Shown: piece by piece, positions 1 through 62,738 of the stretch
Numbering within the stretch: the first letter of the stretch is position 1
Layout of the letters: every line of letters starts with the position of its first letter
From: Clostridia bacterium
GTDB lineage: Bacteria > Bacillota > Clostridia > Peptostreptococcales > Acidaminobacteraceae
Assembly (NCBI GenBank): GCA_014859095.1
Contig: JACUUV010000009.1
Span: forward strand, 1-62,738
Direction of reading: 5' to 3'
Length of the DNA stretch: 62,738 nt
Made by a program: the position numbers and the translations under genes
The notes under the pieces: model-generated
What the model was told of the DNA's origin: nothing
The model's database searches: none
The model's input: only the letters and a program-made list of their open reading frames with translations

Positions 1-1044
1 AGAATAGAAGACGATCATAAAACAACACTTCAAAAGAACAACCTTAGAATCTCTCAGTTGAGCACTTATGAAAAGAGCAAAATGGAAATTACAGATATGG
101 TGTCATCCATTTCAGATTCTATTGAAAAGCTTGGTGACAAAATGCTCACGCTAAGAGCAAACATCGAAGAAAACTATAGTGTTAAGAGAAAGTACACTGA
201 ATCTCTTGGAGTATTGACGCGTGACATATCTGAAATGACGAGGCTTCAAGATCAATACAAAGAAGACCTTCATCGTCTTGAAGTCAAGATGGCAAAACTG
301 GAAGTTGAAAAAGATCTGGTGATCGCAGATCTATGGGATAAATATGAAATGTCCATTGCAGAAGCGCTTCAGGTGGAACATAATTATCCTAAAACAGAAG
401 TCAAACAACTGAAAAATGACCTGAAGATGCTGGGAACAGTCAATGTGAACGCCATCAAAGAATATGAGGAAGTCTCAGAGCGCTATAAATTTCTGTCTGA
501 GCAAAAGAAGGATCTTTCAGATGCGACCAAGCAACTCGAAAAAATCATCAATGAACTCGATCATAAGATGATTGAACTGTTCAAGACTCACTTCGAGCTG
601 ATCAACACCCATTTCAAAGACACGTTCATCACTCTCTTCAACGGTGGTGTCGCAGAACTTCTTCTCACGGATTACGATGATTTGCTCAATTGCGATATTG
701 ACATAATCGCTCAACCGCCTGGAAAAAAACTGCAAAGCATCAATTTGCTTTCCGGAGGTGAAAAGGCGCTTACCGCCATTGCGTTGTTATTTGCAATACT
801 CAAAACAAAACCATCACCATTTTGCATATTGGATGAGATTGAAGCCGCGCTTGACGATGTCAATGTTTACAGGTTCGCAGCATTCATCAAGGAATACGCC
901 GAAAAATCACAATTTGTAGTCATCACTCATAGAAAAGGTACTATGGAGATTGCAGATACACTCTATGGTGTCACTATGGAAGAATACGGAATCTCCAAGA
1001 TTTTATCTGTAAAACTTGAGGATATGGAAGAAAAATTCAACTAA
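1..1044 (+). CDS. smc: Chromosome segregation ATPase SMC, C-terminal part (5' truncated by window edge)
   Basis: The reading frame is open from base 1, so this is the last 347 codons of a protein usually near 1,180 residues. It shows the end of the second coiled-coil arm and then the C-terminal half of the ABC-type head. The head has the signature LSGGEKALTAIALLFAIL, a Walker B/D-loop block (FCILDEIEAALDD) and the H-loop in FVVITHRKGT. SMC dimers with ScpA/ScpB bind ATP between two heads and organise newly replicated chromosomes. ftsY follows after 10 bases, the usual Firmicute order. The N-terminal Walker A half, hinge and first arm lie outside the window. Confidence 0.97.
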   Translation, partial: RIEDDHKTTLQKNNLRISQLSTYEKSKMEITDMVSSISDSIEKLGDKMLTLRANIEENYSVKRKYTESLGVLTRDISEMTRLQDQYKEDLHRLEVKMAKLEVEKDLVIADLWDKYEMSIAEALQVEHNYPKTEVKQLKNDLKMLGTVNVNAIKEYEEVSERYKFLSEQKKDLSDATKQLEKIINELDHKMIELFKTHFELINTHFKDTFITLFNGGVAELLLTDYDDLLNCDIDIIAQPPGKKLQSINLLSGGEKALTAIALLFAILKTKPSPFCILDEIEAALDDVNVYRFAAFIKEYAEKSQFVVITHRKGTMEIADTLYGVTMEEYGISKILSVKLEDMEEKFN

Positions 1045-1054
1045 GGAGGGCCTT

Positions 1055-1972
1055 ATGGCTTTATCATTATTTTCGAAACTCAAAGAGGGTCTGGACAAAA
1101 CGAGAAAAGGGATCACTGACAAACTTGATGACCTTTTCAACAATTATGGAGAAATCGATGATGAACTATTTGATGAACTGGAAGAAATTTTGATTGTTGC
1201 AGATGTCGGTATGCAAACGACTATGAAACTTATAGATTCGCTCAGAGAAGAACTTAAAGTTAGAAGAGTCAAAGACGCCAGTGAAGTGAAAGCGGTTTTC
1301 AAAGATGTCGTTGAAATGATGCTTAAGGAAAATAACAGCGAACCATTTAATATAACAGAGGTCCCGACCATTATCATGGTTATTGGCGTTAATGGAGTGG
1401 GAAAGACCACCTCCATCGGAAAAATCGCCCATCACTTAAAAGAAGAGGGGAAATCTGTACTGATTGCCGCAGCGGATACGTTCAGGGCGGCAGCAATCGA
1501 ACAGCTCAAAGTATGGGGGGATAGAGTCGGGGTGAATGTCATTCACCAGTCAGAAGGTTCGGACCCTGCGGCGGTGATCTTTGATGCGATCCAATCCGCC
1601 AAATCCAAAAAGACCGATGTGTTGATTTGTGATACTGCAGGTCGTCTTCACAACAAAGTGAATTTGATGAATGAGCTCGCAAAAGTCTTTAGAGTCATCG
1701 AGCGGGAATATCCCGAAGCAAAAAAAGAAGTATTGTTGGTTCTTGATGCCACAACTGGGCAAAATGCGGTTCAACAAGCAAAGGCATTCAATGAAGCTGC
1801 ACAAATCACTGGCATTGTTCTAACAAAACTTGATGGGACCGCAAAAGGTGGTGTCGTCATGGCAATCAACTCCGAACTGCAGATTCCAGTTAAGCTCATC
1901 GGCGTGGGTGAGGGCATGAATGATCTACAACCATTCGATGCGCATGAGTTTGTGGAGGCGCTCTTCAATTGA
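1055..1972 (+). CDS. ftsY: Signal recognition particle receptor FtsY
   Basis: SRP-receptor GTPase of 305 residues that docks the Ffh-ribosome complex at the membrane and hands nascent membrane proteins to SecYEG. A short N-terminal acidic/helical region precedes the NG domain. The P-loop GVNGVGKTT is near residue 111, followed by the DTFRAAA motif, DTAGR near 193 and the guanine-specificity motif TKLDG near 257. I chose ATG 1055 because AAGGAGGG lies just upstream. An in-frame ATG 39 bases earlier sits inside smc and has no ribosome binding site. The long acidic A domain of enterobacterial FtsY is absent, as usual in Firmicutes. Confidence 0.97.
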   Translation: MALSLFSKLKEGLDKTRKGITDKLDDLFNNYGEIDDELFDELEEILIVADVGMQTTMKLIDSLREELKVRRVKDASEVKAVFKDVVEMMLKENNSEPFNITEVPTIIMVIGVNGVGKTTSIGKIAHHLKEEGKSVLIAAADTFRAAAIEQLKVWGDRVGVNVIHQSEGSDPAAVIFDAIQSAKSKKTDVLICDTAGRLHNKVNLMNELAKVFRVIEREYPEAKKEVLLVLDATTGQNAVQQAKAFNEAAQITGIVLTKLDGTAKGGVVMAINSELQIPVKLIGVGEGMNDLQPFDAHEFVEALFN

Positions 1973-1996
1973 TTCAAAGATGTAAAGTAAAAATGC

Positions 1997-2025
1997 TTGA
2001 CACGTCGTGTAATTTGATTTATAAT
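1997..2025 (+). promoter_or_regulatory. Consensus sigma-A promoter for ylxM-ffh
   Basis: A perfect TTGACA (1997-2002) and a perfect TATAAT (2020-2025) are separated by 17 bases. Transcription should start near 2032, only about seven bases before the annotated ylxM ATG at 2039. The transcript would then be nearly leaderless for ylxM. Confidence 0.85.
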
Positions 2026-2038
2026 TTGTGAGGTAGTT

Positions 2039-2380
2039 ATGTTTGAGAAAAAAATGCGTCTGGATGCACTATATGATTTTTATGGCAAAATGTTGACAGA
2101 CAAGCAAAGTGAAATCATGAACCTGTATTGCAATTTGGATTATTCTCTCGGTGAGATTTCCGAAATACTTGGAGTCAGCCGACAGGCGGTTCATGATACA
2201 ATCAAACGTACTGAAAAAAGTCTTGAGAACTACGAATCTCAACTCGCGCTTTATGAGCGTTTCAGAAACAAACAGAGTATATTTGAGCATTTGTATGAAC
2301 TTGTTTTGGAATTTGAAAAAACGGACAATCACGCTTTGATTGAAACAATCAAAACTGTGATCCAGACCGAGATAGAATAG
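2039..2380 (+). CDS. ylxM: YlxM/p13 family SRP-associated DNA-binding-like protein
   Basis: Small (113 residues) helix-turn-helix protein of the YlxM/p13 family, encoded directly upstream of ffh in most Firmicutes and thought to act with the signal recognition particle. The sigma-70 region-4-like HTH spans about residues 37-58 (LGEISEILGVSRQAVHDTIK), followed by a helical tail. ATG 2039 has GAGG just upstream, but the promoter above may start the mRNA inside that site. Met6 (ATG 2054) is an alternative start, and B. subtilis YlxM aligns with either. It is probably co-transcribed with ffh. The biochemical role of the family is only partly known. Confidence 0.9.
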   Translation: MFEKKMRLDALYDFYGKMLTDKQSEIMNLYCNLDYSLGEISEILGVSRQAVHDTIKRTEKSLENYESQLALYERFRNKQSIFEHLYELVLEFEKTDNHALIETIKTVIQTEIE

Positions 2381-2412
2381 CAAGCGCTGCAAATGGCAGG
2401 GGAGGACAACCG

Positions 2413-3753
2413 GTGGTATTCGAAAGCTTAGCGGAAAAATTGCAAGGCGCGTTCAGTCAACTGCGCGGCAAAGGCAAATTGTCTGAAAAAGATGTTAAAG
2501 ACGCAATGAGAGAGGTCAAACTCGCGCTTCTCGAAGCCGATGTCAACTTCAAAGTCGTCAAGGATTTCATAAACACACTTACAGAGCGTGCCATCGGAGA
2601 ATCGGTACTTCAAAGCTTGACACCTGGTCAACAGGTTGTCAAAATTGTCAACGAAGAACTCACCAATCTGATGGGGAAAACGCAAAGCAAACTTGAGTTT
2701 TCATCAAAACCGCCTACCATCATCATGATGGCCGGACTACAAGGTGCCGGTAAAACGACAACTTGTGGAAAATTGGGTTCATTACTGAAAAAAAATGGCA
2801 AACGTCCGCTACTGGTGGCGTGTGACATATATAGACCAGCCGCGATCAAGCAACTTGAGGTAGTCGGTGAAAAGGTCGGTGTACCGGTATTCACCTTGGG
2901 CGATCAAATCAGCCCGGTTGAAATAGCAAAAAAAGCAGTTGAACATGCGATTAAATTCAATAACGATGTTGTTATTTTGGATACCGCAGGCCGATTGCAT
3001 ATCGATGAAAAACTCATGCAGGAATTGATTGAGATCAAAGCGGTTGTTGTTCCAAAAGAAATTCTATTGGTGCTCGATTCCATGACCGGTCAAGATGCTG
3101 TAAATGTTGCTGAACATTTCAACAGTCAACTTGAAATAGACGGTGTCATCCTCACGAAACTCGATGGAGACACACGAGGTGGAGCGGCATTATCAGTCAG
3201 AGCGGTTACAGGCAAACCAATCAAATTTGCTTGTATCGGTGAGAAGTTGACCGATATCGAGGAGTTCTACCCGGACCGAATGGCTTCAAGAATACTTGGT
3301 ATGGGCGATGTGCTTTCACTTATCGAGAAAGCTCAAGAAAATTTTGATGAGGAAAAAGCAAAAAAACTCGAGTCAAAAATAAAGAATCAATCTTTTGATT
3401 TGGAAGATTTTCTCGATCAACTGGAACAACTACAAAACATGGGACCAATTGGTGATCTGCTGGGTATGATGCCCGGTATGAACAAGAAGGCACTTCAAGG
3501 GGTTGAAGTCAACGACAAAGACCTTGCGAGAACAAAAGCCATCATCCAATCCATGACCAGCAAGGAAAGACAAGATCCTGACATCATCAACGGCAGCCGA
3601 AAGAAAAGGATTGCAAAAGGCAGTGGGGTTCACGTTTCAGAGGTCAATAGATTGCTCAAACAATTTGAACAATCCAAAAAAATGATGAAGCAATTTGGAC
3701 AGATGGACAAAAAAATGAAAAAAGGCGGGGGATTCAAATTTCCTTTCTTTTAA
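2413..3753 (+). CDS. ffh: Signal recognition particle protein Ffh (SRP54)
   Basis: SRP GTPase of 446 residues that binds 4.5S/scRNA and signal sequences emerging from the ribosome, then pairs with FtsY. The N domain covers about residues 1-90. The G domain has the P-loop GLQGAGKTT near 108, DTAGR and TKLDGDTRGG. The methionine-rich M domain (about 300-446) shows the GDLLGMMPGM finger loop and the RNA-binding RQDPDIINGSRKKRIAKGSG block. The start is GTG 2413, eight bases after GGGGAGG. It follows ylxM by 32 bases. Confidence 0.98.
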   Translation: MVFESLAEKLQGAFSQLRGKGKLSEKDVKDAMREVKLALLEADVNFKVVKDFINTLTERAIGESVLQSLTPGQQVVKIVNEELTNLMGKTQSKLEFSSKPPTIIMMAGLQGAGKTTTCGKLGSLLKKNGKRPLLVACDIYRPAAIKQLEVVGEKVGVPVFTLGDQISPVEIAKKAVEHAIKFNNDVVILDTAGRLHIDEKLMQELIEIKAVVVPKEILLVLDSMTGQDAVNVAEHFNSQLEIDGVILTKLDGDTRGGAALSVRAVTGKPIKFACIGEKLTDIEEFYPDRMASRILGMGDVLSLIEKAQENFDEEKAKKLESKIKNQSFDLEDFLDQLEQLQNMGPIGDLLGMMPGMNKKALQGVEVNDKDLARTKAIIQSMTSKERQDPDIINGSRKKRIAKGSGVHVSEVNRLLKQFEQSKKMMKQFGQMDKKMKKGGGFKFPFF

Positions 3754-3784
3754 TAAAAACTAAAACTTTAAGGAGGTGAAAAAT

Positions 3785-4036
3785 ATGGCAGTTAAAATTA
3801 GATTGACAAGAATGGGTTCTAAGAAAAAACCTTTTTATAGAGTTGTCGTTGCAGATTCAAGAGCACCTAGAGATGGTAAATTTATCGATCAAATCGGTTA
3901 CTTCAACCCACTTCTTGAAAGTGATCAAGTGAAGTTGGACGTAGAAAAAGCTAACCAATGGTTAAACAATGGTGCACAACCTACGGATACTGTAAAAGCG
4001 CTATTCAAAAAGCATGGCGTTTACGAAGCGAAGTAA
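3785..4036 (+). CDS. rpsP: 30S ribosomal protein bS16
   Basis: Complete 83-residue S16 with the family N-terminus [20 protein letters not shown]. It binds 16S rRNA early in 30S assembly. ATG 3785 follows AAGGAGGTG closely. An in-frame GTG three codons upstream lies inside that ribosome binding site and is rejected. It starts the rpsP-khpA pair, which ends at a terminator near 4333. Confidence 0.98.
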
Positions 4037-4051
4037 AACTGAGGTGATACA

Positions 4052-4282
4052 ATGAGCGAATTGGTAAGAGTAATTGCAGCTTCGCTGGTCGATAATCCTG
4101 AAAGTGTGGAAGTTAGAGAAGTTGAAGGCTCACAATCCATCATTATCGAACTTAAGGTTGCATCTGAGGATATGGGTAAAGTAATTGGAAAACAAGGTAG
4201 AATTGCTAAAGCCATTCGAACAGTTGTAAAAGCGGCTGCGACAAAAGAGAACAAACGCGTTGTAGTTGAAATTATTCAGTAA
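4052..4282 (+). CDS. khpA: KH-domain RNA-binding protein KhpA (YlqC)
   Basis: A 76-residue protein that is essentially one type II KH domain. The RNA-binding GxxG loop is GKQG, inside VIGKQGRIAKAIRTVVKAAA. KhpA pairs with KhpB/Jag in Firmicutes and binds many RNAs, affecting cell elongation and division. It lies 15 bases after rpsP and is followed at once by a strong hairpin terminator. Length and position match B. subtilis ylqC. Confidence 0.95.
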   Translation: MSELVRVIAASLVDNPESVEVREVEGSQSIIIELKVASEDMGKVIGKQGRIAKAIRTVVKAAATKENKRVVVEIIQ

Positions 4283-4296
4283 TTGAATCAAACAGG

Positions 4297-4333
4297 GCTA
4301 TTTCACTGTGTTTACACAAGAAATAGCTTTTTT
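4297..4333 (+). terminator. Rho-independent terminator after khpA
   Basis: An 8-bp perfect stem GCTATTTC/GAAATAGC (4297-4304 with 4320-4327) carries an inner TGTG/CACA stem with a TTTA loop. A run of six T follows. It lies between khpA and rimM, so rimM-trmD depends on read-through or a promoter I cannot see. Confidence 0.9.
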
Positions 4334-4359
4334 CGTACGCATGAAAATAGGAGATATTT

Positions 4360-4857
4360 ATGAAAAAAAGCTTTCATATCGGTAAAATTGTAAATACACA
4401 TGGTGTCAAAGGTGAAGTAAAGGTTTATCCATATACCGATGACGTCAACAAATTTGTAGATTTTGACCATTTATATGTCGAAGACCAAAAAATTCAAATT
4501 GAAACTGTGCGGATCCATAAGAATATGGCTTTGGTCAAATTCAAAGGTTATGACAATATGGATCTGGTTTTACCACTCATGAATAAAAATGTTTTCATTG
4601 ACCGTGATCTAGTGGACGATGGTGGTGATGGTCATTATATCGTTGATTTGATCGGATGCGAGATTTTTGATGAGTCAGGTATTATGATCGGAGTACTTGT
4701 CGATGTGCTTCAAAACACGTCACAGGACTTATATCAAATTCGACGTTCGGATAACGGTGAAGACTTTTATTTGCCAGTTGTTGATGAGTTTGTCAAAAAT
4801 ATAGATTTGAATACACGTAGAATAATTGTTCGCCTTATTGAGGGGTTGATGGAATGA
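4360..4857 (+). CDS. rimM: 16S rRNA processing protein RimM
   Basis: Ribosome maturation factor of 165 residues that binds S19 and the 30S head during late small-subunit assembly. The N-terminal RimM beta-barrel begins FHIGKIVNTHGVKGEVKVYP, and the C-terminal PRC-barrel covers about residues 90-165 (YIVDLIGCEIFDESG, YLPVVDEFVKNID). ATG 4360 follows AGGAG. It overlaps trmD by four bases (ATGA), suggesting coupled translation. Confidence 0.97.
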   Translation: MKKSFHIGKIVNTHGVKGEVKVYPYTDDVNKFVDFDHLYVEDQKIQIETVRIHKNMALVKFKGYDNMDLVLPLMNKNVFIDRDLVDDGGDGHYIVDLIGCEIFDESGIMIGVLVDVLQNTSQDLYQIRRSDNGEDFYLPVVDEFVKNIDLNTRRIIVRLIEGLME

Positions 4858-5552
4858 TATTCAGGATTCTTACGCTTTTTCCTGAAATGTTTGAAGGCTT
4901 TTTGAGTTCCAGCATAATAGGCAAAGCTATAGATCAAAATAGGATTACAGTGAGCACTGAAAATATACGTTCATTTTCCAGCAACAAGCATGGCAAGGTG
5001 GATGATGCTCCTTTTGGTGGTGGCGCAGGCATGGTCATGTGTGTTCAACCACTAAAAGATGCTCTTTTATCAAGACCATTATCATCAAACGGTAAAGTCA
5101 TTTATCTTTCTCCGAGGGGGCAGACGCTTACACATGAAAAAGTGGTGGAGCTATCAGGATTATCAGAGTTGGTGCTGGTGTGTGGGCACTACGAAGGTGT
5201 GGATCAACGCTTCATAGACCGCTATGTCGACGAGGAAATCTCCATTGGTGATTACGTACTCACAGGTGGAGAAGTCGCCGCAATGGTCGTTGTGGACAGT
5301 GTGAGTCGTATGGTGTCCGATGTGCTTAAAAATGACGCTTCCGCTGAAGACGAAAGTTTTGCGAACGGGTTGCTCGAATATCCCCATTATACGCGTCCCT
5401 CTGTTTATGAAGGCGACTGCGTGCCGGATGTTCTGCTCTCAGGGAACCATGCTGAAATTCAGAAATGGCGTAACTCGCAATCGCTTGAGATCACTAAATT
5501 CAGAAGGCCGGATCTCTATGAGAATTATTTGAAAGAAAAACACTTGAAATAG
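4854..5552 (+). CDS. trmD: tRNA (guanine37-N1)-methyltransferase TrmD
   Basis: SPOUT-class methyltransferase of 232 residues that makes m1G37 in tRNAs reading CNN and similar codons, preventing +1 frameshifting. The trefoil-knot SAM site appears as VIYLSPRGQ, LVCGHYEGVDQR (near residue 110) and SIGDYVLTGGE. The C-terminal domain carries the tRNA-binding helices. It overlaps rimM by ATGA. Its last codons contain the -35 box of the rplS promoter. Confidence 0.98.
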   Translation: MIFRILTLFPEMFEGFLSSSIIGKAIDQNRITVSTENIRSFSSNKHGKVDDAPFGGGAGMVMCVQPLKDALLSRPLSSNGKVIYLSPRGQTLTHEKVVELSGLSELVLVCGHYEGVDQRFIDRYVDEEISIGDYVLTGGEVAAMVVVDSVSRMVSDVLKNDASAEDESFANGLLEYPHYTRPSVYEGDCVPDVLLSGNHAEIQKWRNSQSLEITKFRRPDLYENYLKEKHLK

Positions 5553-5572
5553 GTGTATTGAAATGGTATAAT
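5544..5572 (+). promoter_or_regulatory. Sigma-A promoter for rplS
   Basis: TTGAAA (5544-5549), a 17-base spacer and a perfect TATAAT (5567-5572) with an extended -10 TGG before it. The -35 box is inside the end of trmD. The start site near 5579 leaves about 70 bases of leader before rplS. Confidence 0.85.
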
Positions 5573-5578
5573 ACATCT

Positions 5579-5648
5579 TGATTGAATTACGGATGGTCCT
5601 CTGGGCGATATGCGCTTAAGAACATCTTTGAAGGAAGGAGGTAGTACA
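5579..5648 (+). ncRNA. Structured 5' leader of rplS (L19-leader-like)
   Basis: Between the promoter and the rplS ATG I can draw an imperfect outer stem GATGGTC/GAACATC (one mismatch). It encloses an inner GGGCG/CGCTT stem that uses G-T pairs, and ends just before the GGAAGGAGG ribosome binding site. Autoregulatory leaders in front of L19 genes are known in Firmicutes. I infer this from position and fold only and did not match a covariance model. Confidence 0.5.
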
Positions 5649-6002
5649 ATGAATCAAAATATCATTAAGACTATCGAGAACGAACAAATTAAGACTGATC
5701 TTACTGAATTTAACATTGGTGATACGGTTAAGGTTCACTTGAAAGTTAAAGAGGGAAAGAGAGAAAGAGTTCAGATTTTCGAAGGTGTTGTCCTTAAAAG
5801 ACAAAACGGTGGCATAGCAGAAACTTTCACAGTAAGAAAAATTTCTTATGGTGTTGGTGTCGAAAAGACTTTACCACTTCATTCACCTAAAATCGAAAAG
5901 ATTGAAGTGATCAGACAAGGTAAAGTAAGAAGAGCCAAGTTGAATTACTTGAGAGCAAGATTAGGAAAATCTGCAAAAGTCAAAGAGAAAAAGAATTATT
6001 AA
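5649..6002 (+). CDS. rplS: 50S ribosomal protein bL19
   Basis: L19 sits at the 30S-50S interface. The 117-residue protein has the family blocks [28 protein letters not shown] and [23 protein letters not shown] 5649 follows GAAGGAGGT. The longer in-frame reading from 5610 would translate the leader and is rejected. The gene is monocistronic: its own promoter lies upstream and a terminator follows at 6014. Confidence 0.98.
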
Positions 6003-6013
6003 TTCTAAGTAGG

Positions 6014-6040
6014 AAGGGACTGAATAGTCCCTTTTTATTT
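6014..6040 (+). terminator. Rho-independent terminator after rplS
   Basis: An 8-bp stem AAGGGACT/AGTCCCTT with a GAAT loop is followed by a T-rich tail (TTTATTTATTT). Confidence 0.92.
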
Positions 6041-6042
6041 AT

Positions 6043-6070
6043 TTGGAGACATGACATGATGTGTTAAAAT
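6043..6070 (+). promoter_or_regulatory. Possible sigma-A promoter for rbgA-rnhB
   Basis: TTGGAG (6043-6048), 16 bases, TAAAAT (6065-6070), just after the rplS terminator and 26 bases before rbgA. The match is moderate, but a promoter is expected in this position. Confidence 0.5.
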
Positions 6071-6096
6071 AGAGTAAAGAGATTAAGGAGTTCGAG

Positions 6097-6975
6097 ATGA
6101 GTATAAATTGGTACCCAGGACATATGAAAAAAACAAAGGAGTTAATCGTCGCCAACTTAAAGGTGGTCGACGTTGTGGTTGAACTTTTGGATGCCAGAAT
6201 TCCAATCAGTAGCAAAAATCCACAATTTGATACGCTTGTGAGCGAGAAAAGAAGAATCGTTGCACTCAATAAATATGACTTATCAGATCCGATTAAAACC
6301 AGAAAATGGGTCAATTTCTACGCAGAGCAAGGGATAAAAGCCATCCCTATCAATTCACTTTCCGGTCAAGGTGTTCCTGAGCTTATGGCGGAAGTGAGAC
6401 TTGAATCTGTGGATGTCATTGAAAAGATGAAGAGGCAAGGTCGTATGCTCAGGCCAATCCGCTTGATGATCATCGGAATACCCAATGTTGGAAAATCCTC
6501 ATTAATCAATAAATTGGCAGGTAAAAAAGCGGCTAAAGCCGGTAATAAACCTGGTGTGACGAGAGGTAAGCAGTGGATCAGACTCAATAAGGAAGTTGAA
6601 CTCTTTGACACTCCAGGCATTCTTTGGCCCAAAATCGAAGAGGATATCACAGGTATTAAACTGGCTTGCTCAGGTGCAATCAAAGATGAGATTTTGAACA
6701 TTGAAGATATCGCATTTCACTTGATGAAAATCATTTACAAGAAATATCCTGAAGCCATTGCCACACGTTACGGTTTAGACTCATCCGAGTCAGATCCGGT
6801 AGAACTCATGGGTATGATCGGAAGAAGACGAGGCTGTCTATTAAAGGGAAACACGATTGATTATGAGAAGGTTGCAAGACTTGTGATCGATGAGTTCAGA
6901 AAAGGTATGATGGGTCCTATTTCACTCGAAGATCCGGAAGATTTGCTAGAGGGGCATGAAAATGAACAAGAGTAA
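6097..6975 (+). CDS. rbgA: Ribosome biogenesis GTPase RbgA (YlqF)
   Basis: Circularly permuted GTPase of 292 residues needed for late 50S assembly in B. subtilis. The G motifs run in the permuted order: G4 NKYD near residue 58, then G1 GIPNVGKSS near 127, then G3 DTPG near 171. A C-terminal RNA-binding domain follows. The N-terminus (INWYPGHMKKT) is typical of the family. It overlaps the start of rnhB by 14 bases, so the two are probably translationally coupled. Confidence 0.97.
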   Translation: MSINWYPGHMKKTKELIVANLKVVDVVVELLDARIPISSKNPQFDTLVSEKRRIVALNKYDLSDPIKTRKWVNFYAEQGIKAIPINSLSGQGVPELMAEVRLESVDVIEKMKRQGRMLRPIRLMIIGIPNVGKSSLINKLAGKKAAKAGNKPGVTRGKQWIRLNKEVELFDTPGILWPKIEEDITGIKLACSGAIKDEILNIEDIAFHLMKIIYKKYPEAIATRYGLDSSESDPVELMGMIGRRRGCLLKGNTIDYEKVARLVIDEFRKGMMGPISLEDPEDLLEGHENEQE

Positions 6976-7756
6976 GATGTTGTTGGATGCCATTGAATCA
7001 TGTAATAGTATTCAAGACATCAAAAAACTGTCAGATGGGATTTCTGTGGAAGAATATCCAAAGTTCTGTAAAATTCTTGAATCGGATAAACGCAAGTCAG
7101 TAGGGCAATTGATCATGCGTCTGACCCGAAAATTTGAATCCCATGAAAAAGAGCTGCTTAGGATGCAAAAAATATTTGAATATGAAAAATCAGCTCAATC
7201 CCAGGGATATTTATTGATAGCCGGCATTGATGAAGCGGGACGGGGGCCACTTGTTGGACCAGTCGTAGCTGGAGCAGTTGTCCTGGATCAAAGTGTGGAC
7301 TGGACGGGTATTGATGATTCCAAGAAATTGTCCGAAGAAAAGCGAAATTACTTTTATGACAAGATTGTCAAATATGCCATATCATATGGTGTAGGTATGG
7401 CTTCGCACGATGAAATCGATGAGATCAACATTCTGAATGCGACAAAACTCGCTATGTCAAGGGCGCTTGAAAACGTAAGTGCTGATTTTTTACTCATTGA
7501 TGCCGTTAAACTTACCGATATTCCTATAGAACAAATCTCAATAATCAAAGGAGATTCACTCAGCGCATCAATTGCTGCCGCATCAATAATCGCAAAGGTG
7601 ACAAGAGATCGCATGCTGCTTGAGTTACACGAAGCCTATCCAATGTACGATTTCAAGAACAACAAAGGGTATGGCACAGAAAGCCATTATAAAGCCATTA
7701 AAGAATTTGGCGTAATCAATGAGCATAGAAGGAGTTTCCTAAAAAACATATTATAG
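6962..7756 (+). CDS. rnhB: Ribonuclease HII
   Basis: Cleaves the RNA strand of RNA-DNA hybrids and starts removal of single ribonucleotides from DNA. The 264-residue protein has an extra N-terminal region of about 80 residues before the catalytic core, as in other Firmicute enzymes. Metal-binding acidic residues appear in GIDEAGRGPLVGPVVAGAV (near residue 88), followed by IDDSKKLSEEKR and the NKGYGTESHYKAIKEFG block. I chose ATG 6962 over ATG 6956 because the AGAGGGG site then has normal spacing. Confidence 0.96.
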   Translation: MNKSKMLLDAIESCNSIQDIKKLSDGISVEEYPKFCKILESDKRKSVGQLIMRLTRKFESHEKELLRMQKIFEYEKSAQSQGYLLIAGIDEAGRGPLVGPVVAGAVVLDQSVDWTGIDDSKKLSEEKRNYFYDKIVKYAISYGVGMASHDEIDEINILNATKLAMSRALENVSADFLLIDAVKLTDIPIEQISIIKGDSLSASIAAASIIAKVTRDRMLLELHEAYPMYDFKNNKGYGTESHYKAIKEFGVINEHRRSFLKNIL

Positions 7757-7767
7757 TGGTGATGGAT

Positions 7768-9240
7768 ATGAGAATAACAAATCAGATGATTTTGAATAAT
7801 CTAGCGAATTCATCCCAAGCGATAGGTAAATCGGGTCTGACTCCCGAGCAAAAAGCACTCATTGGAAAGATGATCGAAGGTCAGATCATCAAAGCTGATG
7901 GTGCGCTTTTGACGTTGAACTCGGAAGGTGTGGAATTAAGTCTACGCAATCAAACCGACCATGTTTTTGAAAAAGGCGATTGGGTCAATGCTGAGATTAT
8001 CGATATCAAAGAGGGCACTTTGGTTGTGAACATCAAACCGGATGCTGAAGAAACGCCCAAGGGATCCGTGCTGCTTTCCAAATTGAACTTGACCGCAAGT
8101 GAAGACAACATAAAATTGGTGGATGCACTTGTAAAAAACAGTATTCCTGTTACGAAAGAAAACGTTGCATGGATGAAACAGTCCATGCTGGAAGTAAAGT
8201 CATTACTGGGAGAGTTTGAAAAATTGTCACCACCACAAAAAACATGGGTACTCGAAAATATGGAAACGCCGGTAAAGACACTTGTCATGCAATTGCTGGA
8301 ACAACCCGGAGTTGTCGAACAGACGTTGAATTTTCCGCGAACTCCACCACAAAACCCGGTTCAAACCCCTTTCGAACCTTTGGATAACGAAGGCAATATG
8401 GTCAAGGACCTGCCTAAGATGCAAGTCACTGAACAGCAGAGCAGAGAACTTGTCGCACTATTGAATGAAATCATGTCAGAAAAAGCGGATCCAAAATTGA
8501 AAGAAAACAGTGATTCTATTTTAAAGTTGCTCCAAACTTTTGATTTTGAAAAAGACAGCACATTACTTAAAAAAGAGTTGGTGCTGAATATCAAAAACAT
8601 GATGTTCATCGAAAATGAATTGAATCCTGTCAAGTCCATAGGAGACAGTTTCACAAGAATCGCTGATGTTGTGAGGGCAATTCCGGCAGGTCAGGAGTCA
8701 ATCGTTGCTCTGTTGCAAGCTTTGACTGAAGACAAGCCATTGGAAGAAAAATTGGATATGCTGACCAAACTCCTCATGAACGAGAAACTTGACGATGAGT
8801 CCAAATCTCAGATCAGCAAAGAAGTTTTATTTGTGAAAGAAGCTGTTCAAATGACGAAATCAACGAACGATACATTTGTCATGATGCAGATTCCTGTCAT
8901 GATAGAAAACGAAAACACCACAGTCGACCTTTATGTGAAGACTAAAAACAAAAAAGTGGATCCTGATGAGATGAGTCTTTTGATTGCACTTTCCACACAC
9001 CGTTTCGGAGAAGTGAGATGTCTGATCAATAAGACAGGACATCATTATCGACTCGATTTCAGTTTTCAAGAGGAAGAATATAAAGATCATTTCAAGACAA
9101 TGGAAAAAGAATTGAAAGATGCCATTAACTCACTTGGGGTGCAATCATTCGATGTCACTTTCAATTTGTCCAAAACAGATTTCGTCAAGGAATCAAAAAT
9201 AGAATCAGCGGATTTCACAACGATCGATATCAGGATATAA
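7768..9240 (+). CDS. ylqG: YlqG-like protein with FliK/hook-length-control-type C-terminus
   Basis: A protein of about 490 residues in the position of B. subtilis ylqG, between rnhB and a FlhB-C-like gene. An N-terminal beta-rich segment (about 40-110) is followed by a low-complexity, Pro/Glu/Lys-rich middle. The C-terminal 110 residues (from IPVMIENENTTVDLYVKTKN to FDVTFNLSKTD) resemble the Flg_hook domain of FliK: a short beta-rich unit with an amphipathic helix between strands. No signal peptide or membrane segment is seen. The start is uncertain. ATG 7768 is favoured by a GGTG site, with GTG 7756 and ATG 7762 as alternatives. Its function is not established. A role in type III export switching is my inference from the fold and its partner. 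Confidence 0.7.
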   Translation: MRITNQMILNNLANSSQAIGKSGLTPEQKALIGKMIEGQIIKADGALLTLNSEGVELSLRNQTDHVFEKGDWVNAEIIDIKEGTLVVNIKPDAEETPKGSVLLSKLNLTASEDNIKLVDALVKNSIPVTKENVAWMKQSMLEVKSLLGEFEKLSPPQKTWVLENMETPVKTLVMQLLEQPGVVEQTLNFPRTPPQNPVQTPFEPLDNEGNMVKDLPKMQVTEQQSRELVALLNEIMSEKADPKLKENSDSILKLLQTFDFEKDSTLLKKELVLNIKNMMFIENELNPVKSIGDSFTRIADVVRAIPAGQESIVALLQALTEDKPLEEKLDMLTKLLMNEKLDDESKSQISKEVLFVKEAVQMTKSTNDTFVMMQIPVMIENENTTVDLYVKTKNKKVDPDEMSLLIALSTHRFGEVRCLINKTGHHYRLDFSFQEEEYKDHFKTMEKELKDAINSLGVQSFDVTFNLSKTDFVKESKIESADFTTIDIRI

Positions 9241-9249
9241 GAGGTGCTT

Positions 9250-9516
9250 ATGAGCAACAAGAAAAAACTTGCAACTGCCCTTAAATTCAATCCGGAAAGC
9301 GACATTGCTCCTCAAGTTGTCGCAAAGGGGTTTGGCTTGATCGCAGAAAATATCATCAATCGGGCCAAAGAAAACGATATTCCCGTTTATGTGGATGAGA
9401 AATTGAGTGCTCAACTTTCAAATCTTCAAATTGGTGAGCAAATACCGTATGAGATGTACGAAGTAGTAGCAGAAGTTCTTATTTTTATCAGTCAAATCGA
9501 TAACAAGAAAAAGTGA
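9250..9516 (+). CDS. ylqH: FlhB C-terminal-domain-like protein (YlqH type)
   Basis: An 88-residue stand-alone version of the FlhB/YscU cytoplasmic domain. It matches the part of FlhB after its autocleavage site: APQVVAKGFGLIAENIINRA here versus APVVVGKGQDLIAQNIKRVA in the FlhB encoded at 34198. The YEMYEVVAEVLIFI helix is also shared. The NPTH cleavage motif and all membrane helices are absent. ATG 9250 follows GAGGTG. The upstream FliK-like neighbour suggests they form a switch pair like FliK-FlhB. It could modulate the flagellar export gate or be a relic. The homology is clear; the role is inference. Confidence 0.85.
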   Translation: MSNKKKLATALKFNPESDIAPQVVAKGFGLIAENIINRAKENDIPVYVDEKLSAQLSNLQIGEQIPYEMYEVVAEVLIFISQIDNKKK

Positions 9517-9523
9517 GGGGATC

Positions 9524-9877
9524 GTGAATAAAAGAAAGATAGGAAATCAAGGAGAGCAACTTGCACAAAATCATCTCATTGCAAATGGTTTTGTCATTGA
9601 GACGCAAAACCATTACACACCCTACGGTGAAATTGACCTGATCGGCTTAAAGGACGGCACGCTGTATTTCGTCGAGGTCAAATTCAGAAGAACAGCAACA
9701 TTTGGAACCGCAAGGGAAGCTGTGACTCAAAAAAAGAAGCAAAGTATGAAAGCATCAGCAGCTCATTATCTGAAAACCATGACCAAACGGTATGTGCCAT
9801 TCAAGATTTCCTATTTGGGCGTCACAGCAACAGAGAGTCATATTGAATTCGATTTTATTGAAAATATTTTTGAATGA
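9524..9877 (+). CDS. yraN: YraN/UPF0102 family endonuclease-like protein
   Basis: A 117-residue UPF0102 protein with a restriction-endonuclease-like fold. The PD-(D/E)xK-type residues are visible in YTPYGEIDLIGLKDGTLYFV and the adjacent EVK. An N-terminal GNQGEQLAQNHLIANGF helix precedes them. Members are often near dprA and comM, suggesting a DNA-processing role, but no activity is firmly established. GTG 9524 follows GAGGGG with good spacing and lies seven bases after ylqH. Confidence 0.93.
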   Translation: MNKRKIGNQGEQLAQNHLIANGFVIETQNHYTPYGEIDLIGLKDGTLYFVEVKFRRTATFGTAREAVTQKKKQSMKASAAHYLKTMTKRYVPFKISYLGVTATESHIEFDFIENIFE

Positions 9878-9894
9878 AATAGAATATATTTTTT

Positions 9895-9923
9895 TTGACA
9901 AACTTCCATAATTTGTATAATAT
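9895..9923 (+). promoter_or_regulatory. Sigma-A promoter for comM-dprA
   Basis: Perfect TTGACA (9895-9900) followed by an AT-rich -10 region. TATAAT at 9916 gives a short 15-base spacer, and the overlapping TAATAT at 9918 gives 17. It lies 26-54 bases before comM. Confidence 0.7.
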
Positions 9924-9948
9924 ATAAACAAATGTAAATGGAGGTTGT

Positions 9949-11421
9949 ATGTACAGCAAAATAAAATCAGCGGTTGTGGTTGGTCTTAAGGGTTCAGTCA
10001 TCGAGATTGAAACGCAAATATCCAGAGGAATGCCATATCATGTGATAGTAGGGCTTCCTAGCCAAGTAATCAGAGAATCAAAAGACAGAGTGAAATCAGC
10101 ACTGAAAGAGTCTGGAATTCGTTTTCCGGATGACAGAATTACCCAGAATATGTTTCCGGCACACATCAAAAAAGAAGGTGCCCATCTAGATCTACCTATT
10201 GCAATGGGAATCATGTGTTGTATGATGGAGCCCCATGTGGATCTTAAGGAGATCGGCTTCATTGGAGAGTTATCCCTTGAAGGTAGAATAAGACCAGTCA
10301 CGGGAGTACTGAGTCTGATTGAAGGTTTTGTTGAAGATGGAATCCATCAGATTGTCATGCCAATACAAAATCTCCATGAAGTCAGTGGCATGAAAAATAT
10401 TGAAGTTTTTGCATACGACGATTTAAACGCTCTTTTGAAAGCGGTAGAATATGGCCAAATGGAGGCGTTATCGGTTGAAGATGCCATTGTCGATCAGCCC
10501 GTGCTTCATAAGATGGACTTTAATGAGGTCATAGGTCAAAATCAAGCCATCAGAGCAATTGAAATTTCAGCTGTAGGCAACCATAATCTTCTTTTGGTTG
10601 GGCCACCCGGTTGTGGAAAAACAATGATCGCAGAAAGACTCCGTACTGTGCTTCCCCCCCTGAGTAATGAAAAACACTTGGAAAGTGCAAAAGTATACAG
10701 CTTGCTTGGTGAAAGAGCCACTGCTCACGAAAGACCATTTCACGCACCTCATCATTCCATAACAAGAGCATCAATGATTGGTGGAACAAACGCTTTGATC
10801 CCTGGTATAGTGACCAGAGCCCATAATGGAGTTCTTTTTCTTGATGAGATTCTCGAGTTCAAAAATGAGGTGCTTCAATCTCTACGAGAACCGATCTCCA
10901 ATAAGTCCGTGCTGCTTACGAGGAATCATCAATCTGTTGAATTCCCATGTGACTTTCAATTGATTGCGACCATGAACCCATGTCCTTGTGGCAACCATAT
11001 GGCCAAAGATCTTGATTGCACATGCAACGATTTTGAGATCAAACGTTACTTGAACAAACTTTCCGGGGCGATATTGGATCGGTTTGACATGTTGGTTTTC
11101 ATGGATCGGGTCGAACTAAGAGATGTCACAGAGAAAAACAGAAGTTACAATTCCAACTTGATTTCTGAAAGAATCAGCAAGGCTTTGGAATTTAAACGAC
11201 ATTTGGAAACCCAAGGTACTGAAGTAGAAATGGATGGTGAGACAAACGCCAATCTTATGAGGTATTACAATTCGGGGAAGCTTTCCATGAGAGGGCATTC
11301 CAAGCTCTTTGAGATTGCCAGATCCATTGCGTTATTGGAAGGGATGGAAACCATCAATCGAAAGTGTTTGAGTGAAGCGATAGCCTATCAGGGCTTTCAT
11401 CGACTCAAACATAATTTGTAG
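9949..11421 (+). CDS. comM: ComM/YifB family AAA+ ATPase (Mg-chelatase-like)
   Basis: A hexameric helicase of 490 residues that promotes branch migration during natural transformation in studied bacteria. The N-terminal Lon/ChlI-like domain covers about 1-170. The AAA+ module has Walker A GPPGCGKT near residue 218 and Walker B GVLFLDEILEF. A cysteine-rich insert follows (NPCPCGNHMAKDLDCTC), as in other YifB proteins, then a C-terminal lid. dprA, a RecA loader for incoming DNA, follows after seven bases, which fits a recombination role. Whether this organism is competent cannot be told here. Confidence 0.95.
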   Translation: MYSKIKSAVVVGLKGSVIEIETQISRGMPYHVIVGLPSQVIRESKDRVKSALKESGIRFPDDRITQNMFPAHIKKEGAHLDLPIAMGIMCCMMEPHVDLKEIGFIGELSLEGRIRPVTGVLSLIEGFVEDGIHQIVMPIQNLHEVSGMKNIEVFAYDDLNALLKAVEYGQMEALSVEDAIVDQPVLHKMDFNEVIGQNQAIRAIEISAVGNHNLLLVGPPGCGKTMIAERLRTVLPPLSNEKHLESAKVYSLLGERATAHERPFHAPHHSITRASMIGGTNALIPGIVTRAHNGVLFLDEILEFKNEVLQSLREPISNKSVLLTRNHQSVEFPCDFQLIATMNPCPCGNHMAKDLDCTCNDFEIKRYLNKLSGAILDRFDMLVFMDRVELRDVTEKNRSYNSNLISERISKALEFKRHLETQGTEVEMDGETNANLMRYYNSGKLSMRGHSKLFEIARSIALLEGMETINRKCLSEAIAYQGFHRLKHNL

Positions 11422-11428
11422 GAGGCGT

Positions 11429-12529
11429 ATGGACCGTTATATATTCAATTTGAAATGTCTAAGAGACTGGTGTGAGCTGGATTATAAATCACAGAAGAAA
11501 ATCATTGATTACTTTAAAAATATGGAACACATCCGTTGGGAAACGGTTTCTGTGGAATCCAAAACATTTAATATAGAAGGAAAAATAAATTTGCCCTTTG
11601 GAGCATCGAATTATAGTTATCTGGATCAGTATAATGCCTTTATGTCTAAATTGAAAGATTATGATACTGATTATATAACTCCAAAGAGCATCTACTATTC
11701 TGATGCGTTAAGAAACATGGACCATTCTCCGGAAATCCTGTATTCAAAAGGAAACAGATCCTTAGTGTCGTCCGGGCAGCGAGTTGCTATTGTCGGAAGC
11801 AGAAGACCAACTTCCTACGGTCGAAAGGTAGCCTCTGAACTGTCCAAGTTCCTGGCGGCGCATGGTGTCACCGTTGTCAGCGGGTTAGCACTTGGCATTG
11901 ACGCTATCGCCCATAAGGCGGCACTTGATATGAGTAGCAACACAATAGCAGTTATGGCTTCCGGAGTGAATCGTGCCTACCCACGTACAAATGCTTCCAT
12001 TTATCATGAGATCATTCAGAACGATGGTTTGATCTTATCGGAAAAAGCATTTGACGAAGCACCAAAGCCGTATGAATTTCCTCTTAGAAACAGGTTGATC
12101 AGCGCCATTTCAGACATAGTTGTGATCATTGAAGCGGCTGAGGCCAGTGGGACACTTACAACTGCAATGCATGGCTTGAATCAAGGCAAGACTATTTTTG
12201 CATTGCCTGGCAGTATATATTCAGAATTGTCCAGAGGCACCAATAAATTGATCTATGATGGGGCATTGCCATTGATCAATTTTGAAGACATTTTGCTGGA
12301 ACTGGGTATAGAAACTATTGACAAGAGCATGATCAAGAAGGATTTTTCAAATCTAAGCCCAGTGGCAATGGAGGTTATGAATCTCATATCCAAAGGCAAG
12401 AAGATGGAAATCAATCGAATATGCGAGGAAATGATGTTGGAATATTCAGAAATTATTTCTGCGATAAATGAGTTGATTCTTGAGGAGTTGTGCGATTTCG
12501 CCTCATTGACTGAAGTTGAGGTTAAGTAA
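11429..12529 (+). CDS. dprA: DNA processing protein DprA (Smf)
   Basis: Binds incoming single-stranded DNA and loads RecA. The 366-residue protein has an N-terminal helical (SAM-like) region. The Rossmann-like core starts with VAIVGSRRPTSYGRKVASEL near residue 119 and contains VVSGLALGIDAIAHKAAL, FPLRNRLISAIS and EASGTLTTAMHGLNQGK. A C-terminal winged-helix segment covers about 300-366. ATG 11429 follows GGAGG and comM by seven bases. Confidence 0.96.
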   Translation: MDRYIFNLKCLRDWCELDYKSQKKIIDYFKNMEHIRWETVSVESKTFNIEGKINLPFGASNYSYLDQYNAFMSKLKDYDTDYITPKSIYYSDALRNMDHSPEILYSKGNRSLVSSGQRVAIVGSRRPTSYGRKVASELSKFLAAHGVTVVSGLALGIDAIAHKAALDMSSNTIAVMASGVNRAYPRTNASIYHEIIQNDGLILSEKAFDEAPKPYEFPLRNRLISAISDIVVIIEAAEASGTLTTAMHGLNQGKTIFALPGSIYSELSRGTNKLIYDGALPLINFEDILLELGIETIDKSMIKKDFSNLSPVAMEVMNLISKGKKMEINRICEEMMLEYSEIISAINELILEELCDFASLTEVEVK

Positions 12530-12536
12530 AAAAGGC

Positions 12537-12565
12537 TTGACAAGTATGACAAAACTCTATAAATT
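12537..12565 (+). promoter_or_regulatory. Sigma-A promoter for topA
   Basis: Perfect TTGACA (12537-12542). The -10 is either TATAAA at 12558 (15-base spacer) or TAAATT at 12560 (17-base spacer). It begins just after the dprA stop and lies about 50 bases before topA. Confidence 0.7.
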
Positions 12566-12612
12566 TATTAAGTACACTTGAAGACTACAAAATTATAGTT
12601 TGGAGATGCAAA

Positions 12613-14670
12613 ATGTCATATCAACTTGTTATTGTCGAATCACCTGCAAAGGCGAAAACCATAGAAAAATTTTTAGGAAAAAATTTCAAAGTCGTCGCAT
12701 CTATAGGACACATCCGTGACCTGCCGAAAAGCACGATGGGTGTCGATATTGAAAATGATTTTGAACCAAAATACATCAATATTAGAGGAAAGGGTGATTT
12801 GATCAAATCACTCAGGTCTGTAGCGAAAAAGGCGGACAAGATTTTTCTCGCAACAGACCCTGACCGTGAAGGTGAGGCGATTGCGTGGCACCTTGCCTAT
12901 ATTTTAGGTGTCGATGTCGAAACGCCTTGCAGAGTATTGTTTCATGAAATCACGAAAGATGCCATAAAGGCTGCCATCAAGACTCCAAGACCAATCGATG
13001 TCCAACTGGTCGACGCCCAACAGGCTAGACGGGTTCTGGATAGATTGGTAGGGTATTCCATAAGTCCGATTCTCTGGAGAAAAGTAAAAAAAGGACTCAG
13101 TGCGGGACGCGTTCAATCTGTTGCGACCAAACTTGTTTGTGATCGCGAACGGCAAATATTGGTTTTTGATCCCAAAGAATATTGGAAGATTGAGGCTCAA
13201 TCCGAGATGACGAGAGAAAAATCGCGGATCGATCTTGAATTTCATGGCAATGAAGATGGGAAAATCGCTCTTGAAAACGAAGAAGCAGTGGATGCCATCA
13301 TAAAAAACGTGGATAAAAAAGAAGGTGTTGTCACAAATGTCGAGAAGAAGAAAAAATTTCGGCACCCTTCTGCACCTTTTATAACGAGCTCTCTGCAGCA
13401 GGAAGCGTCCAATCGTTTTGGGTTTACGACCAAAAAGACGATGATGCTTGCCCAGCAACTTTATGAAGGTATTGCCATTAAGGGTAAAGGGACTGTGGGT
13501 CTGATTACGTATATGCGTACAGATTCGACAAGAATCAGTGAAGTCGCCAAAGAAAGTATTAGAACATATATCTTGGAAACACTAGGCGCTGAATGGCTTG
13601 GTCTTGATGACAAAAAACAAAAGTCAGTCAAAAACTCTCAAGACGCCCATGAAGCGATTCGTCCAACTTATGTTGAACTGAGCCCAGAAGAGGTGGAAGC
13701 CGCTTTATCCAAAGACCAGTTGAAACTGTATGAGATGATTTGGTCGAGAGTAGTTGCCAGTCAAATGCAAAGTGCTGAATTTGAAAGTTATGGCATGGAA
13801 GTGAAGATTGGTGATTATCTTTTCAAAGCAGCGGGTAGTAAGTTGATTTTTGAGGGATTCCTTAAAATATATAACGCCTCAAAGCAAGCGGACAAGATCA
13901 TTCCTGAAGTTGAGGAAGGTGACATTCTTAAAGTACTCAAGTTCTTACCATCACAACATTTCACACAACCGCCAGCACGTTTCACGGAGGCTTCTCTCGT
14001 CAAAGAGATGGAAGATCTTGGAATTGGTAGACCGAGTACGTATGCACCTACTATTTCCACAATTCTCAGCAGAGGTTATGTGGAAAAGGAAAAAAAGAGC
14101 CTGAAACCGACTGAACTGGGTTTCATCATCGATGAGATCATGAATGATTATTTCAATACAATTGTCGATGTGGATTTCACAGCAGGTATGGAAAAAAGGT
14201 TTGATGCCATTGAAGAAGGTGAAGAAGCTTGGAAAAACACTATACGCGATTTCTATAAACCTTTTGTCGATATGATTGAAAAGGCCGATCAAGCTATAGA
14301 AAAAGTGGATTTGACAGAAGAAACCGATATTCCATGCGAAAAATGCGGCAATATGATGCTCATCCGACATGGCAGATATGGGAAATTCCTAGCATGTTCG
14401 AATTACCCTGAATGCAACAACACCAAACCGATCCTTAAAAAATTGGGATTGGCATGTCCTTCATGTGAAGACGGTGAAATTGTTGAAAGAAAATCAAAAA
14501 AACTAAAAGTTTTTTACGGATGTTCCGAGTTTCCAAATTGTACTTTTGTTTCTTGGGATATGCCCATAGATAGAAAATGTCCAAAATGTGGTGACATTTT
14601 GACACAAAAGACCACAAAAAAAGGAACCACAATCAAGTGTCATAACGCATCGTGTGATTATAAGGAATAA
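12613..14670 (+). CDS. topA: DNA topoisomerase I (type IA)
   Basis: Relaxes negative supercoils by single-strand passage. The Toprim domain is at the N-terminus (LVIVESPAKAKTIEKFLG; acidic triad in TDPDREGEAIAWH). The active-site tyrosine is in GLITYMRTDSTRIS at residue 300. Three C-terminal zinc-binding modules start near residue 575 (CEKCG...CSNYPEC, CPSCEDG...CSEFPNC, CPKCG...CHNASC). The length of 685 residues is typical. It is followed after 16 bases by codY, without the trmFO-xerC-hslVU genes found between them in B. subtilis. Confidence 0.98.
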   Translation: MSYQLVIVESPAKAKTIEKFLGKNFKVVASIGHIRDLPKSTMGVDIENDFEPKYINIRGKGDLIKSLRSVAKKADKIFLATDPDREGEAIAWHLAYILGVDVETPCRVLFHEITKDAIKAAIKTPRPIDVQLVDAQQARRVLDRLVGYSISPILWRKVKKGLSAGRVQSVATKLVCDRERQILVFDPKEYWKIEAQSEMTREKSRIDLEFHGNEDGKIALENEEAVDAIIKNVDKKEGVVTNVEKKKKFRHPSAPFITSSLQQEASNRFGFTTKKTMMLAQQLYEGIAIKGKGTVGLITYMRTDSTRISEVAKESIRTYILETLGAEWLGLDDKKQKSVKNSQDAHEAIRPTYVELSPEEVEAALSKDQLKLYEMIWSRVVASQMQSAEFESYGMEVKIGDYLFKAAGSKLIFEGFLKIYNASKQADKIIPEVEEGDILKVLKFLPSQHFTQPPARFTEASLVKEMEDLGIGRPSTYAPTISTILSRGYVEKEKKSLKPTELGFIIDEIMNDYFNTIVDVDFTAGMEKRFDAIEEGEEAWKNTIRDFYKPFVDMIEKADQAIEKVDLTEETDIPCEKCGNMMLIRHGRYGKFLACSNYPECNNTKPILKKLGLACPSCEDGEIVERKSKKLKVFYGCSEFPNCTFVSWDMPIDRKCPKCGDILTQKTTKKGTTIKCHNASCDYKE

Positions 14671-14686
14671 TTAGGAGGAATAAGAA

Positions 14687-15463
14687 TTGGAAAGCAATAT
14701 ATTGATAAAAATGCGAAAGTTGAATCGCATTCTTCAAACATCAGGGGCAACTCAATTATCGTTCAAAGATTTGTGCCATACCATGATGGGAATTTTGGAC
14801 TCTAATGTATATGTCGTCAGCAGGAGAGGAAAAATACTCGGTGTCAGTTTGATCGAGAAGGAAGATAGCGCTGTTATAAGCACGGATGGTGAAGAACAGT
14901 TTTACGATGTTGAAGAGCAAGAAAAGTTGCTTGGAATTACCGAGACGAGGTTCAACGTCACAGATACCGAACTACTCGGACTTTTCAAAGATGATATCGG
15001 AAGTTTTTCAAAGTTTGCGACCATAGTACCTGTGATTGGAAACGCTCAGAGATTGGGAACTTTTATCATTGCAAGAAGAGATATGATTTACCTTGAAGAA
15101 GACTTGATTTTGGCTGAATATGCGGCAACAATAATTGGTCTTGAAATTATCAGAGCAAAAAGCGATGAACACGAAGAAATCGTCAGAAACAAAGCCATTG
15201 TACAAATGGCAATCAGTACACTGTCATATTCTGAATTTGAAGCAATTATCAATATATTCTCAGAACTCAATGGCGAGGAAGGTCTTTTGGTCGCCAGCAA
15301 GATAGCCGACAAGGCGGGCATAACCCGTTCGGTAATTGTCAACGCACTCAGAAAATTTGAAAGTGCAGGCGTCATCGAAACGCGTTCACTAGGAATGAAA
15401 GGCACATATATCAAAGTCCTCAACGATAAATTGACTGAAGAATTGGAAAAAATCAAACAATAA
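14687..15463 (+). CDS. codY: Global transcriptional repressor CodY
   Basis: GTP- and branched-chain-amino-acid-responsive regulator of Firmicute metabolism, competence and often motility. The 258-residue protein has an N-terminal GAF-type domain (SNVYVVSRRGKILGVS). The C-terminal winged HTH is highly conserved: LVASKIADKAGITRSVIVNA, then LRKFESAGVIETRSLGMKGT. The loop that holds isoleucine in B. subtilis (Arg61-Met65 region) has no obvious counterpart here. TTG 14687 is preceded by AGGAGG with eight-base spacing. It ends at a strong terminator, and the flagellar cluster follows. Confidence 0.96.
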   Translation: MESNILIKMRKLNRILQTSGATQLSFKDLCHTMMGILDSNVYVVSRRGKILGVSLIEKEDSAVISTDGEEQFYDVEEQEKLLGITETRFNVTDTELLGLFKDDIGSFSKFATIVPVIGNAQRLGTFIIARRDMIYLEEDLILAEYAATIIGLEIIRAKSDEHEEIVRNKAIVQMAISTLSYSEFEAIINIFSELNGEEGLLVASKIADKAGITRSVIVNALRKFESAGVIETRSLGMKGTYIKVLNDKLTEELEKIKQ

Positions 15464-15469
15464 ACCCAT

Positions 15470-15510
15470 AAAGTCCCACTTTATTTTTTTTATAGAGTGG
15501 GACTTTTAGC
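15470..15510 (+). terminator. Rho-independent terminator after codY
   Basis: A perfect 11-bp stem AAAGTCCCACT/AGTGGGACTTT (15470-15480 with 15496-15506) with a T-rich loop. The stem sequence is AT-flanked on both sides, so it could work in both directions. It separates codY from the flagellar cluster. Confidence 0.9.
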
Positions 15511-15513
15511 TTA

Positions 15514-15542
15514 TTTACTAAAAACTCTTTATTTTATACAAT
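15514..15542 (+). promoter_or_regulatory. Candidate sigma-A promoter for the fla/che cluster
   Basis: TTTACT (15514-15519), a 17-base spacer and TACAAT (15537-15542), directly after the codY terminator. Two partial CodY-box matches lie just downstream (15557-15571 with 11 of 15 bases, 15584-15598 with 10 of 15). Confidence 0.55.
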
Positions 15543-15605
15543 ATATAGGATAAAATAATTTTAACAAAGGTATATATAGTAGTATTGAACCGAAAATTCG
15601 AAGAT

Positions 15606-15633
15606 TAAACTTAAATCTGTTTTTTACCGATAA
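15606..15633 (+). promoter_or_regulatory. Candidate sigma-D (FliA-type) promoter for flgB
   Basis: TAAA (15606-15609) and CCGATAA (15627-15633), 17 bases apart. The B. subtilis sigma-D consensus is TAAA-N15-GCCGATAT, so the -10 element is good and the spacer one base long. It lies 34 bases before the flgB start. Confidence 0.5.
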
Positions 15634-15667
15634 ATGAATATGAATACATCACTTGGGAGGTGAAACC

Positions 15668-16066
15668 ATGTTAGGCAAATCTTTTGAACGTATTGATCTC
15701 ATCAATAAAGCGCTCGACGGTTCCTGGCAGAAAAACAATACTATCGCCAACAACATTGCGAATGTAAACACACCAGGTTATAAAAGACAAACCGTCAATT
15801 TTGAGGAAGTTTTAAGAAGTGAACTTAATAAAAGCAATTCAGTTAAAATGACCCTAACCGATAAGGGGCACATGGACCCTTCTCATCCTGGTGAAATCAA
15901 AGTAGAGACCATAAAAAACACGAGTTACCGTGTGGATGACAATAATGTCGACATTGATGTCGAAAATGCCGAGATGGCAAAAAATACGCTTTACTACAAT
16001 GCACTTGTATCATCAATAAATGGTCAGTACAGTCGACTTAAGTCGGTATTCAACATCAATAAGTAA
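15668..16066 (+). CDS. flgB: Flagellar proximal rod protein FlgB
   Basis: First rod protein, 132 residues, exported by the flagellar type III system and assembled on the MS ring/FliE. The rod/hook signature IANNIANVNTPGYKRQTVNF lies near residue 30 and a C-terminal helix is predicted. It has the usual disordered ends and no cleaved signal peptide. ATG 15668 follows GGGAGGTG. An in-frame TTG 15 bases upstream overlaps the ribosome binding site. First gene of the fla/che cluster. Confidence 0.97.
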   Translation: MLGKSFERIDLINKALDGSWQKNNTIANNIANVNTPGYKRQTVNFEEVLRSELNKSNSVKMTLTDKGHMDPSHPGEIKVETIKNTSYRVDDNNVDIDVENAEMAKNTLYYNALVSSINGQYSRLKSVFNINK

Positions 16067-16080
16067 TCCGGAGGTCAGTT

Positions 16081-16521
16081 ATGAGTTTTTTCAATTCAAT
16101 AAATATAAGCGCATCAGGTTTGACAGCTGAACGTCTTAGGATGGATCTGATTTCAGAGAACATTGCCAATGCCAATACCACCAGAACTCCAAGTGGAACC
16201 CCATATCGTAGAAAAGTTGCTGTTTTCAGAGCTCAGGAGGCAAGCACTTTTGAGCAGATGCTCAATAATGCAAAAGGTCTTCAAACACTTGGACAAGGAG
16301 TGGAAATCGCAGGAATCACTGAAGATATGTCACCATTTAAAAAAGAATATAATCCCGATCATCCTGATGCTGACGCAGAAGGCTATGTAAGCTTGCCCAA
16401 TGTGGAAATAGTTAATGAGATGATCAATCTGATTTCAGCATCCCGTGCATATGAGGCCAATATAACTTCTGTAAATACAACTAAAGCGATGGCTATGAAA
16501 GCGCTTGAAATCGGGAAGTAA
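16081..16521 (+). CDS. flgC: Flagellar proximal rod protein FlgC
   Basis: 146-residue rod protein. The N-terminal motif SASGLTAERLRMDLISENIA is followed by NANTTRTPSG, and the C-terminal INLISASRAYEANITSVNTT helix is typical. It lies 14 bases after flgB with GGAGG upstream of ATG 16081. Confidence 0.97.
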   Translation: MSFFNSINISASGLTAERLRMDLISENIANANTTRTPSGTPYRRKVAVFRAQEASTFEQMLNNAKGLQTLGQGVEIAGITEDMSPFKKEYNPDHPDADAEGYVSLPNVEIVNEMINLISASRAYEANITSVNTTKAMAMKALEIGK

Positions 16522-16546
16522 TCCAAGAAAACAATGAGGTGATCCA

Positions 16547-16849
16547 ATGGCTATAAATGGTATACAAAATAATCTTTCCATTACTGGAAACAAGTTGATG
16601 GAAGTAAACAAGGCACTTGAATCCAATAAAGTGGATTTTTCAGAACTGCTCACCAATGCGCTCGATAGGGTGAATGACGATCAGATTCATTCGCAAAATA
16701 TGGGAAACGCGTTTATGCTTGGCGAGATAGACAGTCTCCATGATGTTACCATTGCAGGAATGAAGGCGGATTTGTCCATCAATCTGGCCGTCGAGGTCAC
16801 CAATAAGTTGCTGTCGGCGTATAATGAGATCTTGAGACTTCAGTTGTAA
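16547..16849 (+). CDS. fliE: Flagellar hook-basal body protein FliE
   Basis: 100-residue MS-ring/rod junction protein, the first export substrate of the flagellar system. The C-terminal half carries the family pattern (MKADLSINLAVEVTNKLLSA, then YNEILRLQL). ATG 16547 follows GAGGTG. Confidence 0.96.
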   Translation: MAINGIQNNLSITGNKLMEVNKALESNKVDFSELLTNALDRVNDDQIHSQNMGNAFMLGEIDSLHDVTIAGMKADLSINLAVEVTNKLLSAYNEILRLQL

Positions 16850-16876
16850 CATTCATCAAAATTATGAGGTGTTTTA

Positions 16877-18436
16877 ATGAGAGATTTACTCAATAAGATC
16901 AAGGATAGATTTCTTGAATTTTATAACGGACTGAACCGCAATCGAAAAATAGTTTTGTATGTGAGCTCAGGAGCCATGATTATTGCTCTAACGTTTGGAA
17001 TTCTATTTTTGACTAGAACTGAATACGTGGTCATTGCACAGGGGTTGACACCAGCCGATGCTCAATCTGTCACAACAAGACTTGATGATCTCGGTATCGT
17101 TTGGCGTGACAATGCCAACACTTCTGTGATTTCAGTTCCAGAAAAGGACGCTTCGCGGGCAAGGATGGGAATCGCCGTCGATTTGCAAGCGGTCAACTTC
17201 AGCTGGAACGATGTATTTAGCAGTGAATCCATCACCATGACATCTCAGACAAGAGAACAAATGATCATACAAGCCACTGCAGGAGCAGTTGAAAGATCAA
17301 TTGAGACTTTGACTGCAGTTGAAGATGCAACGGTCATATTGCAGATTCCTAAAGAGAGCAACTATTTTATAAAGGATGAGATCAAGTCCAAGGCATCAGC
17401 AGTACTTTCATTGAAACGCGGCACCACACTCAGTGAAGAGCAAGTCAGCGGAATCGTCAATTTGATTGTGAGTTCTGTCAAGGACTTGTCACCTGAAAAT
17501 GTCACAGTACTCGACACATCCGGAACACAACTCAACAATCCCAACCGAGGCGATGGTTTCAATGTCAGTTCCCAGTATGACCTTCAATATAAGGTACAAA
17601 GCCAGATGCAATATGATTTGACGAGCTTTCTTGAAAAATTATATGGTGCGGGCAACGTGGAAGTGAAACCGAACGTGGTTTTGGATTTCGATCAACAATC
17701 AGAATCTCAAAGAATATTCAGTCCTCCGATAGAGGGTGAAATATCGGGTATGGTAAGAAGCGCCACATCCATCACGGAAAATGTGATCAACAGCACTGGT
17801 GCTGTCGGTGTCCCAGGAACCGACGCCAATGCGGGGGACGCCACAGCTTACACTGAAGGTGATGAAGGAGTTTCTTCATATGAGAAAGCAAGTGAGACAT
17901 TAAATTATGAATTGAATGAAATTTACAGAGAAATCGTCACGTCACAAGGTGACATCCAGTCATTATCCATCGGCGTGCTGTTGAATTCCAAGGCATTGGT
18001 GGATGGTCTGATGACTGCTGAACATCAAAATGAGTTGGTGGACCTTATTGCAATGTCGGCAGGTACCGATCGTCAAAATATCAGAGTCATGGTACAGGAA
18101 TTTCCGGATCCAATGGAGTTTTATGATGTTTATACCGGCGCACCTACAGAAGGTATGCTGTTTGGAATACCGATTTGGGCAGTGGTGGTCATCGTCCTGA
18201 TCACGCTCGTCGCTGTAGTCGTCGTGATTTTAATCCTCAGAAGAAGAAAAGCCAAAGCTGAAGCAGATGCACTTGAGCTGTTGCGTCAAAAAGAAGTTGA
18301 GGAGAAAGTCGGTCTTGAAGAGATTGATGGGCTCCATGAAGACAAAGGAAGTCCCAAGTACCATATCGAAAAGTTTGTCGACGACAATCCAGAAGCGGCA
18401 GCAACATTGTTGCGTGCCTGGTTAAATGATCTTTAG
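16877..18436 (+). CDS. fliF: Flagellar MS-ring protein FliF
   Basis: 519-residue membrane ring protein that forms the base of the motor and houses the export gate. Transmembrane helices lie near residues 25-45 and 433-455 and flank the periplasmic ring-building motifs. The acidic C-terminal tail (FVDDNPEAAATLLRAWLND) is the FliG-binding segment. ATG 16877 follows GAGGTG. fliG starts eight bases after the stop. Confidence 0.97.
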   Translation: MRDLLNKIKDRFLEFYNGLNRNRKIVLYVSSGAMIIALTFGILFLTRTEYVVIAQGLTPADAQSVTTRLDDLGIVWRDNANTSVISVPEKDASRARMGIAVDLQAVNFSWNDVFSSESITMTSQTREQMIIQATAGAVERSIETLTAVEDATVILQIPKESNYFIKDEIKSKASAVLSLKRGTTLSEEQVSGIVNLIVSSVKDLSPENVTVLDTSGTQLNNPNRGDGFNVSSQYDLQYKVQSQMQYDLTSFLEKLYGAGNVEVKPNVVLDFDQQSESQRIFSPPIEGEISGMVRSATSITENVINSTGAVGVPGTDANAGDATAYTEGDEGVSSYEKASETLNYELNEIYREIVTSQGDIQSLSIGVLLNSKALVDGLMTAEHQNELVDLIAMSAGTDRQNIRVMVQEFPDPMEFYDVYTGAPTEGMLFGIPIWAVVVIVLITLVAVVVVILILRRRKAKAEADALELLRQKEVEEKVGLEEIDGLHEDKGSPKYHIEKFVDDNPEAAATLLRAWLNDL

Positions 18437-18444
18437 GAGGCATA

Positions 18445-19458
18445 ATGGCAATCAAAAAAGGAAAAATGTCCGGTAAAACAAAAGCCGCAATTCTCCTCAT
18501 CGCTCTTGGCCCAGAAAGATCAGCCAAACTTTTCAGCCACATGCACGATGATGAAATTGAGGAATTGACGCTAGAAATCGCAAACGTCAGCAGAATATCT
18601 CCAGAAGACCGGGAAACCGTTTTGGAGGAATTTTATCAAGTATGCCTTGCACAGGAATTTATTTCAGAAGGTGGAATCAATTATGCCAAAGAAGTTCTGG
18701 AAAAAGCTATGGGCTCACAAAAGGCTCTTGAGATCATCAATAAATTGACATCCTCATTACAGGTCAAACCTTTCGATTTTGTCAGAAAGACGGATGCCAC
18801 GCAACTGCTCAACTTTATTCAGAACGAGCACCCGCAGACTTTAGCCTTGATTTTATCTTATTTGAATTCAAATCAAGCCGCTCAAGTTCTATCGGCGTTG
18901 CCACAAGAAAAACAAGCGGACGTCGCACAGCGTATAGCCACCATGGAGAGCACATCTCCTGAAATCATCAAAGAGGTGGAACTTGTCCTGGAGAGAAAAC
19001 TTTCATCCATGGTCACTCAAGACTACTCTGCGACCGGTGGTATCCAGTGTATTGTCGACATACTCAACTCAGTTGACAGAGGTACAGAAAAGTATATTCT
19101 TGAAACACTTGAAATACAAAATGCTGAACTTGTTGAAGAAATTCGCAAGAAAATGTTCGTATTTGAAGATATTGTCAATCTTGACAGTGTCGGCATTCAA
19201 CGTTTCATCAGAGAAGTTGACAACACTGATCTTGCTGTCGCACTCAAAGGCGCTACAGACGAAGTGAAAGAAATGATCTTCGCGAACATGTCCAAACGGA
19301 TGGCTGAAATGTTAAGAGAAGACATGGATTTCATGGGCCCTGTGAGGTTGCGCGATGTTGAGGAAGCTCAACAAAAAATTGTGAACATCATCAGAAAACT
19401 TGAAGAAGCAAACGAAATAATCATAGCCAGAGGCGGAGGAGATGAGCTCATTGTCTAA
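18445..19458 (+). CDS. fliG: Flagellar motor switch protein FliG
   Basis: 337-residue C-ring protein that contacts the MotA stator to produce torque. The N-terminal domain binds FliF. The middle domain has the EHPQT motif (NEHPQTLALILSYLNSNQAA). The C-terminal torque helix has the alternating charges needed (FANMSKRMAEMLREDMDFMG). Its end overlaps fliH by 17 bases. Confidence 0.98.
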   Translation: MAIKKGKMSGKTKAAILLIALGPERSAKLFSHMHDDEIEELTLEIANVSRISPEDRETVLEEFYQVCLAQEFISEGGINYAKEVLEKAMGSQKALEIINKLTSSLQVKPFDFVRKTDATQLLNFIQNEHPQTLALILSYLNSNQAAQVLSALPQEKQADVAQRIATMESTSPEIIKEVELVLERKLSSMVTQDYSATGGIQCIVDILNSVDRGTEKYILETLEIQNAELVEEIRKKMFVFEDIVNLDSVGIQRFIREVDNTDLAVALKGATDEVKEMIFANMSKRMAEMLREDMDFMGPVRLRDVEEAQQKIVNIIRKLEEANEIIIARGGGDELIV

Positions 19459-20227
19459 GATTTTTAAATCTTCCCGAGTGGTTCTAGATGACAAGGCATT
19501 CGTTCTCAAAACCAAAAGCGAACATCCTGTAACGGAAAATAAAGAATTGGCTGTCAAGGAAGGGATCAGTCCTTCAGAGGCAGCCAATCAAATAATTGAG
19601 AATGCAAAGATTGAAGCGCTCAGTATACTTGAAAACGCAGATTACGAAGCGGAGGAAAAATTAAGAAACGCGGCCAACAGCAGCGACTCCATCATTTCCG
19701 ATGCATATGACCAAGCCAAGGGCATTATGGAAAGTGCTAGAGAAGAAGGTTACAAAGATGGTTATGAAAATGGCATCAGCAACAGTCAAAAAGAAGCGGC
19801 TGAGATTCTCAAACAAGCTTTAGACATAAAACAGGCTTGGATCAATGAACGGTCTGAATTGTTATCGACTGTTGAAAAGGAAGCCATTGAACTTGTAATG
19901 GAGTCCGTAGAAAAAATATTGAATCATCACGTTGAGACAGATGTATCTCTGGTTGAATCTTTGATTAGAATGGGCATTCAAAGAGTATCAAAGACAGAGC
20001 ATATGTCTATTCGTGTTTCCACGGATGATTACAACCATGCCCTCACAGTGAAACCCATAGTACTTGCCATGAGCGATAAGATAGACGATATCGAAATCAA
20101 AAGAGATGTGACACTCGCCAATGGATCATGCATCATAGACGCGGACTCAGGTAGTGTTGACAGCGGTATCTGGACACAATTTGAAGAACTGAAGAAATTG
20201 TTTGAAGATATGTTGAAGGGTGATTGA
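19442..20227 (+). CDS. fliH: Flagellar assembly/export protein FliH
   Basis: 261-residue stator-like regulator of the FliI export ATPase. The central region (about 40-135) is a charged coiled coil with GxxxG-like spacing (YKDGYENGI). The C-terminal domain (about 140-261) resembles V/F-ATPase peripheral stalk subunits. ATG 19442 follows GGAGGA inside the end of fliG. Sequence similarity in this family is low, so the assignment rests also on position between fliG and fliI. Confidence 0.92.
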   Translation: MSSLSKIFKSSRVVLDDKAFVLKTKSEHPVTENKELAVKEGISPSEAANQIIENAKIEALSILENADYEAEEKLRNAANSSDSIISDAYDQAKGIMESAREEGYKDGYENGISNSQKEAAEILKQALDIKQAWINERSELLSTVEKEAIELVMESVEKILNHHVETDVSLVESLIRMGIQRVSKTEHMSIRVSTDDYNHALTVKPIVLAMSDKIDDIEIKRDVTLANGSCIIDADSGSVDSGIWTQFEELKKLFEDMLKGD

Positions 20228-20229
20228 TT

Positions 20230-21537
20230 ATGATAATCGAACTCGAGAAATACAAAATGGCCATTCGTGACAACAATTTCATGAAATACAGCGGACGTGT
20301 GTCAAAAATTATCGGTTTGATGATTGAATCCATTGGCCCTGCCGTTGAAATCGGGGAAGTTTGCGATATCTATCCGATTAAGAGCAGCACGCCTCTCAAA
20401 GGTGAAGTAGTTGGATTCAACAATGATAAGGTCTTATTGATGCCCCTTGGAGACATGTCAGGAATCGGTCCGGGCAGTAGGGTGGTCGCAAGTGGTCATG
20501 CACTTCAAGTGGATGTTTCAGAAAATTTGCTCGGACGTATATTAGACGGCCTTGGCAATCCTATTGATGAACTCCCAAAACCTGCGCCTGATAAAAAATA
20601 TCCTGCCAACAATGATCCTCCAAATCCGCTTTTCAGAGATCGGATCACCGAACCGATGCCTCTTGGGATCAAAGCCATAGACACACTGATTACGTGTGGG
20701 CAAGGCCAGCGTGTGGGAATATTTGCAGGATCTGGAGTAGGCAAGAGTACGCTTCTTGGTATGATTGCCAAGTATACAAAAGCAGATGTGAATGTCATTG
20801 CACTCGTTGGAGAGAGAGGGCGTGAAGTCAGAGAATTTATCGAAAACGATCTTGGTGTAGAAGGTCTCAAGAGATCCGTAGTAGTTGTTGCCACGTCTGA
20901 CAAGCCCGCACTCGTAAGGGTAAAGGCGGCACTCATAGCCACATCCATAGCAGAATATTTCAGAGACAAAGGTAAAAACGTGATTTTGATGATGGATTCA
21001 GTCACAAGATTTTCAATGGCACAGAGGGAAATCGGACTTGCCATTGGAGAACCACCTGTGACCAGAGGATACACACCTTCAGTGTTTGCAATTCTACCGA
21101 GATTGCTTGAGCGTGCCGGCAATTCTGCTGTGGGTTCCATTACAGGGCTTTATACGGTTTTAGTGGATGGTGACGATTTCAATGAGCCAATCTCAGACGC
21201 TGTACGAGGCATACTTGACGGCCACATCATGTTATCTAGAAAACTGGCTTCACTTGGACATTATCCTGCAATCGATGTGCTCGACAGTATCAGCAGGGTC
21301 ATGCCCAATATTGTGGATGAGGAACATCTTCTCGCGGCAATGAGGTTCAAGGAAATCCTTGCAACATATAGAAATTCTGAAGATTTGATCAATATCGGTG
21401 CGTATGCCAAAGGCACAAACCCACATATTGATCTGGCCATATCAAAAATTGATCCTTTCAATGAATTTCTAAAGCAACGCACCCACGAAAGCTCTTCATA
21501 TGATCAAAGTTTGGCAAAACTTAGAGGGTTGATCTGA
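20230..21537 (+). CDS. fliI: Flagellar export ATPase FliI
   Basis: 435-residue hexameric ATPase related to F1-beta that energises flagellar protein export. Walker A is GSGVGKSTLLG. Other blocks are ALVGERGREVREFIENDLG, Walker B NVILMMDSVTRFSMAQREIG and the GEPPVTRGYTPSVF loop. I prefer ATG 20230, with GAAGGG upstream, over the in-frame TTG 20224. The stop overlaps the fliJ start (TGATG). Confidence 0.97.
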   Translation: MIIELEKYKMAIRDNNFMKYSGRVSKIIGLMIESIGPAVEIGEVCDIYPIKSSTPLKGEVVGFNNDKVLLMPLGDMSGIGPGSRVVASGHALQVDVSENLLGRILDGLGNPIDELPKPAPDKKYPANNDPPNPLFRDRITEPMPLGIKAIDTLITCGQGQRVGIFAGSGVGKSTLLGMIAKYTKADVNVIALVGERGREVREFIENDLGVEGLKRSVVVVATSDKPALVRVKAALIATSIAEYFRDKGKNVILMMDSVTRFSMAQREIGLAIGEPPVTRGYTPSVFAILPRLLERAGNSAVGSITGLYTVLVDGDDFNEPISDAVRGILDGHIMLSRKLASLGHYPAIDVLDSISRVMPNIVDEEHLLAAMRFKEILATYRNSEDLINIGAYAKGTNPHIDLAISKIDPFNEFLKQRTHESSSYDQSLAKLRGLI

Positions 21538-21986
21538 TGAAAAAGTTCAAGTTCAGATATGAGAGTGTTTTAAAAATGAGAATGAACGAAGAGGACCGCA
21601 TTAAAAACGAACTTGCAAAAAAAATTAAAGAGCGTCAGAATATTTTGGATGCACTGGAAAATTTGAGCAATGATGAACTTGAGTATCTAAAACATATAGA
21701 TTCCGTACTCCGAAGTGGAAAAGCAAACAAAGAGATGCATTCCTTCTCCGAAGGCAAGAAATATTATAAAACCCTTCGTGACCAATATAAGCTCAAGCTA
21801 TCAAAAGTCGAAGCTGATATCGAAGGTATCAAACAATTGCTGGTGGAGGCCATGAAGTCGAGAAAAGTAATGGACAAGCTGAAAGAGAAGGCTTTTCAAA
21901 CCTATATCGATGAATACAATGAAATGGATGCGAAGTTGATTGAAGAAGTTGTCAATTACAAGAATAATAAATCGAATGGAGAATGA
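21537..21986 (+). CDS. fliJ: Flagellar export chaperone FliJ
   Basis: 149-residue, almost entirely helical coiled-coil protein, like the F1 gamma stalk, that links the FliI hexamer to FlhA. It begins MKKFKFRYESVLKMRMNEED, the standard FliJ opening. The family is poorly conserved, and position after fliI supports the call. Confidence 0.9.
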   Translation: MKKFKFRYESVLKMRMNEEDRIKNELAKKIKERQNILDALENLSNDELEYLKHIDSVLRSGKANKEMHSFSEGKKYYKTLRDQYKLKLSKVEADIEGIKQLLVEAMKSRKVMDKLKEKAFQTYIDEYNEMDAKLIEEVVNYKNNKSNGE

Positions 21987-21988
21987 CA

Positions 21989-23260
21989 ATGGCGGAGAAA
22001 AAAACTGTCGTCACGGTGACGGAAGACAACGAAAAAGAAAAAAAAACAAAAGGCATGACCGGTTGTCTTGTTATTCTTCTCATATTGTTTTTGACGCCTC
22101 TACTAGTAGTGGGTGGTCTTTATTTCTTCAATAGGGATTTCAAACTCAATGCAAACGGTCTGATGTCCAATGTACCAGGTGGAATAGGGGAGTACTTCGA
22201 AAAATTTCCGACAAAAGCTGAGGAAATGGAACAAATTAGAACGATCTCAGAATACATGTTGAAATTGCCGTCCGAGCGAGCGGTAGATAAATTGATGGTA
22301 CTCAGCGGTGAGGATAGCAGGGCATATGATGAAGTCGTAAAAGACATGCTCAGAATCAATCCCAATGCCACAAACAACATATTGAATGATATTCGAAGTG
22401 CCACTGTCAACAAAGATGCACTGCTCAACACAGTTCAAAGGATCGAAGAGGAAAAGCAAGAAGACCTCAAATCAAAAGCGACTTACATTTCCTCGCTGCC
22501 ACTCAACGCTGCTGTTGAAGAGGTCGATAAAATAATTGGAGACAGCATCAACGGACACAAGGATGTTGCCAATATTTTTGAATTCATATCCGATGACAAG
22601 TCGGTCAGCATATTGTATCAATTGGATTCGACGGATCGCAATAAAATATTTTCATTTTTGACCGGGCCTAAGGCACAATCTATAAAAAACTCATACAGTA
22701 CATTGCAAAGAAACAAAGCCGATCTGGAACAGATTGCCGGTGTGTACAGTTCAGAAAATGCAACCAGTCTGGTGAACACCATTGGAAATCTCAGCAATTA
22801 CAGCTTGGATGAGCTCGCCATTATATATGGAAACATCGGTGCAAAAAAAGCTGGAGAGGTTCTGGCTAAAGCAACTGACGAATCGTTTATATTTGATTTG
22901 ATCTCAAAAATCAAAGCCAATGAGATCCTCGAAAAAAACAGGGATACTTTAACGCCGGATATCTTGAAATCGCTAAAGATTTATAAGGAATTTGACGATA
23001 ATGTTAGAGAGCTGGTGGGTGTGTACGCGCGTATGTCAAATGAGAACATTATTCCAATCATTGAGAACATGATGATTAATGCCGCACCATCACAAGTATA
23101 TGACCTTGACAATGGTGATTTGATAATGATATCAGATGAAGATCTCATAATGGAAATTCTTAAGAGTTTCACAGAAAAGAAAAGATCTGAAATCATGTCA
23201 TTGCTTGAAAAAACACTGTCAACGGAGTTGACCCGCAAACTCGCACTACCAAAACAATAG
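21989..23260 (+). CDS. MgtE-N-like flagellar-cluster membrane protein (YlxF position)
   Basis: A 423-residue protein in the place of B. subtilis ylxF, between fliJ and fliK. A charged N-terminus is followed by one transmembrane helix (about residues 23-45, CLVILLILFLTPLLVVGGLY). The rest is a long helical region with MgtE-N/FliG-M-like repeats (SVSILYQLDSTDRNKIFSFL; IYGNIGAKKAGEVLAKATDE). It is much longer than B. subtilis YlxF. ATG 21989 has GGAG at normal spacing, while ATG 21983 is too close. Such proteins are proposed FliK or export-related chaperones. Its role here is unknown. Confidence 0.7.
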   Translation: MAEKKTVVTVTEDNEKEKKTKGMTGCLVILLILFLTPLLVVGGLYFFNRDFKLNANGLMSNVPGGIGEYFEKFPTKAEEMEQIRTISEYMLKLPSERAVDKLMVLSGEDSRAYDEVVKDMLRINPNATNNILNDIRSATVNKDALLNTVQRIEEEKQEDLKSKATYISSLPLNAAVEEVDKIIGDSINGHKDVANIFEFISDDKSVSILYQLDSTDRNKIFSFLTGPKAQSIKNSYSTLQRNKADLEQIAGVYSSENATSLVNTIGNLSNYSLDELAIIYGNIGAKKAGEVLAKATDESFIFDLISKIKANEILEKNRDTLTPDILKSLKIYKEFDDNVRELVGVYARMSNENIIPIIENMMINAAPSQVYDLDNGDLIMISDEDLIMEILKSFTEKKRSEIMSLLEKTLSTELTRKLALPKQ

Positions 23261-23269
23261 GAGGTGTGT

Positions 23270-24772
23270 ATGCAAATCAGAGAATGGATTGCAAGCCAAT
23301 CAGTTCTCAACCCTATGGTTTCAGCCAAAACCAACAATGAAACCGCACAGAACTCAAATGATGTTTTCAATCAAATATTTGAAAGCAAAAAAGATTCGAC
23401 TTCTGAGCGAAAACCGGTGAATCTAACAAGACAAGTACCGGTTAAAAATTTTTCGTCACCCGATGAGAAAAGCAGCTCAAAACCTTTAGAAAAATCTTCT
23501 GCTGAAAATTCATCCAATAAGCCAAAAATTGAAAATGAATTTTCTAAAAATGAGGATGTGACAAGCAAAGTCAAACCCAATGAAACCAAAGCAGCAGAAA
23601 AACCCAACAAAGTGGTCAAAGAAGACATTGGAATCAATGACGATATGTTGGCCCAATTCAAAGACAAACTAAAAAAGGCAACAGGCCTTGATGATGGCGA
23701 ACTTGAAAAGTTGATGGCGATGCTCGGAATGGGACTTGAGACGTTTGCTCAAGTCATGGAAATGATTCCACTGGAAGCACTGACAGATCTTGAAACGGTT
23801 TACAACACCCTGGTATCGCTTGAAATTGGTGATGTTCTTGATCAAGCGATGGATATGGCGCAACTGGAGTCCATCCAAAAGAGTCTTGAAAAATTGGTCA
23901 AGGTTTTGGATCAGGCATCTAAAATGCCGGAGCAATCCAAATCACCGATGGTCAACAGAGTCATTCATGAACTCACGGAAGTTGCAAACAAACTGAAGGC
24001 ATTATCCGGTAAAGAGGGTGTATCATTCGCAGAGGTACAAAAAACAATGAAATCTGAGAGTGATGAAAAGACCTCACCTTTAAAAGCTGAAGTGAAATCA
24101 GAGATTCCTGTAGCCACAAAAGCAAATGATGTCACTAAAACCCAGATTCCTGATAACAGCAAAGTGGACTCGATTATGAAAGAAGCTTTGATTAAAACAA
24201 GTGAAAGCCCAAACAAAATCAGTGAAAATGTCAAAGTGGATGCAGAGAAGATTTCAACTGAGGACATGATCTCATTCCATCAATTGGTGATGAAACAACC
24301 CGGTTTGGTCTCACAACCCACAGTACAAGCATCACAATTGCTACGTCAGGATGTTTTTTCACAAATCATGGACGCAGTCAAAGGCAATATCAAAATCGAT
24401 GAAAATGGCACATCGATGCTCGTCAAACTTCAACCTGAGCAGTTGGGGAACGTCGAACTCAAGCTGAATCTGCACAAAGGTCTTGTAATGGCTGAAATTA
24501 AAGTTGAGAATGAGATTGTAAAAGCCGCATTGGAATCCAATTTGGAAGATTTGAGACAAAATCTTGCGAATAAAGGATATTCCATCAACCAAATCAACGT
24601 CACAGTAGATAGCGGTAAGAAAGATCAACAGGAACAATTCGCATTCGAAAAAAATACTAAATCCAAAAAAAGTAAAAAAGTTGAAGGTTTGCAAGAAATT
24701 GAAATTTCAAGCAAGGGACAAAACTACCAATATGAAATGTATGAAGAATCAACAATCAATTATTTGGGATAG
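23270..24772 (+). CDS. fliK: Flagellar hook-length control protein FliK
   Basis: 500-residue exported ruler that measures the hook and switches FlhB specificity. The N-terminal 300 residues are Lys/Ser/Glu-rich and probably disordered. The C-terminal Flg_hook domain contains MLVKLQPEQLGNVELKLNLH and the helix VENEIVKAALESNLEDLRQN. ATG 23270 follows GGAGGTG. flgD follows after nine bases. Confidence 0.94.
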   Translation: MQIREWIASQSVLNPMVSAKTNNETAQNSNDVFNQIFESKKDSTSERKPVNLTRQVPVKNFSSPDEKSSSKPLEKSSAENSSNKPKIENEFSKNEDVTSKVKPNETKAAEKPNKVVKEDIGINDDMLAQFKDKLKKATGLDDGELEKLMAMLGMGLETFAQVMEMIPLEALTDLETVYNTLVSLEIGDVLDQAMDMAQLESIQKSLEKLVKVLDQASKMPEQSKSPMVNRVIHELTEVANKLKALSGKEGVSFAEVQKTMKSESDEKTSPLKAEVKSEIPVATKANDVTKTQIPDNSKVDSIMKEALIKTSESPNKISENVKVDAEKISTEDMISFHQLVMKQPGLVSQPTVQASQLLRQDVFSQIMDAVKGNIKIDENGTSMLVKLQPEQLGNVELKLNLHKGLVMAEIKVENEIVKAALESNLEDLRQNLANKGYSINQINVTVDSGKKDQQEQFAFEKNTKSKKSKKVEGLQEIEISSKGQNYQYEMYEESTINYLG

Positions 24773-24781
24773 GAGGTAAAA

Positions 24782-25258
24782 ATGTCATTTCCAATAAGCG
24801 GATCTTTCACAACGGATCAAATTGAAAGATTAAACGCAATAAGCAACGACAAAGCCAATGAAGTGCGCAAAAAGAGTCAAATTCTTGACAAGGACGCATT
24901 CCTTAAGCTGATGATGGTCCAACTGCAAAACCAAAATCCACTCGATCCCACAGACAATGCGGAATATATGGCGCAAATGGCTCAGTTTTCTTCGGTGGAA
25001 CAACTGGCAAACATTTATTCTTCTGTTGAAAACACCAACAAACTGAACTCGTTAATTTCCACTCAACTCGAAGATCTTCATAGTGCGGTCAAAGGCATGG
25101 GTAATGGAAACAGCAATGAAGAGTTGTTGTCTCAAAACACAAAAATTCTTGAGGAATTGATGAAAATGAACGCCATGTTGGCCACTTATATCGGACAAAA
25201 TTCAAATAATGAATCTGTGGACGACGGTGAAATTTTCAATCTATTGGGTCAAATGTAA
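24782..25258 (+). CDS. flgD: Flagellar hook capping protein FlgD (short form)
   Basis: 158-residue hook scaffold. It has the conserved N-terminal block DKDAFLKLMMVQLQNQNPLD followed by PTDNAEYMAQMAQFSSVEQL. The Ig/Tudor-like C-terminal domains of the about 220-residue proteobacterial FlgD are absent, and a short helical tail remains, as in B. subtilis. ATG 24782 follows GGAGG. Confidence 0.95.
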   Translation: MSFPISGSFTTDQIERLNAISNDKANEVRKKSQILDKDAFLKLMMVQLQNQNPLDPTDNAEYMAQMAQFSSVEQLANIYSSVENTNKLNSLISTQLEDLHSAVKGMGNGNSNEELLSQNTKILEELMKMNAMLATYIGQNSNNESVDDGEIFNLLGQM

Positions 25259-25273
25259 TAAGAGGGTGAATCC

Positions 25274-25669
25274 ATGAGTCCGATAAAAATGAACAACGAT
25301 TATATACAAAGACGAGTCAAAATCAATCCTTCGGATTCTCCAGCAGTAGGACAAAGACCAAATGTCAGCGGTCAAAATTCATTTGGAGACGTATTGAACA
25401 AAATACGCGAGAAGGATGGCGTCAAATTTTCAAAGCATGCCATGGACCGTTTGAATTCGAGAAAAATAGAATTGACCGATTCAGAAATGAACAGAATCAA
25501 TGATGGTGTTGGAAAAGCGAAAAGCAAAGGTGTACGTGAAGCGCTGATCATGATGGACAACAAGGTGTTTATTGCAAGTGTCCAAAACAATACAATCATA
25601 ACAGCTGTAACAGAGGATCAATTAAAAGACAACGTATTTACAAACATAGACGGAGCAGTAATAGTTTAG
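25274..25669 (+). CDS. TIGR02530-type flagellar operon protein
   Basis: 131-residue small protein of the family placed between flgD and flgE in many Firmicutes. The conserved core is VKFSKHAMDRLNSRKIELTD, then MMDNKVFIASVQNNTIITAV. No membrane segment or signal peptide is seen. The biochemical function is not known to me. Conservation of position suggests a role in hook assembly. ATG 25274 follows AGAGGGTG. Confidence 0.88.
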   Translation: MSPIKMNNDYIQRRVKINPSDSPAVGQRPNVSGQNSFGDVLNKIREKDGVKFSKHAMDRLNSRKIELTDSEMNRINDGVGKAKSKGVREALIMMDNKVFIASVQNNTIITAVTEDQLKDNVFTNIDGAVIV

Positions 25670-25743
25670 CTGGACCTTTTTAGGAAGCTATAGCCCTTTG
25701 ACTGATTGATAAGGGCACCTGCTCGACACAGGAGGTTAACATT
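25670..25743 (+). ncRNA. Structured RNA segment overlapping the flgE ribosome binding site
   Basis: The 74-base gap folds into several elements. A GCCCTT/AAGGGC stem (25693-25698 with 25711-25716) has a 12-base loop. A CCTG/CAGG hairpin (25718-25721 with 25729-25732) competes with an ACCT/AGGT pairing (25717-25720 with 25733-25736) that would cover the AGGAGGT ribosome binding site. The 8-base palindrome GCTATAGC also lies here. I did not recognise a known riboswitch class. A regulatory role is inference. Confidence 0.5.
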
Positions 25744-27090
25744 ATGATGAGATCAATGTTTTCTGGTGTATCTTCATTAAGATCACACCAGCTGCGCATG
25801 GATGTAATAGGTAACAACATAGCCAATGTCAATACGGTTGGTTATAAGGCTTCAAATGTGACATTTGCGGAAACCTATAGCCAGACTCTTGCCGGAGCCA
25901 GTTCTTCAGGCACCTCAAGAGGTGGTACGAACCCTATGCAAGTCGGACTTGGAACAAATGTATCTTCCATATCTGTGAATCATACAAAAGGTTCCATCCA
26001 GAGAACCGATATCGCAACAGATTTGATGGTGGATGGTTCAGGTTTTTTTATGGTGACCAATGATGCCAACGCACAAAACAAGTTTTACACACGCGCAGGC
26101 AACTTCGCGATGGATGAACTCGGATTCCTAGTGACCACTGACGGTTACAAAGTTCTAGATATCAACTTCAAACCGATTCAAGTCAATATGTCGGATACGA
26201 AGAAAGCGACTGCAACCCAGAATTTGACGTTTAATGGCAACATAAACTTCAATGATAAGGATTATACCACAACAGTGGATCTTTATGATTCGCTTGGTGA
26301 CATCCATACACTCAACATCAAGTTTGGTGACAATTTGGTCATGACGGGCACGCAAGTTATTGATACACTGGATCCAAAGTATGATCCCGCAAATGCAACG
26401 GATCAAGTGAAATACTCGTATCGTGCGATGGAATATACAAATACGGATGGTACTCCAATCACTTTGAATCCCGCAACACCTATTTATGTTAAATTCAATG
26501 AAAATGGTGAAGTTGTCAATGTGGTGACACTGAATACTCCTGGTGACCCGGAAGGTGCTGACACAGCATTTGCTGGTACACTTACAAAAGTGGTTCCTGG
26601 TGCATCCAATATCGTACTGGATATCGACCGTACTATGTTCTTTGCAAATGCTGACGTTAATGACGCTAGAATTTTTACACAATACTCTCAGGAATCAGAT
26701 GCCAAAGGCGTCCAACTCGGAGGTATTTCAGCGGGTACAATCGATACTTTCAATATTTCATCCAAAGGTGAAATCATAGGCATCTACACCAATGGCGAAA
26801 GAAAAATTCTTCAAATCATTGGATTAGTCGATTTCGATAACCCTGCAGGCCTTATGAAACTCGGAGGCAACCTTTTCCAAGGAACGCCAAACTCCGGCAC
26901 TCCAAAATATGGTGCTCCCGCAACAGGAAGTTTTGGAGCAGTAACACCTGGTGCACTTGAAATGAGCAATGTGGACCTTGCGGCGCAATTTACGGATATG
27001 ATTACGACACAAAGAGGCTTTCAGGCGAATTCAAGGGTTATCACAACCAGTGATGAAATACTTCAGGAGCTTGTCAATCTTAAGAGATAA
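25744..27090 (+). CDS. flgE: Flagellar hook protein FlgE
   Basis: 448-residue hook subunit. The N-terminal rod/hook helix carries LRMDVIGNNIANVNTVGYKA, and the C-terminal helix contains MITTQRGFQANSRVITTSDE. The long variable middle (about 150-330) distinguishes hook protein from the shorter FlgG rod protein. ATG 25744 or the next codon ATG 25747 follows GGAGGTT. A weak terminator lies directly after the gene. Confidence 0.95.
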   Translation: MMRSMFSGVSSLRSHQLRMDVIGNNIANVNTVGYKASNVTFAETYSQTLAGASSSGTSRGGTNPMQVGLGTNVSSISVNHTKGSIQRTDIATDLMVDGSGFFMVTNDANAQNKFYTRAGNFAMDELGFLVTTDGYKVLDINFKPIQVNMSDTKKATATQNLTFNGNINFNDKDYTTTVDLYDSLGDIHTLNIKFGDNLVMTGTQVIDTLDPKYDPANATDQVKYSYRAMEYTNTDGTPITLNPATPIYVKFNENGEVVNVVTLNTPGDPEGADTAFAGTLTKVVPGASNIVLDIDRTMFFANADVNDARIFTQYSQESDAKGVQLGGISAGTIDTFNISSKGEIIGIYTNGERKILQIIGLVDFDNPAGLMKLGGNLFQGTPNSGTPKYGAPATGSFGAVTPGALEMSNVDLAAQFTDMITTQRGFQANSRVITTSDEILQELVNLKR

Positions 27091-27095
27091 TTAAT

Positions 27096-27123
27096 CTACC
27101 CGTAGGAGACTGCGGGTAGTTTT
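27096..27123 (+). terminator. Weak terminator or attenuator after flgE
   Basis: A perfect 7-bp stem CTACCCG/CGGGTAG (27096-27102 with 27113-27119) with a 10-base loop and only four T after it. It may reduce transcription into flbD-mot after the abundant hook gene. Confidence 0.65.
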
Positions 27124-27151
27124 CGTGTTTATATCGTGAAAGGTGGCATTT

Positions 27152-27343
27152 ATGATCAAAGTTACGCGGCTCAACGGGGATCCGATCTATATCAACTCGG
27201 CATTGATTGAGTTTATTGAAGAGACACCAGATACAATGGTCACTTTGACAACAGGTAAAAAGCTTATCATCAAAGAACATGTTGAGGATGTCATAAAAAG
27301 TATCCTTGAATATAATGCAAAAATAAGTCAATATATAAAGTAA
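27152..27343 (+). CDS. flbD: FlbD/SwrD family protein
   Basis: 63-residue protein beginning MIKVTRLNGDPIYINSALIE, the hallmark of the small FlbD/SwrD family. In B. subtilis SwrD raises motor torque by supporting MotAB. Here it lies immediately before motA, which fits. ATG 27152 follows AAAGGTGG. An in-frame GTG upstream is inside that site. Confidence 0.92.
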   Translation: MIKVTRLNGDPIYINSALIEFIEETPDTMVTLTTGKKLIIKEHVEDVIKSILEYNAKISQYIK

Positions 27344-27377
27344 GAGAAAAAGAAATTATATAAACGAGGTGTTAATT

Positions 27378-28166
27378 TTGGATATAACTACAATTATTGG
27401 GATCGTACTGGGATTTGTGCTGGTAGGCTGGGGCATCATGAGCAACAGTAACCTTGGCAGCTATATTGACCCGCCATCACTTGTCATCGTTCTTGGAGGC
27501 ACCATATCGGGTTTTCTAGTGGCTTATCCACTCAAAGAAATCCTGAATATAGGTAAGGTGTTCTCAAAAACCATCAAGAATAGTGAATTTGATGTGGATC
27601 AGATCATCACAAAAATAATCGAGCTTGCAAATGTGGCCAGACGTGAAGGTCTGCTTGCGCTTGAAGAGGCCGTATCAGAAATCAAGGATGACTTCCTGCA
27701 AAAGGGTGTCATGTTGATTGTTGACGGTACAGATCCCGAACTTGTAAAAAATATTATGGAAACTGAAATTGAAAACCTCACTGATCGACATTCAAAAAAC
27801 AGATCCATGTTGGAAACGATGGGTACCCTGGCGCCTGCATTTGGTATGGTTGGTACACTTATAGGTCTTGTCGCCATGCTACAAAATCTGTCAGATCCCG
27901 CATCCATAGGCCCATCCATGGCTGTAGCCCTTTTAACCACATTTTATGGCTCTTTGTTCGCCAACCTCATATTTATTCCAATGGCTGGGAAATTAAGCCT
28001 TAAGAGCAACGAGGAAGTTTTGATCCGAAATGTTATGGTTGAAGGATTGCTTTCTATTCAAGCGGGAGAAAATCCAAGAATAATCGAAGAAAAATTAAAA
28101 GTCTTTTTACCACCATCTGTCAGAAAAACAGTAGGTACTCAGGAGGCGAGGTCAGAAAATGGCTAG
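27378..28166 (+). CDS. motA: Flagellar motor stator protein MotA
   Basis: 262-residue inner-membrane stator subunit with four transmembrane helices that, with MotB, forms the proton or sodium channel driving rotation. Conserved blocks are ARREGLLALEEAVSEIKDDF, the cytoplasmic loop contacting FliG, and GTLAPAFGMVGTLIGLV. I chose TTG 27378 (MDITTIIGIV...), six to seven bases after GAGGTG. This also matches the family N-terminus. It overlaps motB by eight bases. Confidence 0.96.
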   Translation: MDITTIIGIVLGFVLVGWGIMSNSNLGSYIDPPSLVIVLGGTISGFLVAYPLKEILNIGKVFSKTIKNSEFDVDQIITKIIELANVARREGLLALEEAVSEIKDDFLQKGVMLIVDGTDPELVKNIMETEIENLTDRHSKNRSMLETMGTLAPAFGMVGTLIGLVAMLQNLSDPASIGPSMAVALLTTFYGSLFANLIFIPMAGKLSLKSNEEVLIRNVMVEGLLSIQAGENPRIIEEKLKVFLPPSVRKTVGTQEARSENG

Positions 28167-28905
28167 AAAGAAACCCCCTGAAAAAAAAGGTGGCGCACCG
28201 GAATGGATGACCACTTATGGTGATCTTGTCACCCTACTGATGTGTTTCTTTGTTTTACTATTTGCATTTTCTTCCATAGATGCTCAAAAATTTGAAGCTG
28301 TAATGGAATCCTTCCAAGGATCTGCGGGTGTATTGTCTGGGGGAAAGGCACTTTCAGAAGCGCCATTTGTTTTTGATGCAATGCCTGAGAGTCAGACCTC
28401 CAAGGAGCAAGTCGTCGAGATGAAGAAGCTTGAAGAACTGAAGGAAAAAGTTGAGGCTTATCTTGAAGAAAATGGCATGCAGGCTCAGGTTGAACTCAAA
28501 CTTGAGGAGCGTGGCCTGGTTATTCGATTCAAAGATAACGTACTTTTTTCTCCGGGTAGTGCCACTATAAACAATGAGTCGTTCAGAATACTGGACTTCC
28601 TTGCCGGTCTCTTGAAGTCTGAGGAACTGATCAATGAAGAAATCATGGTTGAAGGCCATACGGACAATGTGCCGATCAACACACCTATTCATCCGAGCAA
28701 CTGGGAGCTTTCCACGAACAGGGCGACAAATGTCGTCAGATATTTCGTTGAAAGATCTGGATTCACACCTTCGCGAATATCTGCTGCAGGATTCAGTGAA
28801 TATCGACCGATTGCAAGCAATGAAACCGCTTTAGGTCGCGCGGCAAATCGCAGGGTGGATATAGTCGTCATAAACCGTTCTGAGATCAATAGTGTTAACG
28901 AATAA
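28159..28905 (+). CDS. motB: Flagellar motor stator protein MotB
   Basis: 248-residue protein with one transmembrane helix near residues 23-42. The ion-carrying aspartate is Asp22 in WMTTYGDLVTLLMCFFVLLF. The C-terminal OmpA-like domain binds peptidoglycan (VEGHTDNVPINT near residue 163, then SNWELSTNRATNVVRYF and AANRRVDIVV). A helical plug/linker precedes it. I cannot decide between proton and sodium coupling. Confidence 0.96.
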   Translation: MARKKPPEKKGGAPEWMTTYGDLVTLLMCFFVLLFAFSSIDAQKFEAVMESFQGSAGVLSGGKALSEAPFVFDAMPESQTSKEQVVEMKKLEELKEKVEAYLEENGMQAQVELKLEERGLVIRFKDNVLFSPGSATINNESFRILDFLAGLLKSEELINEEIMVEGHTDNVPINTPIHPSNWELSTNRATNVVRYFVERSGFTPSRISAAGFSEYRPIASNETALGRAANRRVDIVVINRSEINSVNE

Positions 28906-28942
28906 ACGAAGAAGCGAATAATCAAATCAGGAGGCAATATCG

Positions 28943-29365
28943 ATGGGTAAAAAGAAATTAATCATAATAATCGTAGCTATTGTGCTTGTACTCGCAATCA
29001 TTGGAGTAGTTGCAGTGGTACTGATCAACAACAGCACAAAAGAAAAACCGATTGTATACTATGAGGTTCAACTGGATGAGGAATACTCCAATCTGGCGGA
29101 TACCAATAGTGCAAAAATCGTGAAATACCGTGTGACCATTGAATATACCGATGAAAAGATGCTCGCTGAAATCGAAAAAAACAAGACGCGAATCAGAAAC
29201 AATATCGATGAAATCATGCGTGCCACCTTATCGGATGATATATCAAAAGCGAATGGAAAACAGCGTTTGAGAGATCGTATCAAAGATATGGTCATTGATG
29301 TCCTCGATACAGACGAGGATGTCATAACCAATATATATATACAACCATTTGTGGTTCAAGGTTAA
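28943..29365 (+). CDS. fliL: Flagellar basal body-associated protein FliL
   Basis: 140-residue single-pass membrane protein (helix near residues 5-28) with a periplasmic-side FliL domain ending in VITNIYIQPFVVQG. FliL surrounds and supports active stator units, which fits its place after motB. ATG 28943 follows AGGAGG. Confidence 0.92.
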   Translation: MGKKKLIIIIVAIVLVLAIIGVVAVVLINNSTKEKPIVYYEVQLDEEYSNLADTNSAKIVKYRVTIEYTDEKMLAEIEKNKTRIRNNIDEIMRATLSDDISKANGKQRLRDRIKDMVIDVLDTDEDVITNIYIQPFVVQG

Positions 29366-29389
29366 GTAATAACGCCATATTGCCGATAA
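29363..29389 (+). promoter_or_regulatory. Candidate sigma-D promoter for fliM
   Basis: TAAG (29363-29366), exactly 15 bases, then GCCGATAA (29382-29389). This is close to the TAAA-N15-GCCGATAT consensus. It overlaps the fliL stop and lies 65 bases before fliM. A TTGACA at 29395 without a clear -10 partner is also present. Confidence 0.65.
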
Positions 29390-29453
29390 TTATTTTGACA
29401 TAGTTTTAATTTATGCATCAATAATCAAAATCTCGAGACAAGGAGGTGGTTTT

Positions 29454-30461
29454 ATGTCAGATGTAATGTCTCAAAACGAGATAGACGAACTGCTCGCAGC
29501 GCTCAGTACCGGTGAGGTGGATGTTCGGGACATTGAAGAAGACAAGAAAGAACGCAAGGTTAGAAAATATGATTTCAGCAGACCGGACAAGTTTGCAAAA
29601 GATCAACTCAGAACACTTGAAATCATTCACGAAAATTTCTCTAGACTTTTGAACAACTTCCTGTCTGGATATTTGAGAACCTATATTGAAGTCGATGTCA
29701 TTTCCGTGCAAAGTTTGATCTATACCGAGTTCAGCAATTCCATTTCCAATCCCGCGATACTAGGTATAGTCGATTTTTCGCCATTTGACGGACAAATCAT
29801 CATAGATGTCTCTTCAGACATTGCTTATACAATGATTGAACGCGTTCTTGGGGGAAGCAGCAAATCCCGAGGCGTCTCAAAAGAAAATAGATCCCTGACC
29901 GAAATTGAGATGACTTTACTTAGAAATATTTTAATCAAGTTCATCAATCTTCTGAAGGAACCATGGGGTAATATCGTTGAACTTAGGCCAAAACTCGAAA
30001 ATATCGAAACCAATTCACAATTTGCTCAAATCGTATCTCCGGCGGAATCCATCGCTCTAGTGACGTTTAATATCCATATAGGGGATGTGGAGGGAATGGT
30101 CAATGTATGTATCCCTCATTTTGTCATAGAGCCCATTCTACCAAGTTTAAGTTCTAGACTTTGGTTTGCAACCAGCAATAAAAGAGATGTCACTGAAGAG
30201 GAACGTGGTGCTCTTGAATCGGGCATTGGTGGTTCAAGGCTCAATTTGGCCACAATAGTGGGACAATCGACCATTTCCATTTCAGAACTGCTCAATTTAC
30301 AAAAAGGCGACATTATTTTACTGAATCAAAAAGTGGATGATCCATTTGAGATCTATGTTGAAAATCAGTTGAAATTTCGTGGTAAACCAGGAATCAAGAA
30401 AAAGAATGTAGCAGTTATGATCACTGAAGTAGTAGAGGAAGGAGATGAATCAAATGACTGA
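29454..30461 (+). CDS. fliM: Flagellar motor switch protein FliM
   Basis: 335-residue C-ring protein. The N-terminal CheY-P binding motif is MSQNEIDELLAALSTGE. The CheC-like middle domain lacks the phosphatase residues, and a SpoA/FliN-like C-terminus follows (LLNLQKGDIILLNQKVDDPF). ATG 29454 follows AAGGAGGTGG. It overlaps fliY. Confidence 0.97.
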   Translation: MSDVMSQNEIDELLAALSTGEVDVRDIEEDKKERKVRKYDFSRPDKFAKDQLRTLEIIHENFSRLLNNFLSGYLRTYIEVDVISVQSLIYTEFSNSISNPAILGIVDFSPFDGQIIIDVSSDIAYTMIERVLGGSSKSRGVSKENRSLTEIEMTLLRNILIKFINLLKEPWGNIVELRPKLENIETNSQFAQIVSPAESIALVTFNIHIGDVEGMVNVCIPHFVIEPILPSLSSRLWFATSNKRDVTEEERGALESGIGGSRLNLATIVGQSTISISELLNLQKGDIILLNQKVDDPFEIYVENQLKFRGKPGIKKKNVAVMITEVVEEGDESND

Positions 30462-31575
30462 TATGCTTTCTCAAGAAGAAATAGATGCTTTATTAGGCGG
30501 CGGTAGTCCTATATCAAAACCCATGGATGTTGCTGAATTGACAGAAGAAGAAGCGGATGCCATAGGAGAAATCGGGAATATAAGCATGGGAACTGCGGCA
30601 ACAACTCTATTCACTTTGCTTAATAAAAAAGTCACGATCACTACGCCCAAAGTTCATGAAACCACAATGAAATTAATGGCGGAAGAGTTTAAAGATCCTT
30701 CAGTACTGATCAATATCACTTATAAAATGGGTATTGAAGGTGTAAATTTTCTTATTTTACATGAAACCGATGTAAAAATCATCACTGACCTTATGATGGG
30801 AGGAGATGGCTCCAATATTTCAAATGAGCTCAATGACTTGCATTTGAGTGCCATCAGCGAAGCCATGAATCAGATGATTGGTTCCTCTTCAACTTCGTTG
30901 TCTGAAATGCTTGGTAAAAAGATTGACATTTCTCCACCGGAAGCGTTCCATAATAAAATTTCTGAATTGGATTATGACCAGTTCGGTGTTAGAGAAGATG
31001 ATCGTGTGGTCAAAATATCATTTAGAATGACAGTAGGAGACTTGATTGACAGTGAAATCATGCAAGTACTTCCAATTCAGGTCGCCAAACAAATGGTTTC
31101 GACGCTGATCGGTGGCAAACCTCAGCCTGAACCAAAAATTGAAATACCAAGACGTGCATCTGAAACTCCTATGGAAGAAAAAGTTTCACCAAAAAGCGAA
31201 CCACAGAAACAAGCCTATTACCATGAAGAAGATGAGCCAAAACAAAGAGTCACCGGTAAAAAAGTTAATGCAGTGCCACTTCAGTTCGAAAATTTTGATA
31301 GCAATTCTGCTCAAATGTATTATAATAATGATATAGACTTGATTCGGGATGTTCCTCTTGAAATCACGGTTGAACTCGGTAAAACGGGTAAAAAAATCAA
31401 TGAAATTCTTGATTTTGGTGTTGGAACGGTGATTGAACTAGATCGCCTTGTTGGAGAACCTCTTGATATACTAGCCAATGGAAAGAGAATTGCCAAGGGT
31501 GAGGTAGTGGTTGTAGATGAGAATTACGGCATAAGAATTACCGATATCATAATACCAAGAAGAGTTAACGAATAG
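30454..31575 (+). CDS. fliY: Flagellar motor switch phosphatase FliY
   Basis: 373-residue FliN-type switch protein with a CheY-P phosphatase domain. The N-terminus (MLSQEEIDALLGGGSP) binds CheY-P. Both CheC-type catalytic patterns are intact: DAIGEIGN with Pro 23 positions on, and SAISEAMN with Pro 22 on. A variable linker (about 215-290) precedes the C-terminal SpoA/FliN domain (DVPLEITVELGKTGKKINEI). I chose ATG 30454 because AGGAG then has normal spacing. ATG 30445 is too close. Confidence 0.96.
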   Translation: MTDMLSQEEIDALLGGGSPISKPMDVAELTEEEADAIGEIGNISMGTAATTLFTLLNKKVTITTPKVHETTMKLMAEEFKDPSVLINITYKMGIEGVNFLILHETDVKIITDLMMGGDGSNISNELNDLHLSAISEAMNQMIGSSSTSLSEMLGKKIDISPPEAFHNKISELDYDQFGVREDDRVVKISFRMTVGDLIDSEIMQVLPIQVAKQMVSTLIGGKPQPEPKIEIPRRASETPMEEKVSPKSEPQKQAYYHEEDEPKQRVTGKKVNAVPLQFENFDSNSAQMYYNNDIDLIRDVPLEITVELGKTGKKINEILDFGVGTVIELDRLVGEPLDILANGKRIAKGEVVVVDENYGIRITDIIIPRRVNE

Positions 31576-31592
31576 TTTTAAGGAGGACAAAT

Positions 31593-31955
31593 ATGGCTAA
31601 TACAATATTAGTTGTTGATGATGCAGCATTTATGAGAATGATGATTAAAGATGTTTTAACAAAAAATGGATTCGAAGTTGTCGGTGAAGCTGAGAATGGT
31701 CAAAAGGCGATTGAAAAGTACAAGGAACTCAGACCTGAACTCGTGATCATGGACATCACAATGCCAGAAGTGGATGGAATCCAAGCTGTTAAGGAGATCA
31801 AATCATTTGATCCGAATGCAAAAGTAGTTATGTGCTCGGCTATGGGACAACAAGCTATGGTAATTGAATCCATACAAGCCGGCGCACGCGATTTTATTGT
31901 GAAGCCATTTCAAGCAGATCGTGTAATTGAAGCGGTTAAGAAAGTATTGGGATAG
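31593..31955 (+). CDS. cheY: Chemotaxis response regulator CheY
   Basis: 120-residue single receiver domain. The phosphoacceptor is Asp54 in ELVIMDITMPEVDG. Acidic residues Asp9/Asp10 (VVDD), the Ser in VVMCSAMGQQ and the Lys in IVKPF complete the site. It carries the signal from CheA to FliM/FliY, whose genes lie just upstream. ATG 31593 follows AAGGAGG. Confidence 0.97.
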   Translation: MANTILVVDDAAFMRMMIKDVLTKNGFEVVGEAENGQKAIEKYKELRPELVIMDITMPEVDGIQAVKEIKSFDPNAKVVMCSAMGQQAMVIESIQAGARDFIVKPFQADRVIEAVKKVLG

Positions 31956-31965
31956 GTGATTTTGT

Positions 31966-32361
31966 ATGTACAATCTCACCTATGCGCTTACAAGTTATAA
32001 TCGGGCTGACGATTTGTGGTTTACAATAAGATACATTATTGTAGCCACATTATTTATATGCATATTATGGATATTCTCTAAGGCTATAACTAAGAAAAAT
32101 TATATCTCTTTGAAGGACAGACGCATTAAAGTGGTGGAAAGAACCCTCCTTTCAAACGATAAGAGTTTGTTATTAGTGGAACTAGAGAATATTTTTTATG
32201 TGCTTTCCATGGACAAAAATGGGATTCAATTGATTGACAAACGTGAGGACTTGACTCATGAACAGTTTGTAAAAGATGAAGTTCAGGGCTTATCGTTTAT
32301 GAATCAACTTAAGGCATCCATAATAAAAAGAGATAAAGATAAGGAATCAAGGGATGAATGA
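31966..32361 (+). CDS. fliO: Flagellar export protein FliO
   Basis: 131-residue protein with one transmembrane helix (about residues 21-40) and a small cytoplasmic domain (YISLKDRRIKVVERTLLSND, LLVELENIFYVLS). FliO helps assemble the FliP ring. Identity is supported by position between cheY and fliP. ATG 31966 follows AGGTG. It overlaps fliP by eight bases. Confidence 0.88.
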   Translation: MYNLTYALTSYNRADDLWFTIRYIIVATLFICILWIFSKAITKKNYISLKDRRIKVVERTLLSNDKSLLLVELENIFYVLSMDKNGIQLIDKREDLTHEQFVKDEVQGLSFMNQLKASIIKRDKDKESRDE

Positions 32362-33127
32362 TTTTGGGGGAATGAAAAAAACTTTGTTGCTTTTTTTTGT
32401 TGTGTTGGTATTGTTGCAGTTTGGGGCACCAACATATGGAGCAACCACCATCGGTTTACCGGATATCAATATAAGCATCAGTGGTGAAAATGGAGATGTG
32501 GAAGTAGCGAACAGCATTCAGATTTTAATCATGTTGACTATTCTATCTCTTGCGCCTTCCATATTGATTATGATGACATCATTTACTCGAATTGTCATTG
32601 TACTCGGTTTTGTCAGAAGGGCACTTTCTCTACAATCCACACCACCAAATCAGACTCTGATCGGCCTGGCTTTATTTTTGACATTTTTTGTCATGAGCCC
32701 GGTTTTTACTGATGCTTATGAAAATGCATACGTTCCATTATCTGAAGGCACTGTAACTTTGGAAGAAGCGGTTGACTCGGCATCTGAACCCTTTAAGGAG
32801 TTTATGCTAAGACAAGTGCGATCCAAAGATTTAGCGCTTTTTTTGGATATTGCGAATATAGATAAAGTGGAAACAAAGGATGATATACCTCTGACTGTTG
32901 TCGTACCGGCTTTTATAATCAGTGAACTCAAACTCAGTTTTGAAATCGGTTTTTTGATTTTCGTACCCTTTATAGTAGTGGACATGATCGTCGCCTCGAC
33001 GCTCATGGCACTTGGTATGATGATGTTGCCGCCTGTAATGATCTCATTGCCTATAAAGATATTATTATTCATAATGGTGGATGGTTGGCATCTGATGGTT
33101 GAAAAATTAATATTGAGTATAAGGTGA
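32354..33127 (+). CDS. fliP: Flagellar export gate protein FliP
   Basis: 257-residue gate subunit. An N-terminal hydrophobic signal-like segment (LLLFFVVLVLLQFGAPTYGA) is followed by the conserved FliP blocks SLAPSILIMMTSFTRIVIVL and FLTFFVMSPVF, then C-terminal membrane helices. ATG 32354 has AAGGA at good spacing. ATG 32372 is an alternative that would begin exactly at the signal-like segment. Confidence 0.96.
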   Translation: MNDFGGMKKTLLLFFVVLVLLQFGAPTYGATTIGLPDINISISGENGDVEVANSIQILIMLTILSLAPSILIMMTSFTRIVIVLGFVRRALSLQSTPPNQTLIGLALFLTFFVMSPVFTDAYENAYVPLSEGTVTLEEAVDSASEPFKEFMLRQVRSKDLALFLDIANIDKVETKDDIPLTVVVPAFIISELKLSFEIGFLIFVPFIVVDMIVASTLMALGMMMLPPVMISLPIKILLFIMVDGWHLMVEKLILSIR

Positions 33128-33139
33128 TAGAGGTGCGAA

Positions 33140-33409
33140 ATGACTGAGGAAATGATTATAGATTTATTTTCAGAAGCAATAAAAATTATATTGGTACTTT
33201 CTGCACCTATGCTTCTGAGTGGTCTCTTAATAGGTCTTCTCATTGCGATATTCCAAGCAACGACTCAGATACAAGAAGCCACACTGGCTTTTGTTCCGAA
33301 AATAATCGTTGTTTTTTTGGTTTTGATGTTCACAGGATCTTGGATCATCAACTCATTGGTTGAGTTCACTAACGAAATCATGAATATGATCGACTTAATC
33401 ATATATTAG
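33140..33409 (+). CDS. fliQ: Flagellar export gate protein FliQ
   Basis: 89-residue protein with two transmembrane helices and the FliQ loop IAIFQATTQIQEATLAFVPK. Four copies wrap the FliP-FliR complex. It starts 12 bases after fliP with GAGGTG upstream. Confidence 0.96.
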   Translation: MTEEMIIDLFSEAIKIILVLSAPMLLSGLLIGLLIAIFQATTQIQEATLAFVPKIIVVFLVLMFTGSWIINSLVEFTNEIMNMIDLIIY

Positions 33410-33418
33410 GGGGAATCC

Positions 33419-34186
33419 ATGCAATATTCGTTACCCTTGTTGGATTTGATTTTAGTAGGCGCAAGATTGGCAGGTATGATATTCGCCGCACCATTTTTTG
33501 GAAGCCGAAATTATCCTGTGCCCATCAAAATCGGGTTGGTACTGTTTACTACAATCTTGATCAACCCACTCGTGACATCGAATATTCTTTACGATGTCAG
33601 CAATGTATGGGACTTTGCCTATCATTTGACCAATGAGATATTTATTGGATTATTTATAGGAATTATTCTTACTGTCTATTTTAATTTTATTTATTTCGCG
33701 GGAGACATCATCGACAGGGATTTGGGATTTGCCATGGTGAATGTGGTCAATCCCATGGATGAGTCACAAATTCCAATCACTGCAAATCTATTTTATATTT
33801 TCTCGATTTTGATTTTCTTGCAGCTTAATTTGCATCATCAGCTGATTACAGCTTTGGTCGTTTCATATGAGCGTATTCCGTTAGGATCGAATTTCTTTGC
33901 ATTCAGTGCCTATACATTGATTCTTGAAATTTTGGCTCAGACTTTTGTAATCGGTTTTCAAGTGGCGGCACCTTTCATCATCACTGTACTGATTGCAAAT
34001 ATAATTCTTGGACTCTTGGCAAAAGCCATGCCCGGTATGAACGTATTCATTTTAGGTATGCCATTTAAGATTTTCTTTGGTTTTTTACTATTTATCATGT
34101 TGATGCCATTTTATTATGAGATATTTTCAGAAATCCTTCATTCCGGATTTTACTACGTGCAAAAGTTTTTCAGTCTATTCCCATAA
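33419..34186 (+). CDS. fliR: Flagellar export gate protein FliR
   Basis: 255-residue polytopic protein with about six membrane helices. It carries the family segments LVGARLAGMIFAAPFFGSRN and GLLAKAMPGMNVFILGMPFK. It completes the FliP5Q4R1 gate. ATG 33419 follows GGGGG. Confidence 0.95.
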   Translation: MQYSLPLLDLILVGARLAGMIFAAPFFGSRNYPVPIKIGLVLFTTILINPLVTSNILYDVSNVWDFAYHLTNEIFIGLFIGIILTVYFNFIYFAGDIIDRDLGFAMVNVVNPMDESQIPITANLFYIFSILIFLQLNLHHQLITALVVSYERIPLGSNFFAFSAYTLILEILAQTFVIGFQVAAPFIITVLIANIILGLLAKAMPGMNVFILGMPFKIFFGFLLFIMLMPFYYEIFSEILHSGFYYVQKFFSLFP

Positions 34187-34197
34187 GAAGGTGACCA

Positions 34198-35283
34198 ATG
34201 CTTAAATATTTCGATCTACAGCTCTTTTCTGAGGAGAAGACAGAGCAACCCACCTCTAAGAAAATAAAGGATACACGGGAAAAGGGTCAGATTGCACAGT
34301 CGAAAGATCTGAACGGTGCACTGTCCCTACTTGTTGTTTTTGCAACGCTTTCATTATTGAGTCAATTCTATATCGATCAAACGTTCGGATTTTATCGGTT
34401 CGCGATGCACCTTGCGGAAGACACAGCACTCCTATATTCCGGTAACGGCATCAATTTGCTTTGGCAGCAAACGGTTTTGCTTATTTTGAAATTATCTCTG
34501 CCACCTCTTGTTGTCGCAATGGTCTTAGGTGTGCTGCTTTCTTACATGCAAGTAGGCGTTTTGTTCACAGTAGAAACCATAAAACCTAAATTAAGTAAAA
34601 TCAATCCTTTGAAGGGATTCAAAAATATGTTTTCTTCACGTTCGCTGGTAGAAATGCTGAAATCTGTATTCAAGGCGACTTTGATTATATACGTTTCAGT
34701 TGTTTATTTGAATGGACGATTAAGTGAACTTTTGATCACCATGGAACTTGAAACGGGTCAAATCATAATAGTCATGTGGGATATTGTCTTTGGCGTTGTC
34801 ACGAGATCAGCACTGATTCTACTTGTTATAGCAGTGTTTGATTTTGCTTTCAAGAGGTGGAAAAACAGAAAAGATATTATGATGACCAAGCAGGAAGTCA
34901 AGGACGAATATAAGCAAAGTGAAGGCGACCCTCAGCTTAAAGCAAAAATTAAAGAAAAACAAAGGGCTTTTGCAATGAGCAGGATGATGCAGGAAATTCC
35001 GAAGGCAGATGTGGTGATCACCAATCCAACCCATTTTGCCGTTGCCATCAAGTACGATTCAACTAAAGGTGACGCTCCTGTGGTAGTGGGCAAAGGACAG
35101 GATTTGATTGCACAAAACATCAAACGGGTGGCATCTGAAAACAAAATACCCATCGTTGAAAACAAACCTCTTGCTCAAGCGCTTTATAAGTCAGTCGATA
35201 TCGGTACGTTTGTACCACCCGATTTTTATGAGGCGGTTGCAGAAGTTTTGGCATATGTATATACACTTAAAAAGAACGCTTAG
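34198..35283 (+). CDS. flhB: Flagellar export switch protein FlhB
   Basis: 361-residue protein with four transmembrane helices and a cytoplasmic domain that autocleaves at Asn276-Pro277 in the motif NPTH (VVITNPTHFAVAIKYD). The N-terminus has EEKTEQPTSKKIKDTREKGQ, typical of the family. FliK acts on it to switch from hook to filament substrates. Its post-cleavage segment is the closest relative in the window of the small gene at 9250. Confidence 0.97.
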   Translation: MLKYFDLQLFSEEKTEQPTSKKIKDTREKGQIAQSKDLNGALSLLVVFATLSLLSQFYIDQTFGFYRFAMHLAEDTALLYSGNGINLLWQQTVLLILKLSLPPLVVAMVLGVLLSYMQVGVLFTVETIKPKLSKINPLKGFKNMFSSRSLVEMLKSVFKATLIIYVSVVYLNGRLSELLITMELETGQIIIVMWDIVFGVVTRSALILLVIAVFDFAFKRWKNRKDIMMTKQEVKDEYKQSEGDPQLKAKIKEKQRAFAMSRMMQEIPKADVVITNPTHFAVAIKYDSTKGDAPVVVGKGQDLIAQNIKRVASENKIPIVENKPLAQALYKSVDIGTFVPPDFYEAVAEVLAYVYTLKKNA

Positions 35284-35293
35284 GAGGCAATAA

Positions 35294-37330
35294 ATGCGTT
35301 TTAGTGACATCGGAGTTGCGGCACTGGTCATAGTCATAATCATGTTGATTATCATACCGATTCCGCTCAATTTTCTGGACTTTTTTTTAGCGCTCAACAT
35401 ATCATTGGCATTGACCATATTGGTCTTATCCATGTTTGTCAAGGAAACACTGGAATTTAGTGTTTTCCCTTCCATATTGCTGATAACGACCATGTTTCGA
35501 CTCGCCCTTAACATTTCCACCACCAGGTATATATTGAGCACTGGTGAGGCTGGAGAGGTTATTGCCGCGTTCGGAAACTTTGTTATCGGCGGAAACGCAA
35601 TAGTCGGTTTCATCATATTCGTCATTATCGTCATCATCCAATTCCTGGTCATCACCAAAGGTTCCGAGCGTGTGTCTGAAGTTGCGGCACGTTTTACATT
35701 GGATGCGATGCCTGGAAAACAGATGGCAATTGACGCTGACCTTAACTCTGGTTTGATCAATGAAAATGACGCAAAAATGAGAAGAAAAAAAATCCAGCGT
35801 GAAGCTGATTTTTATGGAGCAATGGATGGTGCCAGCAAATTTGTAAAAGGCGATGCCATCGCAGGAATTCTGATCACTGTCATCAATATTCTTGCAGGTT
35901 TTCTATTGGGTTCCTTTACAATGGGATTGACATTGCCTGAATCCATTGAGAAATTTACGTTACTCACGGTTGGCGACGGTCTGGTGAGTCAACTTCCTGC
36001 TCTGATGATCTCAGTCGCCACAGGTATTATCGTCACAAGATCAGCCTCTGAGGAAAGTCTCGGTACAGACGTGGTCAATCAATTGTTTGCCAGATCCATT
36101 GTCATGTATATCGTCGGAGGTGTTTTGATTCTACTTGGTGCCGGAACACCGCTTCCATCTATCCCATTCCTTATGGTTGGAGCCATGGCCCTGATTTTAG
36201 GCTATAGATCGATGCAAGGGGACCGGAAGGTTTCTTTCGAAGCTGAGGCTGAAGAAAAAGTGGAAGATACTTCAAGAGAAGATATGAGACGTCCTGAGAA
36301 TATTATTCCGCTGCTTCAAGTGGATCCAATCGAGCTCGAATTTGGTTATGGCATCATACCTCTTGCAGATCCGAACCAAGGTGGAGACCTCTTTGACAGA
36401 TTGGTGATGATCAGAAGACAGATTGCTCTTGAGCTTGGACTTATTGTACCTATGATCCGTTTAAGGGATAATATCCAGCTCGAGGCCAACCAATACCTGA
36501 TTAAGATCAAAGGCAATGATATCGCTTATGGGAATATTGTTTTCGATCATTATCTTGCCATGAGCCCTGGTGCCGTGGAAGGCGAGATTGAGGGAATCGA
36601 CACTGTTGAACCTGCATTTGGGCTACCTGCTAAATGGATCAAATCAGATTTGAGGGAAAAAGCTGAATTGCTTGGCTATACTGTTGTAGATCCTTCGTCT
36701 GTAATTTCCACCCATCTTACAGAAGTTATCAAAAAACACAGCCATGAGTTGTTGAGCAGAGAAGATGTCAAGCAGCTGATTGAAAATATAAGAGAAACAA
36801 ATCCAGCCCTTTTGGAAGAACTCATTCCGAATCTGATGATGATTGGCGATGTACAGAAAGTTCTAGCAAATCTTTTAAAAGAAAGCATCTCAATTAGAAA
36901 CCTTGTGACAATACTTGAAGCACTCGCGGATCATGCCAGATCGACACGCGATGTGAATATTCTCACTGAGTATGTTCGGCAAAAATTATCCAGGCAAATC
37001 ACCAAACAATACTTCCCGTTTGGTCAAGCAAAGGTCGTCACACTGGAGCAATCACTTGAAAACATGTTGATGGAGTCCATTGACCAAAATGAGAATGGCA
37101 CATTTCTATCAATCGATCCAATGACGACGCAATCTATATTGGCCCATTTGTCTGAGGAAATTAAAAAACTGCTTCAAATGGGAGAGCAAGCAATCGTCGT
37201 AACGGCTCCTATTGTTAGATTTTACTTTAAGAGAATCACCGAACAGTCAATTCCGGAGTTGGTGGTTTTATCATACAATGAAATAGAATCGGATATTGAT
37301 GTACAATCTGCAGGGATGGTGAGCGCTTAA
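35294..37330 (+). CDS. flhA: Flagellar export protein FlhA
   Basis: 678-residue export gate component. About eight N-terminal transmembrane helices (to about residue 310) include the conserved loop RVSEVAARFTLDAMPGKQMA followed by DADLNSG. The large cytoplasmic domain forms the nonameric docking ring for chaperone-substrate complexes. The stop overlaps the flhF start (TAATG). Confidence 0.97.
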   Translation: MRFSDIGVAALVIVIIMLIIIPIPLNFLDFFLALNISLALTILVLSMFVKETLEFSVFPSILLITTMFRLALNISTTRYILSTGEAGEVIAAFGNFVIGGNAIVGFIIFVIIVIIQFLVITKGSERVSEVAARFTLDAMPGKQMAIDADLNSGLINENDAKMRRKKIQREADFYGAMDGASKFVKGDAIAGILITVINILAGFLLGSFTMGLTLPESIEKFTLLTVGDGLVSQLPALMISVATGIIVTRSASEESLGTDVVNQLFARSIVMYIVGGVLILLGAGTPLPSIPFLMVGAMALILGYRSMQGDRKVSFEAEAEEKVEDTSREDMRRPENIIPLLQVDPIELEFGYGIIPLADPNQGGDLFDRLVMIRRQIALELGLIVPMIRLRDNIQLEANQYLIKIKGNDIAYGNIVFDHYLAMSPGAVEGEIEGIDTVEPAFGLPAKWIKSDLREKAELLGYTVVDPSSVISTHLTEVIKKHSHELLSREDVKQLIENIRETNPALLEELIPNLMMIGDVQKVLANLLKESISIRNLVTILEALADHARSTRDVNILTEYVRQKLSRQITKQYFPFGQAKVVTLEQSLENMLMESIDQNENGTFLSIDPMTTQSILAHLSEEIKKLLQMGEQAIVVTAPIVRFYFKRITEQSIPELVVLSYNEIESDIDVQSAGMVSA

Positions 37331-38499
37331 TGAAAGTAAAAAGATATTTAGTCAAAGACATGAATGAAGCAATGATCAAAATAAAGAATGAGCTTGGGAT
37401 GGATGCTGTCATCCTCAATACGCGCAAAATCAAATCAGGTGGATTGTTCAAATTCTTCAAAAAACCGGTGATTGAAGTTGTGGCGGCCATTGATGAGCCA
37501 ATCACAACAACCAGAGGAATCAAACCACAGGAACAGCAACTCGTGCAACCTCAAGTGATAAAACCTGCAGAGCATTCACCTGTTGAACCAGATAAAAAGT
37601 TGGACACCACCATCAATACAGAAATGTTGGAACTCAAAAAAATGGTCCAATTGCTCATCGAAAAAGTGGATCATATCGAACATCAAGGTCCAGTGACGGA
37701 TTCCAGGCAGATTTCCCAGGAAGATTTCTATGTGGATTTTCTGAAACAAAGAGATATTCAAGAATCCATTGCAAAAAAGATACTTGAAATCGTACAAAGA
37801 CAAATCAGTCTCAGCGAAAAAAATCACGACACTGTAATTAACGCCATGAAAGTAATAGCACGCGAATATCTTGGTGATATAAAGACGATTGACCGTGATT
37901 TGCAGGGGAAGTCCAATATTTATATGTTTCTTGGTCCGACGGGCGTAGGAAAGACAACGACTCTTGCAAAAATCGCCGCCAAACTTACATTGGTCGACAA
38001 CAAGAAAATCGGTGTGATTACCGCTGACACTTATAGGATTGCGGCTGTGGAGCAACTAAAAACCTATAGTGAAATTCTAGGAATCCCTCTTGAGGTCATT
38101 TATGAGGCGAATGAACTCGAAGAAGCGCTTTATAAGTTTAGAGACAAGGATTATATATTGATTGATACTGCGGGCAGAAGTCACAAAAGCAAAGAGCTCA
38201 AATCAGATTATGATGAGCTGATCAAATTTCTGGATTCTGTCAAAGTCTTTCTCGTAATGAGTATGACCACAAGTTATAAAGATATGAAAAGCATCATCGA
38301 ATCATATGATTTTTTGGATGATTACAGATTATTGTTCACAAAACTCGATGAGGCGACTTCATATGGTAATATTTTAAATCTCAAAGTTGTTACGGGAAAA
38401 CCGCTTTCGTATTTCACCATTGGTCAAAGTGTACCTGATGATATTGAGGTAGCTGACAAAGAAAAAATCATACAATACATTTTTGATGTTGAAAAATAA
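37330..38499 (+). CDS. flhF: SRP-like GTPase FlhF
   Basis: 389-residue GTPase that sets where flagella are built. A basic N-terminal B domain with a coiled-coil stretch precedes the NG domain. The P-loop FLGPTGVGKTTTLAKIAAKL is near residue 200, DTAGRSHKSKE near 278, and TKLDEATSYGN follows. It is paired with flhG, whose product stimulates its GTPase. FlhF dimers localise at poles or in spiral patterns depending on species. Confidence 0.97.
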   Translation: MKVKRYLVKDMNEAMIKIKNELGMDAVILNTRKIKSGGLFKFFKKPVIEVVAAIDEPITTTRGIKPQEQQLVQPQVIKPAEHSPVEPDKKLDTTINTEMLELKKMVQLLIEKVDHIEHQGPVTDSRQISQEDFYVDFLKQRDIQESIAKKILEIVQRQISLSEKNHDTVINAMKVIAREYLGDIKTIDRDLQGKSNIYMFLGPTGVGKTTTLAKIAAKLTLVDNKKIGVITADTYRIAAVEQLKTYSEILGIPLEVIYEANELEEALYKFRDKDYILIDTAGRSHKSKELKSDYDELIKFLDSVKVFLVMSMTTSYKDMKSIIESYDFLDDYRLLFTKLDEATSYGNILNLKVVTGKPLSYFTIGQSVPDDIEVADKEKIIQYIFDVEK

Positions 38500-38518
38500 G
38501 CTTTTATCGGGGGGGAAA

Positions 38519-39382
38519 ATGGATCAAGCTCAAAAGCTTAGAGATATAATTGGCGACCAGGAAGTCCCTGAAAGGGATGTCATTGATGCCAGAATAATTA
38601 CAATATCCAGTGGCAAAGGTGGTGTTGGGAAAACAAACTTCACCGTTAATTTGGGTATTGCACTCGCCAAACAAGGTAAAAGTGTCACTATAATCGATGC
38701 AGATCTTGGTCTTGCAAATGTTGACGTTCTTTTCGGACTTGTTCCCAAATATAATTTGTCACATGTCATCAAAGGTGAGGTGCCAGTTCAAGATATTATT
38801 GTCAAGGGACTGTATGACATCAATATCATCTCAGGTGGTTCGGGTATTATGGATTTGATTGATCTGGATTCCGAGCAATTGGAGAAATTGATCCATACAC
38901 TGACTTATTTTAATGCAGTATCGGATTATATCCTGATTGATACAGGAGCCGGACTCAGCAAGTCTGTACTGTCCTTCATTGACGCCGCATCGGACGTGAT
39001 CGTGGTCATCACACCCGATCCCACGTCCATTACAGACGCATATGCACTCGTTAAAAACATTGTCATGGACGATCAAAAGAAAATCAAGCTGATCATCAAC
39101 AGGGTAGAAAGCAATGAAGAAGGAGATGAGGTTTTCGGTAAGATGCATCAAGCTGTATCCAAATTTCTGAACAGGGAGCTGGAGAACCTTGGGTACATAT
39201 TCGAAGACAATAATCTGAAACGTGCTGTCAGAAGACAAATACCACTCCTTGAGGCCTATCCACGAGCCATAGCCAGCAAGGGAATTGAGAATATTGCTTA
39301 CAATCTGGACAATAACGGTAAATACAATAAGAACAACAACAGCTTCAGGAGTTTTCTCAATAAGTTGATCAATAAAATTTAA
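38519..39382 (+). CDS. flhG: MinD-like ATPase FlhG (YlxH)
   Basis: 287-residue ParA/MinD ATPase that controls flagellar number and, with FlhF, assists C-ring assembly through FliY. The deviant Walker A is ISSGKGGVGKTNFTVNLG near residue 30, and VTIIDADLGLANVDVLFGL follows. The N-terminal MDQAQKLRDII contains the DQAxxLR motif that activates FlhF. ATG 38519 follows a GGGGGGG site. A longer in-frame start overlaps flhF and is rejected. Confidence 0.97.
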   Translation: MDQAQKLRDIIGDQEVPERDVIDARIITISSGKGGVGKTNFTVNLGIALAKQGKSVTIIDADLGLANVDVLFGLVPKYNLSHVIKGEVPVQDIIVKGLYDINIISGGSGIMDLIDLDSEQLEKLIHTLTYFNAVSDYILIDTGAGLSKSVLSFIDAASDVIVVITPDPTSITDAYALVKNIVMDDQKKIKLIINRVESNEEGDEVFGKMHQAVSKFLNRELENLGYIFEDNNLKRAVRRQIPLLEAYPRAIASKGIENIAYNLDNNGKYNKNNNSFRSFLNKLINKI

Positions 39383-39392
39383 GGTGGTTTCC

Positions 39393-40127
39393 ATGGAAGG
39401 GTTTACTAAATTTTTTAACATTGCGGATACACTTGACATAATGATTTATGTAAACAATCAGGAGTCTTATACATTATCCTCGTTTGTGTATGAAGTTGTA
39501 AATGATGAACGATTGATCATTTCCAATCCCATACATGAAGGACATCTGTACGCCATGGAAAGGCATTACGGTTATTATTTCAGGTTTTATATTGAGAACC
39601 AAGGTATGTATCTGTTTAAAGGACGAATGATTGAAAGACTCCTTTATGACAATTTGCCCAGCGTCTCCATTGAACTTGAATCCGAAATCAAGCGGATTCA
39701 GCGCAGGAAATTCTACCGTGTAAACTTCAAATCAAGAGGTTTCTTCTTGATTGAAAAAAAGTTTTCAGATCAGGAAATCGCAAAGAAGAAACTATTGTTG
39801 ACCACCAAATACAAGAACGAGAAAGACTTGATTGTCGAAGAAGTCGTTGAGGAAAAATTTCCGTTTGAATCACTCGATCTGAGTGGTGGCGGCATTCGAG
39901 TCCTGACCCGAATCTCCTTTGATACAGGAGAACTTATTAAAGGTGAAGTCCTACTCAACAATGTTTGGAATAAGTTCAAGGGTGAAGTGACTCGCGTAGA
40001 GAAAAAAGATGACAATCACAAGGAAGTGGGTATCAAGTTTATAGATCTTGATTCTGCAACTCAATCCCGCATAGTTTCATATGTATTTGAAATCGAGCGG
40101 AATTTAATTAAAAAGGGTTTGATGTGA
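39393..40127 (+). CDS. PilZ-domain flagellar brake protein (YcgR/YpfA-like)
   Basis: 244-residue protein with an N-terminal YcgR-N-like domain (about 1-95) and a C-terminal PilZ domain. The c-di-GMP contacts are visible: the arginine motif in RRKFYRVNF near residue 105 and DLSGGGIRV near 163. At high c-di-GMP such proteins slow the motor through MotA or FliG, so cyclic dinucleotide control of swimming is likely. A long insert with charged residues separates the two motifs. ATG 39393 follows AAGGTGG. Confidence 0.92.
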   Translation: MEGFTKFFNIADTLDIMIYVNNQESYTLSSFVYEVVNDERLIISNPIHEGHLYAMERHYGYYFRFYIENQGMYLFKGRMIERLLYDNLPSVSIELESEIKRIQRRKFYRVNFKSRGFFLIEKKFSDQEIAKKKLLLTTKYKNEKDLIVEEVVEEKFPFESLDLSGGGIRVLTRISFDTGELIKGEVLLNNVWNKFKGEVTRVEKKDDNHKEVGIKFIDLDSATQSRIVSYVFEIERNLIKKGLM

Positions 40128-40128
40128 T

Positions 40129-41190
40129 ATGAAAAAAAAAATACTCGTAGTAGATGATTCCGCATTCATGAGAAAAGTCATTACAGATATGATTGAATCG
40201 GATCAACAAATGGAAGTTGTCGGTGTAGCAAGAAACGGTGAAGATGCGATTGCCAAGATCAAACTGCTGAAACCGGATGTTGTAACGCTTGATATTGAAA
40301 TGCCCAAAATGGATGGTCTGACAGCACTCCGTACAATAATGACCGAAATGCCATTGCCAGTAATCATGTTGAGCAGCCTTACGAAGAAAGGGGCTGAAGA
40401 GACACTGAAAGCACTGGATTTGGGAGCTTTTGATTTCATTACCAAGCCATCTTCATTAATTAAAGTGTCCGCACCGGAAGTGAAAAATGAGCTCATTGAA
40501 AAAATACAAATTGCCAGTAGGACCAAAGTCAAAGCGATAAGAAGCCCAAAACCATCTCCTAAAATCGATCAAAGTGATACGATAGTTCCATCAAGTAGTG
40601 TTCAGGCAAAAAGCATATTTAAAAAAATTGTGGCCATCGGCACATCCACTGGAGGACCTCGTGCGCTTCAAGATGTCATTCCGTTTATTCCAAGTGGAAT
40701 CAATGCAAGTTTCCTGATTGTGCAACACATGCCTTCAGGATTCACCAAATCACTTGCAGAGCGTTTGGACTCGATGAGCCAAATCCATGTCAAGGAAGCC
40801 GAGAACGGTGATATCCTTCAACAGGGGTGGGCTTATCTCGCGCCTGGAGACCAACATTTAAAAGTGACTAAACAGAATGGACAATTTGTGATAAAATTAG
40901 ATAATGGTGATAGAGTAAATGGGCATAGACCTTCGGTGGATGCCATGATGGAATCCATAGTCGATATGAACCACAAAAGTGTCGTGGGTGTGATCATGAC
41001 TGGAATGGGTGCCGACGGTGCACAGGGGATGAAAAAATTGAAAGACAGCGGTGGCTTCGTGATCGCTCAGGACGAGGAAAGTTGCATTGTATTCGGGATG
41101 CCAAAGATTGCAATAAAACTTGAGGCAGTAGATAAGGTTGTAAGCCTTTCTAATATAGCAAATGAAATAGTGAAAGCCATGGAGGTGTAA
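40129..41190 (+). CDS. cheB: Chemotaxis protein-glutamate methylesterase/deamidase CheB
   Basis: 353 residues: an N-terminal receiver with phospho-Asp55 (VVTLDIEMPKMDG) and a C-terminal esterase. The catalytic serine is in GTSTGGPRALQ, the histidine in VQHMPSGF and the aspartate in TGMGADG. It removes methyl groups from receptors during adaptation. Its antagonist CheR is not in this window. Confidence 0.97.
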   Translation: MKKKILVVDDSAFMRKVITDMIESDQQMEVVGVARNGEDAIAKIKLLKPDVVTLDIEMPKMDGLTALRTIMTEMPLPVIMLSSLTKKGAEETLKALDLGAFDFITKPSSLIKVSAPEVKNELIEKIQIASRTKVKAIRSPKPSPKIDQSDTIVPSSSVQAKSIFKKIVAIGTSTGGPRALQDVIPFIPSGINASFLIVQHMPSGFTKSLAERLDSMSQIHVKEAENGDILQQGWAYLAPGDQHLKVTKQNGQFVIKLDNGDRVNGHRPSVDAMMESIVDMNHKSVVGVIMTGMGADGAQGMKKLKDSGGFVIAQDEESCIVFGMPKIAIKLEAVDKVVSLSNIANEIVKAMEV

Positions 41191-41195
41191 TGCAT

Positions 41196-43253
41196 ATGGA
41201 TATGAGTCAATACTTAGAAATATTTATCGATGAATCAAAAGAACATTTGCAAACGATGAACGAAATTTTGCTGGTTCTTGAAAAAGACGTGGATAATTTA
41301 TCACATTTGGGTGAGATTTTTAGAATAGCGCATACAATAAAAGGAATGTCTGGAACAATGGGGTTTACCAAAGTAGCTGATTTGACACATAAGATGGAAA
41401 ATCTTTTGGACCTGGTCCGAAATGGCGAAGTGAAAGTGACCAGTTATATTGTCGATGTTTTATTCGAGTGTTTCGATGCACTGGAAGAATATATAGACAA
41501 TCTTGAAAAGAATGGCAGCGAAGGGGATTTGGATTCTTCAGCTTTAGTCAAGAAACTTGCTGTGATTGCGGATAACAAAGGTGATATGACAGCTGGTAAA
41601 TCAGAACCCAAGAAAAATGAACCTATTAAAAATGATATTGGAGAAGAAACATTCCATATCGGTCTCAATGACATCGAGAGTATCATACAGACCGCGTTTG
41701 AGATAAATGTCAAGTCCTACCTCATAAAAGTGACGTTGGATGAAGGTTGTATGCTTAAAGCGGCTCGTGCATTCATTGTATTCAATACACTTGAACGGTT
41801 CGGAGAAATCATCAGATCATATCCGCAAGCAGAAGAAATCGAAGATGAGAAGTTTGATCAATCTTTTGAAATCCTATATTTTACAAAATTGGATGAGGCT
41901 TACTGCAAAACAGAACTCATGAGAATTTCTGAAATCAAGGAAGTCATTGTGGAACCTCTCGAAGAAATGGATTATACAGCTGAACAATCCCTGAAAGATG
42001 TTGAAATTGATCTCGAACACGTAAATGAAGAAATTGTCAAATCAGGCAAAGACGAAGCTCAAAACACAAAATCGGACAAAGGCAAAACATCAAAAACAGT
42101 TCGTGTTGAAATTGGCAGACTGGACAATCTGATGAACCTTGTGAGTGAATTGATCATCATCAAAACACGGCTTGAGGATTTGGACACGAGTCAAAATCGA
42201 ATGGTCGACCAGAACAGCAGCAACAACATGAACGAAGCGATAGAATACCTGGAGCGCATCACCACAAGCCTTCATGATGCTGTCATGAAAGTCAGAATGG
42301 TTCCTGTGGAGAGAACATTCAACAGGTTCCCTAGATTGGTGAGAGACCTTTCAAAAGACCTTGGCAAAAACATCAAGTTGTTCATGTCTGGAGAAGAAAC
42401 TGAAGTCGATAGAACTGTTATCGATGAAATTGGCGATCCATTGATCCATTTGATCAGAAATTCACTGGACCACGGTATTGAGTCTCCTGCTGAGCGTGAA
42501 AAAGCTGGTAAGGCCGACACTGGATTTGTGGCTCTCAGAGCATATCCTGATGGCAACACCGTTGTCATTGAAGTCGAGGATGACGGCAAGGGAATCAATC
42601 CGGAAGTCATTAAAAAGAAAGCTGTTGAAAAGAGAATCATTACAAAAGAGACAGCGGATATCATGACTGACAAAGAACTGATCAATCTATTGTTTGAGGC
42701 AGGTTTCAGCACAGTGGACAAAGTGACCGATCTGTCTGGACGAGGCGTAGGACTTGATGTTGTCAAATCAAAAATTGAAGCGATCAATGGTACGGTTGAA
42801 GTGGTGTCAACTTTGGGACAAGGCAGCAAATTCATTATTAGATTACCACTTACACTAGCAATCATACAGGCATTGATGGTCAATCTGAATAAAGAGAAGT
42901 TCGCCATTCCACTGAACAATATAAAAGAAATCACAAATATTGAAACACGCAACATCACAATGGTTCAAGATCAGGAAGTTGTTCTATATAGAAACAAGAC
43001 TCTTCCTATTATCAGGATGAAGCACGTTTTGGATATTGATCAAACCAAAGAGGAATTGGATGAGATTATCGTTGTCATCGTCAAAAAGGGAGATGTTGAA
43101 GCAGGTCTGGTAGTGGACGGACTTATCGGTCAACAGGAAATCGTCATAAAATCCCTTGGCAAATATCTCACGGGTATCAAGGCTATCGCAGGAGCAACCA
43201 TTTTAGGCAACGGTAGTGTTGCGTTGATTGTAGATCCGAACCAATTATTCTAG
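41196..43253 (+). CDS. cheA: Chemotaxis histidine kinase CheA
   Basis: 685-residue kinase. P1 (HPt) has the phosphorylated His46 in RIAHTIKGMSGTMGF. P2 binds CheY/CheB. P3 dimerises (LMNLVSELIIIKTRLEDLD). The P4 ATPase has RNSLDHGIESPAER and DLSGRGVGLDVVKSKI. P5 is the CheW-like C-terminus. ATG 41196 is chosen for spacing to GGAGGTG. ATG 41190, which overlaps the cheB stop, is the alternative. Confidence 0.97.
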   Translation: MDMSQYLEIFIDESKEHLQTMNEILLVLEKDVDNLSHLGEIFRIAHTIKGMSGTMGFTKVADLTHKMENLLDLVRNGEVKVTSYIVDVLFECFDALEEYIDNLEKNGSEGDLDSSALVKKLAVIADNKGDMTAGKSEPKKNEPIKNDIGEETFHIGLNDIESIIQTAFEINVKSYLIKVTLDEGCMLKAARAFIVFNTLERFGEIIRSYPQAEEIEDEKFDQSFEILYFTKLDEAYCKTELMRISEIKEVIVEPLEEMDYTAEQSLKDVEIDLEHVNEEIVKSGKDEAQNTKSDKGKTSKTVRVEIGRLDNLMNLVSELIIIKTRLEDLDTSQNRMVDQNSSNNMNEAIEYLERITTSLHDAVMKVRMVPVERTFNRFPRLVRDLSKDLGKNIKLFMSGEETEVDRTVIDEIGDPLIHLIRNSLDHGIESPAEREKAGKADTGFVALRAYPDGNTVVIEVEDDGKGINPEVIKKKAVEKRIITKETADIMTDKELINLLFEAGFSTVDKVTDLSGRGVGLDVVKSKIEAINGTVEVVSTLGQGSKFIIRLPLTLAIIQALMVNLNKEKFAIPLNNIKEITNIETRNITMVQDQEVVLYRNKTLPIIRMKHVLDIDQTKEELDEIIVVIVKKGDVEAGLVVDGLIGQQEIVIKSLGKYLTGIKAIAGATILGNGSVALIVDPNQLF

Positions 43254-43267
43254 TCAGGGGTGATAAT

Positions 43268-43708
43268 ATGAGTGAAATCAGAGAATTTGTAACATTTAGA
43301 CTCAATCAGGAGTTTTATGGCATTGATATCAACAATGTGGAAAATATTGAAAAAGTTCTTCCAATCACCAGGATACCTTATACTCTGAATTATGTGAATG
43401 GTGTAATCAACCTCAGAGGCATAATCGTACCAGTCGTAGATCTTAGAGCAAGATTTGGTCTCACACCAAAGCCCGCATCAGACGAATCAAGGATCATCAT
43501 TGTCAATGTGGATGATTTGAAAATAGGTATGCTCGTGGACTCATCTTCCGAAGTGCTTCAAATCTCAACCGATGAAATCGATGACGCACCCAATGTGAGA
43601 AAAGATGTCGACAATGAATTCATCAAAAATATTGGAAAGAAAAACGGTCGCATTATCATGCTGATTGACCTTTATAAGGTCTTAAATATTGAGCAACACG
43701 TTGAATAG
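43268..43708 (+). CDS. cheW: Chemotaxis coupling protein CheW
   Basis: 146-residue SH3-like adaptor linking receptors to CheA. Conserved blocks are YGIDINNVENIEKVLPITRI and VNGVINLRGIIVPVVDLRAR. It lies 14 bases after cheA with GGGGTGAT upstream. Confidence 0.96.
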   Translation: MSEIREFVTFRLNQEFYGIDINNVENIEKVLPITRIPYTLNYVNGVINLRGIIVPVVDLRARFGLTPKPASDESRIIIVNVDDLKIGMLVDSSSEVLQISTDEIDDAPNVRKDVDNEFIKNIGKKNGRIIMLIDLYKVLNIEQHVE

Positions 43709-43717
43709 AGGTGAACA

Positions 43718-44338
43718 ATGGGCATTGAATTTGATAAGATAAACAATGGTATAATCTTGGACGTCCTAAGAGAAATCGGTAATATCGGAGCTGGCAATGC
43801 CGCAACGTCACTTGCAACAATGATCAACAAGAAAATCGACATGAAAGTACCAGTTGTAAAATTGCTGGATTTTGATGAGGTGCCTGAACTTTTGGGTGGA
43901 CCAGAAAACGTGGTCTGTGGTATTTTCTTTAAGTTTGAGGGTGATATCAATGGGAGCATCATGTTTGTTTTGGACCAACCCTCAGCAATTAATCTCGTAG
44001 ATCTTCTCATGCCGAGGGACAATTCTGAATTTGATGAGTTTACAACTTCGGCATTAAAAGAGATAGGCAATATATTGGCAGGTTCCTATATCGCATCATT
44101 ATCAGGACTCACCAATCTTAATATCAAAATTTCTGTTCCCGCACTTGCCATTGACATGGCTGGAGCGATACTCAGCGTTCCTGCGATTCATTTTGGACAG
44201 ATGAGCGACAGTGTGTTGATTATTCAGAATGAATTTATTGAAACACTTGAAGCAAAAAGTGTCGACGGTTATTTTTTCCTCATACCGGACATGGACTCGT
44301 ATGAAGTTTTATTAGGCAGTTTAGGAGTGACTTTATGA
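43718..44338 (+). CDS. cheC: CheY-P phosphatase CheC
   Basis: 206 residues with both active-site patterns intact: DVLREIGN with Pro 23 positions later, and SALKEIGN with Pro 23 positions later. CheC dephosphorylates CheY-P and is stimulated by CheD, encoded next and overlapping by four bases (ATGA). Confidence 0.96.
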   Translation: MGIEFDKINNGIILDVLREIGNIGAGNAATSLATMINKKIDMKVPVVKLLDFDEVPELLGGPENVVCGIFFKFEGDINGSIMFVLDQPSAINLVDLLMPRDNSEFDEFTTSALKEIGNILAGSYIASLSGLTNLNIKISVPALAIDMAGAILSVPAIHFGQMSDSVLIIQNEFIETLEAKSVDGYFFLIPDMDSYEVLLGSLGVTL

Positions 44339-44820
44339 GCACTATGATCAAAGTAGGTATGGCTGACCTCAAAGTCGTCGGATTTCCAGATGCTCTCACG
44401 ACCCTTGGATTAGGGTCGTGTGTAGGTATTTGTTTATATGACGCCTCATCCAAGGTGACCGGTATGGCCCATATCATGTTACCATCAAGTAAAGCCATCA
44501 GAAAAAATGAAAATGTCGCAAAATTTGCTGATACAGCCATTGTGGAACTTATACAGCAAATGGAGGCAAAGGGTGCTAAGAAAAGCAGGATATCTGCAAA
44601 AATAGCTGGTGGAGCACAAATGTTTTCGTTTTCTTCAGCAAATGAAACTATGAAAATCGGCGAAAGAAACACTGAGGCGGTGAGAATTATACTCAAAGAA
44701 ATAGGTATTCCGCTTAAATCAGATGAAACTGGTGGAAACTTCGGACGTACAATCGAATTCTACAGTGAAAACGGTAAACTCATCATTAAAACCGCGGGAA
44801 AAGGCATAAAAGAAATCTAA
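44335..44820 (+). CDS. cheD: Chemoreceptor glutamine deamidase CheD
   Basis: 161-residue enzyme. The catalytic cysteine is in TLGLGSCVGICLYD and the histidine in GMAHIMLPSS. GGAQMF and the GGNFGRTIEFY block are also typical. It deamidates receptor glutamines and binds CheC. Confidence 0.96.
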   Translation: MSTMIKVGMADLKVVGFPDALTTLGLGSCVGICLYDASSKVTGMAHIMLPSSKAIRKNENVAKFADTAIVELIQQMEAKGAKKSRISAKIAGGAQMFSFSSANETMKIGERNTEAVRIILKEIGIPLKSDETGGNFGRTIEFYSENGKLIIKTAGKGIKEI

Positions 44821-44838
44821 TCATTGTAGGTGTTGCAA

Positions 44839-45573
44839 ATGAACAATGAACAACTTTGGATCAATTATAAAGAACTTAATGACAAATCGGCTAAAGATGA
44901 ACTTATCATCCATTATGTGGCCTTAGTAAAAATTATCGCTGGCAGATTATATTCCAGCTATAATGCCCATATAGAATTTGATGATTTGCTTAGCTATGGA
45001 ATAATTGGTCTCATTGATGCCATTGACAAATTCGATCACAAGAAGCAAATCAAGTTTGAAACCTATGCAAACATCAGGATCAGGGGTGCGATCATAGATC
45101 AAATAAGACATATGGACTGGATTCCTAGAAGTACTCGACAAAAATACAAAAAAATCGAAGAGGCCATTCAAAAGCTTCAAAAGATACATGGCAGCGAATT
45201 CACCGATGAGCAAATAGCCAAGGAACTCAATCTCACCCTGGATGATTATAATAGAATGCTAGGTGAAGCGACAACTTATTCCATTGTCTCTTTAGAAGAA
45301 AAAATTGAAGACAACATGAGTTTCGATATTGCTTCAGATACAGTGGAATTTCAACCAGAAGAAAAATTTGTTGAAAAAGAGGTCAAAAAAATCTTGGCGA
45401 CCACCATTGACAAATTGCCTGAAAAAGAAATGCGCGTCATGCAGCTTTATTACTACTCAGAATTCACTTACAAAGAAATTGCCGAAATCTTAAGTATTTC
45501 CGAATCCAGAGTTTCTCAAATTCATACAAAAGCCATATCCAAACTCAAAATTGCATTAAATAATCTTTTTTAA
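44839..45573 (+). CDS. sigD: Flagellar sigma factor SigD/FliA (sigma-28 family)
   Basis: 244-residue sigma factor. Region 2 carries FDDLLSYGIIGLIDAIDKFD and the core-binding segment FETYANIRIRGAIIDQIRHM. Region 3 follows. Region 4 has the HTH FTYKEIAEILSISESRVSQI. It reads late flagellar and chemotaxis promoters of the TAAA/CCGATA type, several of which I see in the cluster. Its anti-sigma factor FlgM is not in the window. ATG 44839 is preceded by AGGTG. Confidence 0.96.
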   Translation: MNNEQLWINYKELNDKSAKDELIIHYVALVKIIAGRLYSSYNAHIEFDDLLSYGIIGLIDAIDKFDHKKQIKFETYANIRIRGAIIDQIRHMDWIPRSTRQKYKKIEEAIQKLQKIHGSEFTDEQIAKELNLTLDDYNRMLGEATTYSIVSLEEKIEDNMSFDIASDTVEFQPEEKFVEKEVKKILATTIDKLPEKEMRVMQLYYYSEFTYKEIAEILSISESRVSQIHTKAISKLKIALNNLF

Positions 45574-45584
45574 GTCGATAATTC

Positions 45585-45610
45585 AATCACAGACCTTCTG
45601 TGATTTTCTA
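45585..45610 (+). terminator. Rho-independent terminator after sigD
   Basis: A perfect 8-bp stem AATCACAG/CTGTGATT with an ACCTT loop (45585-45592 with 45598-45605) and a short T-rich tail. Confidence 0.8.
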
Positions 45611-45632
45611 TTATGTGTTAAAATAATAGTAA

Positions 45633-45657
45633 TAAATATATACATATTTACCGACAA
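45633..45657 (+). promoter_or_regulatory. Possible sigma-D promoter for fapA
   Basis: TAAA (45633-45636), 14 bases, then CCGACAA (45651-45657), 31 bases before the ATG and just after the sigD terminator. The spacer is about two bases shorter than consensus and the -10 has one change. A TAAAAT at 45619 without a good -35 is also present. Confidence 0.4.
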
Positions 45658-45688
45658 CATATTATAGGTTATATTTTGGGGGACAATT

Positions 45689-47071
45689 ATGAATGATGTA
45701 AGTAAAAGATATGAAACAACCATAAGAATATCAGATGATTATTATAAGGCGTATCTTTCTATAGAATTCAACAGCAGTAGTGACGCTATTAAGCCGGATG
45801 AACTATTGGCTTTACTAAAAGAGAAAAATATTGTCTTTGGAATTAAACACAATATCATTGACCAAATCTGTAAAACCTGTAAATCGGATTTCAATATTCT
45901 TATTGCGGAAGGTATTCCCCACGAAAACGGATCAGATGCGACAATTGACTTCTCTGTGAGTAAAGAACATAAAGCCAAGCCGCAAATATTGGATGACGGA
46001 CGAGTCGATTTCAAAAACATGGGTTTTGTAGAACTGGTCAACAGTGGAGATATACTTGCGGTCAAAACACCTCCCACAAAAGGTAAGAACGGCACTACGG
46101 TAACCGGCAAAATAATCAAAGGCCGTGATGGGAAAGAAGTCGTTCTGAAAACAGGAAAAAATATGCGTTTAAGTGCAGATGGACTCTCAGCTATTGCCGA
46201 TGCTGACGGGACTATAGTATATGACAATGACAGAATCTCCGTGATCAAGTCACTGGAAATCAAAACCGATGTCGGTGTGGAAACTGGAAATATCACATTC
46301 CAAGGACAAGTTATAATCAATGGAAACGTGACCAATGGATACTCTGTAGAATGTGAAGGGGATTTGATTATCAATGGAGTCGTTGAGGGTGCCAAGCTTT
46401 CATCAGGAGGAAGCTTGGTCATATCTCGGGGCATACAAGGCCATGATGAAGCTGAAATCAGATGTAGCGGAGATTTGACAGTCAACTTCATCAATTCAGC
46501 GGATGTCTATGTGCGTGGCAATATTGAAGCAAGTGCAATAATGAACAGTATCGTCAAATGTGATGGAAGAGTGGTTGTCAAAGGCAAGAAAGGATTGATT
46601 GTCGGTGGCGAAATCACTTCAAAATCGAATATTGAAGCAAATACTGTAGGGTCCGAAATGGGAATCATCACTTCCATAAAACTCGGGGTGGACATTGAAA
46701 CCATTGAAGAATTGAAGGTGCTCTCCACAGAGGTCAGAGATCTGATCGAAATGCATGATAAGCTTGAAAAATCGGTAAAACTTCTGAAAGCTAAAATAGA
46801 TGCTGATCCTGATGACCAAAGATCTGTTTTTATGTATGGCAAATACAGCACCAATTTTCTTAAACTGGATACCGATCTTACAGAAAAACGGTTAAGACTT
46901 AAAATGTTGAATGAACTGGTCAACAACATTCGAGGGGCACAGCTCAAAGCCAACACAATTTTCCCGGGAACCAGGGTTAAAATCGGTAACGGCAATTATT
47001 ACGTCAAGCACGCGTTGTCCCATTCAATCATATTGAAAGATAGAGGGGAAATTGTAGTCATGGGCTATTAG
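45689..47071 (+). CDS. fapA: FapA/DUF342 family protein
   Basis: 460-residue flagellar-assembly-type protein of the FapA (DUF342) family. The N-terminal domain covers about 1-110. A right-handed beta-helix-like stretch follows (about 165-330), rich in short I/V-G repeats (GNITFQGQVIINGNVTNGYS; GKKGLIVGGEITSKSNIEAN). A helical segment and a final small domain close it. Members are common beside motility genes in Clostridia and in c-di-GMP-related loci. The exact function is unsettled. It is separated from sigD by a terminator and may have its own sigma-D promoter. Confidence 0.88.
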   Translation: MNDVSKRYETTIRISDDYYKAYLSIEFNSSSDAIKPDELLALLKEKNIVFGIKHNIIDQICKTCKSDFNILIAEGIPHENGSDATIDFSVSKEHKAKPQILDDGRVDFKNMGFVELVNSGDILAVKTPPTKGKNGTTVTGKIIKGRDGKEVVLKTGKNMRLSADGLSAIADADGTIVYDNDRISVIKSLEIKTDVGVETGNITFQGQVIINGNVTNGYSVECEGDLIINGVVEGAKLSSGGSLVISRGIQGHDEAEIRCSGDLTVNFINSADVYVRGNIEASAIMNSIVKCDGRVVVKGKKGLIVGGEITSKSNIEANTVGSEMGIITSIKLGVDIETIEELKVLSTEVRDLIEMHDKLEKSVKLLKAKIDADPDDQRSVFMYGKYSTNFLKLDTDLTEKRLRLKMLNELVNNIRGAQLKANTIFPGTRVKIGNGNYYVKHALSHSIILKDRGEIVVMGY

Positions 47072-47089
47072 TCGTAGGGGAGGTTTGCA

Positions 47090-47419
47090 ATGGGAATCAG
47101 ACCGGTGGATATGCAAATTGTAGTTCACAAAACTCAAGAGATTCATCCTGCCAAACAAAGCGTTGTCAGCAAACAGGACAATGAACTTCAGCAAGCCCAA
47201 TTGCAGAACAAACAGAGCACCCTCAGAGACAACCAGCGTGTAAACAACACTGAAAAGACTGAGCTGAAAAAACTCAAGGATGATGAACAGAAGAAATCCA
47301 AAAGTGGCAATCAACAAAGCAGAAAATTTAAAAATGAAAACGGGGATATCATGGAAGAGGAGAAAGAAGTGGTAAAAAAACTTGAACCTCTTGGTATACA
47401 TTTTGATATGAAGGTGTGA
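47090..47419 (+). CDS. Small conserved charged protein of unknown function
   Basis: 109 residues, very hydrophilic: Gln/Lys/Glu-rich with almost no hydrophobic core except the ends. The opening GIRPVDMQIVVHKTQEIHP and the ending VVKKLEPLGIHFDMKV look conserved, while the middle is low-complexity and probably coiled-coil or disordered. It lies 18 bases after fapA with GGGGAGG upstream and one base before the next gene, so all three are likely one transcript. I do not recognise a domain. Confidence 0.75.
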   Translation: MGIRPVDMQIVVHKTQEIHPAKQSVVSKQDNELQQAQLQNKQSTLRDNQRVNNTEKTELKKLKDDEQKKSKSGNQQSRKFKNENGDIMEEEKEVVKKLEPLGIHFDMKV

Positions 47420-47420
47420 T

Positions 47421-47942
47421 ATGTATTTTGTAAGTATTGTCATTGGGCTGATTCTTGTAATCAGTTCACTTTTCATGATGAGAAGGGAATTCAATAAGGC
47501 TGTCAATACCCAAGCTCAAATGATCGAACAATCGAAAGTTTATAAAGATGCGGATTTGTTTCAATTGCTCGAGAACCTTCAATTGTCGATTGATGAAATG
47601 AACACCGCATTTTATGATATAGCTCATGATTTGGAAGGCAAATACAGTTTGCATGAAAAAGAAATCACAGATTTGCGCAAAACCATGAATCAATTGCAAA
47701 AATATTTATCTGAAAAACAGATTCAAATGGGAAATGCTGTAGAAGAAAATATCAAAGTCATGACTCAAATCAAAGAGCAAAAAAAAGATATAGAAACCAC
47801 CATGGAGATCAGCGAGGAAAAAACCGATCGACGTAGTGAAATAATAAGGCTTAGAAAAAGTGGAATCCCTATCGCTCAAATCGCTAAAGATCTTGATATG
47901 GGTGTTGGAGAGGTGCAGTTATTACTGCGTTTGAAACAGTAA
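47421..47942 (+). CDS. SwrB/DUF6115-like membrane coiled-coil protein
   Basis: 173 residues: an N-terminal transmembrane helix (VSIVIGLILVISSLFMMRR, residues 4-22), then a coiled coil (about 30-135). A C-terminal HTH-like segment ends the protein (EIIRLRKSGIPIAQIAKDLD, MGVGEVQLLLRLKQ). B. subtilis SwrB/YlxL, also the last gene after sigD, has this layout and helps activate the FliPQR export gate. The assignment rests on architecture and position, so I give no symbol. Confidence 0.75.
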   Translation: MYFVSIVIGLILVISSLFMMRREFNKAVNTQAQMIEQSKVYKDADLFQLLENLQLSIDEMNTAFYDIAHDLEGKYSLHEKEITDLRKTMNQLQKYLSEKQIQMGNAVEENIKVMTQIKEQKKDIETTMEISEEKTDRRSEIIRLRKSGIPIAQIAKDLDMGVGEVQLLLRLKQ

Positions 47943-47949
47943 AATGATG

Positions 47950-47978
47950 TTGTGCTTTCGACTATGCTATGTTATAAT
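47950..47978 (+). promoter_or_regulatory. Sigma-A promoter for rpsB-tsf
   Basis: TTGTGC (47950-47955), a 17-base spacer and a perfect TATAAT (47973-47978) with extended -10 TGT. The predicted start near 47985 leaves about 100 bases of leader. Confidence 0.8.
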
Positions 47979-47984
47979 GTCAAA

Positions 47985-48087
47985 GGTAATTAAAACACAC
48001 TCACTTCAATTTCAAGGGGGTTGCCCGAAGGGTCCTTTAGGAAGATGAAAAGTGAGGAGGTTATTAAAAAACGAGGAGGAACAAAAC
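47985..48087 (+). ncRNA. Structured 5' leader of rpsB
   Basis: CTCACTT (48000-48006) pairs perfectly with AAGTGAG (48050-48056). It encloses a GGG/CCC hairpin and an AAG/CTT hairpin. The closing stem ends next to a first GAGGAGG, and a second GAGGAGG precedes the ATG. This has the layout of a ribosomal-protein autoregulatory leader. S2 binding is inference. Confidence 0.5.
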
Positions 48088-48816
48088 ATGTCAGTAATTT
48101 CAATGAAAGAATTACTAGAAGCTGGTGTACACTTTGGTCACCAAACAAGAAGATGGAACCCGAAAATGGCTGAATACATCTTCACTGAAAGAAATGGAAT
48201 CTACATCATCGATCTTCAAAAAACTGTAGGTAAAGTTGAAGACGCATACGCGTTCATCAGAAGTGTAGCAGAAGAAAACGGTACAGTTTTATTTGTTGGT
48301 ACCAAGAAACAAGCTCAAGAAGCTATCGAAACTGAAGCTAGAAGAGCTGGTATGTATTTCGTCAACCAAAGATGGTTGGGTGGAATGCTTACAAACTACA
48401 AGACAATCAAGAAGAGAATCGACTTGTTGTTCAAACTTGAAAGAATGGAAAACGACGGCACTTTCGAAGCACTTCCTAAAAAAGAAGTTCTTAAATTAAG
48501 AGCTGATAAAGAAAAACTCGAAAAATTCTTAGGTGGAATCAAAGATATGCCTAAACTTCCAAGTGCGATTTTTGTTGTTGATCCTAAGAAAGAAAGAATT
48601 GCAATCAAAGAAGCAAAAGTTCTCGGTATCCCAGTTGTAGCTATTGTAGACACAAACTGTGATCCAGATGAAGTTGATTATGTAATTCCAGGTAACGATG
48701 ACGCAATCCGCGCTGTCAAATTGATCGCTGGAAAAATGGCTGACGCTATTATCGAAGCTAAACAAGGTGAGCAATTGACTGATGCCCCAGCTGCTATCGA
48801 AGTTACTGAAGCATAA
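48088..48816 (+). CDS. rpsB: 30S ribosomal protein uS2
   Basis: 242-residue S2 with the family segments [40 protein letters not shown] and [23 protein letters not shown] 48088 follows GAGGAGG. The longer frame from 48052 would translate the leader stem and is rejected. Confidence 0.98.
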
Positions 48817-48830
48817 TTTAAGTGAAGTTC

Positions 48831-48861
48831 AAAGAGGTAAGAGTCAATCTCTTACCTCTTT
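48831..48861 (+). terminator. Hairpin between rpsB and tsf (attenuator-like)
   Basis: A perfect 13-bp stem AAAGAGGTAAGAG/CTCTTACCTCTTT with a TCAAT loop. It has almost no T-run after the stem, so it probably lowers rather than ends transcription into tsf, or protects the rpsB 3' end. Confidence 0.75.
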
Positions 48862-48896
48862 AAGATGAATACAATTGATTTTAAGGAGGATACAAT

Positions 48897-49544
48897 ATGG
48901 CTATTACAGCTCAGATGGTAAAAGAGTTAAGAGAATCAACTGGCGCAGGCATGATGGACTGCAAGAAAGCTCTTGTTGAAACTGAAGGAAACATGGAAGA
49001 CGCAATCAAATACTTAAGAGAAAAAGGGATTGCCAAAGCTACGAAGAAAATGGATAGAATCGCAGCTGAAGGAATTATCGCTTCATATATTCATGGTGGT
49101 AGAATCGGCGTTATCGTTGAAATCAACAGTGAAACTGATTTTGTTGCAAAAAATGCTGAATTTCAAGAGTTCGGTAGAGATGTGGCAATGCAAATAGCGG
49201 CTTCAAATCCAATTTATGTTAGAATTGAAGACGTACCTCAAGTAGCTATTGAAACAGAGAAAGAAATTCTTAGAAATCAAGCTTTAAATGAAGGCAAACC
49301 TGCTCAAATCGTTGACAAGATGGTAGAAGGAAGAATTGCAAAATACTATAAAGAAGTTTGTCTTTTGGAGCAACCTTTCATCAAAGATCCAGATAAAACG
49401 ATTGATCAATTGTTAAAAGAAAAAATCGCTAAAATCGGTGAAAATCTATCTATCAGAAGATTCTCGCGTTTTGAGGTTGGCGAAGGTTTGGAGAAAAAAT
49501 CAGAGAATTTTGCTGAGGAAGTTGCTAAACAATTGAAAGGCTAA
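48897..49544 (+). CDS. tsf: Elongation factor Ts
   Basis: Nucleotide exchange factor for EF-Tu. The 215 residues include the N-terminal UBA-like domain ([20 protein letters not shown]) and the signature [17 protein letters not shown]. It is shorter than E. coli EF-Ts (283) because one core subdomain is reduced, a form seen in other bacteria. ATG 48897 follows AAGGAGG. Confidence 0.97.
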
Positions 49545-49567
49545 TTAAAAATCCATAAAATTTCAGG

Positions 49568-49592
49568 AGAACACTTTTGTGTTCTTTTTTTT
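49568..49592 (+). terminator. Rho-independent terminator after tsf
   Basis: Stem AGAACAC/GTGTTCT with a TTTT loop and a run of eight T. Confidence 0.95.
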
Positions 49593-49605
49593 AAGGAAAA
49601 AATAT

Positions 49606-49634
49606 TTGAATGGGTCAGTAAATTACTGTAGAAT
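49606..49634 (+). promoter_or_regulatory. Sigma-A promoter for pyrH-frr
   Basis: TTGAAT (49606-49611), 17 bases, TAGAAT (49629-49634). The predicted start near 49641 lies just before GGAGG. Confidence 0.7.
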
Positions 49635-49657
49635 AGAATTGAATGGAGGTTGTTGCA

Positions 49658-50374
49658 TTGGAGCTGAAATATAAACGGGTAATTCTTAAGTTGAGTGGAG
49701 AAGTGCTGGCTGGTAAAAAAGGAACCGGAATTGACGACGAAGTGATTTCGAATGTGGCACAAACCATAAAAAAGATGACAGATCATGGTGTTGAGGTTGG
49801 CCTCGTCATAGGTGCAGGTAATTTTTGGAGAGGTAGAACCAGCAAAAAAATGGAAAGAACCACTGCGGATTATATGGGCATGATGGGTACAGTAATGAAC
49901 TCGCTTGCAATGGCGGATGCCCTTAAGTTTTTGGGTGTCAAGAATAAATTGATGAGTGCCATTTCCATGTCACCACTAGCGGATGATTACAATCGCGAAA
50001 AAGCGGTGACATTTCTAAGCGAAGGCACTGTAGTGATTTTTGGTGCAGGTACTGGAAGCCCGTTTTTTTCAACGGATACAACAGCAGCATTAAGAGCCGC
50101 AGAAATGGATGCGGAACTTATATTATTGGCAAAAAGGGTAGATGGTGTATACGACTGTGATCCGGCACTTAATCCTAACGCAAAAAAATATGACCGATTG
50201 ACATATTCTGATATACTCAGTCAAAAATTAGGCGTCATGGATTTTACCGCAATCACACTTTGTATGGATAATCACATCCCTATTGCAGTATTTGACTTGA
50301 ATGTTCCAGAGAACATATTGAAGGCGTGTTCTGGAATAAATGTCGGAACAATAATTGAGGAGGTACAAATATGA
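49658..50374 (+). CDS. pyrH: UMP kinase
   Basis: 238-residue hexameric amino-acid-kinase-family enzyme making UDP from UMP. It shows KYKRVILKLSGEVLAGKKG, TADYMGMMGTVMNSLAMADA and FFSTDTTAALRAAEMDAELI. The start is TTG 49658, eight bases after GGAGG, which matches the family N-terminus. ATG 49643 would overlap the predicted transcription start. It overlaps frr by four bases (ATGA). Confidence 0.96.
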   Translation: MELKYKRVILKLSGEVLAGKKGTGIDDEVISNVAQTIKKMTDHGVEVGLVIGAGNFWRGRTSKKMERTTADYMGMMGTVMNSLAMADALKFLGVKNKLMSAISMSPLADDYNREKAVTFLSEGTVVIFGAGTGSPFFSTDTTAALRAAEMDAELILLAKRVDGVYDCDPALNPNAKKYDRLTYSDILSQKLGVMDFTAITLCMDNHIPIAVFDLNVPENILKACSGINVGTIIEEVQI

Positions 50375-50928
50375 GAAACCAAGTTCACGATTTATTACAA
50401 GAAAAAATGGAAAAAACCTTAAATGTACTCAAAGATGAATTGAACCACATCCGTGCTGGTCGCGCTAATCCTTTGATTTTGGACAAAGTTAGAGTTGAGT
50501 ATTACGGTTCAGAGACGCCAATCAAACAACTTGCTAGTATTTCTGTTCCAGAACCAAGAATCATTCAAATTCAACCTTATGATGCCTCTATTTTAAGAGA
50601 TATCGAGAAAGCCATTCAAATCGCAGACCTCGGAATCAACCCAAGCAATGATGGCAAAATGATCAGATTGAATATTCCGATGTTGACGGAAGAACGTAGA
50701 AAAGATTTGGTCAAGACGGTCAAAAAACTTGGAGAAGATTCAAAAGTAGCACTCAGAAACGAAAGAAGAGATGCTATTGACCAGTTGAAAAAAATGGAAA
50801 AAAGCAAGGAAATTTCTGAAGATGAACTGATATCAGCAGAAAAGGAAGTCCAAAAAATGATAGATGAACAAGTTATTATGGTCGACCATGTCATTGCCAA
50901 AAAAAGTGAAGATATAATGGAAGTCTAA
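50371..50928 (+). CDS. frr: Ribosome recycling factor
   Basis: 185-residue factor that splits post-termination ribosomes with EF-G. It has the three-helix bundle plus beta domain, with LNHIRAGRANPLILDKVRVE and PMLTEERRKDLVKTVKKLGE. It is translationally coupled to pyrH. Confidence 0.98.
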   Translation: MRNQVHDLLQEKMEKTLNVLKDELNHIRAGRANPLILDKVRVEYYGSETPIKQLASISVPEPRIIQIQPYDASILRDIEKAIQIADLGINPSNDGKMIRLNIPMLTEERRKDLVKTVKKLGEDSKVALRNERRDAIDQLKKMEKSKEISEDELISAEKEVQKMIDEQVIMVDHVIAKKSEDIMEV

Positions 50929-50938
50929 TTTTTGGAGT

Positions 50939-50955
50939 CCTCCCGTACAGGGGGG
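50939..50955 (+). other. GC-rich hairpin between frr and uppS
   Basis: CCTCCC (50939-50944) pairs with GGGGGG (50950-50955) around a GTACA loop. No T-run follows. It could be a processing or pausing element. The uppS ribosome binding site GAGGTG lies ten bases downstream. Confidence 0.5.
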
Positions 50956-50973
50956 TATCTATTTGAGGTGTCT

Positions 50974-51705
50974 ATGTTTTTTAAAAATAAAATTGAAATC
51001 AAAGACGATCTAGTTCCTAAACATGTCGCTTTCATAATGGACGGTAATGGCAGATGGGCGAAAAAAAGAGGTCTACCCAGATTGGTCGGGCATAACGCAG
51101 GCACGGAAACAATTAAGAAAATTGTCAAATCCAGCCGAAATTTGGGCATAGGTTATATTACCTTTTATGCTTTTTCAACAGAAAATTGGAAAAGACCAAA
51201 CGATGAAGTCACTGGACTCATGAAATTGCTTGTTAAATTTGTTCATTCTGAGATCGAAGAGATTCACCAGAACAACATCCGGGTGAATGTTTTTGGTGAT
51301 ATCGAGGGGCTTCCTGAATATGCAAGAGTTGAGGTCATCGAAGCGATAGAAAAAACAAAGTATAACGATGGTATGCAGTTCAATTTGGCACTCAATTACG
51401 GCGGTAGGGATGAAATCATCCACGCGGTCAGATTGATGATGGCCGATTATGCGGATCAAAAGATCCAGTTGGATAATGTCAACGAATCTCTTTTTTCCGA
51501 ATACTTATACACCAAAGGTATGCCTGATCCGGATTTACTGATCAGAACCAGTGGCGAGCAACGTCTCAGTAATTTTTTGTTATGGCAGCTTGCTTACACT
51601 GAATTTATTTTCGAACCCCTTTTCTGGCCTGATTTTAATGAAGAAGCTTACAAAAAGGCAATTCATTTATATCAGGAAAGAAATCGTCGTTTTGGAGCAC
51701 TTTGA
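50974..51705 (+). CDS. uppS: Isoprenyl transferase (undecaprenyl diphosphate synthase)
   Basis: 243-residue cis-prenyltransferase building the C55 lipid carrier for peptidoglycan. The active-site aspartate is in HVAFIMDGNGRWAKKRGLPR, followed by ITFYAFSTENWKRP and the C-terminal RTSGEQRLSNFLLWQLAYTE block. ATG 50974 follows GAGGTG. The longer upstream reading crosses the hairpin and is rejected. Confidence 0.97.
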   Translation: MFFKNKIEIKDDLVPKHVAFIMDGNGRWAKKRGLPRLVGHNAGTETIKKIVKSSRNLGIGYITFYAFSTENWKRPNDEVTGLMKLLVKFVHSEIEEIHQNNIRVNVFGDIEGLPEYARVEVIEAIEKTKYNDGMQFNLALNYGGRDEIIHAVRLMMADYADQKIQLDNVNESLFSEYLYTKGMPDPDLLIRTSGEQRLSNFLLWQLAYTEFIFEPLFWPDFNEEAYKKAIHLYQERNRRFGAL

Positions 51706-51715
51706 GGAGAATAAT

Positions 51716-52510
51716 ATGAAAACCAGAGTCATATCAGCAATAATAGCCTTGCCAGTATTGTTTTTTGTATTATTGACCGGTGGCATATCCTTATATGTCA
51801 GCACTTTTGTACTCAGTATAATTGGTCTTTATGAATTTTATAAGGCTTTCTCTAAAAAATACCAAACTGTCAAGTATGCGGGATATACCGTTACAGCCGC
51901 ATGGTTTTTGGGGTTCTTTGCAAATTTTTCGAGTGATTATTTCACATTTTTAATTGCTTTTTTCTTGTTCTTCATCTTGGCTTTGACCGTTTTCACCAAG
52001 CAGGACATCATGGGATCCGCAATCACATTTATTGGCTTCTTTTATGTCACGTTTGCACTTTCACATATAATCATGATTTCAGAGGTGGATAACAACTTTT
52101 TTATATGGTATCCTTTTATAATAGCTTTTATAACGGATACATTTGCGTATCTTACAGGAAAGATGATTGGAAAGACGCCACTCATTCCTTCAGTGAGCCC
52201 CAATAAGACTGTTGAGGGTTCCATAGGTGGTATTTTGGCATGTCTGATTTTCAGCTTTGCTTATGCTCGAATATGGAATCCTGACTTTCAAGTATTCGCA
52301 ATTTTCTTAGGGTTGGTGGGTAGCATTTTGTCACAAATCGGAGACCTGATCGCATCCAAAATAAAGAGAATTTTTGATATCAAGGATTTTGGCAAAATAA
52401 TGCCTGGACATGGTGGTGTTTTGGACCGCTTTGACAGTTTGTTGATAACATTGCCATTGGTATATTACTTTATAGTCCTTTATGGATATATCAGAACTGT
52501 ACTGGTTTAA
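51716..52510 (+). CDS. cdsA: Phosphatidate cytidylyltransferase
   Basis: 264-residue membrane enzyme with about seven to eight helices making CDP-diacylglycerol. The signature is in KIMPGHGGVLDRFDSLLITL, preceded by SVSPNKTVEGSIGGILACL. ATG 51716 follows GAGGAG. A terminator-like hairpin follows the gene. Confidence 0.97.
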   Translation: MKTRVISAIIALPVLFFVLLTGGISLYVSTFVLSIIGLYEFYKAFSKKYQTVKYAGYTVTAAWFLGFFANFSSDYFTFLIAFFLFFILALTVFTKQDIMGSAITFIGFFYVTFALSHIIMISEVDNNFFIWYPFIIAFITDTFAYLTGKMIGKTPLIPSVSPNKTVEGSIGGILACLIFSFAYARIWNPDFQVFAIFLGLVGSILSQIGDLIASKIKRIFDIKDFGKIMPGHGGVLDRFDSLLITLPLVYYFIVLYGYIRTVLV

Positions 52511-52526
52511 CTGAATTGGATTACTC

Positions 52527-52553
52527 AAGCTTATAATTTATAAGCTTATTTTT
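52527..52553 (+). terminator. Terminator-like hairpin between cdsA and dxr
   Basis: A perfect 8-bp stem AAGCTTAT/ATAAGCTT with an AATTT loop and a following ATTTTTA. The stem is AT-rich and so weak. dxr starts 15 bases later with no clear promoter, so read-through is likely. Confidence 0.65.
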
Positions 52554-52567
52554 ATATGGAGCATAAC

Positions 52568-53716
52568 ATGAAAAAAATAGTCATACTTGGATCCACAGGA
52601 TCCGTTGGTACACAAGCACTGGATATAATTAGAAGCTCAAATAGATTTGATGTTTTCGGATTAACTTGCAACACTAGCGTTGATAAGCTCATCGAACAGG
52701 CGTTGGAATTTCAACCGAAGTTTGTTGTAGTGTTCGATGAATCCATGAAAAAGTCTCTTAAAATTGCACTTTCGCACGTCGATATCAAAGTCCTTTCTGG
52801 AATGGAAGGTATGTTGGAAGTCGTTTCACACCCCGACGTGGATATAGTTTTGACTTCTGTAGTCGGCAACATTGGTCTGGTACCTACTGTAGAAGCTATA
52901 AAAGCGAAAAAGACGATTGCACTTGCCAACAAGGAAACCCTCGTTACAGCCGGCGAAATCATAATGCCTTTGGCTGCTAAATACGGTGTGAAAATTTTAC
53001 CTGTGGACAGTGAACACAGTGCCATTTTCCAGTGCCTCAGCGGTGAGAATCCGACTGCGGTAGATAAATTGATTCTAACCGCATCCGGAGGCGCATTCCG
53101 AGATTTCACCAAGTCTGAAATCATTGACAAGAAAGCAATTGAAGCGTTGAAGCACCCCAATTGGACCATGGGCAGAAAAATCACAATCGATTCTGCAACG
53201 CTGATGAACAAAGGACTAGAGTTCATAGAAGCCCATTGGCTTTTTAAAGTGCCTGCAGATCATATCGAAGTTTTGGTGCATCCACAGAGCATCATCCATT
53301 CGATGGTCCAGTTCAAAGACCATTCCATAATCGCACAACTTGGAGTTCCGGATATGCGTGTACCAATTATATATGCGCTTGATTATCCTGAAAGATATTC
53401 AAACGATGTAAAGTCGCTAAATTTCAATGAAATTGCATCGCTTACTTTTGAAAAGCCTGATTACGATCGTTTTCCATGTTTAAAAATAGCAATGGACGCA
53501 CTAGAACTGGGAGGCGTCATGCCAACTGTGATGAATGCGGCCAATGAAATCTTAGTGGAAGCTTATCTAAAGGACCGCATCAAATTTTATGATATTTCCG
53601 AACATATTGGAAACGCCATGAAAACATTTAAGAACATCAATGAACCTACACTTGAGGATATTCTGGAAACGGATTTATGGACTAGAAGATATATCAGGTC
53701 ACTAATTAAAATGTAG
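52568..53716 (+). CDS. dxr: 1-deoxy-D-xylulose 5-phosphate reductoisomerase
   Basis: 382-residue enzyme of the MEP isoprenoid pathway converting DXP to MEP with NADPH. The NADPH loop is VILGSTGSVGTQALDI. ALANKETLVTAGEIIMPLA and the metal site PVDSEHSAIFQCLSG follow, then SGGAFRDFTKSEI and a C-terminal helical domain. ATG 52568 has GGAG at six bases. An ATG 12 bases upstream overlaps that site. Together with ispG it shows that isoprenoids come from the MEP route. Confidence 0.97.
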   Translation: MKKIVILGSTGSVGTQALDIIRSSNRFDVFGLTCNTSVDKLIEQALEFQPKFVVVFDESMKKSLKIALSHVDIKVLSGMEGMLEVVSHPDVDIVLTSVVGNIGLVPTVEAIKAKKTIALANKETLVTAGEIIMPLAAKYGVKILPVDSEHSAIFQCLSGENPTAVDKLILTASGGAFRDFTKSEIIDKKAIEALKHPNWTMGRKITIDSATLMNKGLEFIEAHWLFKVPADHIEVLVHPQSIIHSMVQFKDHSIIAQLGVPDMRVPIIYALDYPERYSNDVKSLNFNEIASLTFEKPDYDRFPCLKIAMDALELGGVMPTVMNAANEILVEAYLKDRIKFYDISEHIGNAMKTFKNINEPTLEDILETDLWTRRYIRSLIKM

Positions 53717-53733
53717 AATTGAGAGGTAATCAT

Positions 53734-54732
53734 ATGTTGATGACAATTGTCAGCTTTATATTTGTATTCGGTATTATAGTTATAGCACATGAACTGGGTC
53801 ATTTTGTCACAGCACGACTAAATGGTGTTAAGATTCATGAGTTTTCAATAGGCATGGGACCTAAAGTTCTAAAATGGCAAGGTCCTGAAACATTGTATTC
53901 GCTTCGTGCATTTCCACTGGGTGGATTTGTTAAAATGGAAGGGGAAGACGAGGTTTCAGAAGACCCAAGAAGCTTTTCAAACAAGAAACCCTATCAAAGA
54001 CTAATGGTGCTTGTAGCGGGTGCAACTATGAATTTCGTTCTCGCCTATGTTCTATTGGTGATCATCATGTTCGGTATGGGTTCAGCATCCAATCGAATAG
54101 AAGCGGTCATAAATGACATGCCGGCACAAAGTGCGGGATTGCTTCCCGGAGATAGGATCATAGAAATTGACGGAAAGAAAATCTCAACATGGGAACAGGT
54201 AATCAACGGCATCAATGACAGCAAGGGTGAGAAGATAACAGTGGTTGTTGAACGCAGTGACGATTTAAATGTAATACTGGAAATGGTGCCTGAACTTGGT
54301 CCGGATGGCAACTATAAAGTCGGTGTTCAGACTATGCTTGAAAAGAGCGTAGACAAATCGTTGGGCGTAGCCTGGGATCAGTTCAGAATGTTTTTCACTG
54401 ATATATTCAAATTTTTCACACAATTGGGATCCAAAGAAGTTCAGGGTGAACTCGTTGGTCCGGTTGGAATCGTTTCAATCATAGGACAAGCTTCGGAGCA
54501 AGGTTTTTGGAATTTGCTGTTCATTGCGGCGTATATTTCAATTAACCTTGGAATTGTAAATTTGTTGCCATTTCCTGCACTCGATGGTGGAAGAATTGTA
54601 TTTGTGGTCATTGAAATGATCAAGGGCAAACCGATTGATCGAGAAAAAGAAGGTTATGTGCACTTCATTGGTATTGTGATATTGATGGCACTGATGCTGT
54701 TCCTGGTGTTTAGGGATATCAGTAATCTATAG
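53734..54732 (+). CDS. rseP: Site-2 intramembrane zinc metalloprotease RseP
   Basis: 332-residue membrane protease. The zinc motif HELGH lies in the first helix (IIVIAHELGHFVTARLNGVK), a single PDZ domain covers about 115-190, and the third metal ligand is in LPFPALDGGRIVF. It cuts anti-sigma factors and signal-peptide remnants. ATG 53734 follows GAGAGGT. It sits between dxr and ispG, as in many Firmicutes. Confidence 0.96.
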   Translation: MLMTIVSFIFVFGIIVIAHELGHFVTARLNGVKIHEFSIGMGPKVLKWQGPETLYSLRAFPLGGFVKMEGEDEVSEDPRSFSNKKPYQRLMVLVAGATMNFVLAYVLLVIIMFGMGSASNRIEAVINDMPAQSAGLLPGDRIIEIDGKKISTWEQVINGINDSKGEKITVVVERSDDLNVILEMVPELGPDGNYKVGVQTMLEKSVDKSLGVAWDQFRMFFTDIFKFFTQLGSKEVQGELVGPVGIVSIIGQASEQGFWNLLFIAAYISINLGIVNLLPFPALDGGRIVFVVIEMIKGKPIDREKEGYVHFIGIVILMALMLFLVFRDISNL

Positions 54733-54740
54733 GAGTCGTT

Positions 54741-55784
54741 ATGAATAGAAAAAAAGTTATTGAGATTGGTAATACGGCCATTGGAGGAGGATATCCAATC
54801 CGAATTCAATCTATGACCAATACGAAAACTGAAGATGTGGAAGCGACAGTCGCACAAATTCTGGAACTCGAGTTTGAAGGATGTGAAATTGTTCGTGTAG
54901 CCGTTCCCGACATGAAGGCCGCCCAAGCGATTTCCGAAATAAAACGTAGAATTCATATTCCACTCGTTGCAGATATCCATTTTGATTATAGGCTTGCGAT
55001 CGAGGCGATGCATCGTGGTGTAGATAAGATAAGGCTTAATCCTGGCAATATCGGCGGAATAGATCGAGTCGAAAAAGTTGTTGAAGTGGCAAAGGCAAAA
55101 AATATACCTATCAGAATAGGCGTCAATGGTGGTTCGCTCGAAAAAGAATTGTTCGAGAAATACGGTGGGGTCACTGCAGAAGCTCTTGTGGAAAGTGCGA
55201 TGAGACACGTGCGGATCTTTGAGAGTTTATCCTTTCAAGATATTGTGATCTCAATCAAATCCTCGGACATCAGATTGACAGTTGACGCTTACCGCCTGCT
55301 TGACAAAACGGTGGATTATCCTCTTCATTTGGGCATCACTGAAGCAGGTACGCTGTTTTCAGGCACTGTCAAATCTTCCATTGGAATTGGTATCATGCTA
55401 TATGAAGGCATTGGGAGCACTATAAGGGTATCACTCACAGGACCTCCCGTGGAAGAGATCAAAGTCGCAAAAAAAATACTCGAATCTCTAGGACTGAGAT
55501 CATTTGGAATCAAAATCATATCATGTCCCACATGTGGACGTACCGAAGTGAATCTGGTCAAAATTGCCAATATTCTTGAAGAACGTGTGAAGGGGATAGA
55601 CAAGGATATTACTTTGGCGGTTATGGGATGCGCTGTCAACGGACCTGGGGAGGCTAAAGAGGCGGATTTGGGAATCGCAGGTGGGAAAGGTGACTTCCTG
55701 CTATTCAAAAAAGGCATTGTGGTTCAAAAGTACAGAGAAGATGAAATCATCGATGCTGTGATGAAGGCAATTGAAACCCTATAA
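54741..55784 (+). CDS. ispG: 4-hydroxy-3-methylbut-2-enyl diphosphate synthase (flavodoxin)
   Basis: 347-residue iron-sulphur enzyme of the MEP pathway. A TIM-barrel N-terminal part (VADIHFDYRLAIEAMHRGVD, KIRLNPGNIGG) precedes a [4Fe-4S] domain. Its cysteines are in SCPTCGRTEVNLV and MGCAVNGPGEAKEADLGIAG. It starts eight bases after rseP. Confidence 0.97.
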   Translation: MNRKKVIEIGNTAIGGGYPIRIQSMTNTKTEDVEATVAQILELEFEGCEIVRVAVPDMKAAQAISEIKRRIHIPLVADIHFDYRLAIEAMHRGVDKIRLNPGNIGGIDRVEKVVEVAKAKNIPIRIGVNGGSLEKELFEKYGGVTAEALVESAMRHVRIFESLSFQDIVISIKSSDIRLTVDAYRLLDKTVDYPLHLGITEAGTLFSGTVKSSIGIGIMLYEGIGSTIRVSLTGPPVEEIKVAKKILESLGLRSFGIKIISCPTCGRTEVNLVKIANILEERVKGIDKDITLAVMGCAVNGPGEAKEADLGIAGGKGDFLLFKKGIVVQKYREDEIIDAVMKAIETL

Positions 55785-55799
55785 AAGAAAGGTGATTAA

Positions 55800-58700
55800 A
55801 TGGAGCGAATACCTTTTAATCAATTGATACAACAATCATTGAAAACAAACCAGTTTGAAATAAAAAGAATTGCATTTCATAAAAATGATTCTTTGTTGAA
55901 TATTGATCTGAAAACAAATCATGTGATTTCCGGTGAAGCCATTGAAATCTTGAAGGATTCATTGAGACAGCACTTGAATTTCATTGAACAATTTGATATT
56001 TCTGTCGATTTCAATCCACTGACTACAGGTGTCAGTGAGCATTGGGATAATATTCTAAGTGTGATCAAGCGAAAGAATCCTGCTGTTGCCAGTATTTTAC
56101 GCAGATCGAAGGTCACTTTTCCAGATGAAACCATTCATATCGAGTTTGAAGATAAAGGGTTTGAGAGCACTTTCTATCAATACGAGACAGACAAAATGAT
56201 AGAGACCATATGCGAAAAGAACCTAAAAGCAGTGTTTCCAATCACCACTTTTTCTGCAAAAGAGGCGTTTGAAGGTATAGAAGACTTTGAAAAATCTCAG
56301 GAAGAGGCTATTGAAAGCATTGTAGCCGCATCTACTCAAGCATTCAATGATGAGATGGAAACCATCAAGGAAAAAGTAGATGTGGACTCAGGTAAAAAAA
56401 AGTCAATTATTCTTTTTAGAAACAAGATCAAGAGAAGTTTCACAAAAATCATTGATATTCACATGGAAGAAGAAACTTATGCCATTGAGGGCAAACTGAT
56501 CTCTTATGATTCCAGAGAAATCAAAGGCGGCAAATACATTTTAAAGATGTTTCTCTCTGATTTGACCAATGCGATAGCATGTAAGGCATTTCTCAAGAAA
56601 AAAGAGTTTGAAGAACTGGAACCCGAACTTAAAAAAGGCAATTGGTATATTGTTGAGGGGATCAACCGTTTTGATTCTTTTGACAAAGAACAAGTGCTCA
56701 ACATAGTCTCTATCAATACTGGTAAAGCAGAAATCAAACGAATGGATACTTCCATTGACAAACGCGTTGAACTGCATTTGCATACCAATATGAGCGAAAT
56801 GGACGGCATAACTTCAGTGAAAAAACTGGTTCAGACTGCAATAGATTGGGGCCATCCTGCGATTGCAATCACAGATCACGGTGTTTTGCAGGCATTTCCT
56901 GACGCCGCATCTCAAGCAGACGATGACATTAAAATCATATACGGACTTGAAGGTTACCTCATTGATGACTTGAGTGACATCATTAAAGATGCAACCGCAT
57001 ACTCCCTGGATGATACATTTGTAATCTTTGATATTGAAACCACCGGTTTTTCTTATTGCAATGACACCATAATTGAAATCGGTGCTGTCAAGGTCAAAAA
57101 AGGTGAAGTCATCGACAGGTTCAGTCAACTGATCAATCCTAAGAGGAATATTCCTGCGATCATCACTGAATTGACCGGAATTTCGGATGAAATGGTGGGA
57201 GATATGCCCACTCTCGAGGAAGTTTTACCTGACTTCATGAAATTCGTGGACAATTTACCGGTTGCCGCGCATAATGCCACTTTTGATTGTTCATTCATCA
57301 GACATTATTGCGCCTTTATGGAGTTGCCATTTGAGTCCATGATTCTCGATACTTTATCGCTCAGCAGATTGCTTTTAACAGGTATAAAAAAACACAACCT
57401 CAAAGCTGTCACTAAGCATCTTAAAATCGTCCTGAATGATCACCATAGGGCTGTTGCGGATGCAGAAGCGACGAGTCGTGTCCTTATGAAGTTTTTTGAG
57501 ATGTTAAAGGAAAATGGCATCGAAGACGTCAAAGCCATCAATGATTATGCTAGACTGAATTTCGATTTCTCAATGAGAGAAATGTTTCATGTCATCGTCC
57601 TGGCACAGAATCAAAAAGGCCTCAGAAATCTATATGAAATAGTTTCACATTCCAACATCAACACTTATTACAGAAAACCCCGAGTCCCTAGGAGCTTGCT
57701 TCTTGAGAAGCGTGAAGGGCTTATAATCGGAAGTGCGTGTGAGTCTGGTGAACTGTTCAAAGGTTATATGAACAATTTGCCAAGAGAGCAATTGGTGGAA
57801 ATTGCAAAGTTCTACGATTACCTTGAGATTCAACCGACAGGCAACAATGGGTTTATGCTTAGCAATGGCCGTGTCAAAGACAAGTCGGAACTTCAAGGGA
57901 TCAACAAATCGATTCTGGAGCTTGGTGATGAACTTGGAATGCTGACAGTCGCAACTGGCGATGTTCATTTCCTTGATCCTGAAGATGAGGTATACAGACG
58001 GATTCTTATGGCTGGAAATGGCTTTTCTGATGCAGACAACCAGGCACCACTTTATTTTAAGACTACAGATGAAATGCTTGAGGAGTTTTCATATCTTGGA
58101 GAACGTGCCAGAGAAGTGGTCATAGAAAATACCCAGCGCATAGCGAAAATGTGTGATATTGTTCTGCCAGTACCAAAAGGTACATTTCCACCTGTCATAG
58201 ATGGTGCTGATGAAGAGTTTAGAACAATGTGTATGGCAAAGGCGAAACGCATATATGGAGATGAACTTCCTGAAATAGTAAAAAACAGACTGGAGCGCGA
58301 ACTCAATTCGATTATTGGAAATGGTTACGCAGTCATGTATATTATCGCACAGAAATTGGTCGCAAAATCTCTTGAGGATGGATTCCTCGTCGGCTCACGT
58401 GGATCGGTCGGCTCCTCATTCGCAGCTACAATGAGCGATATCACAGAGGTCAATCCATTGCCACCACATTACATCTGTAGCATTTGTAAGTTCTCCGAAT
58501 TCCATACGGATGGAAAATATGGAGCGGGTGTTGATATGCCAGACCGAATTTGTCCTGATTGCGGCAATAAGCTGACTAAAGAAGGACATGATATTCCTTT
58601 TGAGACTTTTCTCGGTTTCGATGGAGATAAGGAGCCCGATATCGACCTCAACTTTGCAGGCATCTATCAAGCCAATGCGCATAAATATTGTGAAGTACTG

Positions 58701-60065
58701 TTTGGCAAAGGGAAGACTTTCAAGGCGGGTACAATAGGAACCATCGCCGATAAAACCGCTTATGGATATGTCAAAAAATATTTTGAGGAACGCAACGAAG
58801 AAATTCATAGATATGAAGTTGAAAGATTGTCACAAGGTCTTACTGGCATCAAGAGAAGTTCAGGACAGCATCCAGGCGGTATTATGGTCGTCCCTGAGAC
58901 AAATGACATCCATGAGTTTTGTCCAATCCAGTATCCCGCAAACGATGTCAACTCGGACGTGATCACAACTCATTTTGATTACCATTCCATCAGTGGCAGA
59001 CTTTTGAAACTGGATATTCTAGGACATGACGTTCCAACGATCATCAAATATCTTGAAGCTTTGACAGGAGTCAACGTTTTTGAGATTCCACTGGATGATC
59101 CGGATACCATGAAAATATTCACGAGCACTGAATCATTGGGCATATCCGATTCGACTTATTCACTCGAAATAGGCAGTTTGGGAATTCCTGAGTTTGGAAC
59201 CAAATTTGTACGACAGATGCTCAAGGATACAGATCCGAAAACATTTTCAGACCTTGTCAGGATTTCAGGGCTTTCTCACGGTACGGATGTTTGGCTCAAC
59301 AATGCACAAGATTTGGTAAGAGGTAACATTGTGACCATCAAAGATGTCATCGCAACCCGTGATGACATTATGAATTATTTGATTAAAATGAATCTTGAAC
59401 CGTTGACTGCCTTTAAGATCATGGAAAATGTCCGTAAGGGCAAAGGACTGAAACCTGACGATATCGCAGTGATGAAAAGCAACAATGTTCCCGATTGGTA
59501 CATCAATTCATGCCAAACAATCCAGTACATGTTTCCAAAAGCACATGCTGTGGCATATGTAATGATGTCTGTGAGGATTGCATATTTCAAAGTGCATCAT
59601 CCACTTGCGTTCTATGCGACATATTTTTCAACAAAAGTTGACGATTTTGACGCTGATTTGATTTGCAAGGGCAGCGAAGTCGTCAGGGCAAAAATGAAAG
59701 AAATTGAAAAAATGGAGAAACCGACGAAGAAGGAATTAGATTTGTTTTCAATTCTTGAAATTGCAGACGAGATGTATTCGAGAGGTCTTAGTTTCATGAA
59801 AATTAGTATTGAACACTCGGATGCTGAACAATTCAAGATCAAGGACGGAAAGATATTACCACCATTTTTGGCACTTCAAGGTGTGGGTGCTTCAGCTGCA
59901 GTCAATATAGCTGCAATAAGAGCTGAAAACTCAGAATTCTTATCCATAGAAGACTTCCAAAGACTCACTCGGGTATCAAAAACCGTTATTGAGGCAATGA
60001 AGGTGCATGGATGCTTTGAGTCGATGCCTGAGGACAATCAATTGTCCCTATTCTCGTTTGCATAA
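55800..60065 (+). CDS. polC: DNA polymerase III PolC, Gram-positive type alpha subunit
   Basis: 1,421-residue replicative polymerase. Domains in order: N-terminal domain (1-200); OB fold (about 205-315); PHP (ELHLHTNMSEMDGITSVKKL near 323) split by the DEDD proofreading exonuclease (FVIFDIETTGFS near 405, with HNATFDCSF). A zinc module follows (CSICKF...CPDCG near 900), then the palm with the catalytic aspartates in EPDIDLNFAG near 945. Fingers and a C-terminal domain complete it. It is full length. The rimP promoter -35 box overlaps the stop codon. Confidence 0.98.
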   Translation: MERIPFNQLIQQSLKTNQFEIKRIAFHKNDSLLNIDLKTNHVISGEAIEILKDSLRQHLNFIEQFDISVDFNPLTTGVSEHWDNILSVIKRKNPAVASILRRSKVTFPDETIHIEFEDKGFESTFYQYETDKMIETICEKNLKAVFPITTFSAKEAFEGIEDFEKSQEEAIESIVAASTQAFNDEMETIKEKVDVDSGKKKSIILFRNKIKRSFTKIIDIHMEEETYAIEGKLISYDSREIKGGKYILKMFLSDLTNAIACKAFLKKKEFEELEPELKKGNWYIVEGINRFDSFDKEQVLNIVSINTGKAEIKRMDTSIDKRVELHLHTNMSEMDGITSVKKLVQTAIDWGHPAIAITDHGVLQAFPDAASQADDDIKIIYGLEGYLIDDLSDIIKDATAYSLDDTFVIFDIETTGFSYCNDTIIEIGAVKVKKGEVIDRFSQLINPKRNIPAIITELTGISDEMVGDMPTLEEVLPDFMKFVDNLPVAAHNATFDCSFIRHYCAFMELPFESMILDTLSLSRLLLTGIKKHNLKAVTKHLKIVLNDHHRAVADAEATSRVLMKFFEMLKENGIEDVKAINDYARLNFDFSMREMFHVIVLAQNQKGLRNLYEIVSHSNINTYYRKPRVPRSLLLEKREGLIIGSACESGELFKGYMNNLPREQLVEIAKFYDYLEIQPTGNNGFMLSNGRVKDKSELQGINKSILELGDELGMLTVATGDVHFLDPEDEVYRRILMAGNGFSDADNQAPLYFKTTDEMLEEFSYLGERAREVVIENTQRIAKMCDIVLPVPKGTFPPVIDGADEEFRTMCMAKAKRIYGDELPEIVKNRLERELNSIIGNGYAVMYIIAQKLVAKSLEDGFLVGSRGSVGSSFAATMSDITEVNPLPPHYICSICKFSEFHTDGKYGAGVDMPDRICPDCGNKLTKEGHDIPFETFLGFDGDKEPDIDLNFAGIYQANAHKYCEVLFGKGKTFKAGTIGTIADKTAYGYVKKYFEERNEEIHRYEVERLSQGLTGIKRSSGQHPGGIMVVPETNDIHEFCPIQYPANDVNSDVITTHFDYHSISGRLLKLDILGHDVPTIIKYLEALTGVNVFEIPLDDPDTMKIFTSTESLGISDSTYSLEIGSLGIPEFGTKFVRQMLKDTDPKTFSDLVRISGLSHGTDVWLNNAQDLVRGNIVTIKDVIATRDDIMNYLIKMNLEPLTAFKIMENVRKGKGLKPDDIAVMKSNNVPDWYINSCQTIQYMFPKAHAVAYVMMSVRIAYFKVHHPLAFYATYFSTKVDDFDADLICKGSEVVRAKMKEIEKMEKPTKKELDLFSILEIADEMYSRGLSFMKISIEHSDAEQFKIKDGKILPPFLALQGVGASAAVNIAAIRAENSEFLSIEDFQRLTRVSKTVIEAMKVHGCFESMPEDNQLSLFSFA

Positions 60066-60086
60066 TACATGCAAATGTGTTATAAT
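60058..60086 (+). promoter_or_regulatory. Sigma-A promoter for rimP-nusA-infB
   Basis: TTGCAT (60058-60063), 17 bases, perfect TATAAT (60081-60086) with extended -10 TGT. Transcription should start near 60093, about 90 bases before rimP. Confidence 0.8.
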
Positions 60087-60113
60087 ATCTATGTGAATAG
60101 AGAATGACAACAG

Positions 60114-60136
60114 GAGTGGGGGTTTTCCCACTCTTT
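60114..60136 (+). terminator. Hairpin in the rimP leader (attenuator-like)
   Basis: A perfect 7-bp stem GAGTGGG/CCCACTC (60114-60120 with 60127-60133) with a GGTTTT loop and a TTTGTTATT tail. It lies between the promoter and rimP. It could end polC read-through or control the nusA operon by attenuation. Confidence 0.65.
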
Positions 60137-60182
60137 GTTATTGCATAGGACTATTATGGATTATTTTGAAAGCAGGTGAAAC

Positions 60183-60674
60183 ATGAAAAAGAAAAGAGTT
60201 GTAGACGTTGTTGATGATATCTTGACACCCTACATAGGCCAATTCGGTCTCGAACTTGTTGATGTCGAATTTGTCAAGGAAGGCCCTTACAGGTATTTGC
60301 GCGTCACCATTGACAAAGAGGATGCAGTAACACTTGACGACTGTCAATTGGTGAGCCAATATCTCAATAAGAAACTGGATGCAAGCGATCCTATTGAGGA
60401 ACAATATTTCCTTGAAGTCACATCACCAGGTATTGAACGCACACTTAAAAAGGACAAAGAATTTGAGCGTTTTAAGGACAGTAAGGTTCAACTGAAACTA
60501 TTCCAACCGTTCGAAGGACAAAAAATGATTATCGGAAAATTGATCGGTCTTGTTGATGATCACATTGTCATTGAGAATGAGGCACTAGGACGTGTTGAAA
60601 TCTCAAGGAGCAAAGTTGCTTTGACAAAACTGGTAGTCGATTTCGATGATATCGAAGAGGAGGGAGAACAGTGA
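60183..60674 (+). CDS. rimP: Ribosome maturation factor RimP
   Basis: 163-residue 30S assembly factor. An N-terminal alpha/beta domain (YIGQFGLELVDVEFVKEGPY, YLRVTIDKE; FLEVTSPGIERTLKKDKEF) precedes a C-terminal SH3-like barrel. ATG 60183 follows GCAGGTG. It overlaps nusA by four bases (GTGA). Confidence 0.97.
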   Translation: MKKKRVVDVVDDILTPYIGQFGLELVDVEFVKEGPYRYLRVTIDKEDAVTLDDCQLVSQYLNKKLDASDPIEEQYFLEVTSPGIERTLKKDKEFERFKDSKVQLKLFQPFEGQKMIIGKLIGLVDDHIVIENEALGRVEISRSKVALTKLVVDFDDIEEEGEQ

Positions 60675-61759
60675 AAACTGAATTATTGCTCGCTTTAGAA
60701 CAGCTTGAGAAGGAAAAGGGATTATCCATTGATATGCTATTTGATGTGATCGAAGACGCGATGGTCAAAGCCTATAAAAACAACTTTGGTGCTACACATA
60801 ATGTGGAGGTGGAACTCAACAGAGAAACAGGAGATATCACGGTCTATTCCATACGATTAATCGTCGACGAAGTGATTGATGATGCAACGCAAGTCTCACT
60901 TGAGGAAGCAAAAGCGATCAACCCCGAGTACGAAAGCGGAGATGTGTTAAAAGAGAAAGTTACGCCGAAGGATTTCGGAAGAATTGCGGCACAATCAGCC
61001 AAACAAGTTGTCGTCCAAAAAATCAGGGAAGCAGAACGCGGTGTCATTTATGATGAGTTTTCAAGCAGGGAGAGCGAGATTGTCAATGGAGTGATTCATA
61101 GAGTCTCCAAAGGTATAGTATATATTACCCTTGGCAGAACTGAAGCCTTGATGGCGGCGAATGAACAGATTCCTCATGAAGAATATATTCAGGGCGCCAG
61201 AATCAAAACGGTGATCACTGAAGTTAAGAATTCAACTAAAGGGCCTCAAATATTTGTTTCCAGAACTCATCCAGGACTTGTAAAGCGCTTGTTTGAACTT
61301 GAAGTACCTGAGATATACGATGGTGAAGTTGAAATCAAAAGCATTTCACGTGAACCAGGTTCAAGAACTAAGATTGCCGTTTACTCAAGCAATTCCGATC
61401 TCGATCCTGTCGGTGCATGCGTCGGTCCAAAAGGTCATCGTGTTCAAAACATTGTAGAGGAACTACAGGGAGAAAAAATAGATATAATAGAATGGAACGA
61501 AAATCCAGCTATTCTGATTTCAAATGCACTCAACCCATCAAAGGTTATGCGCGTTGAAGTGGATGAGGATGACAACTCTGCACTTGTTGTGGTTCCAGAT
61601 TATCAATTGTCTCTAGCAATCGGTAAGGAAGGTCAGAACGCAAGACTTGCAGCAAAACTCACCGGTTGGAAAATCGACATCAAAAGTGAGACTCAATATA
61701 TTGCATATCTAAAAGATATTGGTGAATATGATGAAGTATATGGAGATGATGCCCAATGA
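60671..61759 (+). CDS. nusA: Transcription termination/antitermination factor NusA
   Basis: 362 residues: an N-terminal RNA polymerase-binding domain, S1 (EIVNGVIHRVSKGIVYITLG near 140), then KH1 (VGACVGPKGHRVQNIVEELQ) and KH2 (LAIGKEGQNARLAAKLTGWK). The acidic repeats of E. coli NusA are absent, as usual in Firmicutes. The start is GTG 60671. It overlaps ylxR by four bases. Confidence 0.97.
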   Translation: MKTELLLALEQLEKEKGLSIDMLFDVIEDAMVKAYKNNFGATHNVEVELNRETGDITVYSIRLIVDEVIDDATQVSLEEAKAINPEYESGDVLKEKVTPKDFGRIAAQSAKQVVVQKIREAERGVIYDEFSSRESEIVNGVIHRVSKGIVYITLGRTEALMAANEQIPHEEYIQGARIKTVITEVKNSTKGPQIFVSRTHPGLVKRLFELEVPEIYDGEVEIKSISREPGSRTKIAVYSSNSDLDPVGACVGPKGHRVQNIVEELQGEKIDIIEWNENPAILISNALNPSKVMRVEVDEDDNSALVVVPDYQLSLAIGKEGQNARLAAKLTGWKIDIKSETQYIAYLKDIGEYDEVYGDDAQ

Positions 61760-62019
61760 AAAAAATACCAATGAGAAAGTGTGTTGGTTGTGGTATTCAA
61801 AAACCTAAGAAAGAATTAATAAGAGTGGTCAAAAATAAAGACGGTGAAGTTTCTGTCGACTTTACAGGCAAGGCAAATGGTAGAGGTGCCTATATATGTA
61901 AAGATCGCAAATGTTTTGATCTAGCCATAAAGAAAAATGCTTTCAATAGAGCGCTCGAGAGCAAAATCGATGACTCGGTTTTTGAAGCATTGAAGGAAAG
62001 GTTGGATGACCATGAATAA
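61756..62019 (+). CDS. ylxR: YlxR/RnpM family RNA-binding protein
   Basis: 87-residue DUF448 protein. MRKCVGCGIQKPKKELIRVV and GRGAYICKDRKC form the family core with paired cysteines. Members bind RNA and have been linked to RNase P regulation. It overlaps nusA upstream and ylxQ downstream. Confidence 0.95.
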   Translation: MKKIPMRKCVGCGIQKPKKELIRVVKNKDGEVSVDFTGKANGRGAYICKDRKCFDLAIKKNAFNRALESKIDDSVFEALKERLDDHE

Positions 62020-62314
62020 TGTTTTATCACTTTTAGGTTTAGCAAAAAAATCCGGAAATTTAACAATTGGTGAGACACTTTGTGAAGAAGGAATCAAATC
62101 CAAAAGGGTATCTCTCCTAATTATTGCTGAAGACTTAAATGAAACGACTCAGTACAGAATGAAGCGTTTATGTGAATCTGAGAGTGTTGTATATAAAGTA
62201 TTTTCAAATAAGGAATCCTTGTCAAAAGCGATTGGCAAAGACAACTACGGACTGTTCGGTGTAACAAACAAAAAATTTTCTAGAGCTATAATTGAAAAGT
62301 TAGATGCTCTATAA
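62006..62314 (+). CDS. ylxQ: L7Ae/L30e-family ribosomal-like protein YlxQ
   Basis: 102-residue protein of the L7Ae K-turn-binding fold. It shows LLGLAKKSGNLTIGETLCEE, VSLLIIAEDLNETTQYRMKR and FGVTNKKFSRAIIEKL. ATG 62006 has AGGA eight bases upstream. ATG 62012 is an alternative. It overlaps ylxR by 14 bases. K-turn binding is known for relatives and is inference here. Confidence 0.93.
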   Translation: MTMNNVLSLLGLAKKSGNLTIGETLCEEGIKSKRVSLLIIAEDLNETTQYRMKRLCESESVVYKVFSNKESLSKAIGKDNYGLFGVTNKKFSRAIIEKLDAL

Positions 62315-62329
62315 TTCGGAGGTGAAGCT

Positions 62330-62738
62330 ATGTCAAAAACCCGAATCCATGAATTGGCCAAGGAATTAAACATACCCAGTAAGGAACTTATCGATTCAGC
62401 TTCAAAGCTTGGCATGGATGTCAAAAACCATATGAGCACACTTGAAAACGATGAGATAACGAAACTTAAAGGACGATTTTCAAAGAAAACAGACAAACCA
62501 TCTACAGAGTCAAAGCCTCAAACAGAAGCAAAACCTTCAGCAGAAGCAAAATCTTCCACTGAAAGCAAACCTTCATCAGAGACGAAGCCAGTAGAGGAAA
62601 AAAAGCACAATAAGATCATATATGATAGAACAAAGGAAATCAAAGAGGAAGAGCGCAACCGCAACAAGCCTTATGATTCCAATAGACCACAAGGCGAAAG
62701 AAAGCCTTATGATCCGAACAGACCACAAGGCGAAAGAA
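62330..62738 (+). CDS. infB: Translation initiation factor IF-2, N-terminal part (3' truncated by window edge)
   Basis: The frame opens at ATG 62330 after CGGAGGTG and runs to the window end without a stop (136 codons). The N-terminus [20 protein letters not shown] is the IF2-N fold. A Lys/Ser/Thr/Glu/Pro-rich linker follows and then a 12-residue tandem repeat. The GTPase domain lies outside. Position after nusA-ylxR-ylxQ is the standard order. Confidence 0.96.
62666..62738 (+). repeat. 36-bp in-frame tandem repeat in infB linker
   Basis: Two copies (62666-62701 and 62702-62737) encode [12 protein letters not shown] and [12 protein letters not shown]. They differ at only three bases. The final base fits the start of a third copy beyond the window. 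Confidence 0.9.

Follow-up and report, generated by a model that had tools for sequence, protein, structure and literature searches.

A predicted two-hairpin RNA conserved upstream of flgE and other axial flagellar genes in Bacillota

The window considered here (the whole 62,738-nucleotide stretch of DNA that was analyzed, from a genome labelled Clostridia bacterium) carries the flagellar hook gene, flgE, on the forward strand at positions 25744-27090. The predicted protein of 448 aa scores 269.9 bits against the TIGR03506 FlgEFG model, which is over the cut-off, and 337.3 bits against the FlgE model NF004241, which is under that model's own cut-off of 469 bits. Upstream of its ATG, at 25744, there is a leader of 74 bases (25670-25743) that includes the Shine-Dalgarno (SD) sequence AGGAGG at 25730-25735. 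The gene that precedes this gap was given as flgD in the preliminary description. It is actually a member of the family TIGR02530, “flg_new” (25274-25669, forward strand, 131 aa), with 116.6 bits against a threshold of 83.2, and is considered below as a candidate RNA-binding partner; flgD lies one gene further upstream, at 24782-25258. Directly 3′ of flgE there is a terminator-like hairpin of 10 pairs with a T tail (27096-27119), which could separate flgE from the downstream genes, and after this a short open reading frame of ∼63 aa (27152-27343) occupies what we take to be the FlbD/SwrD position. The genome from which the window comes (G000) shows no FlgG over the cut-off and partial FlgE matches only, and the assembly may be incomplete.

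The conserved element comprises two hairpins, P1 and P2, and extends from 25666 to 25716 on the forward strand. It is matched by our covariance model, R1, with 65.4 bits (E 1.8e-14), a score that is high by construction because the window itself contributed one of the 17 rows of the seed; the next-best place in the same genome reaches only 15.8 bits, leaving one clear place. The lower stem of P1 pairs TAGCT (25667-25671) with AGCTA (25686-25690; helix 1, columns 1-6 and 22-27 of seed alignment A3). Its 5′ strand overlaps the stop codon of flg_new (25667-25669), as it does in many relatives, and the window has a T-T mismatch at the outermost pair of the model, 25666-25691. Above this stem, GGA at 25672-25674 lies in an internal loop opposite A25685, a feature defined from 195 distinct parsed RNAs, and the upper stem then pairs CCT (25675-25677) with AGG (25682-25684; seed helix 2, 94.1% paired). 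In P2, GCCCTT (25693-25698) pairs with AAGGGC (25711-25716; seed helix 3) and encloses a 12-nt loop, TGACTGATTGAT (25699-25710), for which the consensus over the 195 distinct parsed elements is NGANYGANNGAN.

The preliminary description had listed the 6-bp stem of P2, an 8-base palindrome, GCTATAGC, at 25687-25694, and two mutually exclusive pairings further downstream (CCTG at 25718-25721 with CAGG at 25729-25732, versus ACCT at 25717-25720 with AGGT at 25733-25736). All of these are present. Missing from the list was the P1 hairpin (25667-25690), which is part of the conserved structure. Thus, the proposal that the gap contains a structured RNA is borne out by comparison with relatives, although the pairings that matter had been wrongly picked.

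By itself, the window sequence is no evidence for structure. When the 111 nt that surround the gap are folded in isolation, the z-score is −0.58, with 53 of 200 shuffled sequences folding equally well or better, so the evidence comes from relatives. When flgE was sought in 61 genomes, a match was found in 46. The leaders of the relatives are mostly 66-101 nt in length, with few longer, and the same two hairpins occur across the family and order: P1 follows the pattern UAGCU-GGA-CC..GG-A-AGCUA, and P2 is placed directly 3′ of it, with a stem of variable sequence and a 12-nt loop. The 17-row seed (alignment A3) was hand-picked for similar loop length, by removal of L019, L020, L027, and L056 from the 21-row alignment A2 (here, L numbers refer to loci and G numbers to genomes). 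In it, 97.4% of the pair cells form, versus 73.1% when shuffled and 32%-56% with slid partners. Both sides are altered in 12 of its 16 pairs, including all seven of P2, in which 100% of cells are paired; for the lower stem of P1 the values are 96.1% of cells and four of six pairs. RNAalifold, run without a supplied structure, recovers the identical 16 pairs. A larger alignment, A4, with 76 distinct model-fitted sequences, is 97.2% paired (99.4% in P2) and shows double-sided changes at 14 of the 16 pairs; it comprises all 78 matches of one model search, is biased to the model, and includes four doubtful matches. Compensatory changes in the flgE gaps of related genomes had been chosen in advance as the test of the structure, and the P2 stem shows them strongly. 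Given this pattern of substitution, we consider it almost certain that the element is a real structured RNA. At four loci (L038, L056, L145, and L150) the gap is far longer (135-281 nt) and parts of the element are still recognizable, with a long insert within the element itself at L145 and L150.

For analysis of gene context and loop bases we assembled 216 elements from four fetch rounds (74 of 78, 60 of 71, 55 of 56, and 27 of 29 matches). Dropped from this set were L133 (twice), L135, L137, L141-L151 (treated apart), L283, L297, and L310. The loci are mostly the best-scoring model matches plus second copies, and thus not a random sample, and they are partly redundant (L129 and L130 are one element, and L105/L227, L139/L321, and L162/L269 look like duplicates). 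A parser handled 204 of the 216 (195 distinct). Because it accepted only elements with a GGAC core, with YGA at positions 5-7 of the loop, and with purines at positions 10-11, these positions are invariant partly by construction. With GGAC thus demanded, the internal-loop core is GGACC in 185 and GGACT in 10 of the 195; GGTCC and GGCCC cores occur in two of the 12 unparsed elements. In P2, G2A3 and G10A11 occur in 195 of 195 parsed loops (positions 10-11 being partly parser-fixed), which may be compared with the tandem G-A beside a 3-nt bulge of kink-turns and k-loops. Loop positions 1 and 12 covary across the 195 distinct elements (mutual information 0.509, versus 0.035 when shuffled; z 28.5). 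Most combinations are G with A, U with any of the four bases, or C with A, C, or G, a pattern suggestive of a non-standard pair beneath tandem G-A pairs. In some members (e.g., L012, L024, L026, L028, and L290) the tip of P2 is apparently replaced by ordinary pairs.

The preliminary description had called the RNA unrecognized, c-di-GMP riboswitches included, and this holds, as no Rfam 15 family matches. At the gathering score there is no match in the entire window and none over 14 related loci. Around the element, a search with E up to 10 returned seven matches, all far under their cut-offs (the best with 16.8 versus 94.4 bits), and nothing was found at the element in 10 further loci with E up to 5. 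Termite-flg RNA (RF01729) is located upstream of flagellar genes. Like the present element it is a candidate RNA that would act in cis, with a flagellar name given in PMC2864571, and it differs in having 106 model positions, versus 52 here. None of seven genomes has a match over its 40-bit cut-off; the window's own genome has no match, and there is none at the element (two matches in the MAG G726, with 21.8 and 19.4 bits, are at other places). Flg-Rhizobiales RNA (RF01736) is also a flagellar-gene RNA candidate, given for Rhizobiales in PMC2864571 as well, and has no Rfam match at the present element. The Rfam 15 and RF01729 searches therefore rule out a known Rfam family as the identity of the element. 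Among the matches listed in full-text searches of the literature, there was no such RNA upstream of flgE or flgG, a list of 224 RNAs, reportedly from a 2017 study, being outside this comparison. A term search of PMC8040213 found no flagellar term.

Model R1 has matches in 88 of 291 genomes of the class and in 236 of 398 genomes of the phylum, with E-values that are rough owing to shortened calibration. Two matches were found in 53 of the 236, and in at least one of these (G625) both represent a single element on two contig ends (L129/L130). A pattern scan of contigs gave at least 118 loci, at least 85 of them with a model match at E up to 0.05; the taxa are to be read as examples, not frequencies. 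Among the matches listed, named contigs include those of Halobacillus, Virgibacillus, Litchfieldia, Fictibacillus, and Paenibacillus, as well as Clostridium ljungdahlii (L246, which also has flg_new), Sporomusa, and Halanaerobium, with a weaker match (25-27 bits) in Coprothermobacter. Also among the matches listed are MAGs labelled Geobacteraceae, Bacteriovoracaceae, Caldithrix, and Riflebacteria, labels that may reflect binning errors (the element at L238, for example, is on a contig labelled Bacteroides). Three matches with no recognizable flagellar gene adjoining (L135 in G061, L137 in G150, and L283) were taken as chance, as was the match in G291 (L335), from whose 2.3 kb flgE and flg_new are absent. 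In G256 (L152) there are two extra R1 matches, at ∼1907-1960 and 3024-3065, before open reading frames that look short or frame-broken; these begin MGINGISTGY and MAINGISTGY, and Pfam gave nothing useful for them.

In 181 of the 216 elements, flg_new lies no more than 700 nt upstream, and what follows is flgE in 144, a gene with a flgG-like score in the place of the hook gene in 32, the end of the stretch in four, and flbD in one. We read the 32 flgG-like-scored genes as short FlgE because of their place after flg_new. In the flbD case (L295, 4847-4898), flbD comes directly after flg_new and the element; flgE is missing from its usual place there and seems to have been lost or moved. The element is without an adjoining flg_new in 35 cases. 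In 30 of these it lies between a FlgEFG-like gene and flgG (the flgF-flgG interval, where some genomes, Halanaerobium among them, have a further copy of the element), and in three it is placed before flgE: L129 is truncated where its contig ends, and L203 and L231 are second flgE genes. All nine flgG-type proteins tested are over the TIGR02488 FlgG cut-off, and the protein at L203 is FlgE-like. At L329 the element (5072-5124, minus strand) is found between flgN and flgK, the latter with 224.1 bits against TIGR02492 (cut-off 170.75). At L302 (1970-2024, minus strand) it precedes a 300-aa protein of no assigned family, with neither flg_new nor flgE adjoining. In every resolved case the downstream flagellar gene is on the same strand as the element. 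From this place and orientation we infer, with considerable confidence, that the element very probably acts in cis on the mRNA that it precedes (flgE, flgG, or flgK).

In the same genome sets that were searched for the RNA, TIGR02530 was found in 98 of 291 (class) and 280 of 398 (phylum), and in none of 14 control genomes. The gene is present in 86 of 88 RNA-positive genomes of the class and in 234 of 236 of the phylum; the four RNA-positive genomes without it (G291, G326, G479, and G630) have RNA matches with E of 6.5e-4 to 0.009. This co-occurrence is partly shared synteny, since flg_new is the physical neighbor of most elements, and a confounder is that the RNA and the gene are each a mark of a flagellated genome. 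The association of unlinked copies with flg_new, in contrast, is independent of linkage. Among elements away from flg_new, the genome has the gene in 32 of 32 searched, that is, for 29 of 29 flgG copies in G-numbered genomes, plus L203, L329, and L302. (L213 and L231 were outside the search; the MAG of L231 also carries L221, which has flg_new.)

The converse also holds where it could be read. Twelve genomes of the class have flg_new and no RNA match; 11 were readable, and the element is at its place in 11 of 11, in some cases highly divergent (14.5-37.1 bits; E exceeds 0.01 for three). Of 46 such genomes in the phylum, 15 were read, namely those with flg_new coordinates at hand, and the element occurs in 15 of 15 (19.1-47 bits). 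Thus, because 26 of 26 re-read misses that bear flg_new had the element, a whole-genome miss means little. FlgE/F/G proteins are found in 113 of the 291 class genomes (Bacillus subtilis being one of the control genomes with a match), and 15 of the 113 lack flg_new. No RNA match was obtained in 14 of these 15, and the sole match (G291) is the one noted above that has neither flgE nor flg_new nearby. Given the many false negatives of the search, the absence of the RNA without flg_new rests on four leaders rather than on 14 of 15: the element was found in none of the four flgE leaders read from genomes that lack flg_new. No GGACC core occurs in the 300 nt upstream of L047 or of the second flgE genes L049-L051.

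For the family TIGR02530 itself, no published study was found in the literature searched. An alignment of 79 of 183 non-redundant sequences shows invariant residues that include H55, R59, and K85. The AlphaFold2 model of flg_new has a mean pLDDT of 83.6, with values of 90-97 for the ten-residue blocks that start at residue 51 or later and, ahead of this confident core, an N-terminus of low confidence. With E values up to 1 allowed, 54 of the 79 members have a weak match to Pfam DUF4258 (best E 0.0018). VIA neighbors of the model include ParE (Z 5.7), HigB2 (5.5), RelE (5.0-5.4), and Cami1 (5.8), which we take to contain a RelE-like part. RelE, ParE, and HigB toxins are frequent among the structural neighbors, with Z of 4-5.7, yet all Z values are below 8, under the trustworthy level, and other folds score alike (pantothenate kinases, Z up to 5.3). 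A Foldseek search of the model against the PDB gave nothing under E 0.001 (best E 0.16). The predicted core weakly resembles the RNA-acting RelE/ParE fold.

The element is close to the ribosome binding site. Over 186 of the 216 leaders (start codons were sought only within 130 nt), the median distance from element to SD is 15 nt, compared with 13 nt in the window, and the median distance from element end to start codon is 31 nt. The preliminary description had placed the RNA over the flgE ribosome binding site and had proposed that alternative pairing hides the SD. The proximity stands, and the hiding is unsupported: the SD has a mean probability of 0.440 of being unpaired, versus 0.434 with dinucleotide-shuffled upstream sequence (Wilcoxon p 0.86), so that no conserved SD pairing of the kind expected for a thermosensor or translational riboswitch, and therefore no switching mechanism, is visible over the 186 leaders.

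Our leading interpretation, to which we give just under an even chance, is that the element is a new leader RNA that acts in cis on axial flagellar genes, and that a protein, most likely flg_new, binds it to set translation. The conserved bases of the internal loop and the P2 loop (NGANYGANNGAN) would be recognized by a trans-acting protein, whose binding beside the ribosome site would raise or lower translation of the axial proteins. A protein seems a probable partner, in preference to a ligand, because the element is linked to flg_new and also occurs before flgG and flgK. That the protein is the product of the upstream flg_new gene is less certain, a tentative proposal that we put somewhat short of even; it is made because the RNA follows the presence of flg_new and the predicted core of the protein weakly resembles RelE/ParE. 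In ribosomal-protein leader autoregulation, a protein binds a structured RNA inside a polycistronic mRNA. The present case would be similar in that the candidate partner is encoded in the same operon, and different in that the targets are hook, rod, and hook-associated proteins, and the candidate partner is not itself a target.

Several other explanations were weighed, of which the one that survives best is still unlikely. It is that the element serves in processing or stability, where cutting by an RNase, or protection, would prolong the life of the flgE, flgG, or flgK part of the operon mRNA and so yield more protein. The element precedes flgE and flgG, whose products the cell requires in larger numbers than the other rod proteins. 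Also, a strict terminator-like hairpin follows flgE in nine of 22 loci examined, including the window's own, so flgE can be bracketed by structure. However, 13 of the 22 loci have no such hairpin, and a processing element would not need the same loop bases from Bacillales to Clostridia, nor would there be reason for it to track flg_new.

The strong conservation of bases in the loops, and the location in a leader, would also be in keeping with a small-molecule riboswitch with a compact aptamer of two hairpins, and compact hairpin riboswitches exist. Against this, there is no conserved expression platform (no terminator-like site is found between the element and flgE in the window, and SD accessibility equals that of shuffled sequences), and the downstream genes, where resolved, nearly all encode structural proteins of the flagellum rather than metabolic ones. 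On these grounds, we regard a riboswitch as quite improbable.

A binding site for CsrA is less probable again, indeed very unlikely on the available sequences. CsrA recognizes GGA, for example on flagellin mRNA, and P1 carries this motif in 195 of 195 parsed elements (the parser required it). The known site of CsrA, however, is ANGGA in a hairpin loop, whereas this GGA is inside the GGACC internal loop. CsrA (PF02599) was sought in 65 of the 113 flagellated class genomes, hand-chosen for completeness, and found in 61. Two of the four CsrA-free genomes (G100 and G127) also lack flg_new, which would fit, but the other two (G147 and G238, of one genus, each a single contig and 100% complete, with no PF02599 match) have both the RNA and flg_new, so the element does occur without csrA. 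Conversely, G202 and G284 have CsrA, yet no flg_new, and their flgE leaders are without the element. CsrA with FliW provides post-transcriptional control of flagellin mRNA via GGA motifs, according to PMC4894983; that system is alike in that it acts on a flagellar structural gene with GGA motifs, and unlike the present one in gene and in structure, and the element is kept in two CsrA-free genomes.

Finally, the idea that the CCTG/CAGG or ACCT/AGGT hairpin masks the SD, as in a thermosensor or attenuator, is scarcely credible and was rejected, since these pairings, which are present in the window and have similar counterparts in the nearest relatives, are missing from most relatives compared, and the SD is as accessible as in shuffled sequences. 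Readthrough of the flg_new stop codon into flgE was also rejected, because the gap lengths (66, 71, 72, 73, 74, 75 nt, and more) do not preserve a reading frame.

Returning to a protein-bound leader, we can suggest a more specific form of it, which leans on the structural model of flg_new and is a good deal more speculative, in fact rather unlikely as it stands. Here, flg_new would be a specific mRNA regulator of RelE/ParE fold that acts on flgE, flgG, and sometimes flgK, and would couple their synthesis to the state of assembly. The N-terminus of flg_new, modelled with low confidence and perhaps disordered, may permit export or holding by the flagellar secretion gate. If true, this would amount to an RNA-level assembly checkpoint for the hook, the distal rod, and the hook-filament junction in Bacillota and scattered other phyla.

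The finding provides a 51-nt RNA that is kept from Bacillales to Clostridia and Sporomusa, plus a few MAGs labelled as other phyla, and that is missing from the RNA catalogue searched (Rfam 15). It suggests RNA-level control or tuning of axial flagellar proteins in a large part of flagellated bacteria, and it leads to a specific hypothesis on what the widespread flagellar gene flg_new does. How the amounts of hook and rod are set is now within experimental reach.
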